Origin: Dichetophora obliterata
Taxonomy: Eukaryota; Arthropoda; Insecta; Diptera; Sciomyzidae
NCBI GenBank assembly: GCA_963920525.1
Contig: OY986436.1
Span: 178,719,361 to 178,783,360 of the forward strand
Length of the DNA stretch: 64,000 bases
Direction: 5' to 3'
The translations under genes were made by a program, and so were the position numbers. Below the pieces are notes generated by a model that saw only the letters and a program-made list of their open reading frames with translations, was not told the DNA's origin and ran no database searches. This document shows, piece after piece, positions 1-64,000 of the stretch; positions within the stretch are counted from its first letter, which is position 1; each line of letters opens with the position of its first letter.

Positions 1-159
1 GAGAAAACGCTACACCCATTTCGAAAACAGCTTTCTCATAGACAAATGTTCGTGTTGACAAAATTTTTGGTCAACAAGTATGTTAGGAGTAAAAGGACTC
101 ATCAAAGATAACCAAATTTTATTTTGATAGTTAAATATGATCTACTTTTTGCTTTTAAC

Positions 160-429
160 ATGATTTTTAAATAGAAGCTATTTAGATCAATTATGTTTTG
201 AAGAAGGCAACAAAAACAACAAGAACTCTGTATAGAGTAAATCACAGAACAGACTGTTTCGGAAGGTGCTACCCTATCCATATTTAGTAGGCTTGAAAGA
301 TGTAACCAACCCACTATTTTATGTTTTATATGATTTGACACTTACTCGAAGAAACTCTTTGAAATCATATGACGTTAAAAGCAAAATAAGCCTGAAACTC
401 TGCCAAGGATTTTGTCTGTTGTAGTTGCC
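160..429 (+). repeat. Half-copy of the 58.7-kb fold-back element family
   Basis: This stretch resembles one arm plus the loop of the fold-back element at 58682-59228. It shares, in order, the agatcaa motif, GAAGGCAACAA, an A-rich CAA run, TATAGAGT(C/A)AATCAC, AGACTGTTTCGGAA, TGCTAC, ATCATATGAC and a final TGTTxTAGTTGC. The second arm is absent. In its place the (TTAAG)n array begins at the point where the loop should continue. Confidence 0.55.
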
Positions 430-1400
430 TTAAGTTAAGTTAAGTTAAGTTAAGTTAAGTTAAGTTAAGTTAAGTTAAGTTAAGTTAAGTTAAGTTAAGT
501 TAAGTTAAGTTAAGTTAAGTTAAGTTAAGTTAAGTTAAGTTAAGTTAAGTTAAGTTAAGTTAAGTTAAGTTAAGTTAAGTTAAGTTAAGTTAAGTTAAGT
601 TAAGTTAAGTTAAGTTAAGTTAAGTTAAGTTAAGTTAAGTTAAGTTAAGTTAAGTTAAGTTAAGTTAAGTTAAGTTAAGTTAAGTTAAGTTAAGTTAAGT
701 TAAGTTAAGTTAAGTTAAGTTAAGTTAAGTTAAGTTAAGTTAAGTTAAGTTAAGTTAAGTTAAGTTAAGTTAAGTTAAGTTAAGTTAAGTTAAGTTAAGT
801 TAAGTTAAGTTAAGTTAAGTTAAGTTAAGTTAAGTTAAGTTAAGTTAAGTTAAGTTAAGTTAAGTTAAGTTAAGTTAAGTTAAGTTAAGTTAAGTTAAGT
901 TAAGTTAAGTTAAGTTAAGTTAAGTTAAGTTAAGTTAAGTTAAGTTAAGTTAAGTTAAGTTAAGTTAAGTTAAGTTAAGTTAAGTTAAGTTAAGTTAAGT
1001 TAAGTTAAGTTAAGTTAAGTTAAGTTAAGTTAAGTTAAGTTAAGTTAAGTTAAGTTAAGTTAAGTTAAGTTAAGTTAAGTTAAGTTAAGTTAAGTTAAGT
1101 TAAGTTAAGTTAAGTTAAGTTAAGTTAAGTTAAGTTAAGTTAAGTTAAGTTAAGTTAAGTTAAGTTAAGTTAAGTTAAGTTAAGTTAAGTTAAGTTAAGT
1201 TAAGTTAAGTTAAGTTAAGTTAAGTTAAGTTAAGTTAAGTTAAGTTAAGTTAAGTTAAGTTAAGTTAAGTTAAGTTAAGTTAAGTTAAGTTAAGTTAAGT
1301 TAAGTTAAGTTAAGTTAAGTTAAGTTAAGTTAAGTTAAGTTAAGTTGAGTTGAGTTAAGTAACGTTACGTTACGTTACGTTACGTTACGTTACGTTAAGT
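430..1400. repeat. (TTAAG)n satellite, about 183 copies, then (TTACG)n
   Basis: TTAAG repeats without visible error from 430 to about 1345. Two TTGAG variants follow, then a short TTACG block (about 1361-1398) that ends in one TTAAG. Five-base TTARG-type units recall insect telomeric TTAGG. However, the array is flanked by ordinary sequence on both sides and most flies lack TTAGG, so I call it an interstitial microsatellite. Purity over 900 bases suggests recent expansion or assembly of a collapsed array. Confidence 0.97.
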
Positions 1401-1969
1401 TTTTCATAAATTCTTTTAATGGAAAATTATTAAAATATCTTATAACTGTAACAAAAAAGCGCTTCTATTAACATGCATTTAAACGCATGAACTGCAAAAC
1501 ATGCATAAACGATTGAACAATTCTTAAAACCAAATTTCTTTATTCGCAAAGATTATTCAACTATTACACTTTTAAGATATCCAGTAAAAACATTAACTTT
1601 TGTAGAAATCCTTGCCATTGTTATTACTGTTATTATTAATTAGTATATCTGCTCATATCCTGAAACTTCCTTTTTTAAATAAAATGCCATCATTACTTTA
1701 TTTTGCTGTTTTCTATTTGCAATAAAAGTGTTCAACCATTTTTAAGAAAGTACACCAAACAGACAAAGTTATTAACCAAAGATAACTTTTTTTTTTGTTT
1801 TTTCCATTCAATATTTTAATCCACGGATCAATTTTAAGATCTCGCGGGCCAATTCTGAACTACTGATGAGGACGAACATTTGTTTTTTATAATTTATTTT
1901 ACTTTAAAAAAAATGCAATATTACCATTGGGTTGAGAAGTAAAAATTGAATTGCAAATAATGTTATAAT
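1401..1969. other. No recognisable gene
   Basis: AT-rich sequence with homopolymer runs. I see no coding, repeat or structural signal beyond low complexity. Confidence 0.6.
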
Positions 1970-2109
1970 AGGTCTGTTCGCGTACTCGATTCAAGTAGCT
2001 TGAAGTTGCTTGAAAGCTTTATTTTGAAGCTCGAAAGATAGTAATTACATGCAAAATGACACTCTCTAATCTATTACAATTAATTAAAGTTAGTACGCGA
2101 ACAGTCCTT
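1970..2109. mobile_element. Short MITE, GTCTGTTCGCGTAC ends
   Basis: Terminal inverted repeats AGGTCTGTTCGCGTACT (left) and AGTACGCGAACAGTCCT (right) bound about 140 bases with no coding capacity. The left end is closely related to the 650-bp element at 23640-24289 (GGTCTGTTTCCGTACT). Both therefore belong to one non-autonomous DNA transposon family. The target duplication is unclear. Confidence 0.7.
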
Positions 2110-2670
2110 ATGCTATTCAACTTTTTTGTGCTCACAGAATCTCGCTCTCTTTTCTATATAACGTGTTCTATCTGATTAAGCGGTGCTGGTCGGACGGTTT
2201 TATCGACATAGTAGAGATGCTTAGATATTTAATAAAAGTAGGAATTGTAATTTTTCTTAACAATATTAGCAAATACAAGTACCATAATAAGCGATGAAAT
2301 TCCAATGACTTTATCTCAAATACCATCCATGAAAAAACCATCAAATTCTATAAAAAGTGTTTTCTTAATTTTTTGTTTTTTTTTTATTCAACGAATCAAA
2401 CATAACTCGTGTATTTAAAACGCAAATTAAATCATCCAACATCCGAGAAAAAAACTCTTCAGCAAATCTAGCTAAATTTAATTTAAGTTCCACTCAATTG
2501 AAATTGAATGTCAAAAAACTACCGAAAGCTTTCAAAAAAAGCTGTTTTACTTTATGTCAATGAAAAATATGAAAAAGCTGTAAAGCACAATTAGATTTAA
2601 TTAAATTTGCACACTAATTCGTTAGCTTTTGTCCAGGTTTGCCATTTGCCTTTATTATTGTTGTGTTATT

Positions 2671-2701
<31 letters not shown>

Positions 2702-3942
2702 TTGTTATTATTATTGTTATGGTTTTTATTATAAGAAGTATTTTAGTAGCCGTTTAGTTTCTTTGCATTGCTTGAATCTTTAAAAAGGAAAATAAAAACT
2801 ATTGTGTCGTTGTGTTATTTTGTCTGTTCGACCAGTCAAACGATAAAAAAAAGAATAAAAAAGAAATGAAAAGAATTCTTATGCAAAAATAAAACGCTTG
2901 TTGAATTTGAATTGTCTTGAGTTGAACTCACGTAGCATAGTATTTAGGCGATTTTATTGACTGGTCAAAGTTGCTTGTCAAATAGAAGAAGCTGTGGAAA
3001 TAAAAAAAGTTCCACTTAAGAATAATTGAATGAAAAGAAAGCTAACCAAATATGATGAAAATTCCTTCGATATTCCATACAAAAACTTTTAATAGATAAC
3101 ATAAAAATTACTCAAACTTTTGCAGAAGTTATGCTGGCCTTTGCTTTAACTAGTTTTAGACTACTTATAAGTATGTTTCTTGCCATGTTTTTGCCGCCTT
3201 TTCTTGACCCTCTTTCAACTTGTCATTAAATGCAGGTAACTGTTACATTTTTAATCAAATGCTAATTAATATGCTTAACACGCTCACTCTGATCAATCTG
3301 GTTTACCTCGTCACCGCACCTTGTCCATTATAATTGTGGGAAATTCTTGTTCGAACACAGTTCAGCTGCTCGATCAGCTTGCTGTATCCATTGATTAGAG
3401 TGTTGAACGCGTATTTTCGATCATTCAGCGATGGTTGATCGCATAATTGTTTGTGCTTTTATTGCTTTTACTTGAACGGATGAATTTTAAATTAACATCA
3501 AATGCAAAAACAACGGATGTTTTGCAAAAAAAAAAAACACCAACAAAAACAACAACTACAAAAGAGAAATTAAAGCATTTAAGTTAACTGGATGGCATAT
3601 TTAAGCCATTTATTTAATAAGTAGCCTAAGTCCATTATTGTTAGAATCGAGATATTTAAGGGTTTGCGTTCAAATTAATTTGAAAACATGAGTTTCTGAT
3701 AATGTTATAGAACAATGTTTTTAATTATAAATGGAAGTGTTAAAAAAAGATTATTGGGGGATTTTCTCATAAAACTCTATCAAAAAACCTCAATTATTTT
3801 TGTTTTTAGTTTTTCGATAGCTTATGATGTGTTGAATATGTTCCCAAAGCAGTTTGGCCGATAACGATTGTATAAAAAAAGTTATCGCATATGAAAGGCA
3901 ACCATATTTTTATAAGTTAACTCGAAAAAATTGCCGTTAGCA
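2110..3942. other. Unexplained AT-rich stretch with ATT microsatellite
   Basis: An ATT/TTA microsatellite lies at about 2665-2720 and an A-run with CAA repeats at about 3525-3555. There is no ORF above 60 codons with protein-like composition, and no terminal repeats that I could pair. The sequence at 3220-3440 is less AT-rich and could be unique host DNA. Confidence 0.5.
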
Positions 3943-4297
3943 TAGGCCTGTAGCCAGACCAAGATGACAGAGGGGCAGGCATGAATCTTGGTGGGGCATT
4001 TTTTTGTTTTTTCATTTAAATAAAAAAAATAAATTTTAACGAGTGAAATGACTACATTACACATATTTATTAAAAAACAGTTAATTTTATAATATTTACA
4101 TGGATATGTAGACCTTTTTATACATGATATTAATACATAAAAAATAATATAAAAATTAATTCAGGACTTTGTAATAAAATGAAGGTAAAAATACAAGATT
4201 TATTTAAAGTGGATAGAAATATAAGAAAGAGTAGCGAAATGGGCTAACATATGTATAAGACATTTTTTAAGTAAAACAAATAAAAAAATTGAATTAA

Positions 4298-4578
4298 CCC
4301 GCATCCGTCGTTTGCATCAAATTGATGCATATTTTTTATTCAGATTTATATATTAAGAACAAACATACATGTTTTGATTTAAATCTTTTGCTTCTTTAAA
4401 TTTTTGCTGGAATTAAGATTTGTAGTTTTTCTTATTTTAAAATTAATAAACATTCATCATGCATAAAAAAAAATGTAAAAATTAAAAATATTTCAATGAA
4501 TTATATATTCTTTTTGTATCTGCATCAAATTGGTGTACAACGTGCTTTTCATTTCTAGAAAGTTCCTATGGATGCGGG
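4298..4578. mobile_element. piggyBac-type MITE
   Basis: TTAA (4294-4297) is followed by CCCGCATCC, and GGATGCGGG is followed by TTAA (4579-4582). An exact TTAA duplication with CCC-starting inverted ends is the piggyBac signature. Subterminal TGCATCAAATTG occurs on both sides in direct orientation. The element is 281 bp with no coding capacity. Confidence 0.75.
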
Positions 4579-4694
4579 TTAAAAAATTATTAAAATTCAA
4601 ATCTTATTTTTTGGTAGCAAATGTTGGCGACCCAGTAAAAATTTGAAAAAATTTAACAATTTGTCTGAAATATGAAACAAATTTCATATACATA

Positions 4695-5205
4695 CAGGGT
4701 CCGCCATCTAACGTTTTTTTCAACTAGTGCTTTTTTTGTGAATGGTAACACTTATCTCATGTCTGATTTGACAAATAATTAGTTTTATCCTTCCGGTGAT
4801 ATAAATACATCGCTGGGAAATATTGCGACATTACTTTGAAAATCATGGTAATGTTGCAGAATGTGTGCGAAAATTGCGGATGGATTTTGGAAGCAGAGAA
4901 GCACCGTCAGCTCCGTATGTTCGTTATCTTGTGAAAAAAGTGAAAGAAACTGGCATCCTCATCGATGAACCAAAGCGTGAAAACCCAAAAACAGTGCGTA
5001 CACCCGAAAATATTGCTGCTATGGCAGAAAGTGTGCGTGAAGCGCCATCAACATCAATTCACCGTCGTTCTCAACAATTGAACATTTCTTAACAAGACCT
5101 TGGTATGACGCCATACAAAGTCCAATTGGTTCAGGAGTTGAAGCCAACTGACCACCCAATGTGTTTTTTTTTTCAAAAAAAAAAAACGTTACTTGGCGGA
5201 CCCTT
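4695..5205 (+). mobile_element. Internally deleted Tc1/mariner relative
   Basis: Terminal repeats CAGGGTCCGCCATCTAACG and AAGGGTCCGCCAAGTAACG (inverted) sit next to TA at 4693-4694 and 5206-5207, the target typical of Tc1/mariner. Of the transposase, only an N-terminal helix-turn-helix region and a short following piece survive. The 511-bp copy is therefore non-autonomous and its catalytic core is missing. Confidence 0.8.
4823..5160 (+). pseudogene. Transposase N-terminal HTH remnant
   Basis: The frame 4823-5092 encodes 89 aa beginning MRHYFENHGNVAECVRKL. It is followed by a segment giving RTPENIAAMAESVREAPSTS and the linker QLNIS. These words are characteristic of the helix-turn-helix (DUF4817-like) N-terminus of insect mariner-related transposases. 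After the TAA at 5090 the next bases still read like the continuing protein (DLGMTPYKVQLVQELKPTDH), so the stop is a mutation. The DDE catalytic domain is entirely deleted: the coding trace ends at about 5160, just before the right inverted repeat. Confidence 0.75.
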
Positions 5206-5376
5206 TATTCAAGTCATGAATAAGGTGAAAGTGTATATTTTTTGTTATTTTAAACTAAACTAATTTTAAAGCAATAAACAAATATATCAACCAAATGCAT
5301 ATTAATTAATCAGTAGTTGTTGATTGTAGTAGGGGGCATTGCCCCCTTTTCCCCTGGCTACAAGCCTGCATTCGCA

Positions 5377-5734
5377 CAAACCTTTGTACCGTTCAAACAG
5401 TTGAAACTTTATGCTTCCTGTAAAAAAATATTTTTTTTAAGAACTCAATATTAACACTTGCTGCATTATTAATTTTATATAGAGAACTGTTAAAAAAGCG
5501 TGCTTTGAATTATGATTAAGCAGTTAATGTGTAAACTAATCACTGATTTTTTATTAAATAGTTTTGACTATCACGAAATAGTCGCGTCTTTAAGAAGTTA
5601 TTAAAAAAAACTGTTTATTTATTACGATTAAAAAAGGTTAAGTTTTCCGATGTTTCCCGGAATTGATTTTAAACTTGCCGAAAAGGTTGCGAAACTTGCT
5701 TTATTTTAACAGTGTGACTATTAAATATTTAGCT
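5377..5734. promoter_or_regulatory. Upstream region of the small-gene candidate
   Basis: There is no gene here. The 100 bases before 5735 are AT-rich with TTTATTTTAACAG and TTAAATATTTAG. No clear TATA box at a fixed distance or initiator could be identified, so any promoter role is inference only. Confidence 0.2.
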
Positions 5735-6123
5735 ATGGATTCTCAAGAAGCAGGTAAGTTCACTTTAATATCTTCATTTTGATATCGCGCGTGTAAAATT
5801 AAGAACAGAATTTGTAAAAACAGCAATTAAAAACAAATTAATTCTTCCGAATTTGAAAGCCTCTATATCATTTCTTTTTAATTTTAGTACTAGTTAATGT
5901 AAGATTTTTAACGAGAAAACATCTGTTTGATGTAATGCAAAATCAGAATGCATGTTACCTTATTTTCAAATTACAATTTTTAGAGGAGTACCTGTTGAGA
6001 TTGGATGAATTCACTGCTGAAAATTTGAAAGAAATAAAGCAAACGTTTTCTCATTTCAAATCTGAAATCAAACGTAGACGTAGAAAAGTTGAAACATTTC
6101 TGATAAAAACTAAAATGGCTTAA
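5735..6123 (+). CDS. Candidate two-exon small gene, 84 aa
   Basis: Exon 1 (5735-5753) opens with ATG and codes for MDSQEA plus one base, ending at a strong donor, CAG|GTAAGT. A pyrimidine-rich tract and acceptor TTTTAG end at 5887. Exon 2 (5888-6123) is phase-compatible and stays open to TAA. The predicted product is 84 aa, with a leucine- and phenylalanine-rich first half and a basic C-terminal half containing KRRRRKVE and ending KTKMA. A second acceptor (TTTTTAG ending at 5983) is also in frame and would give 52 aa. An AATAAA lies 83 bases after the stop. I do not recognise the family. It could be a host microprotein, a transposon accessory protein, or chance. The neighbours are transposons, and neither arm of an inverted repeat could be found around it. 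Confidence 0.45.
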
Positions 6124-6205
6124 AGGCACTTTAAGCATGCTGCTTCCAGCCGAACCTTACTCCAAAGTATGGCATGTTCCTCGCATGCATGCAATTCCTT
6201 ATCAG

Positions 6206-6211
6206 AATAAA
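6206..6211 (+). terminator. Polyadenylation signal candidate
   Basis: AATAAA within an A-rich run, 83 bases downstream of the stop codon of the 5735-6123 ORF. The spacing is usual for a short 3' UTR. The motif is common in AT-rich DNA, so it is weak evidence alone. Confidence 0.35.
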
Positions 6212-6589
6212 AAAATATCAATAATTGAATGGTTGTTTTTAATACTAACAAAAGTTTTTATAAAAGGTTTCAATATTTTTGTCACAATATTTGGTTTTGA
6301 CTTAAGATTTAGATTTTTTATACTCGTTTTATTGCCAAAATAAGCATTGGAATGAATACCTTTGGGTTCGATTAGAGTGATAAAATAATTTTGACCACTT
6401 AGATTGTCAAATAACACTTGGGTCATTTATTTACCAAGACCGATAGAGGGTTAAAAAAAGTAAAAATTAAGAAAACAGACATCACTTCTGATTTTAAAAA
6501 ATCAGTTAAAGATCTACTTGAGAAAAAATATGTTTGTCATATATGACTCATTCATCGCAAAGGGTTAAGGATAAAACAAACATCAGTAA

Positions 6590-7119
6590 AGGCCGCTTTA
6601 CATTGTCTTACTCTGTGTTACGACATGTGAGATAGAAAGTATTATTGAATTTCATCATGCTGTCATTTTTAATTTTTGTATGAAGAAATGAATTTTTCGC
6701 TTTTAGACTATCTTACAGAGTTACACTACATTTTTATACTTGACACTATACTAAACGTGAAAATTTGAGTAATGAGTTATTGCATTTAAGTAATGATTTA
6801 TTGAGTTATTGCATTTTAAGCCTCTACAATGTTCGATAAGCTGTAAAACTGCTTCCTTCTGTTATTCCATTTGAAAATACATTATGAGTTTAAAATTTTC
6901 TCACTTAAATAATAAATTTCAAGAAGTTTATGGTAAAATGCATCTCTGGTGGGATAGATTGTGTGATGATATTAGAAACAAACCAAAAATTAAATGTGGT
7001 ACGACATCAAAAAAAAAATCAAAACAGACTCGAACACACATTGCTTTCCGTCGTTTACACCATCTCACATTCTATCACACACGAATAGGATAATGACCTA
7101 GGATAATGTTAAGCGGCCT
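6590..7119. mobile_element. PIF/Harbinger-type MITE
   Basis: AGGCCGCTTTACATTGTC at the left and the complement of AGGCCGCTTAACATTATCC at the right form imperfect inverted ends. TAA is duplicated at 6587-6589 and 7120-7122. A 3-bp TAA duplication fits PIF/Harbinger elements. The 530-bp interior contains a 69-codon frame (6884-7093) that I cannot link to a transposase. Confidence 0.65.
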
Positions 7120-7369
7120 TAAACAAACATCATTAAATAATATTTTTGCAACAAAACAATTTTAATGTTCACCTAAAACAAATTGGGGTGTTCAATATAA
7201 CCAACTTGTCGTACAGGATTAAGGATATTAACAATCGAAAAACATACATAATTAGAAACTGTTTACCCAATAAAATAATTATAGCGTCGTTTACGAAAGT
7301 GAAAATAAAGGTTTAGGGAAAATAAAGCAACAATTTGAGAATGTTCCTGTGGAGTTTGGTGTTGATTAG

Positions 7370-7975
7370 ATAAGGGGGCTTGGCACCTCCCATACAAACC
7401 AAATTTGTGATATCGAATAGCTTTGGAGTAATAGGTCGCACAGCCTTGGAATTCAATATTTAACCTTAATTTACGCGTGCAGTTTTACTGATAATATTTT
7501 ATGGTCGTTTGACAAGTGGACGTGGCACCTCACATACAAATCAAACTTGCGATATCAAGTAGTTTTGAAGTTATAGGTCGCACAGCCTCGGAATTCAGTA
7601 TTCAACCTCAGTTAAAACATGCCGTTTCACTGATAACTTTTTATGAGCGTTGAACAAGGGGGCGTTCATCTCCCATACAACCCAAATTTCCGATAAAGAA
7701 TAACTTTGTAATTATAGGTCGCACAGCCTCGGAATTCGGTGTTCGACCTCGATTTTCGCATGCAGTTTCACTGATAACATTTTATGGACGTTTGACAAGC
7801 GGGCGTGGCACCTCCCATACAACCTAAATTTGCGATATCGAATAGCTATGGAGTTAAAGGTCGCACAGCTTCGGAATTCAGTGTTCGACCTCGATTTTCG
7901 CATACAGTTTCACTGATAACATTTTATGGGCATTGTATAAGGGGGCGTGGCAGCAACGTGCAGAGTTTCAGCTAG
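7370..7975. repeat. 142-bp tandem repeat, about 4 copies
   Basis: The phrase AGGTCGCACAGC recurs at 7433, 7575, 7716 and 7858, a spacing of 141-142 bp. Each unit also holds GTGGCACCTCCCATACAA, CGATATCGAATAG and CAGTTTCACTGATAAC in the same order. Units differ by scattered substitutions, so the array is not very recent. The stretch ends in GCAACGTGCAGAGTTTCAGCTAGT. A CTAG-T terminus next to minisatellite units suggests the 3' end of a Helitron/DINE-like element, but that is inference. Confidence 0.8.
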
Positions 7976-8034
7976 TATAATATAATTATAAAAATGGTTT
8001 GGTTTTTTATATCAGATTACATACGTGCTGTGCG

Positions 8035-8607
8035 CAGCGCCTGATTAACACATAGCGTGGCCTGGAGCTTAAATCGACACGGGGCCTGCTTAAGGACAGA
8101 GCATTTAGCTCGGATCTTTTAATAATCAAAATATTAATTTTTACGTATTTATGTCTAAAAGTAAAACAATCTTTGGTTTCATTAACTTTTAAATTTTTAT
8201 TTAAACAATTTTTTCTCGATTTAACTGTGGGAACAATTTTCTCTCAACTCGTTAAATCATTTTCAACACATAGTTGCGTTATTGACAACGTTTATATAAC
8301 ATAGTAGATCGTTGTACATTTTTTATTCTTTTTAATACTGAAAATGACCTTTCGGCTTACAAGCAATCGGTAGTCTATATAAAGATTTGGAAAAATGTCA
8401 ATCATGTCTGAGACCACAACCCTATTAAGTATTATTAATGGTACTATTGTGTTATTTCTGTTATTAATAGTTTGATATCTCTTGCAAGAGATCGAAAAAA
8501 TGCATTAAAAAAATTAAATTAGACCTTTTGATAGAAGCCTGCGGGGCCCCTGCCTGCTCGGGGCCGGGGGCTGCAACCCCTCCAAGTCCTTCCTAAATCC
8601 GCCTCTG
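8035..8607. mobile_element. Non-autonomous hAT-like element
   Basis: Flanking 8-mers GCTGTGCG (8027-8034) and GCTGTGTG (8608-8615) match at 7 of 8. The right end reads, in complement, CAGAGGCGGATTTAGG, a start very common in hAT elements. The left end, CAGCGCCTGATTAACAC, is diverged. The GC-rich right subterminal block (8535-8590) contrasts with the AT-rich interior. No coding region. Confidence 0.65.
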
Positions 8608-8936
8608 GCTGTGTGATGGACACAGTTTGGATACCTTTTTTTTCAACGTGATGTTTGTCGGTGTATTAACTTTTCACATTACACTTTTATGCACAAAAAA
8701 TCCTTCACTTTAAGAATCAAACAAAATTTGGCAAAAACTCATTTAACTCCTTCTTTGAACAAACAATAAAGAACATCACCGTATTTTTGGACCTCCACAT
8801 GAGCACCTGCCCGTAAGTACAATGAATTTGTCTCGTTAGCAACACTGTTAACTATTTAGTTATGCTCTTTTCTTATTATATTCTATTTAGTATGTATATC
8901 AAATTGCAATCTGCTAATGTTATAAACTGATTAACA

Positions 8937-9074
8937 GCTTTATTTTGTATAACGAAAATGCACACCAACGACAGGCAAGACACGAGAAGCAATACTTTTT
9001 TCTATGCAAAATTCTATTGCTTCTCGTGTCTTGCTTGTCGTTGGTGTTCATTTTCGTTATACAAAATAAAGCAG
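8937..9074. repeat. Long hairpin element, copy A
   Basis: Two 58-59-base arms (8937-8994 and 9016-9074) are complementary with about two mismatches around a 21-base loop. The inner half (ACACCAACGACAAGCAAGAC and GAGAAGCAAT) is shared with copy B at 24289-24430. The outer half, GCTTTATTTTGTATAACG, differs from copy B but is complementary within this copy. There is no coding capacity. Confidence 0.85.
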
Positions 9075-9490
9075 TAAATCTTACTTGCGTTCATTACTTA
9101 CTCTAAGCCGGTCTTTTTACATTGCTGCTTTTTATTCTTCAATTTCTTCTTCTTCATTTTCAGTTTGTTTGTTTGTTTGACCTGAATACAAATCTGAACG
9201 TCTTGATGAATTTCACTCAAATTTAGTTGTGTGCATTCTAGATTAGATTGACCACGCCTCTTCCGCCCATTTTCAACTAACGTCAATTTTTACTTAACAA
9301 TTAAAGTTAAAGTTTGTATTTCTATTATTAGAAGTTTTTCACCTGAAGTTAGTACAATCAATCTTCTCTAGTTTTATCTACTTTTCAAAAAAATTTTGTA
9401 GACCAAAATCTTGAGAGTGCAAAATAATGAATAAGTCATGTTTCAGTGGAAAGGTGCATTCAATACCCAGCAAAAAAAGTGCTTCAAAAA
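9075..9490. other. No recognisable gene
   Basis: AT-rich DNA with TTC/TTTG repeats near 9145-9180. Frames here look like low-complexity lysine/asparagine translations and have no family signature. Confidence 0.55.
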
Positions 9491-9907
9491 TAAGCTAAAG
9501 CTTAGTATGCTGTAGGAACGAAAATTTTGAGGCATTTAATTCTACAGCTTAGTATGCTGTGGAAGCGAATAGAAATCTTCCGTAAGAAATGCATTGCGTT
9601 TTTGACAGCGATAAGGTAGCGAAATTTTTTTTTTCGTTGGTTAGTACGCTGTTGAACCGAAAAATTGTTCAATGCAGCCAAGTTCACAACCATGATTGGA
9701 GAGTTAAAATGTCAAAATTTCACTGTCTTTTATATGTCCGTACATTTAATTGGCGTTGAAATTTGACATTCAACAATAATGCTCAACTAACACATTCAAC
9801 GAACACGTTATGGTAAGTATGTGTTAGTGTTGAGTCTACACCAAAATTTCGTGTGCAGAATTAAATGCCTAAACATTTTCGTTCCTACAGCATACTAGCC
9901 TTAGCTT
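9491..9907. mobile_element. MITE, GCTTAGTATGCTGTAGGAACG ends, copy 1
   Basis: The left end, AAGCTTAGTATGCTGTAGG, continues through GGCATTTAATTCT. It is the inverted complement of the right end at about 9855-9907. A second, inner start (ACAGCTTAGTATGCTGTGG at 9543) shows a duplicated left terminus. A homologous 260-bp copy lies at 45306-45569. No transposase. Confidence 0.75.
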
Positions 9908-10254
9908 AAAGTGGAAAGGAAACTCTTGAATTCCATCCCTCCCACTTTCATACCCAGAAGGCATTCCTTTAACATATTCATGTCATTGGAGTAATGCTTT
10001 CCTTAGTCTTCGCTAGAAGTGCTTCCAAAACTTTTGCAACAGAAGATTTCTTTGAGCTCTTCAATGAAAGGATTCTTGTAGGTGTTTTTCAGAAGAACTT
10101 TAAGAAGGCATTCCGTGGAATGGAATGGTTTTTGTGGTTTCAGGTTAAAAAATCATTGGGAAAATATCTCTTTTCCCGACATTTTGGTGATGGAAGTAGT
10201 AAGTGGTTGAGTTGAATTGGGGGCTTAAAAATTTCACGGAAAATATCTAAAATA
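9908..10254. other. No recognisable gene
   Basis: A 73-codon frame (9994-10215) is open on the plus strand, but its composition shows no family signature and no start or splice context favours it. I treat it as non-coding. Confidence 0.5.
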
Positions 10255-10256
10255 TA

Positions 10257-10530
10257 CCTCGCCATAGAATTATGAACGCTACAAAAATTCAAAATTTATT
10301 TGTTGGTTTATTTCAACCAACATTAAAACACTCTAAGACCAATTTTTTAATGGAAATATTTTATTTAACATGTCTTCTTATAGTAATAGGTAAAAACAAA
10401 TCCAATTAATTAATATTTAGCTAGCCCGTCTTTATTTAAAATAACATCCTTTATTCTACTGGGGATGTTTCTTATACAATTTTTTATTATTTTCTTCAAA
10501 TTTTCATCATTTCACTAATTTGGTTACAGC
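10257..10530 (-). pseudogene. Inverted second copy of the Tc1 transposase C-terminus
   Basis: Read on the minus strand, this arm encodes LKKIIKNCIRNIPSRIKDVI followed by LNKDGLAKY and a stop. This is homologous to the C-terminus in the right arm (LKKIIKNFISSIPRRIRDVI). It ends about 270 bases from the terminus where the right arm carries extra coding sequence, so the core was deleted in this arm. Confidence 0.7.
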
Positions 10531-10689
10531 TTCCAGCTGACACTCGTCACAAAAAATAACCTATGAAGATATGAAAAAATACATTATTGATATGCAACAA
10601 GTAAAAGTTAGAGAACTCAGGTATATGAAGCATCATTACTACCCACATTCTTCCAGTAGCCCTCCTGGTAATTAACATGAAGCCTGAAA

Positions 10690-11364
10690 GAAGGTGGGTA
10701 GTAATGATGCTTTATATACCTGAGTTCTCTAACTTTTACATGGTGCATATCAATAATTTAGTTTTTCATATCTTCATAGGTCAATTTTAGTGATGAATAG
10801 AAGTTGTAACAGAATCAGTGAAATTTGTGCGGCGGAATGAAACTAAATGAATGGTTCTTCGAAAAGTGTGAAAGAAAGTGAAGCATCTACCTAGTTCAAT
10901 GATTTGGAGCTGTATAAGCGATGAAGGTCCGGTCCAAAGTATTTTGTAGAAGGGACAATGAACAGCGAACAATATATGAACGTTATAAAAAATGTTATTT
11001 TGCCTTATATGGAAGGCTTAAATTGTCCTGCCGATGGCTACACCTTTATGCAAGATGGAGCCCCTTGCCATACTTCCAGAAAAACTAAAACTTCCTTAAC
11101 AACAGCAATATTTCCATTTTACCCTGGGCAGGTAATTCGCAGGACCTTAACCCTATTGAAAACTGTTGGGCGCTCCTTAAATCGAAGGTGTATGCTCGTA
11201 AGAACAAGCCCTTCGCAAGCCCTTCGCAAGCCCTTCGCAAAATCATTGAAGATATTTGGACAAATGATGAAGATTTGAAGAAAATAATAAAAAACTTTAT
11301 TAGCAGCATTCCCCGTAGAATAAGGGATGTTATTTTAAATAGAGGCGAGCTAGCTAAATATTAA
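10690..11364 (+). pseudogene. Tc1-family transposase, C-terminal two thirds
   Basis: Conceptual reading gives MNSEQYMNVIKNVILPYMEG from 10958, then MQDGAPCHTSRKTK, which carries the second catalytic aspartate. A frameshift near 11093 follows, and the next frame gives QDLNPIENCW with the third catalytic residue (E). It ends in RGELAKY with TAA at about 11362. Spacing and motifs fit a DD34E Tc1 transposase. Upstream, around 10780-10860, the protein trace is broken by stops, and a CTTCGCAAGCC triplication lies near 11213-11241. The copy cannot make transposase. The N-terminal DNA-binding domain is not present in this window. Confidence 0.85.
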
Positions 11365-11525
11365 TTTATTGGATTTGTTTTTACCTATTACTATAAGTAG
11401 ACATGGTAAATAAAATATTTTTACAAAAAAAATTGGTTTTTGAGTGTTTAAGTGTTGATTTAAATAAATCAAGAAATCAATTCCGAATTTTTGTAGCGTT
11501 CATTATTCAATGGCGGGGTACTGTA

Positions 11526-11776
11526 TATAAAAACGCTACATAAACTAGCGTTTGAATATTTATTTAAAATTAGTAAATTAATACAATCGAATTGAGAAAA
11601 ACCGAATTACATATATTTTAAAGAAATTAACGTGCGTACAAATCGATAAGAATTTCCGAACTATTGTAATATTTTCATGAATATTTTTTTATATCTTTTC
11701 TAAGCCAAGCCTGATTTGATTTTTTATTTGATTTTTATTTTCCTAGGGTATTTTATTATGTCAGGTGTTGACAACA
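11526..11776 (-). repeat. 3' LTR of the gypsy element
   Basis: 251 bp. In element orientation it starts TGTTGTCAACACC and ends TTTTTATA. It has a 5-base insertion relative to the other LTR. It lies directly beside the Tc1 terminus. Confidence 0.95.
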
Positions 11777-11919
11777 ATCGGCCATTCCTGATGAATTGAA
11801 GCGACCTCGCTTCATGATTCTTCTTCTTCGTCAGTTTCTATTGCATCACTTGGAGGTAAAGATCAAAACGCTTTTAATTTATCGGAAGCGTATACAGATG
11901 TGTAGTGTCGTTGCTTACG

Positions 11920-12919
11920 CTAAGAACCAGGAAGATCTTCAATCAGATATCTATCTCTTCCGAGAACTTTAGTAATCTGAAAAGGACCTTTGTAATGTGG
12001 TTCAAGCTTCCTAGAGGTCCCGGTACTAACAGGTTCGTTTTCGGCTAAAACAAAATCTCCAATTTCATATATTGTTGGTTTTCGATGTTTCTCGTCATAG
12101 TGAATTTTAACTTTTTCTCGCTGACTGTTGACTCTTGTTGCAGCGTTTTCTCGAATAAGTGATATATCTTCTTCGGTGACAACGTTATTGGTTTGAAGCG
12201 CCAAAATTAATTTATTCTTCAGGATATCGCGAGGAGTAAATGCAAACAATAATTGTTGTGGAGTACGCCCTGTTGTTTTATTTTTCGTTGCATTTAACGT
12301 CCATTGAATGTTGCGGAGATTCTCATCCCAATGCTTGTCATCTTTAGTTGTTGGTAAAAGCATTGAAAGCAAAGTTCTATTAGTTCGTTCAGCATGCCCA
12401 TTTGCCCTAGGCGTACGTACTGCATTCAAAATGTGTTTTATGTCATTTTCAAAACAAAATTTTTTAAAATCTTTTGCTGTAAAAGCTGTTCCTCGATCCG
12501 TTACTATCCGTGTCGGCACTCCAACGTAGCTACTAATTTCATTCAAAATATCGATGACATGTCTTGTCGCTGTGCTCTTAACTGCACGAATGATGGTATA
12601 TTTCGTAAAAGCGTCTACTAATACAAGAATATGTTCATTCCGCTTTGAGCTTCGAGGAAAAGGCCCTAGGTGATCCAAATGAACGGTGTCAAACGGTATT
12701 GGATTAATTTTATCAAAATGGAATTCACCCTCCTGTTTTCCTCCACGTTGTTTGTTATAAGCACTCAATACATGTGTTGATAAACGATTTTACAAAATTC
12801 CGCATCCTGGATAACCAAAGATGTTTTTGTCGACCCTCGATGGTTCTATCAACACTAACATGTCCTGCTCGTTCATGATACTCCTGAACAACTTTCCACC
12901 GTAAAGCTTTTGGAACAAC
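11920..12919 (-). pseudogene. Integrase with DD35E catalytic core
   Basis: From 12919 to about 12770 a broken frame resembles the N-terminal HHCC zinc-binding region. The 282-codon frame at 11920-12768 carries the core. The catalytic residues are the D of LDHLGPF (32), the D of VTDRGTAF (91) and the E of GHAERTNRT (127), with 35 residues between the last two. QQLLFAFTPRDI and the C-terminal LEPHYKGPFQITKVLGRDRY fit the GPY/F module. Integrase inserts the cDNA into the genome. The element end follows within 150 bases. The catalytic triad is intact, but the N-terminal domain is frameshifted. Confidence 0.92.
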
Positions 12920-13240
12920 TCATAAATTTTTTTCCTTTACTTTTCGAAACAATCGCCCATTTTCAAACTTATAATCGTTATTTAAAATTCGATCGCCAGT
13001 TTTAATTTTCTCTGCGATTTCGCGAATACTTGAATCCATCATCTGCATAGCTAACAACCAATCACCTTCATCTAAATTGGTTTTAGCTACCCGAAGCGAA
13101 GCTGTATCTAATTGTCGCGCATCTTCATATGGTGCTCTACTTAGCGCGTCGACATGCTCCATACGTCGTCCTGATCGATGTTCAATTTTAATATCAAAGT
13201 CTTGAATTCGAAGCCACCATCTTGCGATTCGAGGAATAAG
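12920..13240 (-). pseudogene. RNase H end and linker to integrase
   Basis: The frame carries on after the stop: ARWWLRIQDFDIKIEHRSG, then HVDALSRAP, the hallmark between RNase H and integrase in gypsy elements. A helical linker (WLLAMQMMDSSIREIAEKIK) follows. The 80-codon ORF ends at 12920. Confidence 0.85.
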
Positions 13241-13870
13241 TTATTTTTTCTGCATTGCAGTTCTTACTGCACTACAATCGGTTATCACCTTCACTTCTTT
13301 GCCATAAACGTAATATCGAAATCTTTCTAAAGATTCGACAACTGCTAATGTCTCCAATTCATAGCTGTGGTATTTTTGCTCTTCGTTCGTCGTCGCTCTG
13401 CTATAAAAAGCTACTGGTTTCGTCTCGTTTCCTTCACGCTGTAAAAGTACGCCTGCCAACCCAATCGAACTTGCATCTGTATGAATCTCGTGCTCTGCTT
13501 CCATCCTGTATGCCACAATGATTGGTTGTGTTGACAGCGCTGACTTGAGTGTATCAAAAGCTCGTTGCTGATCATTGGTCCATTCAAACTTCTGTTCTTT
13601 ACGAAGTAATTTTCTTAGTGGTTCCGACTTTATCGCATATTCTGGAACAAACTTCCGAAAATACCCACTTAGACCTAAAAATTGTCTAATTTCGGTTAAA
13701 TTTTTGGGCTGGCGAAAATTTTCTATCGCCGCTGTTTTTGCAAGGCCAGGGCTAATTCCACCTTGGCAAAGTTGATGTCCCAAAAATTCGATGGTTTCTT
13801 TGAAAAACTCGCATTTCTTTATATTTAAAGTTAAATTTGCGCCACGTAGAACTTGGAAAATTTTCTTCAA
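13241..13870 (-). pseudogene. RT connection and RNase H domain
   Basis: The sequence continues RT after the hAT insertion: KIFQVLRGANLTLNIKKCEF, then LGHQLCQGGI and RQFLGLSGYFRKFVPEYA of the thumb. IHTDASSIGLAGVLLQ and YELETLAVVESLERFRYYVY belong to the RNase H domain, which degrades the RNA of RNA-DNA hybrids. The frame ends at AMQKK with an in-frame TAA at 13241. The codons after it (LIPRIARWWLRIQDF) are still RNase H, so this is a nonsense mutation. Confidence 0.92.
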
Positions 13871-13877
13871 TTTTTCA

Positions 13878-15919
13878 CAGGGCTCGCAAACAAACTCTAA
13901 AGAAAAGTATTTTTCTGTTCTGTTTGTTTCTTCTTAAGATCACAACAAGTATTTTGGTTCGTTTAGTTTTTTCTCTCCGATTCAAAAAGTAGCACAAACC
14001 GAAGCAAGTAGAGACGAGAGAGAAAAGTAAAATGAAATGTTTCTTTTTTCGAATAGAAAAACTTCCTCTCACTGTTATGCTTTTGAATCGCGTGCACAAA
14101 AACAATCAAAGTAAAGTATCTTTAGCGATCTCTTGTAGGTTGCTGGAAGCACCAAAATCCGAAGAGAGATCTGCAAAGTTTGTTCGTTTCGTTTATGATG
14201 CGCCTTTTTTTTTTTTTGTGTTGAAAAAGTTATTGCGTTGGAATTTTTCTTTGTTTTGTTGCTTTTATTGAATTTGTTGTTTCATATAGATGCGTTGATC
14301 TCATTTACAAACATATAAACAAATAAACAAACAAACAAATATTGCTCGTTTAAAAGTATAAGAAAGATATAAAAAATTCGATGACTACCCAGTAACAATA
14401 TTAGCCATATATTCATTCTTGCAGAGCTTATAGTGCTATCTTATATAGCAGCAAGCTTCAACTATAGCTTTAGTCGCGCTACTAAAGCTCTTGCAGAGAA
14501 TATATAAGGCTACTTTCTTGAGTTTAAAAGCACTATTTTTACTTCATATGAGGAGTAGAAGTAGCTGTAAACTTTTAAAAGAGTCCCTGTCAAACCCAAA
14601 TAAGAGCTCTTGCAAAGCTCTTTTTTATTATTCGTTTAAGTATGTATGTGTTAATAATAAACTCAATAAATATATAAAATTTGACAAGTGTTTGTGATGA
14701 TAAGAATGACAAATAAATTAAAGAAATAATAAAGTGATTATTATATCAGACTCATGTTCGTGTATTCGTTGTATGCTGCGAATTTCGGTGCGCTTTTGAA
14801 TTTATCGGAAACGTGAATGTAGTACTTCGAAAAACTACAACGGGCTTAACAAATAATTAAAATTAAGAAGTGTTAATTATTTAAAAATGGTTGGGAAAAT
14901 TTTTAACATTCTTTAAAATCAACTAAAAATGATTTAAGTACTTTATTCTTAAATATATGTATCATAGAAATCATCAATTTCGTTTTAAATATTATTGTAA
15001 ACACTAATATTTAGCTTGCTTCAACTCCGAAGATTTTCTATTTTTTATAAGATCGCCATTTTTTTCAAAGAAGCTCTTTATCAGATTTTTTAGTCACTTG
15101 TTATTCCCAAAAAATTTATTGCATTAATTTACAGTATTTTATATCTATTCGCTTTAAAAATGCAATACAAAAATACACATTAAAGCAAATATTATACTCA
15201 ATCTACGAGTTTTAAAACTGCTGTATAGTAATTTTTATTACTTTAAAAGATCCTTTACAGAGCAAGTAGTAAATTTTAGAGTTCTGCTCTTTTGCAGATT
15301 TGATAAAATCCTTTACAGAGCTGTATAAAGTATTAAAGCTCAAAATGGTAAACAAATCATATTTAGAGCATTTTCTTTAAAATTAAAAGCAACTAGCAGC
15401 AAACAAAGCTGCGGTAAAGCTTTAATTGCATATTATACACCTATTGAACACTTTTAGGACTCACTCGCACCTAGTTGCTCCAACAATGTTACTTGGGTAG
15501 GAGCGTGAAATGTATGAGCTGGTCTATTAATTTTTTCCCCCTCAAAATTTCTTATCGGCTTATGAAATTTAAATGCAAGCAAATCAACAGAACGAGACTT
15601 AAAAAATCTTAGCTTCCAGAAAAAATGCTGCTTAAAACATGACGAAATTCTTTTGTCGAATTTCCGTAGTAAAACGAACACAACATTTGTTACTTGTTGT
15701 GGTTGCGATCGTGACAGCAAAATCTTAAATACGAAATACTTGTTGTTTTCGAAGAACACAAAACAATAGTTTTCTTTCGCTCTTAATTTTCTGTTCGCTT
15801 TGGTACGCATTTCTGTTTGTAGCAAAGATCCAAACCTAAGCAGATAGTGAAACTGTTTGCTTTCGCAGATTTAGCAGATGTAGAGTTTGTTTTTTCGTAC
15901 AGTTTATTTGCAACCCCTG
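13878..15919. mobile_element. Non-autonomous hAT element inside gypsy RT
   Basis: The exact 8-base duplication ATTTTTCA flanks it (13870-13877 and 15920-15927). The ends are CAGGGCTCGCAAACAAACT and the complement of CAGGGGTTGCAAATAAACT, which fit hAT. It is 2042 bp with no transposase. Its internal frames (for example 14032-14271 and 15454-15825) show no family motif. AGAGCTCTTGCAGAGC-like words recur (14421-14500, 14600-14625, 15255-15325) and may be subterminal transposase-binding motifs. Confidence 0.9.
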
Positions 15920-16274
15920 ATTTTTCAATCATTTCGTCTACAGAATTACTGCCCACTAATACGTCGTCCATATAATGCAACATATCATCTTTTGATGTTT
16001 GTTCTTTGACTTTTGCCATCAGACGCTGAAATACCATTGGTGCATTTTTTAAACCAAATGGCATTCTTTTAAATTCATATAGCCCTTCTGTAGTAAGAAA
16101 AGCAGTGAATTTCCGACTCTTTGGCTCAATTGGAATTTGATAATAACCGCTATTTAAATCTAAAACTGAAAAGTATTGATAACGAGTTGCAGCTTGAAGT
16201 CTCTCTTCAATATTTGGCATCGGATAAATTTCTTTCCTCATATGATTATTTAAACGTCTATAATCAATACACAT
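15783..16274 (-). pseudogene. Reverse transcriptase, palm and fingers
   Basis: CIDYRRLN begins the piece. VLDLNSGYYQIPI (catalytic D about residue 39), FGLKNAPMVFQRLM and HYMDDVLVG (YMDD about 101-104) are the A, B and C motifs of LTR-element RT. After DEMIEK at about 15920 the reading runs into the hAT-type insertion and the remaining residues are not RT. The frame resumes at 13869 on the other side. Confidence 0.92.
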
Positions 16275-17035
16275 TCTATCACCACCACCTTTTTTTTACG
16301 AGAATAATTGGACTGGCATATTAAGAACTCAGATTTTGTTATGATATCGTTTTCGAGCAACTCTACTATTATTTTACTAACAACTTCTTTCTTCGGTTCT
16401 GGAATTCTATATGGTCGTTGTTCAATTGGTTCGCTGGAAGTTAATTCAATCTTAAAATCAATTAAATCTGTCTTACTAAGTTCGCTTAAATCGTTTGCAA
16501 AAACATCATCATAGTCTTTTATCAAATCTTGAAGCTTATCCTCTGCATTATCGTCCTTGATGCCACTTTTAATTTGAGTTATATCGACACGAACTTTTGT
16601 TTGAATATTATCATTTTTAATTCCGCTTTCAGTTTTGTAATTTTGTAAATATTTTTTTATAACCGAATTTTCGACAAATTTTTCTTCATTTAAATTCGTA
16701 ATATTTTCCGAAAAAGTTAATTTTATTTTATTGATTGTTGCACAAACGTCTTTATTTTCAAAAATTTCTTGGCCCAATAAAATATCTGAACTTAGAATTT
16801 TGTCCTCAACCACATGCAATTCTATATTCATTTTAATATTGTCAATATCTATCACAGTTAATAGTTTTTCTTTTAAATACGCTGAACCACCACAAATTCC
16901 TCGAATTTTCATTGAGCACTTTTGACTCGCTACTGATCTTTTAATTAAACTGCACTGGCTACCAGTGTCAATAAAAGCTACTAAATCGTTTTCACCAATT
17001 TTTATTGTTTTTTCAAAAATTTTATCACAAAACAT
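16250..17035 (-). pseudogene. Protease and start of reverse transcriptase
   Basis: The 261-codon frame starts 13 codons after the Gag stop and in the same frame. AFIDTGSQCSLI contains the DTG catalytic triad of a retroviral-type aspartic protease. The C-terminal part (FKIELTSSEPIEQRPYRIPE) is the classical start of gypsy reverse transcriptase. After ITKSE the frame is lost. At least two frame changes occur between about 16275 and 16325, one of them in an A8 run, before the RT frame resumes. Such breaks make the copy unable to make full Pol. Confidence 0.88.
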
Positions 17036-17074
17036 TTTTCGTATTGCTGTGTGTTTTTTTCCACAATTTTCCGG

Positions 17075-18103
17075 TTAATTTTTCGAATGTACTTTATTGC
17101 AATCTTTACACCTGCGACGCTTTTGAGGCTTATTGCACTGACTTGAAATATGTCCTTCTTCACCGCAATTAAAACAAGTAACTTTTGATTTTAAATTTTC
17201 ATTTTTTTCAAATTTACTGAAATTTTTATGTCCGCTTTTAAATTTATCGTCCATCGGTTTTGTAAAACGTGAGTTTCGCGGAAGATTGCGCAAATAATTA
17301 TCGAGTGTTTCACGCATTTGTTTCATGTTGTCGAACTGTAGTGGAGCAATAGCTATTTGAAGGTCTCTATGATTCAATCCTTCACGCGTATATCTAATAA
17401 TTGCATTTTCACTTAAACAAAACCGTTGTTTTAATGCATTCATTCGAAAGCAATAGTCAATAATTTTTTCGTCTTGTTTACGCACAGCACTTTTAATTTT
17501 AAAATGTATATCAGCCTCATCGTATACACAACCGAATTCGCGTTTTAATTGTTCGAAAAATTCTGTCCAATTCGAATATAATGTTTGAGAAGCATCAAGC
17601 CAGAGTTTTGCAACCCCTTTCAAACGACTATAAACAGCCAATAATAAACATTTGTCATTCCAACCGTAAGCACTGATAGAACTATTAACACGTTCAATAA
17701 ATTGTTCTACAGACAAACACATTTCACCCGACGGATCGAACTCTGGAATTGTTTCTGCGATTTCTTTAACCGAATAAGAAGCGCGAATATTATTTACCGG
17801 AGACAAAAAGTTTCTATTTTGTATTTCAATTTCAACCTCGTTTTGTTCGATTCTGTTTCGAGGTTCTTGTTGAGTAGCTTGTAACAAATTCGTAACATTT
17901 GTTAACATGTTTCGAAGCTCATTAATTTGTTCCTGTAAGCAACCTTGATCCTGATTAATGGGAACTTCATCACTACCTAACGCCTCACATAGGCGTTGAA
18001 TGAGTTCTGATTTGGAACCAGCGGTATGCAGATCCTGTTCACGAAAGAGCTCTTTTAGCTGTTCCATTTTGAGCGTATTTATTTTAACAATCTTTCGATT
18101 CAT
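17075..18103 (-). CDS. Gag polyprotein with SAP domain and zinc knuckle
   Basis: 342 aa. Residues about 13-45 (MEQLKELFREQDLHTAGSKS and following) fit an SAP motif, a DNA-binding helix-extension-helix uncommon in Gag. The middle holds a retrotransposon Gag core (WNDKCLLLAVYSRLKGVAKL). Near the C-terminus is a CX2CX4HX4C zinc knuckle (CFNCGEEGHISSQC, about residues 310-323) and a second cysteine pair (CKDC). Gag packages the RNA into particles. The frame ends in TAA at 17075. The next 13 codons to the protease ORF are in the same frame, so one stop separates Gag from Pol. Confidence 0.9.
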   Translation of the reverse strand: MNRKIVKINTLKMEQLKELFREQDLHTAGSKSELIQRLCEALGSDEVPINQDQGCLQEQINELRNMLTNVTNLLQATQQEPRNRIEQNEVEIEIQNRNFLSPVNNIRASYSVKEIAETIPEFDPSGEMCLSVEQFIERVNSSISAYGWNDKCLLLAVYSRLKGVAKLWLDASQTLYSNWTEFFEQLKREFGCVYDEADIHFKIKSAVRKQDEKIIDYCFRMNALKQRFCLSENAIIRYTREGLNHRDLQIAIAPLQFDNMKQMRETLDNYLRNLPRNSRFTKPMDDKFKSGHKNFSKFEKNENLKSKVTCFNCGEEGHISSQCNKPQKRRRCKDCNKVHSKN

Positions 18104-18451
18104 TTTTTTTTGTTCAAAATTACATAAACAAATTTCAATTTATTGTTTACCTTTTTATTTGAGTCTTGTTATTTTTGTCAACAATTTTTTTGAAGCGAAG
18201 CTTTTTTTTACTGTCTTCCTTTTTTTTACAGACTTAATTTTCGTTAATTTTTTTTACGTTTTTTTTTATCTGCTTTTATGTTTTTCGTTTCGTCTTTTCT
18301 TTCTTTACCACATATTTTCATTTTATTCTTTAAAATCTTCGTTTCGTTGTTTTTTCGCGATCCGTATCGTATATATTTTTTTCGTTTTGGGCACAGAACC
18401 CGTTCTGTTTTTCTATGAAAAATTTTACTTATTCTTTTTTAAGTTTTCAAA

Positions 18452-18474
18452 TTTTTGCAATCCCACTTCTGAAC
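18452..18474 (-). promoter_or_regulatory. Primer-binding site, tRNA-Leu-like
   Basis: Just inside the 5' LTR the plus strand reads AATCCCACTTCTGA, the usual 3' arm of animal tRNA-Leu before its ACACCA end. The minus strand would therefore pair with that tRNA. The terminal TGG of a standard site is not intact, so the match is partial. Confidence 0.45.
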
Positions 18475-18720
18475 TATAAAAACGCTACATAAACTAGCGT
18501 TTGAATATTTATTTAAAATTAGTAAATTAATACAATCGAATTGAGAAAAACCGAATTACATATATTTTAAAGAAAGTAACGTGCGTACAAATCGATAGGA
18601 ATTTCCGAACTAATATTTTCATGAATATTTTTTTATATCTTTTCTAAGCCAAGCCTGATTTGATTTTTTATTTGATTTTTATTTTCCTAGGGTATTTTAT
18701 TATGTCAGGTGTTGACAACA
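18475..18720 (-). repeat. 5' LTR of the gypsy element
   Basis: 246 bp, nearly identical to the 11526-11776 copy. TGTA follows on the outer side. In the minus-strand sense the internal region starts immediately at 18474. Confidence 0.95.
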
Positions 18721-18724
18721 TGTA

Positions 18725-19152
18725 TATTATAATTATACATAATTTTTACTTTAATTGTGTTTAAATGCCATTTGAATGTCTTCCAGAAGTAGTTTATAAA
18801 ACAAGTCTCTTGAAAGAATTCTTTATACGGCTAAGAAGAAGCACAGTTTGATCTATAGAATGTCTTTTGGAAGCGGTTTCCCTAAGAATGCATGTAACAT
18901 TTGCATCAAAAATTTTGCTGGATACCTGTGTGGTAGTATTAAAAGCAAACCAAGTTTTTATTTCGGGCATTAGGATTTTTTTTATCAAAACTTAATACCA
19001 GAACTTTTTGCAAAGTAAGAACTTAGCTTTTTGCGGATTAAAAAAAAAGGTAAGAGCCAATGCTAAGTTATCGTCAGATTTACGAATTTATCTTCATGCA
19101 GCTTAAAGACATTACTTAAACTTATTTGTAAGGCGATTTCAATGTTATTTTT
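18725..19152. other. No recognisable gene
   Basis: Sequence directly beyond the gypsy TGTA duplication, probably the former flank of the Tc1 element. Nothing supportable found. Confidence 0.55.
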
Positions 19153-19409
19153 ATATCTGTGTCGATAAATAATAATACCTTAAGCCTGATGAGTTTCGAG
19201 AAAACTTGCTACAAAGTTGTCAATCGCCATATAAGTTATATGAAAGCGTCTTTAGTTTTAAAGTAAGGCATTGCTTTGGCTTAGGTCATGCAATAAGCTC
19301 CAGAATTGTGTGTTTGTAGTGATATATTCGTGGAATACAGCTGTATCAATAACTCAGTTTTGTCTTAAGTCGACTTAAGCGTTTATTGCTTATCGACACA
19401 GATTTATGT
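19153..19409. mobile_element. MITE, ATCTGTGTCGATAA ends
   Basis: TATCTGTGTCGATAAATAAT at the left pairs with the complement of AATCTGTGTCGATAAGCAAT at the right. The repeats extend weakly to include CTTAAG. About 255 bp, non-coding. Confidence 0.65.
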
Positions 19410-20270
19410 TTGAAAGATTTAAAAAAACTGACCCCAAATGCGAATGTTATCCAAACAGTTAGAAGCTTCATAAATCAATTTATAAAAATAACTTTTTAAT
19501 TCTTTTATACTTGCATCATGCAATAATTAAAATAATTCGGAAAAATAAAATTTTATTTCAGACAGTTTCAGACAAAATTTATTGAACAAAAAAAAAATAA
19601 AGTAATATTGGTGAACAAATATTTATTCCGTTATTTTCCGCATCAAAAATGCGGATGTGATGCTGTGGATGCGGATAGTTAAAATTTAAAAAATAAGGAT
19701 GCAAATGGGAATGCAGACGCAGAGCTCTTTTAAATTTCTATTATTTAAACGTGTTTAAAGCTAGGATTATTCCCATTTTTTATAAATTGTAACAAAGCAA
19801 TGGTATTACAGAATAAAACCTTATAGTTAAGTGTAAAGATATGGGGAAATTAATTGGACTCAAATTAAATGTTTAATAAACAACGAATTCAACAAACACT
19901 TTCGAGTACTTCCGATTACAATAAATATTTACATAAACTGTGATCGTGATTGAATTTGCTGTACATATCAGCTAACAATGTAGCGAAGAAATAAAGCTAT
20001 TGTCTAATAACAACAACAACAACAAAAACAATAACAATTATAAAAGCATTCACAATAATAACAAAGACAATATAAAACAAAACAAACAATTTTCGAATTA
20101 AATACAACACAATCGCACGTTTAAAAATGAATGTTTAGCTCAAGTAGCTGATATTCGAACACACCAGTTCAGAACACACGACAAACGTGACAGTCGACGA
20201 GTCAGTTAGCAGCCAGCTGACTGAGCCAGTCAACAAGTGAGCTACACAGACAAAGCATTCGCTTAATGCA
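19410..20270. other. AT-rich unexplained stretch; possible 5' UTR-like segment
   Basis: CAA repeats lie at 20010-20035. At 20150-20260 the composition changes to CAGTC/AGCCAG-rich sequence with many stop-free words, as in fly 5' leaders, and a similar CAGTCAGATAG segment resumes at 21318 after the MITE. A host leader interrupted by a MITE is possible but unsupported. Confidence 0.3.
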
Positions 20271-21300
20271 TTAAGGGGACGCAACTGGTTGCGACGTACA
20301 AAAAAAGGGACTTGTTTAGAATTTTTTTTTGGCCACACATGAAAATAATTAATAACAAATATCTTTTTACATGAAAGATATACATTCGAAGAAAATATTC
20401 TATTTTTTTTATAACAAAATATTGGATTAATACTTAAATTATCTTGCGTGATAATTGAGTTTTTAAAAACAATACTTTATTCTTAAGCTGCCTCTTATAA
20501 ACTAAATTCACAATTATTATCTTTGAAACCTTCAGAGCCAGAGATTGAAAGAATATTGCTTAGTAATCAATATTCTTCCCATATTCCATTTCTGATGAAT
20601 GGAAGCAGCGATCATGTAAACAATTTATAATGTAAACAATTTATGATGTGAACAATTTATGATGTGAACAATTTATGATGTGTGGCCAGCTTGGTGGTCC
20701 ACACATAGTTAAAATATCATGTTACAAATAATGATGGCTAATCATTAATTCTTAAAGAAGGATGTTGATTGTATTTGTATACAATCATCATCATTATTCT
20801 GGAGTGGGGTAATGTATGTAACAATTAATTAGTAGGATGCAGCAAATTTGCGAAAGATCACTGCTGGTCGTCACTGGAACATCTGAAATAAAAAAGGGAT
20901 CATTAGTTAATGAAATAATGCACCTGATGAACGAAGAAATTTGAAAAATTGTGATGTTTCGGAAAATGGCGGAATGACCAAAATTTCACTCATATTTTCG
21001 ACAATAAAAAAATAATCATATAAAATAAAATCCTCCGTTACTTAGAGGGACAATTATGTATAGAATAAGTGAGAAAAATTTCAATCTGATCGGTAAAGTT
21101 GTTCTAAAGTTACAGTGATCCCTGACTTTGAAAACATGGTTTTGAGAAAAACGCGTTTAAAGTTTTGACTTTTTCAAATTTATTTATCTCCATAATCCGA
21201 TTAGTTTGAAATTTTTAGAGAATACTTTTGAATTATTCCATTTTTAGAAAATGGAAAAAAATATTTTTTTTTTAAATTCTCACTAGTAGTGCCCCCTTAA
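20271..21300. mobile_element. MITE-like element with TTAAGGGG ends
   Basis: TTAAGGGGAC at the left and GCCCCCTTAA at the right form short inverted termini about 1.03 kb apart. Inside, 20329-20705 holds inverted and hairpin copies of GGCCACACAT, and a tandem repeat of about 19 bp (AACAATTTATGATGTG) occupies 20625-20685. The right 300 bases are A/T-homopolymer rich. The family is not identified. Confidence 0.45.
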
Positions 21301-21985
21301 GAACGATCGATGGGCCCGTGAGTCAGTCAGATAGATTGATAGACAGCCAGTTGGATGAAGAGTCAATCACTCAGTGGGACGCTAGCTTTTTATTAGTAGG
21401 ACAACAAAACATTACTACTTTTGTTGGTCGTTTAGAAAAACAAAGCTTTCCTAATAAATTTTTTCAGAATAAAAATTTTGAAAATAAAATGCAGATTAAT
21501 ACGCTACGATGCAGCGGCCGCCAAGAGTTACATTATTTTAGCGAAGCTAAGATTTTTTATGCGAATAAGTATTTGAAGGGTAGGTAAAAACGTTTATGAG
21601 ATAGGTAAAGAGGTTATGAATCTTAGACCGAGGGAACTTTGAAAGGAATCACCTATTGAAAGTAAGAAAGAGAGATCAACATGGTAAATACAAAAATTTG
21701 TTTGCCAGACACCAAGCTAGAAAGTTTAAAAAATTTATATTGAAAATAATTCATTGCTCCCCTAGAGTGACCCAAGCGGTCAAATGTATAAACTGGACTT
21801 AACATTTTTTTACCCTCAGCATTTTTTTGATATTTCCATCCACTATCTGCCATCCTTCTGGAGGTGCCAATACAAAAAAAAAATCGCGTGTAGCAACGTC
21901 CCCGTGACAGAAGTGAAACTTCTTAAAAAGTAAAGAATAAGAGATATTTTAGTGTGAAATAGAGGGAGGAAGTATCTGAAAAGAA
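21301..21985. other. No confident gene
   Basis: The open frame 21318-21587 (89 codons) begins MSQSDRLIDSQLDEESITQW. I cannot assign it. It could extend the leader-like segment before the MITE at 20271, but codon use is not convincing. Confidence 0.3.
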
Positions 21986-21989
21986 ATGC

Positions 21990-22330
21990 AATACAAAATG
22001 GAATAAATTCCGTGTACTATAAGCGTGAGACCGTTCAGCTGGTGTTTTAGTAGTTTTCGAATGTCTCCTCAACTTTGTCACTTTTTCAATACTAGATTGC
22101 ATTTGCATAGTATTCGTTGATGGAGCCTTGGAGAGCAGAGGCAAAACTTGTTTATTATTGCCTCCTGCTTCCTGATCTTCATAGCTGCCTCAATGCCTGA
22201 TCATCAATGAGTGAATGTCTCGTAAAGCGGTCAATGTTTATTTTTACGCTTATAAATTTGGTTGTCCATATTTAATCGAGATGTTGTTTCAACTGCCACG
22301 CAGTGATGTGTATTAACTTGAGCGACAAAT
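21990..22330 (-). pseudogene. Unknown ORF fragment, duplicate 1
   Basis: The minus-strand reading gives LLSKAPSTNTMQMQSSIEKV and TKLRRHSKTTKTPAERSHA. It is clearly homologous at DNA and protein level to the 22720-23181 copy. Frames are broken upstream. The coding trace ends where MITE copy 1 begins (22341). The family is not recognised. The basic KLRRH segment after an acidic Ser/Pro-rich part could belong to a DNA-binding regulator or transposon protein, but that is a guess. Confidence 0.45.
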
Positions 22331-22340
22331 TGTCCATTAT

Positions 22341-22715
22341 TGGCCGCATTCAGCGCAGACAACAGTTGGCAACTGTTGTGTAAAAATTCGCTGAATGGTA
22401 CAAATTAGGTAGTGCTTACTAAAACTGATAAAGTAGCGAACGCCTTTTAATCGAGCGAACAAATTCTATGCTACAAGAACACAACTGTTTGCTTAACTGT
22501 CAGATGCTGTTACTGACGCTATTAAATTAATAAATGTAGAAAGAACGCAGCAAATTTAAGTGAAAAACCTTTGCAATTGAATTAAATTTACATAAAAATT
22601 AAATTGAATCTAACTTCTAACATGTAGAGTAGCAACACATTCAGAAAAAAACATCGTGAACTAAGGTAGCGCTACCATTATAGTTCACAACAGTTGTCTG
22701 CGCTGAATGCGGCCA
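22341..22715 (-). mobile_element. MITE family G (GGCCGCATTCAGCGCAGACA), copy 1
   Basis: Both ends carry TGGCCGCATTCAGCGCAGAC inverted, followed by AACAGTTG-type repeats. The length is 375 bp. Orientation is opposite to copies 2 and 3, judged from the GGTAGCGCTACC box, which here lies near the right end. Non-coding. Confidence 0.85.
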
Positions 22716-22719
22716 TTGT

Positions 22720-23181
22720 CTTCACTCAGTTTTTCCACAGCGCGAAAACGTTTAGCGGGTGATTTATCAGTTTTCAAATGCCTCCTCAACTTGGTCACTT
22801 TTTGAATATTTGGTTGCATTTGCACAGTACTGGTTGACGGAGCCTCCGAGAGCGAAGGCAACTCTGTTTGAACTTTGTCTCCTGCTTCCCAATCATCATA
22901 GCTGCTATGTTGAGTGAGGGCCTCGTAAAGTAGCGAACGTTGATTGTTATGCATATCAACTTGGTTGGCTTCAAAATTATGTTGGGATGATGTTTCAATC
23001 GCCATAATCTTACCATTAGTAGGAGATCTAACTGCGGCTGCATTCTTAAGATCTCTAATTCGCTGTCTATGTCCACGAACGCGCTATACTCCTGTTGCGC
23101 TATGTTCGCAACTTTTCTTAGCATCGGGACGTTCTTTACTTCTCGACTTCCTGGTTGTCGTTTTGTTATTTTATTTGGCAT
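22720..23181 (-). pseudogene. Unknown ORF fragment, duplicate 2
   Basis: From 23181 a frame starts MPNKITKRQPGSREVKNVPM and runs to IDSELEIL. Similarity to duplicate 1 then continues in another frame, MAIETSSQHNFEANQVDMHN (23005 down) to KRFRAVEKLSEDN at about 22725. A frameshift near 23020-23050 therefore separates two halves of one protein. It is highly charged, with a basic N-terminus and an acidic, serine-rich middle. I do not recognise a domain. MITE copies lie directly on both sides. Confidence 0.5.
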
Positions 23182-23237
23182 GGCAAAAACTAATCGGCAA
23201 TCTTAATTATTTGCACTTGTTGCTTTTAATTATATAA

Positions 23238-23576
23238 TGGCCGCATTCAGCGCAGACAACTGATGTGAACTGTAATGGTAGCGCTTCCTTAGAAATTAGA
23301 TTTAATTCAATTATATTAAATTTTTATTTAAATTTAATTCAATTGCAAAGGTTTCTCATTTAAATTTTTTTCGTTCTTTCTATGTTTTTAATTTAACAGC
23401 GTCAATAGCAGCATCTGACAGTTAACTCAACAGTTGTGTTCATGTAGATTAGAATTTTTCGCTCGATTAAATAGCGTCTTCTATCTGATCAGTTTTAGTG
23501 AGCGTTCCCAGAATTCTACCATTTTACGAATTTTTATACAACAGTTGCTAACTTTTGTCTGCGCTGAATCGGGCCA
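23238..23576 (+). mobile_element. MITE family G, copy 2
   Basis: TGGCCGCATTCAGCGCAGAC at the left; the right end is slightly mutated (GCGCTGAATCGGGCCA). 339 bp. GGTAGCGCTTCC near the left end marks orientation. Confidence 0.85.
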
Positions 23577-23639
23577 ATGTATAATCTGTTTTGCTTGTTG
23601 TCAATCATTTGTCAAGTTTTTGACAACCAACCTTATAAT

Positions 23640-24289
23640 AGGTCTGTTTCCGTACTCTACACTGTGTAAGATTTGTGTAACTTCTGGTAAGCTCGAACTG
23701 AGAGAGTAAAAATGTAATTTGAGAATATTGGCAAAGTACGGAAACAGCTTCTAGCAAGTTTCAAGCACAAAGCAGCTGACACTGTCAGCAGACGAGTCAA
23801 ACGTAAAAAGCGCCAATTGATATTGTCGTTATTTTGTTTGTGAAGTAAATTGGTTTTAAGCTATAAAATCGTGCCAAACGTTTAAAATGCCAATAAAAAT
23901 GATCAATATGATTGTGAAGTAAATTTGTTTTAAGCCATCGTATAATTATTTACTTATACCATGGTTTTAAGTTATAAAATTACTTTAAATAATTAATTTA
24001 TAGTTAAAAATGGAAGGCCAAAAGAAACTGCAATTCGTAAATTTATTTTTATCAGCACAATTTGTGAATATTTGTGAAAAACATAAACAAATATTTGACA
24101 TGTGCTTGTTCTTCTTGTTACTTGTTCTTAATTTACTCGAAGTCTTGAGTTCTAGCACGCTCTGTGCACATTCTGTGCTCGAGAAAGCGATTTTATGCTT
24201 GTTCTTCTTCTCCCATTTCTTACACAAAAAGTACGGAAACAGAAAATAGCGACTCACAAGTCACACAGTGTGAGTATGGAAACAGACTT
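23640..24289. mobile_element. MITE, GGTCTGTTTCCGTACTC ends
   Basis: AGGTCTGTTTCCGTACTC plus ACACTGTG at the left pairs with the complement of the right end AAGTCTGTTTCCATACTC and ACACTGTG, about 30 bases. An extra internal AGTACGGAAACAG occurs at about 23740 and another at about 24232, so termini were duplicated inside. It is related to 1970-2109. Confidence 0.75.
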
Positions 24290-24430
24290 AGGGCATTAAT
24301 CTGTAACACGAAGCAGCACACCAACGACAAGCAAGACACGAGAAGCAATAATTTTTTCTATACGAAATTCTATTGCTTCTCGTGTCTTGCTTGTCGTTGG
24401 TGTGCTGCTTCGTGATACAGATTAATGCCC
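24289..24430. repeat. Long hairpin element, copy B
   Basis: Arms of about 61 bases (TTAGGGCATTAATCTGTA, CACGAAGCAGC, then the shared ACACCAACGACAAGCAAGAC and GAGAAGCAAT) close on a 21-base loop almost identical to that of copy A. The outer arm differs from copy A but matches its partner arm. It abuts the MITE that ends at 24289. Confidence 0.85.
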
Positions 24431-24509
24431 TTAATATGCTCTTTCAAATGTAACAAATAAATTTTCCGTGCATGCTTTTAGGCTGAAAATTAAATGTTTG
24501 AAAGACATT

Positions 24510-25040
24510 AGGGCTGTTCACATTTCAAACCGCTCATCAAATCATTTGTCAAATCGTTTGACCACAAAAGTGTTCAGACTCATCAAATTTTTTATCAAAT
24601 TTCATTTTATCTTGAACACCGAAGTAAGCACATCGTGATGACGGAAAATTATTAATACCACTTGTTATTAAAATCGTATTGGAAGAAGAATAAATTATTT
24701 TATAAATTATTATAAATTATTTGCAACAGTTATTTATTATTATTTTGCTATTATTTTCTTCCGCTCCCTCTTTTACCGCGATGTGCTCAGGTTGAAAACT
24801 TTTTAGAACTGATAAAATCGTACTACACAATTTGACGAGTGTTCACACTCGTCAAATCATTCGTCAAATCAGCAGAAAAATCAAAAAATTTTGATTTTCA
24901 TCAAACGATTTGACCAACGATTTGATGAGTGTTCACACTCGTCAAATCGCCATCAAATCCATACAAATTCTGTTGGTCAAATCATTTGTCAAATCAGTTG
25001 ATGATCGATTTGATGAGCGGTTTGAAATGTGAACAGCCCT
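24510..25040. mobile_element. MITE, AGGGCTGTTCAC ends, ATT duplication
   Basis: AGGGCTGTTCACATTTCAAA is inverted at both ends over more than 30 bases, with ATT at 24507-24509 and 25041-25043. Internally TCAAATCATTTGTCAAATC-type words recur many times in both orientations. 531 bp, non-coding. The element at 41630-41954 shares the GGCTGTTCAC end and the ATT flank. Confidence 0.8.
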
Positions 25041-25091
25041 ATTGGCTTGTGTCTGTGATATGCTAGAAACAGAGCAGGACGCGTGCAACAT

Positions 25092-25476
25092 TGGCCGCAT
25101 TCAGCGCAGACAACTGTTGTGACCTGTAATGGTAGCGCTACCTTAGTTCACGATGTTTTTCTCTGAATGTGTTTCTACTCTACACGTCAGAAGTTAGATT
25201 CAATTTAATTATATATAATTTTTATGTAAATTTAGTTCAATTGCAAAGGTTTCTCACTTAAATTTGCTGCGTCATTTCTGTGTTTATTAATTTAACAGCG
25301 TCAGTAGCAGCATCTGACAGTTAACCAAACAGTTGTGTTCATGTATCATAGAATTTGTTCACTCGATTAACTGGCGTCCGCTGCCTAATCAGTTTTAGTT
25401 AGCGCTCCCAAAATTCGACCATTCAGCGAATTTCTACACAACAGTTGCCAACTGTTGTCTGTGCTGAATGCGGCCA
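25092..25476 (+). mobile_element. MITE family G, copy 3
   Basis: 385 bp with TGGCCGCATTCAGCGCAGAC ends and the GGTAGCGCTACC box near the left end. The AACAGTTGCCAACTGTTG palindrome near the right end is shared with copy 1. Confidence 0.88.
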
Positions 25477-25487
25477 TCAATTACATT

Positions 25488-25720
25488 GCATTATCGTTGT
25501 ACAGAATAAAGCAGTTAGTCTGCGGACAGAGTCATCGCTGAAGCAGGCAGGCAGGCAGGCAGGCAGCCAGGTTTGCTTACTTGTCTCAGTGCGAGAAAAC
25601 TCGCTTCATACGATTTCATATAAACCTGCTCGAAGTGTGCAGAGTGGAAGCAGGTAGGTCAGATCAGATCAGATCAGGTTGTTGTGAGAAACCAGGCTGG
25701 AGCAGGTTTCTCGCAATTGA
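25488..25720 (+). repeat. Segment repeated inverted at 27836-27975
   Basis: ATAAAGCAGTTAGTCTGCGG, ACAGAGT, a (GCAG)n run at 25543-25568 and TCAGATCAGATCAG recur in order on the opposite strand at 27836-27975. The first 25 bases also resemble the outer arm of hairpin copy A. Confidence 0.6.
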
Positions 25721-26099
25721 ATTTGTTCTTTTTGTGTTGTTTTTTTGTAATTTTTCAAGGAAACTGCTTTTTTTATTATCGTTAGAATACAAGACCAATT
25801 AAAACAAAAACATTCAACAACAACAACGCTTTCAACGAAACAAACATCTACAGCAGCGACCGCGCAATTTTTATGTTAGTGTGAGGGTTATTTTGAGAAA
25901 TTTGGTTAACGTCGATTAAGATTGTATTGTTTTTGGTGATAAGTTGTGCACTCGAAAATGATAGATTGATCGAATGGGCAATTGTTGGACATGTAAAAAA
26001 CAAAAAAAAAAAAATACATATAAAATAAACAAAACAATAAAAAATAAAATTGCTTGGTTTTGCATTTTTTTTAATATTTTGAACAGTAAAACCAGGGTC
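25721..26099. other. No recognisable gene
   Basis: AT-rich DNA with CAA repeats near 25810-25860 and an A-run near 26000. Some leader-like composition but no ORF. Confidence 0.4.
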
Positions 26100-26660
26100 T
26101 TATATATTGGCAGCCCTCAAATTCTAAAATTTTTGTAATATAAAAATCAAAAATATTTGAAAAGCATTAATTTTAAAGTCATTTCAAATGAGATATAACG
26201 TTTTTATGATTTTTCTATGATTTTTTTTGTGTTCGAAATGCCAGAAACAGGCACTTTACGGATTTTTGGAAAAAAAATTAAGTTTGACCAGTTATAACTT
26301 TTTTTTACGATTTTGGTTTTTTAAATTTTGTGCACAAAATAGCTTTAGACTAGGCTTTGAGAATATTTTTCGTAAAAGAACTCAAACTCGACTTTTTCAA
26401 AAGGGTACACTTCTAATAAAAAATTCCATAACGACCAAGTTATTCAAATAAATGACACAATTTTTTATATTTGTATTAGGTGTTGTTTTAGAAAATTGTT
26501 TAACAATAATTTGTTGCAATTTTTTAAAATTTCGATTTTTGCGATTTTTTTTATTACAACAAGAAAATAGAATTTTTTTCGAAAAGTAAAAAATCACAAC
26601 TCTGGTAGTTTTCATTCGATTTTTCTCATCGATGACACGTTGTAAAGGTATTTGAATCTA
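26100..26660. repeat. Dispersed repeat related to 60390-61530
   Basis: Shared words in the same order include GAAATGxCxAAACACAGGCAC, TTACGGATTTTT, TTTTxCACAAAATAG, TTTTCGAAAAGTAAAA and ATCACAxCTCT, ending in a CGATTTTT box. The 60.4-kb copy lies inside the hAT-like element 59751-61867, so this is probably a partial copy of the same family. Confidence 0.5.
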
Positions 26661-27213
26661 CTATTGAATAAAAGTATAGAATGATTTAATCAGCTTACAG
26701 AATTTTAATACACATTTTAATGACGAAACACCTTTATACCAATGTAATGAGATTAAATCGCAATGAGCCTTATTTTATCGGTGTCCGATTTCAATAAAAT
26801 TTCTGGAGAGTTAACTTATCGGCCAATGGAACATTTCTAGCCACCGAAGGAAACGCTAATTTTAGTTTAAAATTCGCGGTGCAATTCTGGGCTGGCCTAG
26901 TTGCGCAACATATCGCACACCCTCTTCAAAAGAGTCACAACTCAAAATGTTTACATAAATACTTTTTTGTGTAAGACTATTTGTAGTGATCATATACATC
27001 GACTATCTTAATTTTGTACACATATTCTTAGTCTTTAATTAAAAACAAATCGTTTTGTCTCTTTTTTTGTAATGAGTCCCTTGAAGAAAAAAATTGTTTT
27101 TGCAGAGAGTTGAAGAGAGTGTGCTATTTATGTATAGAAAATAAAAAATTTTCATAAACGCCATTAGCGGAGGATTCAAAATAGAAAGCAATAGGGGAAA
27201 AATAAATAAGCTT
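26661..27213. other. No recognisable gene
   Basis: AT-rich, no repeat partner found in the window, no ORF. Confidence 0.5.
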
Positions 27214-27827
27214 TTGGCACGATTACGATTTCAGTGGTCCCAAGATCTGAGTACGCAGTTTTGAAGAGCTAATTGAGAATTTAAGATTCACTGAAGGATT
27301 TATTGATATATCGATTAGTTATCGAGTTATCGATTTTTCAAAAAAATTACTAAAAGAAGTGTTAATGTAAATTCGACTATATCTATGCTAATATTTGACC
27401 GATCGGGATAATCTGGGTATCATTAAAAAAACAAATAATTGTGCAATTTGTAAAAGGCAGAGCTACTTTTTTTATAAAAATTAGGAAAAATATCAATATG
27501 TACTTCAGAAAACAACAAACTACTTTTGATAAAAGTCTATCTGGCTCCTTTTACAGAAAAAGTACATTTTGTAAAAGGCAGAGCCATATATTTTTTCGTT
27601 TCATATTAAAAACATTTTAAATATCTTTCAAATGACACCTAAGTCATTCAGATAGGACAAATATTAGCAAAGATAAAACCGAATTTAAATACTGGTTCCG
27701 TTGAGAAAAATCGATATCTCGATAACTAAACGACTTATCGATAAATACTTCAGCGAATCTTATTTTCTCAAAGAATACTTCAAAACTGCATACTCAAATC
27801 GAGCGGCCACGGAAATCGTAATCACCC
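27214..27827. mobile_element. Fold-back element, arms about 200 bp
   Basis: The left arm begins GATTACGATTTCAGTGG and the right arm, in complement, GATTACGATTTCCGTGG. Similarity continues through GCAGTTTTGAAG, GTTATCGAG, ATCGATTTTTC and GCTAATATTTG to about 27430 and 27620. Arms are imperfect, so this is an old copy. The loop holds two direct TTTGTAAAAGGCAGAGC words. Non-coding. Confidence 0.75.
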
Positions 27828-27835
27828 CAAACTTT

Positions 27836-27975
27836 TTCTCGCAATGATCTGATCTGACCTGCTCGCATTCAGTATGCACGGGTTATTTACTAAGCAGTTA
27901 TCTGCCTGCGCCTGCCTGCTCGCATCAGAGTTTACTCTGTCCGCAGACTTATTCAATGCTTGCGACAGTCCAAGA
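27836..27975 (-). repeat. Inverted partner of 25488-25720
   Basis: In complement this reads GACAGAGTAAACTCTG, AGCAGGCAGGCGCAGGCAG and GCAGGTCAGATCAGATCA, as in the 25.5-kb segment. Together with it, this brackets 25.7-27.8 kb as a possible large inverted-repeat unit. Confidence 0.5.
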
Positions 27976-28325
27976 TTCAATGCTTGCTTGTGGCAAAAAT
28001 GTTTTATAGTAGGCATTGGAAATATTCATATAAATATTTCTTTTTGCCATTATTAACAGCTTCACGAATAAAGCGGCCTTGAAAATTTTCATATTAATTG
28101 AAAACGTTACACATTGCAAGCGTCACGAATAAGAGACCTTGAATTTTCACTCGCCCGCCGCCAAAGAAGTTTCACTCAAAAATTAAGAAAAATGTCGACA
28201 ATAGGTCATATGAACCCGAAGCAACTTTTCCTGTTATTTTTTGTCCTGCAACATTTTAAAAAAACCTATCCCATATCTTCCACCCTCGTGGAGGCGCCCT
28301 ATAAAAAGCTAAAAGTATATGTTTT

Positions 28326-28625
28326 AGGATTAAAACTAATATATATAACTAAACATTAATTTCAGACATAACAATATCTCAAACAAAGGCTTTAAGTTGT
28401 TTTAGTTATTACAATATATGTTTATATCTATCTGATATGTTTATTAAAATAGGTAAGTTTTTTGCAATAAAACTAAATTGCTTTTCTCTCTAAATGAAAG
28501 TTTGTTATTTATTTTATATTATTTACAATGTTACCTGCAAATGAAAGAAACAACATTTAAAGCCTTAATTCCAGATATTGTTATTTTTTAAATTAATGTT
28601 TAGTTATATATTTTTGTTTTAATCC
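28326..28625. mobile_element. Small fold-back element, arms about 78 bp
   Basis: GGATTAAAACtaATATATA and CTAAACATTAATTT with AACAATATCT and AAGGCTTTAA form the left arm. The complement occurs in reverse order at about 28545-28625. 300 bp with an AT-rich loop. Confidence 0.7.
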
Positions 28626-28751
28626 TGAATTAATTGTTTAAGCCTTAATTTTGTCTTTAATGGTTATTACTTGTTTTACTTTGTCAATATCTTCTCTCTC
28701 TCTCTTCGTTATCGCTAGCTATGACGTTTCTTGTCTGGCACTTGTTTTACT

Positions 28752-28898
28752 TGCTCCTGTTTTACACTCATCAAGACTTGACGGTCAAGTCTTACCTTTG
28801 TTGATGAAAGACGCAGACATCAACGTGAGAGAGGAGGAAGTGGGAATAAGGGAATCACCAAGAATTGACGTCAAGTCTAGACGAGTGTAAAAGGGGTG
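28752..28898 (+). mobile_element. MITE, ACTCRTCAAGA ends, copy 1
   Basis: TTTTACACTCATCAAGACTT at the left pairs with the complement of TTTTACACTCGTCTAGACTT. The interior AAAGACGCAGACATCAACGT is shared with the copy at 45085-45213 on the other strand. A CTCTCTCT microsatellite follows at 28912-28930. Confidence 0.7.
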
Positions 28899-28930
28899 TT
28901 AGCATATATTTTCTCTCTCTCTCTCTCTAC

Positions 28931-30040
28931 AGGCGCAAGCTATATTTTCTTTTCAGCTTTACTGCGCAGTGTTAACATATCGGTCTTTTGATCGCGGAAG
29001 ATTTATTAGTAACAAATACGACGACTGTCTATAATTGTCATCGGTTTTCTGTACATACTTATTTCGATAATAAACTGTATGTTTGTTTATCAAACAATAC
29101 ATAATGATAATGTTTGTGTTAATTTTTATGTAATCGTAGTGGAAATCAAAATGAACTTACCAAATATAACAAACGGTACACAGTAGATGCCTCCACAAGA
29201 ATGGTAAATATTGGATTGGAATGTTCGGAAGAAATGTTGAAGATGACAAAATAATAGGACCAAGTGTCACAGTTGGCCCTTCTATATTTTTTTTTTGTGT
29301 GTTTTGTAGGCAGGCTAACAGAAGTGTGGCAGATATAGGGTAGGTGCGTTTAGAAGAAATGTTTGGGATTGAAAATTTATTGAACCAGCTTATAAATTTC
29401 ACTCCTCTATGGGCTAATTTAAGGGAAATACGCACAATTTTCATAGGGGACCTTAAGAAAGGTGGCAGATAGATCAAAATATATTGTGGGTGAAATAATA
29501 TTATATTACTAACCACAGTTCGGTAATTTGGGGGGTCACCCCGAGGAAGCTAACAATTATTTTCGACAGTCATTTTTTGAGCTTTTATGCGTCTATATGT
29601 TTTGCAGTTTGATTTTGTGTTAAAAAATTTGACTTTCTCCAACATCGATCAAATTCAGTTTTCTTACTTTAACGTGATTGGAGATTTTTTGTTGATACTT
29701 TAAGTAGATGATTCTCTCGACCCAATATTTATAATCTTCAAGCGTGGTTGCCTACCCTAGTACTAACACAAACACAAAATCTTAGTTTTGCTAAAATAAC
29801 GCAAGTCTGGCGATCTCTGGCTTTCAGTCTATAAATCAGAAGAATATTGTATAAATATTTATAATTTTAAAGAAATTAATACATTCCAAGCTGACACGAC
29901 TGTAACACTTTGCTAAATTTGTGGTGTGGCAACAATTAAATTATATTAACTTGACAACAACAAAACACAGGCGTCCCCAGAATATTCTGTAGGTGGAGCA
30001 AATGTCTATATATTAGAGCACATACGATATATATGAAATA
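28931..30040. other. No confident gene
   Basis: A 119-codon minus-strand frame (29157-29516) is open, but it reads as proline/serine-rich low complexity without a domain. On the plus strand the same stretch contains stops. No inverted-repeat pair found. Confidence 0.4.
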
Positions 30041-30778
30041 TACAAAGGTGTTTTTTTCGCTCCACCAGCATTTTCTAATAGAATGAGGTTGATAAATAAG
30101 ATCTGTATCAAAAGATTGGTATCGTTAGTGGAAAATAGCCTCCCGGTTTTCATTTAAAGTCTCAAAAACAGGCTTAAAATTGCTTAAAAATATCTCAAAC
30201 AACTTTTGCTCTGTAAATTTTTTAAAAAATGGTAAAAGTTTTAAATTTTTTTCTTCTCACAGACAGCTGAACAGGTAAGACTGTCCGTTTATTTTTTTTA
30301 CTAGGTGCGATATTTAATGGTGTTTTTGAAGACGAAACTAATTTGTTTAATAAATTTTTATGTTCTATTTTTGTTCAAAAAATTCCCAAAACCATAAAAA
30401 AATCTGCGAGTTATCAACATTACATCATCATGAAGGTCATTTAATAAAGTGTAAGATTTTACTACTTTTCACTATTAATTATTTCTTCATGAACTTACGT
30501 CTTAAAGGCAGACAAATAATTTTTATTTTTGTATCATTAAATTAATCTTTCAAATTTAAATTTTTTCAAAAAAAAAAAAAAATTTGAAACTTCTACCATT
30601 TTTTAAAAATATTACAAGGCAAAAGTTGTTTGAGATATTTTGAAGCAATTTTAAGCCTGTTTTTGAGGCTTTAAATGAAACCGGGTGGCTATTTTCTACT
30701 AACGATATAAATCTTTTGATTTTTTATCAACCTCATTCTATTAGAAAATGCTGGTGGAGCGAAAAAAAACACATTTGC
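30041..30778. mobile_element. Fold-back element, arms about 210 bp
   Basis: The left arm (30041-30254) reads TTTTTTTCGCTCCACCAGC, then TTTTCTAATAGAATGAGGTT, and continues through ACTTTTGC and TAAAAGTTT. The right arm (30570-30778) is its inverted complement with scattered differences. The 315-base loop includes a meaningless 61-codon frame. Penelope is inserted 13 bases beyond the right end. Confidence 0.8.
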
Positions 30779-31106
30779 AATTTTGGGTGATCTACTGTAT
30801 ATATATTAAAAAGAAACAAATGGGTCAGTATTCCAGCTTTTTGTCAAATAAATTTTATATTTGTTTAGTACAATTGTTTCGACGCCCAAGCGTCATCATC
30901 AGCTAACAAAGAATGACTAAAAATATTAAGTGTAAAGCTTAAAGTTAAGCATTTAAAAAACAACATGAAAAAACTCATATAAAGAAACAAGAGAAAAAAC
31001 AAAAAAAGTCAAAGTAAAGTGAATAACGGTGACCAATTTGGACCTTCGTCTCTGTTAATATTCTTCGCTTTGTTAAAATAAATGTGCATGGATTCTAGAA
31101 CATTAA

Positions 31107-31521
31107 TGGTCCAGTTAGCCTCGCATGGCATAGCAGTGCATGGCTTAACAAGCGTCACATCGAAATCTGTTTAATAGGATTTGTGTGTATCTGATTATGC
31201 ACAGCATGGCAACGCATGGCAATGCTCAGATAAAAACAGAAATGCATCTCTGACTACATAGATAAACATGGAAGATCTATTTCATTTTAATATCTGTGTA
31301 TTCTTCTATGTATTTGACGTTTTGGCAAAACAAATGTGAAGTTTTAAAATTGTTTGATCAGGTGCGGTTAATTTATTAAAATAAAATCGTTGTATTCTTG
31401 TTTTTGTTGTTATATTTTGACTATGTGACTAGGCGTTGCATAATCACCATTTATTTGGCTGTGTGCTAGCTGCTTATCTGCGTTGCATGCGCTGCTGTGC
31501 CATGCGAGGCTAACTGGGCCA
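31107..31521. mobile_element. TAA-flanked MITE in Penelope
   Basis: Inverted ends TGGTCCAGTTAGCCTCGCAT and TGGCCCAGTTAGCCTCGCAT, about 36 bases. TAA at 31104-31106 and 31522-31524. Penelope's frame is continuous when one TAA copy and this 415-bp unit are disregarded, which confirms the boundaries. A 3-bp TAA target suggests PIF/Harbinger. Confidence 0.88.
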
Positions 31522-31597
31522 TAAGTCTGATTGCATGTTGTTCTCTCTCAACAAGAGAAAAATTTTCGACAGTGAATTGAGAGTGCAGTGTAGAGAG

Positions 31598-31812
31598 CAT
31601 GGCAGAATTAGAGAAGGTATATGCATTTTGGAGAGGGAGACTGCCGCAACTGTCAAAACGAAGTTGACAGCTCATACAAAATCTGAAAACGATGAGAATG
31701 CGATAAGAAAGCGAAAATAGGCAAGAATACCAAAATGCTTGAGTTTGACAATTCTGGCTATGAGAAAGAGAGCGCAGTCTGAAATGCATATACCTTCTCT
31801 AATTCTGCCATG
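31598..31812. mobile_element. 215-bp MITE with CATGG ends in Penelope nuclease
   Basis: Exactly inverted 31-base ends start CATGGCAGAATTAGAGAAGG. The perfect 8-base duplication GTAGAGAG lies at 31590-31597 and 31813-31820. CANRG ends with an 8-bp duplication fit the P superfamily, though hAT cannot be excluded. No coding. Confidence 0.88.
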
Positions 31813-33285
31813 GTAGAGAGTGTTCAGCTACAGCGCTACGATACGGTTCGTTGTTTACGATGCATTTAAGATGTTCTCTTGCTCGAATGCGTAGCTCTCT
31901 TCTAGTCTGGCCGACGTACACACAATCACAAAGCTCACACTTAGCTATGTAAATGCCCGGCTGTGCGTTCGGAGAAACTGCGTCTTTCGATGATTTTAGC
32001 AAGAAGCCGAGTTTGTTGTTGCTTTTTGGAACCAAACGTGCATTCGCTACTCCAAAGAATTTTGTGAGTTTGTTATGAACTTGAGAATGGAATTTCATTG
32101 CAAAACGTATCGGTTGTTTAGAAATCGATGACAAAGAAGTGATATTTTTTAGTCGCTTTTTCTTTCGATGCTTCTTAATCAGACCCCAGTCAATCAATTG
32201 AGCAGGATATCCATTTTTAGTGGCTATTTCATAAATTCGGTCTTTCTCCCTCTTGAAATTGTTCAATGCTAACGGTATGTTACACATTCTATGCACCATA
32301 GAATTAAAAGCAGCGTGTTTGTGCGATGAGTGATGATTTGATTCGACAGTTATATAACGATCCGTGGCTGTTGGTTTGCGATAAATATCGAAATCGATTC
32401 CTCCATGTTCATTACGTGACAATAGCAAATCGAGGAAAGGAATCTGGTTATTATTTTCTTCCTCCACCGTGAATTGAATATTAGGGTTCACACTATTGAT
32501 TAGGTCGAGCGTTTGTTCAAGTTTTTCTTTTTTAACAATTGAAAACACGTCATCTACGTAGCGGAACCAGATTTTTGGGAATAACTCCTTCTTAGACAGT
32601 TCCTCCTCCAAACGATTTACGAACAAATTGCAAAGAAACGGAGATAAGTTATTACCCATGGCCATGCCTTCTGTTTGTTGATAAAACTTTCCTCTGAATT
32701 GAAAAAAGGTATGCTCAGTGCATGTTTTGGTTAGTTGAAATAATGCTTCAGATTCAATATGGTCCAATTGTTGTTTGTCAAGCCAAATTTGAAGGCAAAT
32801 CAATGCTTCTTGTACTGGCACACTGGTAAAGAACGATATTATATCAAAAGAGACCATTATTTCATCATCTGCAATTTTTACCTGCCGTAGTTTTTCAGAA
32901 AGTTGTACCGAGTTTTTTACAGAAAACAAATCCAATTGTTTTAAAGATGAGAAATGATTGCAGAGCCAGTAAGACAATTTTTGACATGGGGCATTTATAT
33001 TACTGACGATTGGACGATATTTATTGCCGGGCTTGTAGATTTTTGGTAAACCATATATAGAAGGAACTTTTGTGTAACTAGGTAATACTTGTCTTTTTTT
33101 CAAATTTTCAAATAGTCCTCCGAAATACAAAATCCTACTGTATATATAGTTTAGTTTTTTTAAAATAGTTCAGTAATGCTAATAAATTTTTTATGTTATT
33201 TATTTAAATTCGTGCAATAATAAAATCAAAAAAGTTAAGTTAACTAAATTTGTACAAGTATAAAGTTACCGTACTAAAAGAAATG

Positions 33286-33432
33286 TTACTGCATCTTTAT
33301 ATAAAACAAAATGAAGGCTGAACGTCATGAGAGAAACGAGCAACAATATTTTTTGATATGGAACAAATATATTGCTTAACGTGTCTCGCACCACGTTCAG
33401 ACTTCGTTTCGTTTTACATAAAGATGCAGTAA
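33286..33432. repeat. 147-bp hairpin element
   Basis: TTACTGCATCTTTATATAAA and its continuation ACGTCATGAGAGAAACG pair with the inverted right arm (TTTACATAAAGATGCAGTAA), about 65 bases per arm, imperfect. No flanking duplication recognised. Confidence 0.7.
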
Positions 33433-33604
33433 GTCTGCAAATTTTTAGGATTATGAAACATCTATCTATAGTATAGATTCTATACTATTGTATAAAATTG
33501 AAATTTACTTTTACCATTTAACTGAAAAAGTTTTCAAATATAATGTATGTGCTACAGCACTTGATAGGCTTAATAATAACTATATTTAATTAAAGTGTTT
33601 TTTT

Positions 33605-33800
33605 TTAAGAAATTATCCACGCACTCCGCATGCGCATGTCCGCCATGGTTGTAAGCACGTGTTTGTGACGTCAGTTGTCAGAAAGAAGATAATGTCAAAC
33701 TGCCTGTAAAAAAGACGTAGTAGTAAAGACGTAAAAGACGAAGTAATTATTTTTTATTGGGGGATTCGATTTCAAAATCGCCTCATTTTCTGCCTTAATT
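33605..33800 (-). repeat. Dispersed repeat D, copy 1
   Basis: In complement this shows AATCGAATCCCCC, CAGTTTGACA, CTGACGTCACA and CACGTGCTTAC, the same order as copies at 40745-40975 and 50000-50345. The palindromes TGACGTCA and CACGTG are conserved in it. No coding. Confidence 0.6.
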
Positions 33801-34144
33801 TCAGCCCTTATAGACCATATTATTGGTCCGTTATGATACCACAGAATGGAAGACGGGAGTAATCAAGTGAAAACTACTCAATCAAGGGATCGTAACTCAT
33901 CATTGTAGCTTAAAAATTTGAAGTCGCGACTCGACCCCCCACACTTTCCTTTCTGATAGTTATTTTTTTTAATTTATAATGTGTTCTTTTTTCTTCTCAA
34001 AATGAATTTTTTACAGCATTTATAAAATCCTAACTTTATTTATTGTTCTGATCAATTAAAAAACAAATCTATTAATAAACTAGATGCCCTGGCAAACTTC
34101 ATTCTGCACCTTCATGTCTTCCACATATAGGGCAAAAAAGTCCA

Positions 34145-34582
34145 CTACACCCAAAAAATATTTAGGATAAAATTACGAATAAAATCTTTGTAGACATACA
34201 AACAGAGACTATTCGTAGAATGAACAAATGTTTTGTATATAGTACAAACGTTTGTAGAGTTGGCCGCATGAAAAAAAATTGTTGAATTCGTAACTTTGTA
34301 CATTCTACAAACGCTAGTTTGTAAATATCTACAATGTATAAATTTGTGAACTGAACGAACAATGTTTGATAATATACAAAGCGGTGGCAGCAGCGTTCGT
34401 ATATTTGTTTGTAACTTTTGTAGATGAAACGAATGCGTTTGTAAAATATACAAATTTTTCTTTGTACAATGTACAAACGGTCATTTGTATAATTCACAAA
34501 GTCGTTCGTAGGCTGAAAAGAACAAACAGCTTTGTAGAATATAATAATTGATTTGTAAATAGTACGAAGCTTTTTTTTGAGT
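34145..34582. mobile_element. TTTGTA/TACAAA-dense MITE
   Basis: CACCCAAAAAA at the left and TTTTTTTGAGTG at the right are inverted ends next to TA. Across 440 bases the words TTTGTA and TACAAA occur many times in both orientations, often as TTTGTAGA...TACAAACG, so the strand can pair with itself in many ways. No coding frame is credible. Confidence 0.6.
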
Positions 34583-34666
34583 GTATACCATACGTCTACG
34601 GTGAAAATCGCGCTTCCAGATTTTGACTTGCAGTTTTTTCTTAGACTTTTGTCACGTTTTTTTTTT

Positions 34667-34805
34667 ATATTTTGGCCTATAACAGCCAAACCATTGAGAT
34701 TTTCGATCCAATACTAAGACAAAAATCTCAATGGTTTGGCTCAATGGTTTCGATCCAATACTAAGACAAAAATCTCAATGGTTTGGCTGTTATAGGCCAA
34801 AATAT
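34667..34805. repeat. Hairpin with internal duplication
   Basis: ATATTTTGGCCTATAACAGC to TGAGATTTT (37 bases) is exactly inverted at about 34768-34805. Inside, a unit beginning CGATCCAATACTAAGAC is tandemly repeated at 34704 and 34751 (47-base period). It carries an extra copy of the arm tip CAATGGTTTGGCT. Confidence 0.85.
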
Positions 34806-35806
34806 CCAAAAAGTGAAAGTAGTGAAAGGGTAAGTGGTGAAAGGGAGTGTGTTAATTTTTTTTCATAAACCATCTCATATTTGGACGCAATCTACTGCCA
34901 AAGCTTAAGCTTAATCAGACGCTTCGTTCTTGAGTTAAAGAATTAGTAACACATTTCACGACTTTGTTTTATATTGTATGTATATAGATTCATTTGAAGC
35001 ATTTTTCTTAAGAGGAATTTGATGAAAAATTGGGGAATTTTGAGAACTACAGCGTGAAAAATCAAAAAAATTAATTGGCAACCCATATGAACCTCGAGCG
35101 TGATATGTAAATGAGGAACACATAAATGCTGTGCTTTTGTTCAAAATAAAAACAAAACAAAAGAAGAAATGTTTTTTATTTCATTTGACATGTATTGTCT
35201 TAAGGAGGTTGATAAAAATAACGTGCCGAGGCTGCGGTCAACTGAAGTCAAGAACAATATATATAAGATCCCATCATAAGTGTGCAGAAATGGAAATAAA
35301 CACAAACACAACAAATGAAACTAAGCAACCCAGTGGTAAATATACACGTGACGCAACCAGTTATATCTTAAATACAATATAGCTGCGAGGCCTCCAAAGC
35401 TTGTATACATTTTTAAATTACATTTGTTCAAACATGGCCGCTAAAACACTGATGGCTTCTACCTTACTCAGTAAGCGACGATGGGAGAAGGTATGCACAA
35501 GATAGGAGAGAACAAAAAATGAGAAAATTTGAGCACAAGCGTGATTTTGTCACACCCCGCTTACAATTCTGCATTACAATGTCATCACCGTCAAATTTTT
35601 ACGAGCGGAAAATGAATTTGATTGGCTTCTTGGGAAAAAAACTAAATACAAACAGGAAACAATCGAATTGATCTCAAAATTAATCGAGCAACATAGCTGC
35701 TTTTTTGTGAAGTGGTCAACATAGAAGTTAACACCCCAATAAGATATCAAATTTAGATTGATTTAGATTGACTATCAAAGATAGTTTTTTTTCAGTTTTA
35801 TATATA
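34806..35806 (+). repeat. Dispersed repeat, partial match to 48.5-50.1 kb
   Basis: The phrase AGAACAATATATA followed by AGATCCC and CATAAGTGxGCAGAAATGGA recurs at 48680-48725. TGGGAAAA with ACTAAATACAAACA recurs at 49060. GTTAACACCCCAATAAGATA recurs at 50050. Order is kept, so both regions derive from one long element. I cannot name it, and no ORF survives. Confidence 0.5.
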
Positions 35807-36939
35807 TATAATTTATTTATTTTATTTATTTATTTAAAAAGAAACAATCATGAGTTCACTAAGAGCAAACTCTTTAATAGTAATTAAAAATTAAACACAA
35901 TTTAGGAAACAAAAAATAACTGAATATAATTAACACAATAATTAAATTAAAATGAATTGTTAAAGAGTAAAGAAAATTAAAAAGAAGGAATAGAAAAAAA
36001 GGAGTAGAGAAGAAGTAATCTAAGGAGCAGAAAAGAAGCAAAAGACTGATTGCCTTAAACTGACTCTCCCAGTGACCTCCCTAAGACTTCGTGGCATATT
36101 ATTCCACAACCTAATGACTTTGATGAAAAACAAGTGGGAAGTGTTTAGCGACAAATGCCTCGGAACTATCATGACATTGCTTCTTCTAGACGTACCAAAC
36201 TGGAGCTTATCAAACGATAAGCAATTATATCACAACCAAGTATAACAGTTCGGAAACTGGAAAGACAATCATATTTTTGAAGACCATAAACATAACGCTG
36301 GCATAATTAAACGCAATTTGATGTTTTAACTGGGACGAAGAATCAAGTTTGCTATACACTATTTCAGAAAAAGTTATAACAGGTAATACAAGTTGAATTA
36401 CCAACTTACGCCAAATATCAGTTGATGTTACACTGGCAGACAATCTCAGGTTAAGCAGAACATAATACATTTTACTAACTGCATTATTAACATAGTCCAC
36501 ACATGACAGAGAAGAATTTAAATGGAAGCCTAGATTCTCAATTTTCGACACAACAATAAGTTTATTTGATCCAATAAACAAATCAGGAACATAATTTAAA
36601 CAAGACTTAAGCTTACAAACAGGGAGAACATATGATTTGGAAGAATTAAGTATAAGATCATTCTTTAAAGCCCATTCATTAACATAATTGAGGTCTTCAT
36701 TCAACCTACAACCAAGGTCATCAATGAGGACAGTTCTACGAGAAAGTTACAACTGTGTGACGCCAAATTTCAACGGCGTTGAAATTATCAGTCACAGCGC
36801 CGGAGTGTGCACGCGCTAAACACCACCACACACGAAAATTTTAGATATATTTTTATTTGTACAGAATTAAGCATGAAAACAAAAAAAAAAAATACAACAA
36901 TTGAATTAAAATTATCATGTCTGTCTCTTCCCTCTTATG

Positions 36940-37215
36940 TTGTTGTAGAACAGGTTCACCGTAATCGGGATGGCACGACTTGGCTGCGAGATTTTGTTTT
37001 CGAGCTAAGTGCATAAAAGCAACAACAAAATGGATAGATTGCGGTATGTTGTTTTCGAGCAAGGTGCTTGTTGACAAACTAAGCAACAAGGGCAACAACA
37101 AAATGCACACATTGCGGTACGTTGTTGACGAGCAAAATGCTTGTTGACGAACAAAAATGCAAGCAGCGGTCAACAACGATACAAAGTTACGGGATGTTGT
37201 TGACGAGCTAAACCC
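36940..37215 (+). repeat. U3 repeats of the solo LTR (enhancer-like)
   Basis: Units containing GTTGTTxxCGAGC followed by AxGTGC, AACAACAAAATG and ATTGCGGT recur about every 70 bases at roughly 36975, 37050, 37120 and 37195. The units are upstream of the TATA box, as enhancers or insulators in LTRs are. Confidence 0.65.
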
Positions 37216-37245
37216 AACCAGGCGAAGAACAGCAGTCAGGGAGAC

Positions 37246-37280
37246 TATAAAAGGCAGCCAGCGCAGAGATCTGGACAGTC
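37246..37280 (+). promoter_or_regulatory. TATA box and initiator of the solo LTR
   Basis: TATAAAAGG at 37246-37254 is followed about 28 bases later by AGTCAATC, an initiator-like start. The downstream region to the poly(A) signals is therefore likely R. If active, it would start transcription into 37.3 kb and beyond. Confidence 0.65.
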
Positions 37281-37404
37281 AATCGCGACACGCACGCAAG
37301 TGAACTCAGTGAACAGTGAACCCAGTGAACGAGAAAACTCAGTGATAGTAAAGAAGTGGATACGGTGAGCAAGGCAACTACAAAACCAGCAAAACAGAGT
37401 CGTT

Positions 37405-37740
37405 GGCTTGTAGGCCCACCTGTTAAGGAAAACCAGCATCAGCAGAGTCGTTGGCTTGTAAGCCCACCTGCACAAAATCCGCAAAAACAGAGTCGTTGGC
37501 TTGTAGGCCCACCTGTTAAAAAAATCAGCATAAGCAGCGTCGGTGGCTTGTAGGCCCACCTGCAGACAAGCAGAGAAATAGTGTCGGTGGCTTGTAGGCC
37601 CACACATTTCTAAACCTTTTTTTTAGCAGTGTCAGCGGCTTGTAAGCCCTCCTGCTCCAACAAAAGAGTGCAAAGTCCGTGGCTTGTAAGCCCGCGCACT
37701 CTAAATATTCATCCCGCAACAGCTCCGAGGCTTGTAGGCC
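37405..37740 (+). repeat. Eight-copy GGCTTGTARGCC hairpin repeat
   Basis: The 12-base core begins at 37405, 37453, 37498, 37545, 37589, 37637, 37681 and 37729, spacing 44-48. The spacers have diverged but the core varies only at position 9 (G in five copies, A in three). In RNA either base pairs with the U opposite (GGCUU with ARGCC). The spacing is not a multiple of three, so protein coding does not explain it. Confidence 0.9.
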
Positions 37741-37822
37741 CGTCTGTTGAGTGTAGCAGTGACAACACAACGAGGGACAACGACGGGAAGCTGAGAAAAC
37801 AGGCAGACAGGGAACAGTGAAA

Positions 37823-37848
37823 AATAAAAATTGTACATCGATAATAAA
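37823..37848 (+). terminator. Poly(A) signals in the solo LTR
   Basis: AATAAA occurs at 37823-37828 and 37843-37848, about 125-150 bases before the LTR end, the expected place for the R/U5 border. Confidence 0.6.
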
Positions 37849-39289
37849 ACAAAAAAAATAATAAAAATAATCTTTTAAATCGAACATAAAATCAAAGTGT
37901 TATTTCTTGTAAAAGAACCTTGGAACCCGCTGAGCATACCTCAGCCTGAAGGTAACAACCAGAGGTTCGTTACAACTGGACATCATCAGCGTAAGCTTAA
38001 ACAATAGCATGATTGCAAGCAGAAAAAATGTAATTTAAAGACATAGAAAACAGAAGGGAGCCAAGTATAGAACCCTGAGGGACACCACTTAAGACGGGTT
38101 TGTACCCTTTCAACAATAAACCAATTTCATCTTTTTGACTACCTATTGCACAAGTAGCTGGACATTAAATTAACGGCACTTTGACAGAAACCAAACAATG
38201 ACTTAAGCTTACGACACAAAATTTGATGATTTACTTTTTCAAAAGCTTTCGAGAAATCTAACAAGCAAAAAAGCGTCATAGATCCCTCATTATAATGTGG
38301 CCGTATATCATCAATTATTTTAACAACCGCAGACGAACAACTATGCCCAGCACGAAAACCAGATTGAAACGGAGATAATAGGTTATTATTGACTAAGTAG
38401 TATGTAATTTGTTGAGCCATAAGTTTTTCACAAATTTTTGCTAACGGTGAAAGGATACTTATAGGCCTAAAATCATTGGAACCAGATGGATTTTGCTTCT
38501 TTGCTATTAGAAGAACAATGGCGACAAGTCAAGGAACGATGACGACATGAAACATGAATTAATAATGTGAGTAAGAGGGCTTTTAATGTGGGGCAGTAAG
38601 ATTTTAATAAATTGTATGGAAATACCATCAGCAGCCATTGCATTTGACTTGATTTGCAACACACATTTACCTACATCAAACTCAACCACTGGGGAAAAAT
38701 TGAAGGTTTGACCCAAGAAAGAATTTAAAAGTGGCAAAGTATTACTATTACCAGAAACTGAAGCAGCGTTATCAGTAAAAAAACAGTTTAAAACTTCGGG
38801 ATATAGAAGACTTTCAACTTTGTTTTTGTTGCTTACTGCAAGGCTTTTGATATTATTCTAAAGCACTTTACTTGGAAGAGAAAGCTTAAGTTTGTTAGAA
38901 TAAAAGTGCGTTTTAGCTTGTCTAGTTACAAGGACGGCTTCATTCCTCGCCATTCTTTAAGCTTTCCAGTTCACTTCGGAGAGGTTTAGGCGCCAAGTAT
39001 TACGTAACTTGTTTCTTTTTTTAATGACAGACAGGACATACTGAGAAAACCAAGGACACGAACTATTTTCTATTCTACAACTACATACAGGAACATGTTT
39101 ATCAAACAGAAATTTAATGGGTACTAAAAGGAAATTAATCTTATCATTAATATTGTGTTGAAGCCAACAGTCATTAAACGATAACAAGGACACATCACGG
39201 AAGAGAGACGGATAATTTATATTCTTAAAATCTCGATGAGAAAAAGTATTTGGGACAACTAAGCGAGACAAATTGACATTTAACGTGCA

Positions 39290-40345
39290 CAAAATCAGAT
39301 CGTGATCAGAGACTTAGCACAATTGATTGAAAAAAGAAACGACAGAAACGATAAAAAAGTCAAGAACACTAAGAGTAGTGTTATTGGAGAAGGGAATGGG
39401 CATAGAATCATTTACAACAGACAATCCTATGGAAGATATGTTGTTATACAATAATGGTTTAAGCAGTTCGTTAGAAAGGAGAACTATGTTAAAATCACCA
39501 CACATCAAAATTAAGTCAAAATCAAGAATACTATTTGATAATACAGAAAAAAAAATGGCTCAACAGAGAAACATTTATTAGGATTATACACACACGAAAC
39601 TAGAATTTTGTTATTGGTGTCTGATACACATATATTAATAAATTCAATACCTGATCCACTAGAACGACTGACAACGTTAGCATTAAGTCCATTTTTGCAG
39701 TATATTACAACTCCTCCAGCCTTTCTGTCATATCGGTCGTTTCTAAAAAAATTATAACTAGGAATATTACAAGAAACATCACTTATATCGCTACAAAGAA
39801 AAGTTTCCGAATGTTTTTTTTAAAAGAACAAAGAACCAAGGCATGCGCCTTATACAAACTAGGTTTGGTCTTCGACCTGAAAGGAAAGGGATATATTTAT
39901 TTAGAGGAATGGATTGGAACCATACCTAAATTAATGATTAGGCGAAACAACCGCGAAAGACAACTGAATTGCTTTTAACCGAGGCTAGCGCTATGCCTTA
40001 ACCTTGGCAAGCGTTTTAAGTCCTTAGTTGTTCCTGTCCTTTAATTCCACATTTTCCACAATTTAGTTGTGAATTTTAAGCTTTCCATAATTCTTAAATG
40101 AAGGAAAGAATAAAGAAAGTGAAAAGAATCATGCCCGAACCTGGATTCGAACCAGAGACCTAAGAGTTGACAGTCTAGCGCACTCTCCACTAGACTACAA
40201 AGTCCGACAAATGCATATAATGTCAACTAAAGAGTTTTCAAATATGTATATACCTAATATAGTCCAGTTTAGCCATGTTGAAACTACGATCATTAAAGTG
40301 AACGACATTGAGACCGCTGCGTTGTTTACATAAAACCTGGAGTAA
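39290..40345 (-). pseudogene. LINE apurinic-type endonuclease
   Basis: Minus-strand words GLNVVHFNDRSFNMAKLDYI (about 40330-40270) are the N-terminal nuclease strand. SETFLCSDISD follows the SINE at about 39805. DRYDRKAGGVVIYCKNGLNA and MMCGDFNIVLL (about 39508) follow. The SET and GDFN motifs hold catalytic or metal-binding residues. Stops and frame changes are present throughout (for example near 39540), so the enzyme is dead. Confidence 0.85.
39813..40204 (-). mobile_element. tRNA-derived SINE, copy B
   Basis: Minus strand: the head TTTGTAGTCTAGTGG (A box) and GGTTCGAATCC (B box) fit an RNA polymerase III promoter. The body and tail match copy A at 57671-58061 throughout (GGCGCATGCCTTGGTT, GTTTCGCCTAATCA). 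The tail is a short A-run. The anticodon arm is not tRNA-like, so it is not a tRNA gene. It lies in the LINE endonuclease. Confidence 0.85.
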
Positions 40346-40744
40346 TATTTTTTTTAATTTCATTAGCACCAGAAGGTGTTAAGCTAGAGTTGCACAGAAG
40401 ATGAATCAAAGAGAGAGCTTATTTTAGGCAAAAAAAAAAAAAATAGTGAGATTAAAAAGATAAAGAAGAATAGGAGGAAAGGCTTAAAATAAATTATTAG
40501 AAAATTGCAGTAATGAACATAAATGTAAACAATAACAAAAAAGAGCATTATTATTTAGTTGGAAGGAGATGAGGCAGCAGCGCTGACATTACATGAATAA
40601 CTCCGTAGCTCATCCAAACTGCTGATACGAATGCTGTCAGAACTTTTCTCTTTTCTGTTATACACACAACCACGAAAGGAAAACGCATTATAAATACTCT
40701 TCCCATGTTTGCAAATTATGGTAGCTTGCAAGAGTTTTTCCATA
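40346..40744. other. Possible LINE 5' end and unassigned DNA
   Basis: A 13-base A-run at about 40430 and purine-rich sequence, perhaps the 5' leader of the LINE. No gene. Confidence 0.35.
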
Positions 40745-40975
40745 GTAATGAAAAATATTTATATTTTTCTGGACAAACGTTGTTTTTTAATATATGTCTA
40801 TTTCATTTCAAAAAACTAAGAATACATAAGAAAATGAGGAGATTTTGGAATCGAATCCCCCTATAAAACATGTTTACTATTTTTTTTCAGTCAGTTTGAC
40901 ACTCTCTTCCTTGTCACAACTGATGTCACATTCACATGCTCACAAAGATAGCGGAATCTGTTATATATTATTCTT
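40745..40975 (+). repeat. Dispersed repeat D, copy 2
   Basis: TAATGAAAAATATTTATATT, TTCTGGACAA, AATCGAATCCCCC, AACTGATGTCAC and GCGGAATCT match copy 3 at 50085-50335 in order. Confidence 0.65.
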
Positions 40976-41629
40976 AACCCGCTAGGATGTAATAAAATAA
41001 TACTAACTCTTTTGTGCTGAAATCTAGGAAAAGTAGCCACTGCCCTTTGCTTTCCATGCGGACGCCCCTGTCATGAAAATTATCTAGTTCCTTATAAATA
41101 TTATTTATTAAATCAAAAAATTTGAGTTATGCTGGAAATTTCCAGCAAGCAATATTTTAATATTGATAGAAATTTTAATTAATCTATTTAAAACCATTAA
41201 ACCATTTAAAACCAATCATTATATTATATGTAATATATTTTGATAAACACTTAAGTCGCATTTTATAAATTTCAAGTTGACATGGATGCTATTATTCAAT
41301 CAAACAGCACGAGATCACAGGATTATGTTTTGTCATCGAAGTAGTTTTGTTTTATTTTAATAAAAATATTTATAAATTTAACATAATCCTGCATTCCTGT
41401 AAGTAACTCAATAATTTCTTTTAATCATCTTTATTTAAGAACACACTTTTTTTTATGTGCATTAAAGTCTCGGGACTCACAATGGTTGCTTTCAATTTAG
41501 AAGAAATCCTGTAAGAATTTAAAAATGGAGTCCTTTTTCAAATGAAGTTTAACTTATACTGCCTTTAATTCTTAGAAAGCAATATGCTTAGTTTTTCCAG
41601 GGAAGTACACTTGATATTTTTAATACATT
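40976..41629. other. No recognisable gene
   Basis: AT-rich, no ORF or paired repeats seen. Confidence 0.55.
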
Positions 41630-41954
41630 AAGGCTATTCACAGTTTAAGCGTACATTTAACAAATCGTATTTATAGCATTTGTTATTGTTGAAACTATGA
41701 GCACCCCGATATGTGACTGTCGTACTCAATAATTATGCAACCCTGTGATGAAGTATGTAATTATGCGATTGTAGACCACTGTAGAGAGAGAATAGAAATA
41801 CGAGGTACAAAAAACACGTCCAAGGGCTACTCTTATTTACGCGTATTTGCGTTTGCATGCCAAACAACAAAGCAAAATACGCTTATGTAAGTTGGCGTAA
41901 AAATAGCAAATCATAGAAATAACAGACCTGCGTATTCAAACTGTGAACAGCCTT
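41630..41954. mobile_element. MITE, AAGGCTRTTCACAGTTT ends, ATT duplication
   Basis: AAGGCTATTCACAGTTT at the left and the complement of AAGGCTGTTCACAGTTT at the right. ATT at 41627-41629 and 41955-41957. 325 bp, related by its ends to 24510-25040. Confidence 0.78.
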
Positions 41955-41957
41955 ATT

Positions 41958-43699
41958 GTTTTTATGCAATTTTAATATAAAATCAATAATATTTATGGTA
42001 AAATCGACCAAAAATTTATAAAACACAATTAGTGAAGCTCTTAACATTATTCTACATATTTTATTATATACAAAAACTTTAAGTGTTTTGCCAACAGCAA
42101 TTTTTTAAAAAATTGCTGGGATGCCACTTGGTGCCATTCTACTTGAATTAACTTCATTCAAGTGCAACTCCTTTGTTTGTTTTGTGTCAATTAATTAAAA
42201 ATTCAGCATGACGACTGTGAAGTCAATTACTTCGTTTTTTACTCAATGGGTTTTACTGGGTTTTTAGGTTTTAATAGTTTTGAATTTACTTGTATGATTG
42301 ATTTTTTTCGAGTTTTATGTGTAAGTATTGTAAAAACACTTAAAAAACCATTTTGGTGTCAATGACACATAAAAAAGTATTAGACAAAAATATGTCTTCA
42401 TTAATACAAAATGTTTTATACACAAAATGTTAATGCGCAAGGTTTTTTATGTAAGAAAATAAAATTCAACTAAGAACATGATAAATGAATTTGCATAGTT
42501 AAAAAATTATGCAGTATTAAATTTAAAGGTAAGTGTTTACGCTATTACCTGATTTTGATGAAACTCATCAATTAATCGGTACTTGTTTTAAGTGGTTTTA
42601 TATTGAACTTTGCAGCCTTACAGCATTGCTCTCAGCAATTTGGGTTCAATTATTTATGAGCGCAGCTTTTGATATCTACCTTTATTTTGTTTTGTGTTTT
42701 AAAGTGGCAATAAATGTTTTGCTTTTCGGATTTTGTTGCATTGGTGTTTTTTTGTTTAAATGACCACCGATTATATAAACATGTGGCGGACACACATCAA
42801 TCACCACAAAAAGTTATCACACATTATTTTGAGCAGCATCATCATCATTTTTATTATCTTTATGGGTAACATTATTATCATCACTGGCACTTACGTTGCT
42901 TGTCGCGTTTCAAGCGATAAAGTGCAATAATCATCATGCATAAAATAAACATTAAACTTGTTGCTGTAGCATTGTTTTTATCATTGGATTGACAAAAATA
43001 AATAACAGTTGCCACAAACATTGCCAGATGACACGCAGAGTGGCCAGATTGATAAAAATGTGTGCTATGATTTGAATGTAACATTTTATCCGTCCAACTT
43101 AATGTTTATTAACTTTTACAACTGGCAAAAAAATATTTTAAACTCAAAGTTCAGAAATCCAACCCTTTAACTGCAAATCAAGGCTTAACTAAACATTTAA
43201 ATACATAGAAATTTTTATTCGGGAAACTATTTTTTTTTTTGTAGGACAAACTTTTTAAATTATTTGTGAAATATTGAAAAAAAAACGGTCGATATTGTTT
43301 AGGCAACTGATTATATCTCGCCAATTATTTAGGTTTTTTTTAGTAAGATGAGGTATTAAACTGATTAAACCTAAGAGCTCTTTTTAACGATTTTCGGATG
43401 AAGCTATTAGCAAAAACTAAAAAGCCGAAGTAACAAGTAAGCGTGACACCGAAGATAATTAGGCAGATTAGAGCGATCCTTAGATCTTCTCAATTTAGTT
43501 TTTTCTTCGCAATAACTACCCTTTTCCAAGCTTATTTTACAGATCTACCAAAAACTCAAGAGTAGAATATAATGAAAACCTTAATTTTCAATCCAAATTT
43601 CTAAATATACACACATAAATGCGGTAATTGTACTTTATAATTATGTATAATTTGCCTTCTTTTTTCTTTTTTTTTCGTATTTTTTTTTTTTTTTTGTTA
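41958..43699. other. Unexplained AT-rich stretch
   Basis: A 22-base palindrome, AGCAATTTTTTAAAAAATTGCT, lies at about 42099-42120. Frames at 42533-42763 (plus) and 42881-43084 (minus) are hydrophobic and unconvincing. No gene can be supported. Confidence 0.45.
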
Positions 43700-44760
43700 T
43701 ATTTTATTATTATTTATTTAGACAAATTGTTGACATTTAAGACTTTAATCTCTTACATGCCACCTATAAAAAATAGATAACTATTTCAATAAACTATAAT
43801 AAAGTATTAATGCTAAAGTAATTATAAAGATATATATACATAATAAAGATATAAAAAAAACTGACTCAAATATTAATAAAAACCATTAAGATAATAATGC
43901 CAAAAAACTTGTATTGAAAAGGAACAAATTTAAGAAAGAAATTAAAAATTAATTTAAGTTTTAATAAAGGATACCAAGATCACAAACAGGAGATATAGAG
44001 TTAAAAGAAATAGGTGAAAAGTAAATGCTTAAAGTGCTTAGTGCTGGAAATTGTTTTAATGTTGCTTGGAAGTGAATTCCATAGTCTAATGGCACTAACG
44101 AAAAACAATCGGCTAGAGTTTAGGTTGTTATGCCTCGGAATAACAAGGTTCATGCTTCTGTTTGACCTACAAAACGTTATCTTTTCAAATAGATATCTTG
44201 GACAACGATAGTGTATGGCCTTATGTAAGAAATTGCAATTTCTTGCTTCAAGATAGCTGAGTAAGTTAAGGCCTAATAACTGTTTATTAAAGGGTTTTCT
44301 CATACCTCCGAAGAGCATAAACATAGCGTGTAGAGTTGTTAAATGCTACTTCAATTTTGTGCATAGATCTCGAGTCAAGTTTGCTGTAAACGACTTCCGC
44401 ATAAGAAAATATTGGCAATAACAGCAGTAAGACAAGCTTCTTTCAGCAGTCATCCGAAGATTTCCACATAATAAATTTTACTAACGCAGCAGTTTACATG
44501 ATCTTCACAGTTTATTTGATAGCCGAGACTAGTGGCCTTTCTTATAAATTTTAGCTCAACGCCATTTAGGAAAATAGGGGGAACATCGAGATTCAAATAA
44601 GGTGTTTATGAAATCGGAAACACATACGATTGAAGTGGGTTCAATTCCAGCATATTAGCTTTGGCCCAATTAGCCACCAAATTTAAATCTTCGTCAACTC
44701 TTGCACATAAATCTTCAGAGAGACAAATGGGCCTGGACATATACAACTGTATTTGTATAT
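43700..44760 (-). mobile_element. Second LINE copy, 3' fragment
   Basis: Minus-strand protein traces EDLNLVANWAKANMLELNP (about 44690) and RNCNFLHKAIHYRCPRYLFE with LFFVSAIRLWNSLP (44324-44001) are homologous to the C-terminal RT part of 35807-40345. It starts just after the ADDV motif (QLYMSRP at about 44745), so it is 5'-truncated. An AT-rich tail lies at 43690-43725. Several frame breaks. Confidence 0.75.
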
Positions 44761-45084
44761 TAATTTTCTTCAATTTGTTTACCTATATAAAAGTTTTTTC
44801 CCTGCAATCATGTTTTGTGTATATATTTTTTTAATATTAATCAAACACTTGCATATTTAGGGAAAAAAAATAATTGAACTTTTACACTGCACAAAAGAAG
44901 TCCTTCCAAGCATACCTACCCCTTATAAGACACCCTTCCGGGAGTCACCATACAAAAAAACACCCTAGAGGGGGTGTATGAACTGATCCTATTATTTTTT
45001 TACCCTCCTGTCGGCTACCCTCTGCGATTCATTTTCAAAAATCACAAAATGTTGTGAAAATTTTGACAAAGTACATAGTCCCGG

Positions 45085-45213
45085 TTAATACTCGTCAAGA
45101 ATTGAAGTCAATTCTTGGTCATTCCCTTTTGAACTTCCACCTCTCTCACGTTTATGTCCGCGTCTTTCATCCACAAAGGTAAGATTTGACCGTCAACTCT
45201 TGACGAGTATAAT
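45085..45213 (-). mobile_element. MITE, ACTCRTCAAGA ends, copy 2
   Basis: ATACTCGTCAAGAATTGAAG at the left is inverted at the right (CTCTTGACGAGTAT). The interior CACGTTTATGTCCGCGTCTT is the complement of copy 1 at 28752-28898. Confidence 0.7.
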
Positions 45214-45305
45214 CGGGGACGTAGAGTGTTTATAAAGACACTGCACAATACAGCAACAAGCAATATAAGAACAACGAGCACGGCACCACACGACACACAG
45301 CTCTT

Positions 45306-45569
45306 GCTAAAGCTTAGTATGATGTAGAAGCGAAAAGAAATCTCCGTAAGAAATACATTGCGTTTCTGACAGCAAAAATGCCAAAATTTCGCCGTCTTTT
45401 ATATGTTCGCACATTTAATTGGAGTGGAAATTTGACAACAATAATGTTTAACTAATACATTCAACAAACACGTTATAGTAAGTATGTGTAAGTGTTAAGT
45501 CTACACCAAAATTTTGCGTGTAGAATTAAATGCCTAAAAATTTTCGTTCCTACAGCATACTTAGCATAA
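45306..45569. mobile_element. MITE, GCTTAGTATGCTGTAGGAACG ends, copy 2
   Basis: It matches the 9491-9907 element from AAGCTTAGTATGATGTAG through AAATCTCCGTAAGAAAT and CACGTTATAGTAAGTATGTG to CGTTCCTACAGCATACTTAG. It lacks the duplicated left terminus of copy 1. Confidence 0.75.
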
Positions 45570-46282
45570 CGAATAAAAGCATAGCAGGAAGAGTAGAAGT
45601 ATTCACGATACAGTTTACTTGGCTGTGCAGAAATGCAGAGTTGCAGTTAACAAAAACAAAATACACGTTCATTAAAAATTTGCAATTCTGCACATCTGCT
45701 ATAGCCTTTTACTAGAGGATTTGCTCAGTTGTGCACTTGTGTACTTCGTTTGACAGATTTTTGTGTGTGATATAAAATTCGATGCCTAATATACCAATTG
45801 CACATTGAAGTGTAATATCTGTTGCACTTATCATCTAGGATTTGGTTCAATTTTTTTTCTTGGATTGGTTTGAATCCAAGTTGAATTTGTATTTAACATT
45901 CATAACACTTTACGTTTTACGCCATAACTTCCGAACCCTTAAAGAACGCACCTTCATTTTATATCGTTAGATATATTGTTTCCCAAGTAATGGAACGTAA
46001 AAAAATGAAAATAATGAAAATGAAAAAAAATTATAGCATCTTTTGCTGGCATGATGTTAAACTCTTACTGCAATTTTGTCAGAAGTTTTTATTTTTCCCT
46101 TAAAATATACGAAATACCCTTTTTCCTGACAAAATTGGTTTTTTCTTTCATTTGTCAAAACTTCACTGGATTTTTTGTTCTCTGGTAAATCAAATAAAAA
46201 AATGTATGTTTTCTATGATAAAAACGCAATTCCTAGCATAAAGTTGAAAGACTGGAGTGTGCGTAATCTAGTTTTAGTATTT
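45570..46282. other. No recognisable gene
   Basis: AT-rich. A short frame at 45530-45715 overlaps the MITE end. Nothing supportable. Confidence 0.5.
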
Positions 46283-46317
46283 TTGTCCCATTCGGATAGT
46301 GTAGTCTTCTAGGGTTA
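46283..46317 (-). mobile_element. Possible piggyBac-type terminus
   Basis: In complement: TTAA then CCCTAGAAGACTACACTATC. TTAA-CCCTAGAA is the start of several piggyBac elements. I found no matching second end, so it is a lone terminus or chance. Confidence 0.3.
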
Positions 46318-48399
46318 AATTAAAACTATTTTTGATTTAAAAAAATGTAATTTTTTTTTTTTCTAAAATAATATCTTATCTTATCTCTTTTGCTAACGAA
46401 ATTTAAAATTTTTAAAACGAAACATGCATTTTTCAAGTCTAAAGTCCGTTTTTTTCTGGGTGTGGTTCTTTTGTTTGTTATTACTACTGGATTTGATCAC
46501 AAATAATACGGCATTGCCTATTTTAATTGTGTTGCACTGTAATTTGAAGCTTTCACTAAAACTTATTGCCAAACCTCAACGGAATCACTAGATGCTGATA
46601 GTGGATTGCATTATATAATCGCTTCTTTTGGTAATGAATGCAGATAATATTGCCGCGGACAGAGCAACAGTTAACTGCAGTAAGACAAAAACAATAATAA
46701 TGTCTGACCAGTAAACAACACAAAAATCCAACAACAAGGTTGGAAAATAAAACAACAGCAATAAAGAGAATATGAGATAATAATAGACAGCAATAAAAGC
46801 TGATAAAAATAAACATGAAAGAAGCGTTCATCTTATTATCAACACGTTGACCGAACATTGAAAGTGGGGAGATATTTCAGGGGCTAATCTACGGTAGTAG
46901 ATGATCAATTGAACAGCCTTTAATAATTTTTTCTTGGAAGCAGCCAATCGTCTGCTTGGACTCGTTTACAAAAATTGTTTTAATTTTGAAAACTATTTAA
47001 AATTTAAAATAAACTTTGGTGACAATATTTTTTAGACATAGTAGATATGTGTATCTATAAAAAAAAAAATAAAGTTTTAGGGTGATTTACAGTAGATTGC
47101 CCTCTTAAATCTTATTGGTTAAAGCAGCGGAGAAGCTTAACCCTAGACCCGTGTTCTTGTCTCTGAGGTGCCAAAAGCAGATTTCATATACAAACTAAGG
47201 AAATATTGTTTTCTAGCACAGACTTGGAAAGTATGATTTCTTGAGAATGTCTGTACGAATAATAATAATATTTTCGAATATTTCAACGAATGTATAGAGA
47301 AGTGGAAAAAACTCTGGATATCGTGTAAATGGACAAAAAAGTGATGTCTTACTTTGCATGTTTGAATAAAACTAAATTTCCAATAGTAAAAACTACATTT
47401 GTGTTTACTTTTGATGTGCTGCAACTTCGTTTTCAGTCGATAATTTTCGTTAAAAACTTGCAAGCTTAGCTTTTTTGAGCAAAGGAAATGATTTTTGGTA
47501 TCAGTTAAAAAGTTTAAAAAAAAAGAACGAGTAGGGGAACTCTAGAAAACAATTTTTTTAAATTTACAAAAAAGGGAAAATGAGTTTGAACTTTTACTCA
47601 AAAAAAAAAAAAAATAATCCATGTAAAAACTTCAATGGAAATGAAATTGGGTACTTTGTTACCCAAGCTGCGACACGATGTAAATGCTTCTTTTGATAAC
47701 AAGTTATTTTTCCTTATATCTGATTTTTTTTAAAACATTTTCTAATTGTTTATTATATTTTGAAAACTTAAAACCAAAAAATACTCTCAAAAATTAAGGC
47801 AATTTAATTAATTTCTTCAAATACTTAGGCTTAGGCTACTTTTTTGCACTTTGCAATTTTGTTAAAAGAAATAATATTCCCCAAAATGTTTGAGATGCCT
47901 AAACTTTTCTTTCAAATAGGTTTTGTTTTTACTAAAACCCAATTTGAAATTATAATTTTGGATTCATATTGTACCAAGTGTGCTTATTTCATATAACTAG
48001 AGTTCACCAGTGCTCGAAATTCAACCTTTTCGCATTGATTCTCTGTTGATTCGATACAAAATTAATAATAAAAACATATGAACGGCTTATTGCAAGAACA
48101 TGATAAGCCACATTAAAAATATTTTTAAATAATCGACTCTAAGGTTTTGAAAAAATGTATTTTTGTATGAAGAAAGGGAATTGAACATGAAAATTTTACA
48201 AATAAGTAAAAAAATAACAAAGAAATAGCCAAAATCTCTTCAGTGGTTGTTGGCAATGGATTGAATAAGGTATTCAGTCTAAAAAATTGATTTCTTAGAT
48301 CATTTGGCTTATCACGTTATTGCAATAAGCCCATCATATGTTTTTCAGAAAAATTTTTCATTACTTTCACTTTCCTAATGAATTGCCACTAGTTCTCGG
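46318..48399. other. Unexplained AT-rich stretch
   Basis: Frames 46556-46858 and 47143-47463 (minus) are over 100 codons but hydrophobic or low-complexity, with no domain. There are poly-A and poly-T runs at 47055 and 47600. No gene. Confidence 0.45.
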
Positions 48400-49100
48400 C
48401 CTCAGAAGAGAGCGCAGTGTGAGCGGCAAACTGTAATAGAAACAGAGGCATTTTTCCCCTCTTCCTACGCTTATCTGAGAACGTAAGCGAACTTATATTG
48501 CAGTGTAAAGAAAAAACCTAACGATCTTCAAGTGTAAATGAATCCACAATGTTAGAAATACATCATACATCATTTCACCTGCTTAAAACTGGTAAATTAT
48601 ATAAAAAATATTCGGTGCACTTCTTCTCTATTTTAATTCCTTTAAAAAGATTATTAAAATCGGTTGAAAAACACGCAAGAACAATATATAAAAGATCCCG
48701 CCATAAGTGCGCAGAAATGGAAAATCTACTGCGCAGCCTACGTCATATACATCCACACAAAAACAACACATATACAACAAACAAACAACATTTCATGATG
48801 ATTTCTTAAAGAAACTTACTGCATGAGATACATTTGTCGATAATTCTTCAACAAATCTGTCTTGTTTTCGTTCATCGAAAACAGAAAGTTTTCAAACAAT
48901 GCACGTATTTGGAACTTTTATATGAGAGTTTCGTCAATGAAATGTATAACCAAATCAGCGTGTTTCGTCAACGATGAAGAAAAATCGTGCATGAATCATT
49001 AAAGATTTCTTTAAGACTAGACTTCTGGGTAAGTAAATGAATCTGATGGGCTTATTGGGAAAACGAAATACAAACAAATAAGCAGTCAACCCAGTGGGCA
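48400..49100 (+). repeat. Dispersed repeat, partner of 34.8-35.8 kb
   Basis: CGCAGAAATGGA, AGATCCCGCCATAAGTG and a tail GCTTATTGGGAAAACG with ATACAAACA match 35250-35650 in order. Coding potential is not recognisable. Confidence 0.5.
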
Positions 49101-49414
49101 AAAGAAGGGTTTCGAAGAGCTTCTAGCAGGCCCATTAACTTTTTTATATGAAAAGAGAAAATTTTCTAGGCCTTCTTCTCTCGCGACTGTAAAGAAGCCT
49201 GCTATAAGCCCTTTTTCAAGATGCACACATTAGAAAGAAAAGCACTATAAATATCAACTTGAAATAAAACCAACCAACAATTTTCAGATTTGAACCAAAG
49301 TCCATTCACGTTGTGGTTCGACATCTCATCCACTCCACTCTCTATCCACATCTCTATCCACTCGTCTACCGTAGTTCTTAACAAGCATTAGCTTATTTTG
49401 CATCATTACAAATG

Positions 49415-49845
49415 AAAGTAAGCTTTCGGGAAAGCAGGTTTGAGACCCAGTACGGACCAAAAAAAAATATTTTTTGTTATTTTTTTAAAAATCTACATTT
49501 TTTTACAAATTTTTCTATTTATTTCAAAAATTTTTTAATTACATGAATTAAATTGCGAGCTTTAGATCAAGTAAGTTTTTAAGAAATTAAAAATATACTA
49601 AAATTTTTTTTTAATATGAAGAAATTGATTTTTTAATTAATTTCTTCATACAAAAATAATAGAAAATACTTAGAATTTTTCCATATAAAAGTTTTCATAT
49701 AATATAATATGTAAAGTGTTCGATTTCGGAAAACTGGATTCAAGACCCAACTCGAACCAAAAAAAATTTGTTTTGTTTTTTTTTTAAACTTAGATTTTTT
49801 TTTTCAATTAATAATTTTTTACAAATTTTTTTCATATAAAATAAT
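49415..49845. repeat. Duplicated 130-bp unit with tRNA-like B box
   Basis: Two units (about 49415-49540 and 49720-49845) share CAxGTTTGAGACCCAGTxCG or GGATTCAAGACCCAACTCG, then ACCAAAAAAAA and TTTTTACAAATTTTT. GGTTTGAGACC fits a Pol III B box, so this may be a decayed SINE. No A box found. Confidence 0.35.
49546..49605 (+). repeat. Terminus of the 58.7-kb fold-back family
   Basis: ATTACATGAATTAAATTGCG plus AGCTTTAGATCAAGTAAG matches the outer end of both arms at 58682 and 59228, then diverges. A third, decayed copy of that family. Confidence 0.65.
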
Positions 49846-49999
49846 ATGAAAAGACTTCAAACTTTCAAAAGGTAGGCTTTACAGAAGCACTCATCAATAC
49901 AGCAAGCATTGAAGGTATATTGACGCCAATAAAAGCACTACTAGCATGCCTTCTTTTGTGTAATACTAGAAAAAATGCCCACTGGAAAACTGCTCTCAA

Positions 50000-50345
50000 A
50001 ATAAATCGAGCAACATAGCTATTTTTTAGTAAAGTGGTCAAAATGGAAGTTAACACCCCAATAAGATATAACATTTTTATCAAAGATGGTAATGAAAAAT
50101 ATTTCAATTGTTTCTGGACAAGCGTTGTTTTTTATTTATTTATTTTTGTTTATAATAAATCATTTTAAAAAAATTTTATAAGAAAATGAGGATATTTTTT
50201 AAATCGAATTCCCTATAAAAAATTTTTACTACATTTTTTTTAGTCAGTTACCACTCTGAGTAGACACTCTCTTCTCTTTCACTTCTGACGTCACATGCAC
50301 GTGCTCACAAATAAAGTGGACATACGCATGGCGGAATCTTGAATA
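50000..50345 (+). repeat. Dispersed repeat D, copy 3
   Basis: It begins with GTTAACACCCCAATAAGATA as at 35720. It continues GGTAATGAAAAATATTTCAA, TCTGGACAAG, AAATCGAATTCCCTATA and CTGACGTCACATGCACGTGC. It joins two repeat blocks that are separate at 35.7 and 40.7 kb, so it gives the longest view of this element. Confidence 0.65.
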
Positions 50346-51165
50346 TGGGCAAATCCAGCGTGTCGGTTGTTTCATTTGGATGCTTCTTTTAAACATTTTT
50401 AAAACGATCCAGAGGTATATTTGGGAAAGGTGTATAATATCAAAATACTATCTATTGGTATAATGAGAAAAATATTTTAAAATTTTTATTCAACTTAAAT
50501 TTGGAACAAAATTCTTATTTTAAATATGCGTTCGGACGTTTCACGAAACGGAAGTCATTTTCAGACAAAGTTCATACTATGCCTAGATCTGCGAATTTAT
50601 TAGCCATACAAAAATGTCGGAAGACAATATTTTTTATTAATTTAACAAGCTTTCAGAAAAGACAAACGACGTCTTTATTTAGCGCATAGTGTGGTCACAG
50701 TAAATTATTTTATTTGTTCGGACGTTTCGTGTCGGAAATTTTTCCATTGTAGTTCAATTAGGTAGTTAAATAATTATGTAATTTAGTAATTAAAAAGCAA
50801 TTTTTTATATATATTTATCTTACCTTGCCTCAACCATTTCTTCATTATCTAGAGCCAACGCCTTCCATTTTTACTAAAACAATTTACGAAACGTTTACTA
50901 AACATTTACGAAAAAGAAAAACTGCATTTGTGAAAAAGTGGAAACAATTTGATCATCATGGTAAATGAGTTTATATGTAAATTGCTTAAATACATTAAAT
51001 TGAAATGTTTCTCTTAGATTATATCATCAAATAAAACGTTTTTAATAAGTTTTAATTTTTTGGTCACGGTAGCCTTTTTTGTGGTAATGCCCATATATAA
51101 ATTTTGAGAAACACGGCAGAAAATGGGTCTTAGCTGTTTCGTCTATGCCTATTTACAAATAAAGG
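50346..51165. other. No recognisable gene
   Basis: AT-rich. GTTTCGTG/ACGTTTC words recur at 50535 and 50715 without a clear repeat structure. Confidence 0.5.
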
Positions 51166-51167
51166 GT

Positions 51168-51700
51168 GATCCAATACAAGGTCCCTTTTTCAATTGGGTT
51201 GTTTTGAGAGCTATTATGTGTCTAATGACTTGTCCATATGACGTTTGTGTTCAGTATTCAATACAACTCAATCATGAATAGACTTACTCCTGAAAAACGG
51301 TTATTAATCATGGAAACTTACTACAAAAATCAGTCATCAGTAAGAGAATGTTATAGAGTTCTTCAACATAATTTTTGGACCGGATCATTATGAGCGTCTA
51401 AACCATGAAACCATCACCAAATTTCGAACCAATTTTACACTATTGGACATTCATCATTCAACTAGAGTGCATAGAGCCCATAATTTTGAGAATATTGCTG
51501 CAGTAGCAAAGAGTGTTCGTGAAAACCGCGAACAATCGATTTGTAGCCGATCTCGAATTTTATCGCAACTTGAAAATTGGACCCACAGAATGGACCATTT
51601 AAGAGGTAGTCGTGGGCAACATTTGAACGAAATAATTCTTAAGCATTGATTCCAAACTATGATTCCGAACTATGATTCCAAATAAAGATTTGCATCAATA
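51168..51700 (+). mobile_element. Mariner-like relic with fused transposase ends
   Basis: Left end AGGGTGATCCAATACAAGG. The protein trace starts MNRLTPEKRLLIMETYYKN at 51274 (HTH). It is frameshifted, then runs RAHNFENIAAVAKSVRENRE in 51443-51649, directly joined to ENWTHRMDHLRGSRGQHLNE. The latter is the transposase C-terminus, so the DDE core was deleted. No right terminus found. Confidence 0.7.
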
Positions 51701-51985
51701 AATTGATTTTTATGTATTTTATTTGGAAAACAAATTAGGAAACTCTTATTAGAACAAGATAACTATGGAGTGATTTGAAATAATTTAAATTTTTTTAGCA
51801 AACATTTTTTTAAGCTGTAGAACTTTGTAAAAAATATAAAAACTACGTTTTAAAAAAATTTTTTTTCATAAAAAAAAATCATAGAGGTTGGTAGGAAATG
51901 GTTTTCGATGATAGAAAGTTGAATTAACGTTCAGCGATAACGGAAAGCGGCTGGCAACGCGCCACTCAAAGCTCTTGTTTACCCG
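51701..51985. other. No recognisable gene
   Basis: Low-complexity AT-rich DNA. Confidence 0.5.
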
Positions 51986-52318
51986 TCGTATCGACAGGCA
52001 ATAATCCATTGCTTACCATCTATCAAATTCCATTGCAAGCAATATTTCAAGGGTGGGTTTTGTCATGTTACGAAATAAACATATAATTTTATCATTTATT
52101 ATATAAATTTACTATTTTATAAATTTATTCTGCACGCTACTTGATTTTTATAGATATACACATTTAAAATTTTGGAGAAAAATGAAAAATGGCTGTCAAA
52201 CAAGAAAAAATACAGCTCATTGCTTGGCAATACATGGAAAGCAATATTGCTCGCTCGATTAGCAATAATTGCCAATTGACAGATGGAGAGCAATGAATTA
52301 TTGCCTGTCGAGACGCCC
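51986..52318. mobile_element. MITE, TCGACAGGCAATAAT ends
   Basis: TCGACAGGCAATAATCCATT with GCTTACCATCT at the left is inverted at the right (TCGACAGGCAATAATTCATT with GCTCTCCATCT), about 36 bases. TTGCAAGCAATATT and TTGCTTGGCAAT words recur inside. About 330 bp. Confidence 0.72.
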
Positions 52319-54205
52319 CGATAGGTTTCACAGTTAGTTTTTCTGCTAAGAACAATAATGTGCATCAAAGTCATGAATTGTTAATTAGCCCTGAAACTTC
52401 TAAGGGTGTTAAAATAGACCCTCTCTCCTCCCATACGATTTTTTGCTCAACTCGACATCACCTTTCGCCTCCTTAAATAGTTGCACACTATTGCGGGACA
52501 CTCTGTATATAAATTTTAAGCAACTTCAAAAACTTTTCAACTTCAAAGTTAATTTTTTCATGTTATTTAGATGAAATGTTCACGTATTTCATGTGAGAAT
52601 ATTATGTAAAGGATTACATTCTTACAAAGGATTTTATAGTCATAAAATATTCTCGTACTAAAATAATAATATACACACTTATTATATACTTTTACATACT
52701 CATATGGAATATTGCTTAATTTTTTTTTTAAATTTGTTATCCTAAATGTAGGATATTTATATTCTAAATATACGAGTAGTTACTTTCCTTTTCTGCCACT
52801 GTCAATAATTAAAATAATGTAATAAAGAACATTTTAATCTGTGCAACTTTCATACATTTTTATGTAAGGCCACTCTGTTAGAATGCCACAATTGTATGAG
52901 GGTACAGAATAAACCACTACACAACATATATGAAATTTTATGTATACGGGTCTAGGGTTAACCAAGGCAAAAAGATTAAATTTAAACGCTCGCTTAAATT
53001 CAATGCACCGACGACTGATAGACGCTCGAGTGACGAGCGAGTTGGATTTGACACTTTATTTTTGTGTATTGTTCTCTATTGCCCCGCTTTGATTTCTTTG
53101 ACTTTGCGCTGGCGATGATGCTGATAATGATGATGATGATGATGATGATGATCATCATAAAATACACTAATACTACCTACTATTATCTGTCACATGAATG
53201 TATATGACTAATAGTTGAAAGAATAACTGAAAATAATGACAAGTGCATACAAAAAAATAATAGAGAAATAACTTATAAATAAGCAGAAAAGCATTTCGAA
53301 TTAAGCTACAAATACCCAAGCTTAATATTAAAGTGAACACTCCAAGCTTAGTACAAGATCCGTAAAGCCAAGAACGGCTTGACCAAAAACGACTCTACGG
53401 AGCTGAGCTGAGAAAACGAGCGTGGGTAATAAACAGACAGTTTCACAGCCTGGACTTGTTGGACGCGCTTCATCAAAACGGTGCTGTTATTGTTATTTCT
53501 ATTGTTGTTAAAGCAAGTACTGCTTGTTTTATTGTTGTTGTCTCTCCTCCGAGTGCAAAAAATTATATATTCCATATGAAACTAGAGAAAAAAACAACAA
53601 AGTTTTCTTCTTTCAAATACTGTTTTGCATATTCAAACAGTTTGTGGTGATAAAGCGTGCTAAAAGGTACACTTAAGTAAAAGGTGCCCGTTTTTAACTT
53701 TTTTTTTATAACTTAAAATTTATCCTTGTGTTCCTTAGACATTTATCTGCATGAGTGTCTTATTTTCCAAAAAATGTGTTTCTATTTTGTGTTAATATAG
53801 CCCACACTGTTAAATATTTAAAAAGAATTAATTTAATGCATAAATATATATTTAAGCAACAAAAATTTCAAGAAATTTTCAAAAACTTTTAACAGAATAA
53901 AGAAAGTAATCCGATAAAAAAAGTGAGTGAAAAAGTAATGGCCATGAAACGAATTTAACATCAAATCAAAAAGTTACTAGAAAAAATTTTCTTATGCAAT
54001 AAAAAAATTTATGTATAACGTAAGAGTACTCTCATACATATAAAACAAAGAGCGACTGATTAAGGCCTGGACATGGATGTGTACAAAAACAATATCGTGC
54101 AGCAGCTAAAAGACGAGTATGTGTTGCAGTTTTTATTTTCCTAGTTTAATGAACTAAATTTTTGTTCATTCTTGTATTTATTATCTCTTGTACTTATCTA
54201 CTTTA
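52319..54205. other. Unexplained AT-rich stretch with GAT microsatellite
   Basis: A (GAT)n run lies at 53117-53157. Short frames at 52930-53118 and 53348-53650 have no family signature. No gene. Confidence 0.45.
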
Positions 54206-54939
54206 GGGTGTCCCAAAAGAATAGTTTTTTTCGAATTTCATAGTTGTTCAACCTTTGTTCGAAGGCTTATGAGGTCAAGTATATTGAGATTTTTTTTTCG
54301 GAATTTTTGGAAGAGGTTTAGAGGTGGCGCTAATCAGTTTTTCCTTAAAAAAAAAACGGGTTTTCGAAGATTTTTCAAATTCGTAGCAAAAGTTGGTCAA
54401 TAACAGACTTTTTCTAAGTTTGAGTCGTCATTTCAAAAGAAAATTGTTTAAACTTCACTTTAATGTTTTGTCAAATTTTTTTGTCATTCGGGTGTCATAT
54501 ATTTAATTTTTTCGTGAAATTATCGTAACTTTTTAAAAAACGCTTCATAAATTTTAAAAATTTCATCAAAATAAAAAAATGTAATGATGCAGTTTGAATA
54601 ATGGCAAAATTCTAAGCAATTAAAATAAAAAAATTTTTGATATTACTCTTGCCGTTTCAAAGTTAAAACCTTTAAAGCTTTTAACAAGGCATTGTATTTC
54701 ATTCAACAAAATATTGTGAAAATTTTTAAGCATCGGTAAGTTAACATTTTTATTAACTAGTTCAAAAAATTATTTGAGACCTTTATTTTACAGTAGATTT
54801 GCCTTCGTTAATTTTGTGACGTGTATGGCTTGTGGGTAAAATGATTGATAGCCTTAGCTCTGCCCAGTCGCCGGCAAAACAGTAGATTCTTCAAAGATTT
54901 TTCAAGTTACATAAAACAGTCAAATACACCATTTCGAAG

Positions 54940-55158
54940 AGTGCCCAAAAAGCAGCAGAAGACTTTAAATTTAACTGGAATACAAGTCAAGAGGCCCGCA
55001 ACATTGCACGGTTTATAATAAAACTACACGCAAAGTGGAAACATTTACAAAATAGCAAATTTAAGCAGAGCAAGGTGACGCTCGAGAAACAAAAGGCCTT
55101 CGCGGCAGATTTAAAGAACGTGTTCGACACAAAAGCTCAACACTGCACTAAAAATTGA
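54940..55158 (+). pseudogene. Unknown coding-like fragment in the fold-back centre
   Basis: The plus-strand frame reads EDFKFNWNTSQEARNIARFI, then LHAKWKHLQNSKFKQSK and EKQKAFAADLKNVFDTKAQH to a TGA. The composition (Lys/Phe/Asp, helical) is protein-like and unlike the surroundings. I do not recognise the family with confidence. It may be a captured or residual transposon protein piece. No start codon or promoter is evident. Confidence 0.4.
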
Positions 55159-55336
55159 AAAAAGGCAAATCTACTGTAAAACGAAGGTGCCAAATAATTT
55201 TTTTAAGTAGTTCATAATAATGTTAACTTATAAACTTAAGCGATGCTAAAAAATTTTCACAATATTTTGTTGAACGAAATACAATGCCTTGTTAAAATTC
55301 AAAACAACCAATTTCAGACAACGAAAAAAGCTTTAA

Positions 55337-57585
55337 CCCTTCGTGGGACCCTAAGTAAATTATACGTCAAAGGTCCCTAAGGTCCGCTGGGACATAATAT
55401 GAAAATTGCCTATAAAATGCACTAAAAATGATTGAACACGGGAAAATTTTGGTTTTAAATTAAATATTAATTATTTTTATTGAGATATAGTCTTAATCTA
55501 ATATTATTTTATTGTTCTGCTCGCTGAATCCTGGACGTTTTACACGGCATGCCACGGTGCATCTGCTCTGAATGCTCCATACAAACAAACTTCCTGCAAT
55601 CGCAGCATGCAAATCTTGTTTTACGTTGCCTGTTGTTGTGTTGTTGACTTGTTGGATTGGTGGTGCTTCGCTTGTAATGCTCTCTTCTAGTGGTATGACG
55701 TTGTAGTCCATCATAGCTCTCTTGATATGGGGGTAGCGGGTTATACGATTATTGAGCGCCCTTTCTTCGATTTCGACAGTAGCCAACTGCTGAACTAATT
55801 TGTATAAGAACGACCGCCTCCTGTCGCTTTTCTGGCTCGGATTGAGGTCATTATAGGCGATAAATGACGCCAATGCAGCAACGTCCACAATATTATAAAA
55901 CATGGCCAGTGGCCAGCGTTTAGTACCTCTTTTACACGTGTATGTATCTAGCATTTGGTCCTTCGTGTCCACTCCAGCTTTATTTTTGTTGTATTCCACA
56001 ATGGCCATTGGTTTTTTATGTGCTCCTTCGACGGCGTTTGTATAATGTGCTGTTGAAATGAGTACCACTGCTTTATTTTTCTTCGGCACATATGAGCATA
56101 GCGCAACGTTGTTGTCATGGTAGCCGAACAATGTACTATCAATTGGGCGATTGCGATTCTTCCAAAACTCACTGGGAATACAAGCTTTATTTGTGCGTAA
56201 GGTACCAACATATGCTGTTCTTTGGGTAATCAAGTTTTCAGCCAATTCAAGAGACGAAAAGAAGTTGTCTGCATACACAATGCGGCCAGTAAATAAGTAT
56301 TTCTGCGCGAGCTTCATTGTCACTTTGTAGCCCAGCTGGGTTTCACGCTCCTGTCCTGGTGCTTTTCCAGAGTATATGATACCTTTGAGCGGATATTTGG
56401 ATTTTGCATCACATATCCACCACACCTTTATTCCATATTTTGCAGGCTTTGATGGAATGTACTGTGTAAATGATGTCCGTCCTCTATATGGAAACAGTTG
56501 TTCATCTACTGTTAGAGCATCATGTGGTTCGTACCGACTTGCCAAATTAGCTTGCAGCATGAGCCAAATATCATCAATTGCTGCCGTTTTGCTGCTCTGT
56601 GACCTTTCCATGCCGTTATTCACGTTGTCAAATCGTATGTACCTCAATAGCAGTTTGAATCTTTTGAATGACATTACAGCTCTGAAGATTGGTGGATGAT
56701 TTGTATCAAACAGGCAGTAAGCCGGTTCATTGTTTGACTTATATAAGCCAGAAGCTATAAGCATTGCCAGGAATGCATCAAACTCCTTGGGTGTCAGTGG
56801 TTGCCATTCTTTGGGTCGTGTTGGATTAGCTTCATTCCACGCTTCAATAGTTTGTTTGGCTTTTCGGTTAATTTCTCTTACGATTATGTGTGACATTTCC
56901 TCGGTAAAAATTGTTTTGGATATGCTCAATGGATCATCCGAAGTCATTATTGGTCCTATTCCTCTACTTCTCATGGTGAAGATATTGTGAGATCTTACAC
57001 GTGAAGTTGGTGGCGGCGCTTTCTTCCATTTCATACCATTTTTGCCAACATAATAGTCATCTGAAGTTGTTTCTTGATTTGGCGGCGTTTCATCATCATC
57101 GTCACTTGTATCTTCGTCCCAGTATTCAATAGTGGCTCCACTTTCGCAATCAGAGGCTTCTTCATTTAGTTGGAGCGATGGATCACTTATTTCATCATCA
57201 AAATCACAACTTTGTTCATTTAGTATTTCATTTATATTGATATTTGCTTCGCACATTTTTCTTTAGCTCAATTCAATTCAAAAGTTATCAATTCAATTTT
57301 GAGCCATAAAACAATGAATTCCACGAAGTAATACCGTTAATTTGCTTAATTTTCATACTATGTCCCAGGGGACTTTAGGGACCTTTCTCGTAGGCAGTAA
57401 AAGTAAATACTTAGATCTCGGTAACCACTGGTCCGATTTTAAGGATCGAACCCGTAAAAGACGCAGAACTAAATGTTCCAGGAATACTGGTAACTTTGGG
57501 AGGGGGGGTCGTAGTGGCCAAAATAGGAGTAATTTGCGATTCAAAATCGAAAAAGTCCCTACGGACCTTAGGGTCCCACGAAGGG
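55337..57585 (-). mobile_element. piggyBac transposon, nearly intact
   Basis: TTAA at 55333-55336 and 57586-57589 with 19-base exactly inverted ends CCCTTCGTGGGACCCTAAG. Subterminal GGTCCCTAAGGTCCG-type repeats occur near both ends. 2249 bp with one 587-codon transposase. It lies in the arm of the fold-back element. The sharp ends and long ORF suggest recent arrival. Confidence 0.96.
55493..57256 (-). CDS. piggyBac transposase, C-terminal finger frameshifted
   Basis: 587 aa, near the usual size of about 590. The first 70 residues are acidic (DEDTSDDDDE). The RNase-H-like core has the three catalytic aspartates: D251 in TVDEQLFPYRGR, D330 in YADNFFSS and D430 in NKAGVDTKDQM. It cuts and pastes the element at TTAA. 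The annotated C-terminus (QDLHAAIAGSL onward) is not family-like. A different frame over the same bases reads FACCDCRKFVCMEHSEQMH, part of the zinc-binding cysteine-rich domain. A one-base frame change near 55630 is implied, and the first Cys pair is not visible. Catalysis may be possible but DNA binding by the finger is probably lost. Confidence 0.95.
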   Translation of the reverse strand: MCEANININEILNEQSCDFDDEISDPSLQLNEEASDCESGATIEYWDEDTSDDDDETPPNQETTSDDYYVGKNGMKWKKAPPPTSRVRSHNIFTMRSRGIGPIMTSDDPLSISKTIFTEEMSHIIVREINRKAKQTIEAWNEANPTRPKEWQPLTPKEFDAFLAMLIASGLYKSNNEPAYCLFDTNHPPIFRAVMSFKRFKLLLRYIRFDNVNNGMERSQSSKTAAIDDIWLMLQANLASRYEPHDALTVDEQLFPYRGRTSFTQYIPSKPAKYGIKVWWICDAKSKYPLKGIIYSGKAPGQERETQLGYKVTMKLAQKYLFTGRIVYADNFFSSLELAENLITQRTAYVGTLRTNKACIPSEFWKNRNRPIDSTLFGYHDNNVALCSYVPKKNKAVVLISTAHYTNAVEGAHKKPMAIVEYNKNKAGVDTKDQMLDTYTCKRGTKRWPLAMFYNIVDVAALASFIAYNDLNPSQKSDRRRSFLYKLVQQLATVEIEERALNNRITRYPHIKRAMMDYNVIPLEESITSEAPPIQQVNNTTTGNVKQDLHAAIAGSLFVWSIQSRCTVACRVKRPGFSEQNNKIILD

Positions 57586-57670
57586 TTAAAGGCTTTAACT
57601 TTGAAACGGCAAGAGTAATATCAAAAAATTTGTATTTAAATTACTTAGTATTTTACCATTATTCAAAGTC

Positions 57671-58061
57671 GGCCTTTGTAGTCTAGTGGTGAGTGTGCTA
57701 GACTATCAACCCAAAGGTCCCTGGTTCGAATCCGGGTGCGGGCATGGTTCTTTTCACTTTCTTTGTTCTTTACTGCATTTAAGAATTATGGAAAACTAAA
57801 AATCAACAACTTTGACTGTGAAAAACGTGGAATTAAAGGACTGAAACCACTAAAGGCTGGAAATGCTTCCTGAGGTTAAGGCATAACACACACTAGCCTA
57901 TGTCAAAAACAATTCATATTGTCTTTCACGGTTGTTTCGCCTAATCAATAATTCAGGTTCCAAGGAATTCCTCTAAATAAACTATCCCTGTCCTTTCAGG
58001 TCAAAAACCAAACCTTGTTTGCGTAAGGCGCATGCCTTGGTTTTTGATCTTTAAAAAAAAA
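57671..58061 (+). mobile_element. tRNA-derived SINE, copy A
   Basis: Head: GCCTTTGTAGTCTAGTGG (A box) and GGTTCGAATCCGGG (B box). The roughly 320-base body matches copy B (39813-40204) through GGAATTAAAGGAC, GTTTCGCCTAATCA, CTGTCCTTTCAGGTC and GGCGCATGCCTTGG, ending in an A-run. It interrupts the right arm of the fold-back element. Confidence 0.88.
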
Positions 58062-58263
58062 CATCAGTACATTTTTTTCATTTTGATGGAATTTTTTAAA
58101 GTTATAAAGCTTTTTTTAAAAATGTACCGATTTTTAGGTTGTTTTTAGGGTAAAACCGATTAGCTCCAACACTAAACCTCTTAAAAAAAATCTGAAAAAT
58201 ACATTACCTCATAAGCTTTCAAAAAAAGAATGAGCAAGGAAAAAATTTTTTTGGGACACCCCA

Positions 58264-58680
58264 ATCTACATTTTCATAAAGCAGTTGATTGTTCATCGAT
58301 TGGTATTATATCAATATTTTTCGTTATATTTTAGATGAAAATTTCGAGTTCATTAAAAGAATGAATTTGTTATCCAAATCTAAGCGCATATGTCGCAATT
58401 TAAGTTATTACCAAGCATTAGTTAATAAAAATAATAAAAATCAGCTAGTGATTTTTTCCTTTTCATATTGAAAAAACTTTGTTGTTGTTGTTGTTGTTTC
58501 TTTGGAAAGATTCGTTAGAACAATTAATTGTTCTAACTTTGACCTTAAGCTCAATAAACGATTTTAAACTATCAAACAACTAGAATTTGTATTTAAAATC
58601 AAGTATGATTTAAACTATCAAACACTTAGAATTTGTATATCAATCATTTAAAGTCAACATAATAATAAACATAATTTTTT
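58264..58680. other. Palindrome and short duplication, no gene
   Basis: A (GTT)n tract at 58479-58497, a perfect 24-base palindrome made of GTTAGAACAATT and its complement at 58514-58537, and two direct copies of TTTAAACTATCAAACA with TAGAATTTGTAT about 48 bases apart (58562-58640). Confidence 0.7.
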
Positions 58681-58681
58681 T

Positions 58682-59228
58682 AACATGAATAAAATTGTGA
58701 GCTTTAGATCAAGTAAGTTTTTAAAGAAGGCAACAACAACAACAACAACAATTCTGAATAGAGTCAATCACTTAGCTGACTAGACAGTCTGTTTCGGAAA
58801 TTGCTACATTTTCCTCTTCAGTAGTCTTTGAGTGAGTAAGCTGTGAACAACTCACTGTTTAAACCAGTATATGAGTGCGCAGATTTTGAAATTCATTCTT
58901 TTGAATTGTATGACTGCTAATCATATGACATTTCAAAGCAGTAGGCTATTTATAGATCACCGCCATCAACTCTATCAAGATTGCCATCTGTTTTAGTTGC
59001 TATAATTCAAAAGAATGAATTCCAAAATCTGCGCACTCATGTACTGGTTTAAATAGTGAGTTGATCACAGCTTACTCACTCAAAGACTACTGAAGAGGAA
59101 AATGTAGCGATTTCCGAAACAGACTGTCTAGTCAGCTAAGTGATTGACTCTATTCAGAATTGTTGTTGTTGTTGTTGTTGCCTTCTTTAAAAACTTACTT
59201 GATCTAAAGCTCACAATTTAATTCATGT
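58682..59228. mobile_element. Fold-back element with 228-bp near-identical arms
   Basis: The left arm 58682-58909 and right arm 59001-59228 are inverted copies with few differences, each including a (CAA)n run and GACAGTCTGTTTCGGAAAT. The loop is 58910-59000. No coding. High arm identity means recent formation or ongoing conversion. Partial copies lie at 160-429 and 49546-49605. Confidence 0.92.
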
Positions 59229-59750
59229 AATAATTTCATAGATCATAAAAATAATTTTTTTATTTTTTTAATTTTTTAATTTCAAATACAAATTTTAATT
59301 TAAAATTTTTAATTTCAATATTGATGCGCTTATCCCAAAAAGAGTTATACATTCAATAACTTGATGCCATACCATCATCCGTTAAAAAGATTCGTAGTGC
59401 ACGATATAAATCGGTCCTAGACGTACACGGATCAAGAGTCTGGTTTCAATTTTAAACCAACTACAATTTATGTGGTTAAAATTAACTGGTTTTATATAAA
59501 TCCCTCTACTAAATAGTTTTAATTTTCATCCTTCTTGGTTGAAACGTCCACTTAAGTCAGGTGATGAAAGTCCTTTTTGCATAGTAAATAAAATGTTTCT
59601 AATATTAATAAATGGTGGGATTTTTTCTAATAAAACCTGTTTAACCAAAAGTATAAAAAACAAACTTTGTTTCTTTATTTGCAACTGGATATGATAAACT
59701 ATTTATTAAATAGCTGATATGCCCAGTGTAATTTTTAAAGTTATATATGT
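59229..59750. other. No recognisable gene
   Basis: AT-rich; nothing supportable. Confidence 0.5.
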
Positions 59751-61867
59751 CAGGCCTATAGACAAGGGGATTTTAGGGGTTAAGCCCCCCTTAGGGTCTA
59801 GAAAGTATAAAAGTCTAATATATTAGCACTAAGGCAACTTCAACGCAACAGCGTAAAAAGTTGCAAACGACTTCAATTTTGCACTGAATTGAGACCTATG
59901 TATGCTTTCAGATTATAGATAATATAAGGCATAGATTGCGATTTTATGTTATGGTGCGGCTGTCATGAATGGTACACTACAAGGAGCACAAGCGTATGAA
60001 GCGGAAGAAGAGCTACAGGATGCTGTTATTAAAGCTTAAGACAACTCAACCGAATTTCGAGATACCACAACATCGCCTCTCGAATTTCAACTTATAAAAC
60101 AATAAAAGCATTTGGTTTTCAAATTGCTATTTATTTATGTGGTCGCAGTACCAACTAAATACATTTGTGATCAAGATTGTCCATTCACATTCTTTGTTTT
60201 TATTTCCCAAAAACTAATAACTAGAACAGAAAAATTGAATAAGGGTATTAAACAATAGTGTAGTAACGTCAGTTGAAATGTTTAACAGTTGTCGAGTTGC
60301 TATTTTAAAAAATTTAAAATTATTATATAAATTAGTACTCAATTTTTTATAAAAAGAAAATCAATTTAATTTATGAAAGTTATTGAAATCAGTTTTTTTT
60401 TATTTAATTTTTTATAATTTTTTTATTTTTGTGTTTGAAATGGCCAAACACAGGCACTTTGAGGATTTTTTGAAAAAACATCAAGTTTCAACAACTACAA
60501 CTTTTTGAGCCGAGTTTTGTTTTTTGTAAGTTTTTTCACAAAATAGTTAAAGACTATGCCTTAGCACCCCGTTATGTCGTTTTTTGTTTTATTTTGCATT
60601 TTTATATTTTTGGGGATTGAGCAAGCAACGTAATCGCACAATTTATTGTATTTGATGTTTGTCTATTCAAAAGAGCTTATTTCGACATTGTATGAAGTTG
60701 AAGAAAACTGAAGAAGTCTAGTTTTTGTTGTGAGACCAACAGCTAATATATGATGCAAGCATAGATAAAAAATTTTAATGGTTTCAAAGTTATAGATATT
60801 TCAAATTTAAAATACGTCCTTTTGTGTAGTCACTGAAGAAATAAGCATTTTTGATAAGGTTTTTAAGTACTTTATAAAATGAACACAACAATAAAATATA
60901 ACTAAGAAGTTTTAACAGGAATAATTCATTTACTAAACACGCAAGTCCCCTGTGTCGGGCTCAATACGTTCACATACTTCGTCGGTTTCTCATTGTAGCA
61001 ATGAGGACTCATTGAGGACTTTCATTCATTGAATAATCAGTTTCCTAGCTTAAAGGGTACTTGAAGTTGAGTCTTTAAAAAAATTTTAATAGGCCCGTTT
61101 GATTAAATATTTTACAAAAACTAAGACCTTGTATGACAATAAGTCCCTTTTGTTCAAATATCTTTAAAAGCAATTTTTCAGTATGCATATTTAGGCCCTT
61201 TTGATTAGAAACATCAGATTTTATGCACAAAATATTGGAAAAATTTACGATTTTCTTAATTTTTTTTTGTACAAATGATAGGATTAAATATTTTAAGTGC
61301 TAAACCATAGTAAAAACAGCTTTTTTCAAAAATGTTAAATAGGACCTTTTGAACAGACACTCTTCATTTGTAGTAAGTGTTTTTCAGAAAATATTTCAAC
61401 AACATTTCATTGCAATTTCTCAAATTTAGATTATTACATTTTTTTTTTTTTATTGAAACAAGAAATAATTTAACATTTTTCGAAAAGTAAAATATCACAG
61501 CTCTAATACTTTTAATCCGATTTTTATGTTTGTTAACTCCTTTTAAGGATCAATTACATTTAAAACGAGATGCATACATGTTTTTTAAAAAAATTTACTT
61601 CAAGAGAATTTTTGGACTCTTAAAACGCTTCTCCATTTATTGGTCTCTTGAGCTAGTTTTAAAAGTCTATCAATCGGCACGAAACTTTATAGATTTTATT
61701 TTTATATCAAATCGACTATTTTTAGTCTATGGCGTCAACAACTTGTTCCATGGTGGAGCAAACATTTAATATACATATTAAAATACCTTTTGATTTATCG
61801 ATATCAAAAACTATCACTATTTTTTTTAAACAAAACCCCCCTTGGGTAAAACCTGGCTACGGGCCTG
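59751..61867. mobile_element. Non-autonomous hAT-like element
   Basis: CAGGCCTATAGACAAGG at the left and, in complement, CAGGCCCGTAGCCAGG at the right. Flanking 8-mers ATATATGT (59743-59750) and ATATTTGT (61868-61875) match 7 of 8. It belongs to the family of 3943-5368. The 2.1-kb interior is AT-rich; short frames such as 61530-61769 show no transposase motif. Confidence 0.75.
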
Positions 61868-62093
61868 ATATTTGTATACAAATTGTAATATTCACATCTC
61901 GTTTTATTGTATTTAAAAATCCAGAATATGCAAAAATATGTTATTCGCCAGTTACCAAATTTCAGCGTTTAGCCCAAATGCTTGAGATATAACTAAAGGT
62001 ATTTTTTTTTGTTTACGGCTGCTCAAAGTTTTGAAAGAAATACATCTGGTATTGAACGGAGCAAAAATACAATTTTTATGCGAATTTATCTAA

Positions 62094-62603
62094 CCCATTA
62101 ACCGCGGTTGGGTATTTTTTACCCATGAAAATACTTCTGCAAAATTGATCATATCTCAGGATTGGTAACAGCTAAGTATTTAATTTGTTGCTTTACGAAA
62201 ACATAGAGCTAAAATTTGTTTTTGGAGTGTGCCAAGAAGCACGTTAACCACTTAATTTTCAAAGTCAAAAGTGATTAAGTTTAAAAATCAGAAAGTTTTT
62301 GTTATTATCTTTTGTAAAAAATGTTGTATGTTAAAAAAAAAGCTCTCTTAGCCAATTAACCAACTATACCAGCTATTGATAGAAAATTCCTGACATAAAA
62401 CTATGCTGTTGTTGCAGAAGGAATTTGTTCCCATTTAGACCACATTAACGACGATTGGGTATTTAAATGCCCAACTCATATCTCGACTACGGTGAAAGGT
62501 GCAAAGTTGAAAATTGATGTATAATTTTCTGTGATCAATGTAAGAAAGCACATGACATTTAAAAAAAAATCGTACGAAGCGTTTGGGAGCCGCGCTTAGT
62601 AGG
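62094..62603. mobile_element. piggyBac-type MITE, degraded
   Basis: CCCATTAACCGCGG at the left and CCTACTAAGCGCGG in complement at the right. TTAA follows the right end (62604-62607) and CTAA, one change from it, precedes the left. The interior repeats TTAACxRCGRTTGGGTATTT at about 62098 and 62448. About 510 bp, non-coding. Confidence 0.5.
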
Positions 62604-62691
62604 TTAATGTACTGGCAACGAAAAAACAGCTGCTATCTTATTTTTATGTGGCGTTATTTACTATAACTGTATGTAGAAACATTGACAAATG

Positions 62692-64000
62692 ACATACTTA
62701 CTTACTTACTTACTTAGTTGGCGCTACAACCGTATGTCGGTCTTGGCCTCATCTAAGAATTTGCGCCAGCCATTTCTGTCTTTCGCTTGCTGGCGCCAGT
62801 TGGAAATTCCAAGCTTCGTCAGGTTGTCCTCTACTTGGTCTTTCCAACGAAGATGTGGTCGTCCTCTTCTGCGTTGACCGCCGCTGGGTACCGAATCGAA
62901 TGTTTTCTTCACTGGAGCATCGTCTTTCATGCGCTGAACATGACCAAGCCAGCAAAGCCGCTCGATTTTAATGCGCTTGACTATGTCGATGTCAGTGTAC
63001 AGCTCATACTGTTCATCATTCCACCGTATTCGGTACTCGCCATTGACGCATATTGGTTCGTAGATCTTACGAAGAATCTTTCTTTCGAATGCTCCTAAAA
63101 TCTTTTCATCTAAACTGCTCAGCGTCCAGGTTTGTGATGCGTAAAGTAGGACGGGCATGATGAGCGATTTATAGAGCGTGATTTTCGTTCGTCGAGAGAG
63201 GGCTCTGCTTCTCAATTGCCTACTGAGCCCAAAGTAACACCTGTTGGCAAGAGTTATTCTTCGTTTGATCTCAATGCTGATGTCGTTGGTTGAATTAATG
63301 CTGGATCCCAGATAAACGAAGTTCTTCACAACCTCGAAGGAGGTATTGTCAACGGTAACGTGGGTTCCAAGACGCTGGGACTGTTTGTTTGTTGACACTA
63401 AGTATTTCGTCTTATCTGCATTCACTGCCAGACCCATTCGACTTGACTCTCTTTCTAATCTGGAAAATGCTGCACTGACTTCGCGCGTATTATGGCCAAT
63501 GATATCTATGTCATCAGCATACGCAAGCAGCATAACACTCTTGTAGAATATTGTGCCACTACGTCTCAGATCAGCAGCTCGGATGATCTTTTCCATCATT
63601 AGGTTGAAAAAGTCGCACGATAAGGAATCACCTTGTCTGAAACCTCGTTTGGTAATAAATGGTGGGGAGAGGTCCTTCCCGATTTTAACTGCGCTGCTGG
63701 TGTTGCTCAGTGTCATCCTGCAAAGTCGTATTAGTTTTGCAGGTGCTTCCTTATTGGGCTGTCGAAGGCGGCTTTGTAGTCGACAAAAAGATGCTGGGTG
63801 TCGACTTGTTTTTCTTGAGTCTTCTCTAAGATTTGTCGTAGCGTGAAAATCTGGTCGATGGTGGACTTTCCAGGTCTGAAGCCACACTGATAAGGTCCGA
63901 TCAGTTTGTTTACAATGGGCTTCAACCTTTCACATAAAACGCTCGACAGGACCTTATATGCGATATTAAGAAGGCTTATCCCACGGTAATTGGCACAGAT
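62692..64000 (-). mobile_element. RTE-type non-LTR retrotransposon, 3' part, cut by window end
   Basis: The minus-strand reverse transcriptase ends near 62724. The (TTAC)n run at 62696-62715 on the plus strand is the simple-repeat tail usual for RTE elements. The 5' part lies beyond 64000. Confidence 0.92.
62724..64000 (-). pseudogene. RTE reverse transcriptase
   Basis: The upstream frame (63731-64000) reads NYRGISLLNIAYKVLSSVL, QCGFRPGKSTIDQIFTLRQI and HLFVDYKAAFDS (motif A). A short deletion with frame change near 63740-63760 follows. The 387-codon frame then carries GFRQGDSLS (motif B, about 82-90), AYADDIDIIG (motif C, 123-126), LGSSINSTN and the thumb CYFGLSRQLRSRALSRRTK. It ends in the RTE C-terminal domain (RPHLRWKDQVEDNL, WRKFLDEAKT). 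The enzyme copies its RNA at a nicked target. Apart from the deletion the sequence is clean, so it is a fairly young copy. Confidence 0.93.

Follow-up and report, generated by a model that had tools for sequence, protein, structure and literature searches.

The window analysed, a stretch of 64,000 nucleotides from contig OY986436.1 of the fly Dichetophora obliterata, possesses a solo long terminal repeat (LTR) of the Ty3/gypsy type at 36756-37974. It is 1,219 bp in length, has the termini TGTGAC...GTTACA, and is flanked by a 4-bp duplication (ACTG). The LTR sits within a LINE of reverse orientation, with a YADDV-type reverse transcriptase motif on one side and an open frame (36225-36704) on the other. 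The features are as follows:

36752-36755, no strand: left target duplication ACTG; 4-bp duplications are found at other copies too
36756-37974, plus strand: solo LTR, 1,219 bp, TGTGAC...GTTACA, with copies genome-wide
36756-36782, plus strand: end of ORF3 (final codons and stop), a frame whose end overlaps the beginning of U3 in full-length copies (the frame of copy L084 passes the LTR start)
36985-37215, plus strand: a 28-nt block present four times in U3 (spacing 55, 73, and 75)
37246-37251, plus strand: TATA box TATAAA, present 5′ of the array in 96 of 109 copies
37275-37880, plus strand: putative R region (both boundaries putative), without ATG
37393-37424, plus strand: hairpin unit 1, stem AACAG/CTGTT, core 37405-37416
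37442-37471, plus strand: hairpin unit 2, stem GCAG/CTGC, core 37453-37464
37486-37517, plus strand: hairpin unit 3, stem AACAG/CTGTT, core 37498-37509
37534-37563, plus strand: hairpin unit 4, stem GCAG/CTGC, core 37545-37556; the unconstrained fold differs
37574-37611, plus strand: hairpin unit 5, stem AGAAAT/ATTTCT, core 37589-37600
37625-37656, plus strand: hairpin unit 6, stem AGCAG/CTGCT, core 37637-37648
37665-37702, plus strand: hairpin unit 7, stem AGAGTGC/GCACTCT, core 37681-37692
37717-37749, plus strand: hairpin unit 8, stem CAACAG/CTGTTG, core 37729-37740
37823-37865, plus strand: poly(A) signals AATAAA at 37823, 37843, and 37860
37975-37978, no strand: right target duplication ACTG

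The core, GGCTTGTARGCC, has eight exact plus-strand matches, at the eight core positions given above, with spacings of 48, 45, 47, 44, 48, 44, and 48 bases. The original prediction of eight near-invariant cores at 44-48-base spacing in a solo LTR is therefore borne out, mean pairwise identity between units being 95.5% in the core. Identity falls to 63-64% over the 9 nt preceding the core and the 6 nt following it, and to 34-37% further away, as expected from the claim that the spacers have diverged. Permutation of the alignment columns equals the observed compactness of the core in 1 of 100,000 trials. With up to two mismatches, both strands of the window contain 13 matches (three of them the opposite strand of A-type cores) versus 3.28 expected, and none of 100 shuffles reached 13; as DNA the core is nearly palindromic. 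The cores (37405-37740) do lie, as had been stated, between the TATA box at 37246 and the poly(A) signals that begin at 37823.

The four U3 repeats are diverged, two of them in a 73-nt tandem, and lie just 5′ of the TATA box; they may be enhancer repeats. The 5′ end of the LTR (36756-36796) carries an inverted repeat with 20-nt arms that are 80% complementary. Elsewhere the window contains a nearly perfect (TTAAG)n microsatellite of 972 bp (430-1401; 99% matches) and, on the minus strand, a second, broken gypsy-type element (11920-18103), whose gag has a SAP domain and a zinc knuckle. Also on the minus strand are an open reverse transcriptase frame with a GIY-YIG-like tail (31799-33130), perhaps Penelope-like, and an open 587-residue piggyBac-type transposase (55493-57256; DDE_Tnp_1_7), the best relative of which is 87% identical over 98%.

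Pairing within the hairpin units

Folding of single units reveals a tip, GGCU-UGUA-RGCC, consisting of a 4-bp stem and a UGUA tetraloop, upon a lower stem whose letters are specific to the unit yet complementary. The 5-bp stem GGCUU/ARGCC of the original prediction cannot form, because its loop would be 2 nt; RNAfold gives GGCU/RGCC closing the UGUA tetraloop. The extent first assigned to the feature was right for the core and too small for the hairpin: every unit has its own complementary lower stem, and the hairpins therefore span about 37393-37749. Lower stem and tip are separated by an internal loop with U at -4 in 98.4% and C at -3 in 96.0% of the 899 units collected across the genome.

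The lower-stem complementarity of the eight units scores 105, versus a mean of 37.8 (sd 6.6, maximum 61) in 2,000 flank shuffles, a mean of 42.6 (maximum 74.8) at random places, and at most 63.2 when the centre is slid by 2 to 22 bases; each score is the best of a small register range, chosen alike in data and controls. When the 3′ flanks are swapped among the eight units, native pairing is reached in 12 of 40,320 arrangements with Watson-Crick pairs and in 180 of 40,320 with G-U allowed. For the six distinct units of the window the Watson-Crick figure is 8/720, and scoring with full energy parameters gives a fraction of 0.003 to 0.022, depending on flank length.

Several results weigh against this. 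In a fixed MAFFT register, in which units 7 and 8 are shifted, the counts are ordinary (500 shuffles: cells paired, 86; covariation score, 55; further pair types, 494), and RNAalifold on the window units finds the tip and not the lower stems. Seven of the eight units are not exceptionally stable relative to shuffles (z -1.6 to +0.4), unit 7 having a z of -3.1. A covariance model of the eight units, run on the window, recovers six, misses units 5 and 7, and finds no additional unit; the Rfam covariance models give no match to 37260-37973 up to E = 1. The minimum-energy fold of the whole leader joins the cores to one another, with local hairpin probabilities of 0 to 0.38 (606 nt). These are 0 to 0.69 when the array is folded alone.

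Copies across the genome and constraint on the tip

The window's own assembly (1.31 Gb, 76 contigs) contains 999 occurrences of the exact core, versus 241 of a reversed-pattern control, and 793 occurrences of the unit-7 18-mer at up to two mismatches, versus none in the control. Loci were taken from the 40 DNA-search candidates scored, out of 196, and from the pattern matches listed (100 places per list), a sample which leans to contigs C1-C3. The first set comprised 67 loci and gave 50 distinct arrays, 16 loci being dropped as sharing place or sequence with another and one as lacking an array. The second comprised 60 further places of the unit-7 list (it leaves out at least three), of which 59 carry arrays of at least three units and one has only two. 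Together they hold 109 arrays, 899 units, and 755 exact cores; arrays contain 4 to 12 units, and blocks of units have been duplicated. The leftover 244 exact cores approximate the control number, so that few core arrays should remain outside the sample; at one of these leftover places, L026, no array is present. The constancy of the core is partly built in, since arrays were located through it, and unit 7 is not independent in the second set, which was fetched via exact unit-7 matches.

The same stems recur in both sets, and the copies add AAACAG/CUGUUU, AAAGUAG/CUACUUU, and AGAGUAC/GUACUCU as well as, with G-U pairs, AGACAG/CUGUUU and UAAAUAG/CUGUUUA. Among representative units (36, 20, and 14, at a minimum of 6, 9, and 12 flank differences) native pairing is reached in 0-1 of 20,000 permutations, whether or not G-U is allowed. 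Unit 7 presents a compensatory series, GAGTGC/GCACTC, the wobble form GAGTGC/GTACTC, and GAGTAC/GTACTC, and also a broken form, GAGTGC/GAACTC, a shared variant that breaks a pair in four arrays of the first set. All 37 flank types present in at least four copies (597 of the 899 units) have at least four consecutive Watson-Crick pairs in their best register. Tested as a structured RNA under selection, the stems thus keep their pairing through changes on both sides, while the fixed-register count is ordinary.

Strand polarity is not revealed by the stems, because over all 288 distinct flanks A-C oppositions (61) exceed G-U (39), a result that tells against a sense-strand signal. In the 37 common flank types G-U stands between Watson-Crick pairs in four and A-C in none, a small sample chosen afterwards. 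Within the core, the T-G pair at positions 4/9 (641/899) can pair on the sense strand only.

Between lineages divergence is 3.6% in the core and 19.0% outside it (ratio 0.19), making the core about five times slower; the comparison draws on 150 pairs of arrays chosen at random, matched in unit number, diverged by at least 8% outside the core, and having no more than 40 gap columns, 224 sampled pairs being left out. Cores that mutate as freely as the spacers, the outcome that would have told against the original prediction, were thus not found between lineages. Since an element inserts with two matching LTRs, the differences that they later acquire should be neutral. In 22 LTR pairs of 23 listed, the core differs at 10/2196 and the rest at 65/6360 (ratio 0.45, p = 0.012). 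In 16 clean pairs the core is as free as the rest (6/1680 and 15/4843; ratio 1.15, p = 0.80), this set having been selected after all 22 were seen and omitting six pairs whose alignments contain 44 to 94 gap columns and set different units against each other.

In orthologous units 5-8 (85 of 98 distinct arrays), variants common to at least five copies number 1 in the core versus 49 in the flanks, and those in two to four copies 6 versus 33; the singletons number 18 in the core (48 columns) and 81 in the flanks (136 columns), which per column is also lower in the core (shared versus singleton, core versus flanks: p = 0.004). The first set taken separately (46 of 50 arrays, excluding three that are rearranged and one that has fewer than five units) gives 1 versus 42 for variants common to at least three, and 14 versus 56 for singletons (p = 0.008). 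The sole shared core variant affects unit 8, whose opening loop base is T in some arrays and C in others (a split of 32 versus 53 among 85). Counts anchored on the flanks, with the core left free, give exact cores in 73/79, 35/37, 92/102, 68/72, and 160/168 for five unit types, and in 101/101 and 102/102 for two overlapping patterns of unit 7. Unit 8 has an exact core in only 31/61, and 24 of the remainder are GGCTCGTAGGCC.

Position 4 of the core is T in 897/899 units, while position 7 is T in 893/899 and C in 2/899. Since position 4 stays T although C would pair better with G, the letters of the tip, and not pairing alone, are kept. The original argument from G or A at position 9 proves weak, the pairs at 4/9 being T-G in 641, T-A in 255, and C-A, A-A, and T-T in one unit each, without two-sided covariation; covariation at this pair is uninformative. 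Young elements lacking the array were looked for and not found: among nine full LTR pairs the divergence is 0 to 1.0% in eight and 4.5% in the ninth, and all carry 6 to 10 units. Arrays are therefore present in recent insertions.

The element and its leader

One copy, searched in pieces, encodes gag, protease, reverse transcriptase, RNase H, and integrase, an order from which the element is assigned to Ty3/gypsy; the zinc-knuckle match of gag falls below the Pfam cut-off. Its LTRs also show the TG...CA termini, 4-bp duplications, and primer-binding site (2 nt past the LTR) expected of Ty3/gypsy. LTR length and primer site brought the Osvaldo clade into consideration as a possible home of the element. 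The family search, which covered six pieces and not the 2.2-kb L083, revealed no env family. Named relatives of gag (40 matches) come from Lucilia, Bactrocera, Eurosta, Rhagoletis, Musca, and Glossina, and point to a schizophoran fly as the probable host. At L018 and L019 (C1:121748700-121766300) the letters ahead of both LTRs match those found before 3′ LTRs elsewhere in the family, and a primer-binding site comes after L018, as if three LTRs stood in a row.

A third frame, ORF3 (in one copy at L084:265-1290), is open in seven copies (314-341 residues) and stops inside U3 of the 3′ LTR. It has an acidic start, a variable Asn-rich middle, and a near-invariant basic tail (+11 in 60 residues), which is identical in six of the seven copies and has one K/R change in the seventh. 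The C-terminal DNA is also very similar between copies (0-4 synonymous differences), and the constancy of the tail therefore says little. ORF3 gives no match in Pfam (E 0.001) or, for the tail, in PDB sequences (E 1), and a protein search with residues 255-341 yields 14 candidates, none at E 0.001.

Several copies among the matches listed are 66-70% identical at the start of U3 (query 1-382) versus 85-93% in R-U5. It looks as if U3 had been exchanged between subfamilies and the array retained (window 36756-37137 versus 37380-37974).

The putative R region of the window copy (37275-37880) contains no ATG, where shuffles average 6.7 and none of 300 is as low; six other trinucleotides are ordinary. 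Leaders of the first set (49/50 arrays) possess 20 ATG in 30.4 kb (0.66 per kb), versus 11.3 per kb for CAT, and the preceding U3 has 23.1 ATG per kb. Those of the second set have 48 in 35.6 kb (1.35 per kb), versus 11.5 for CAT. ATG density drops at the TATA box and recovers beyond the end of the LTR; some bins 5′ of the TATA box are also poor in ATG, and the 150 nt that come directly after the box are poor in CAT. Each of nine 5′ LTRs has its primer-binding site 2 nt downstream, with a base change in one, and the distance from the LTR to the first ATG is 94 nt in seven copies and 74 nt in two; in L081, a 74-nt copy, this ATG opens gag. The scarcity of ATG fits a scanned 5′ leader and would place the array in the messenger. 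Internal ribosome entry was set aside because scarce ATG suggests scanning. Predicted to lie inside R, the array would be present at both ends of the genomic RNA.

What may read the hairpins

Tips that are nearly fixed above stems that change in matched pairs lead us to infer that evolution preserves the shape of the RNA, and the locus very probably represents a selected array of RNA hairpins. This much of the original prediction, a conserved array in a retroelement transcript, is upheld by the covarying stems, the slow core, the 1 versus 49 shared variants, and the ATG-poor leader; the binding function that it added (packaging, translation control) is inferential. A changeable stem with a fixed tip and a fixed one-sided loop is a usual mark of protein recognition of a hairpin. 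The proposed structure is a row of bulged RNA hairpins, repeated in tandem within the R-U5 leader of a Ty3/gypsy-type retrotransposon. In each unit the lower stem varies but stays complementary, the internal loop carries a conserved (N)GUC on the 5′ side, and the tip GGCU-UGUA-RGCC is followed by C. The lower stem would merely present the tip, a protein would read the tip together with the UC of the loop, and the tandem copies acting together would provide avidity.

The first candidate for this protein is Gag of the element itself, given that the site lies in the leader of that element and is retained in its lineage; Gag would in this way select genomic RNA for particles. A multivalent Gag site is our leading guess, which we hold tentatively. 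To our knowledge, the known packaging or Gag-binding leaders possess a few distinct stem-loops, not 4 to 12 near-identical units. Structured elements close to the 5′ end of the genomic RNA and recognised by Gag are reported for retroviral and Ty1/Ty3 leaders (PMC4974528, PMC8096270). In PMC3601003, residual conservation in long retroviral R regions is linked to stem-loops, which, unlike the units here, are not described there as tandem arrays.

It is rather unlikely that a host RNA-binding protein reads the hairpins, in export, stability, 3′-end formation (CFIm at UGUA), or Spen-like silencing. Tandem hairpins read by host proteins are known (PMC7282817, PMC8139829), and the array here lies upstream of poly(A) signals. 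The Xist A-repeat and ERV RNA are bound by Spen, and the former, with 7.5 to 8.5 tandem units, conserved structured cores, a proposed origin from an endogenous retrovirus, and recognition by protein (PMC7282817), resembles the present array. It differs in being mammalian, of other sequence, and of silencing function, and is likened by analogy with no relation claimed. The MAT2A 3′ UTR is comparable in carrying six conserved hairpins of one motif in one transcript, which METTL16 reads, while CFIm25 reads UGUA (PMC8139829); the MAT2A hairpins belong to a cellular gene, have another motif, and are a methylation substrate. Against CFIm, the shared variant of unit 8, CGUA, is the very change used as a knock-out mutation in that paper. 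Against silencing, an element would hardly be selected, within its own lineage, to retain a target for it.

A DNA-binding array, with the 12-bp cores as sites for a zinc-finger-like protein in an insulator or enhancer like that of Su(Hw) and the hairpins incidental, is improbable, and deserves respect because the layout of the gypsy insulator is so alike. According to PMC2374998, that insulator measures 340 bp and comprises 12 copies of a 12-bp consensus within the 5′ UTR of a gypsy element. The array here resembles it in having tandem 12-bp cores that occupy about 340 bp of a putative 5′ transcribed region in a gypsy-type element, and its core is nearly a DNA palindrome. The Su(Hw) consensus given there, (TC)(AG)(TC)TGCATA(CT)(TC)(TC), is not matched, GGCTTGTARGCC being without TGCATA. 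The gypsy sites are moreover DNA sites of another motif read by a zinc-finger protein, whereas the present array is inside the LTR and its arms covary as RNA stems. An insulator does not predict arms that change their letters yet stay complementary in each unit, nor a one-sided fixed UC.

It is improbable to a like degree that ORF3 targets the hairpins, as a Rev/Tat-like pair governing export, transcription, or translation of the element's RNA. Hairpins of the R region that are read by a protein of the element have a precedent in retroviruses, and ORF3 is open in its seven copies with an acidic start and a constant basic tail. The lack of any family, solved structure, or homologue among the searches given above means that an RNA-binding domain is not identified, and the C-terminal DNA similarity weakens the argument from the tail. 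In its fuller form, equally doubtful, an env-less insect Ty3/gypsy element would have evolved its own RNA-protein pair, the orphan basic ORF3 reading the R hairpins at both RNA ends. Were this true, ORF3 and the array would constitute a multivalent Rev/Tat-like system outside the vertebrate retroviruses.

RNA-RNA pairing, with the cores as dimer-linkage sites of two genomic RNAs or pairing within one RNA, is very unlikely. The 12-nt core can pair with itself (with two central G-U pairs), and the leader's minimum-energy fold joins the cores; UGUA, however, self-pairs through G-U only, the stronger UGCA is nearly absent (2/899), and the covarying flanks pair inside each unit, not across units. 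Least probable, and largely refuted, is a minisatellite without selection, homogenised by gene conversion and owing the complementarity of its arms to template-switch repair at imperfect palindromes: unit number (4 to 12), duplicated blocks, and a neutral control of 16 pairs chosen after all 22 gave 0.45 speak for it, but conversion would level the flanks too, where shared variants number 49 versus 1 in the core, and repair of palindromes should not have left a UC loop on one side untouched.

A search of viral contigs for relatives of the array revealed one phage with an internal duplication only, prokaryote contigs gave four unrelated repeats, and phage records none. In the literature the letters of the core turn up in nine papers about other subjects, presumably as primers. 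Tandem hairpin arrays and structured retroelement leaders are both already known; their combination seems not to be recognised in the openly licensed literature, where we found no description of such an array (most subscription journals fall outside this coverage).

If the hairpin reading is right, the array would be a naturally repeated RNA recognition site, with about nine hundred units examined in one genome and covariation internal to it, for which the paired LTRs of a single element serve as a neutral control and the candidate partners are few. Tandem core arrays in gypsy-like leaders then need not be DNA insulators, and the array would allow the way in which an insect LTR retrotransposon labels its RNA to be tested directly.
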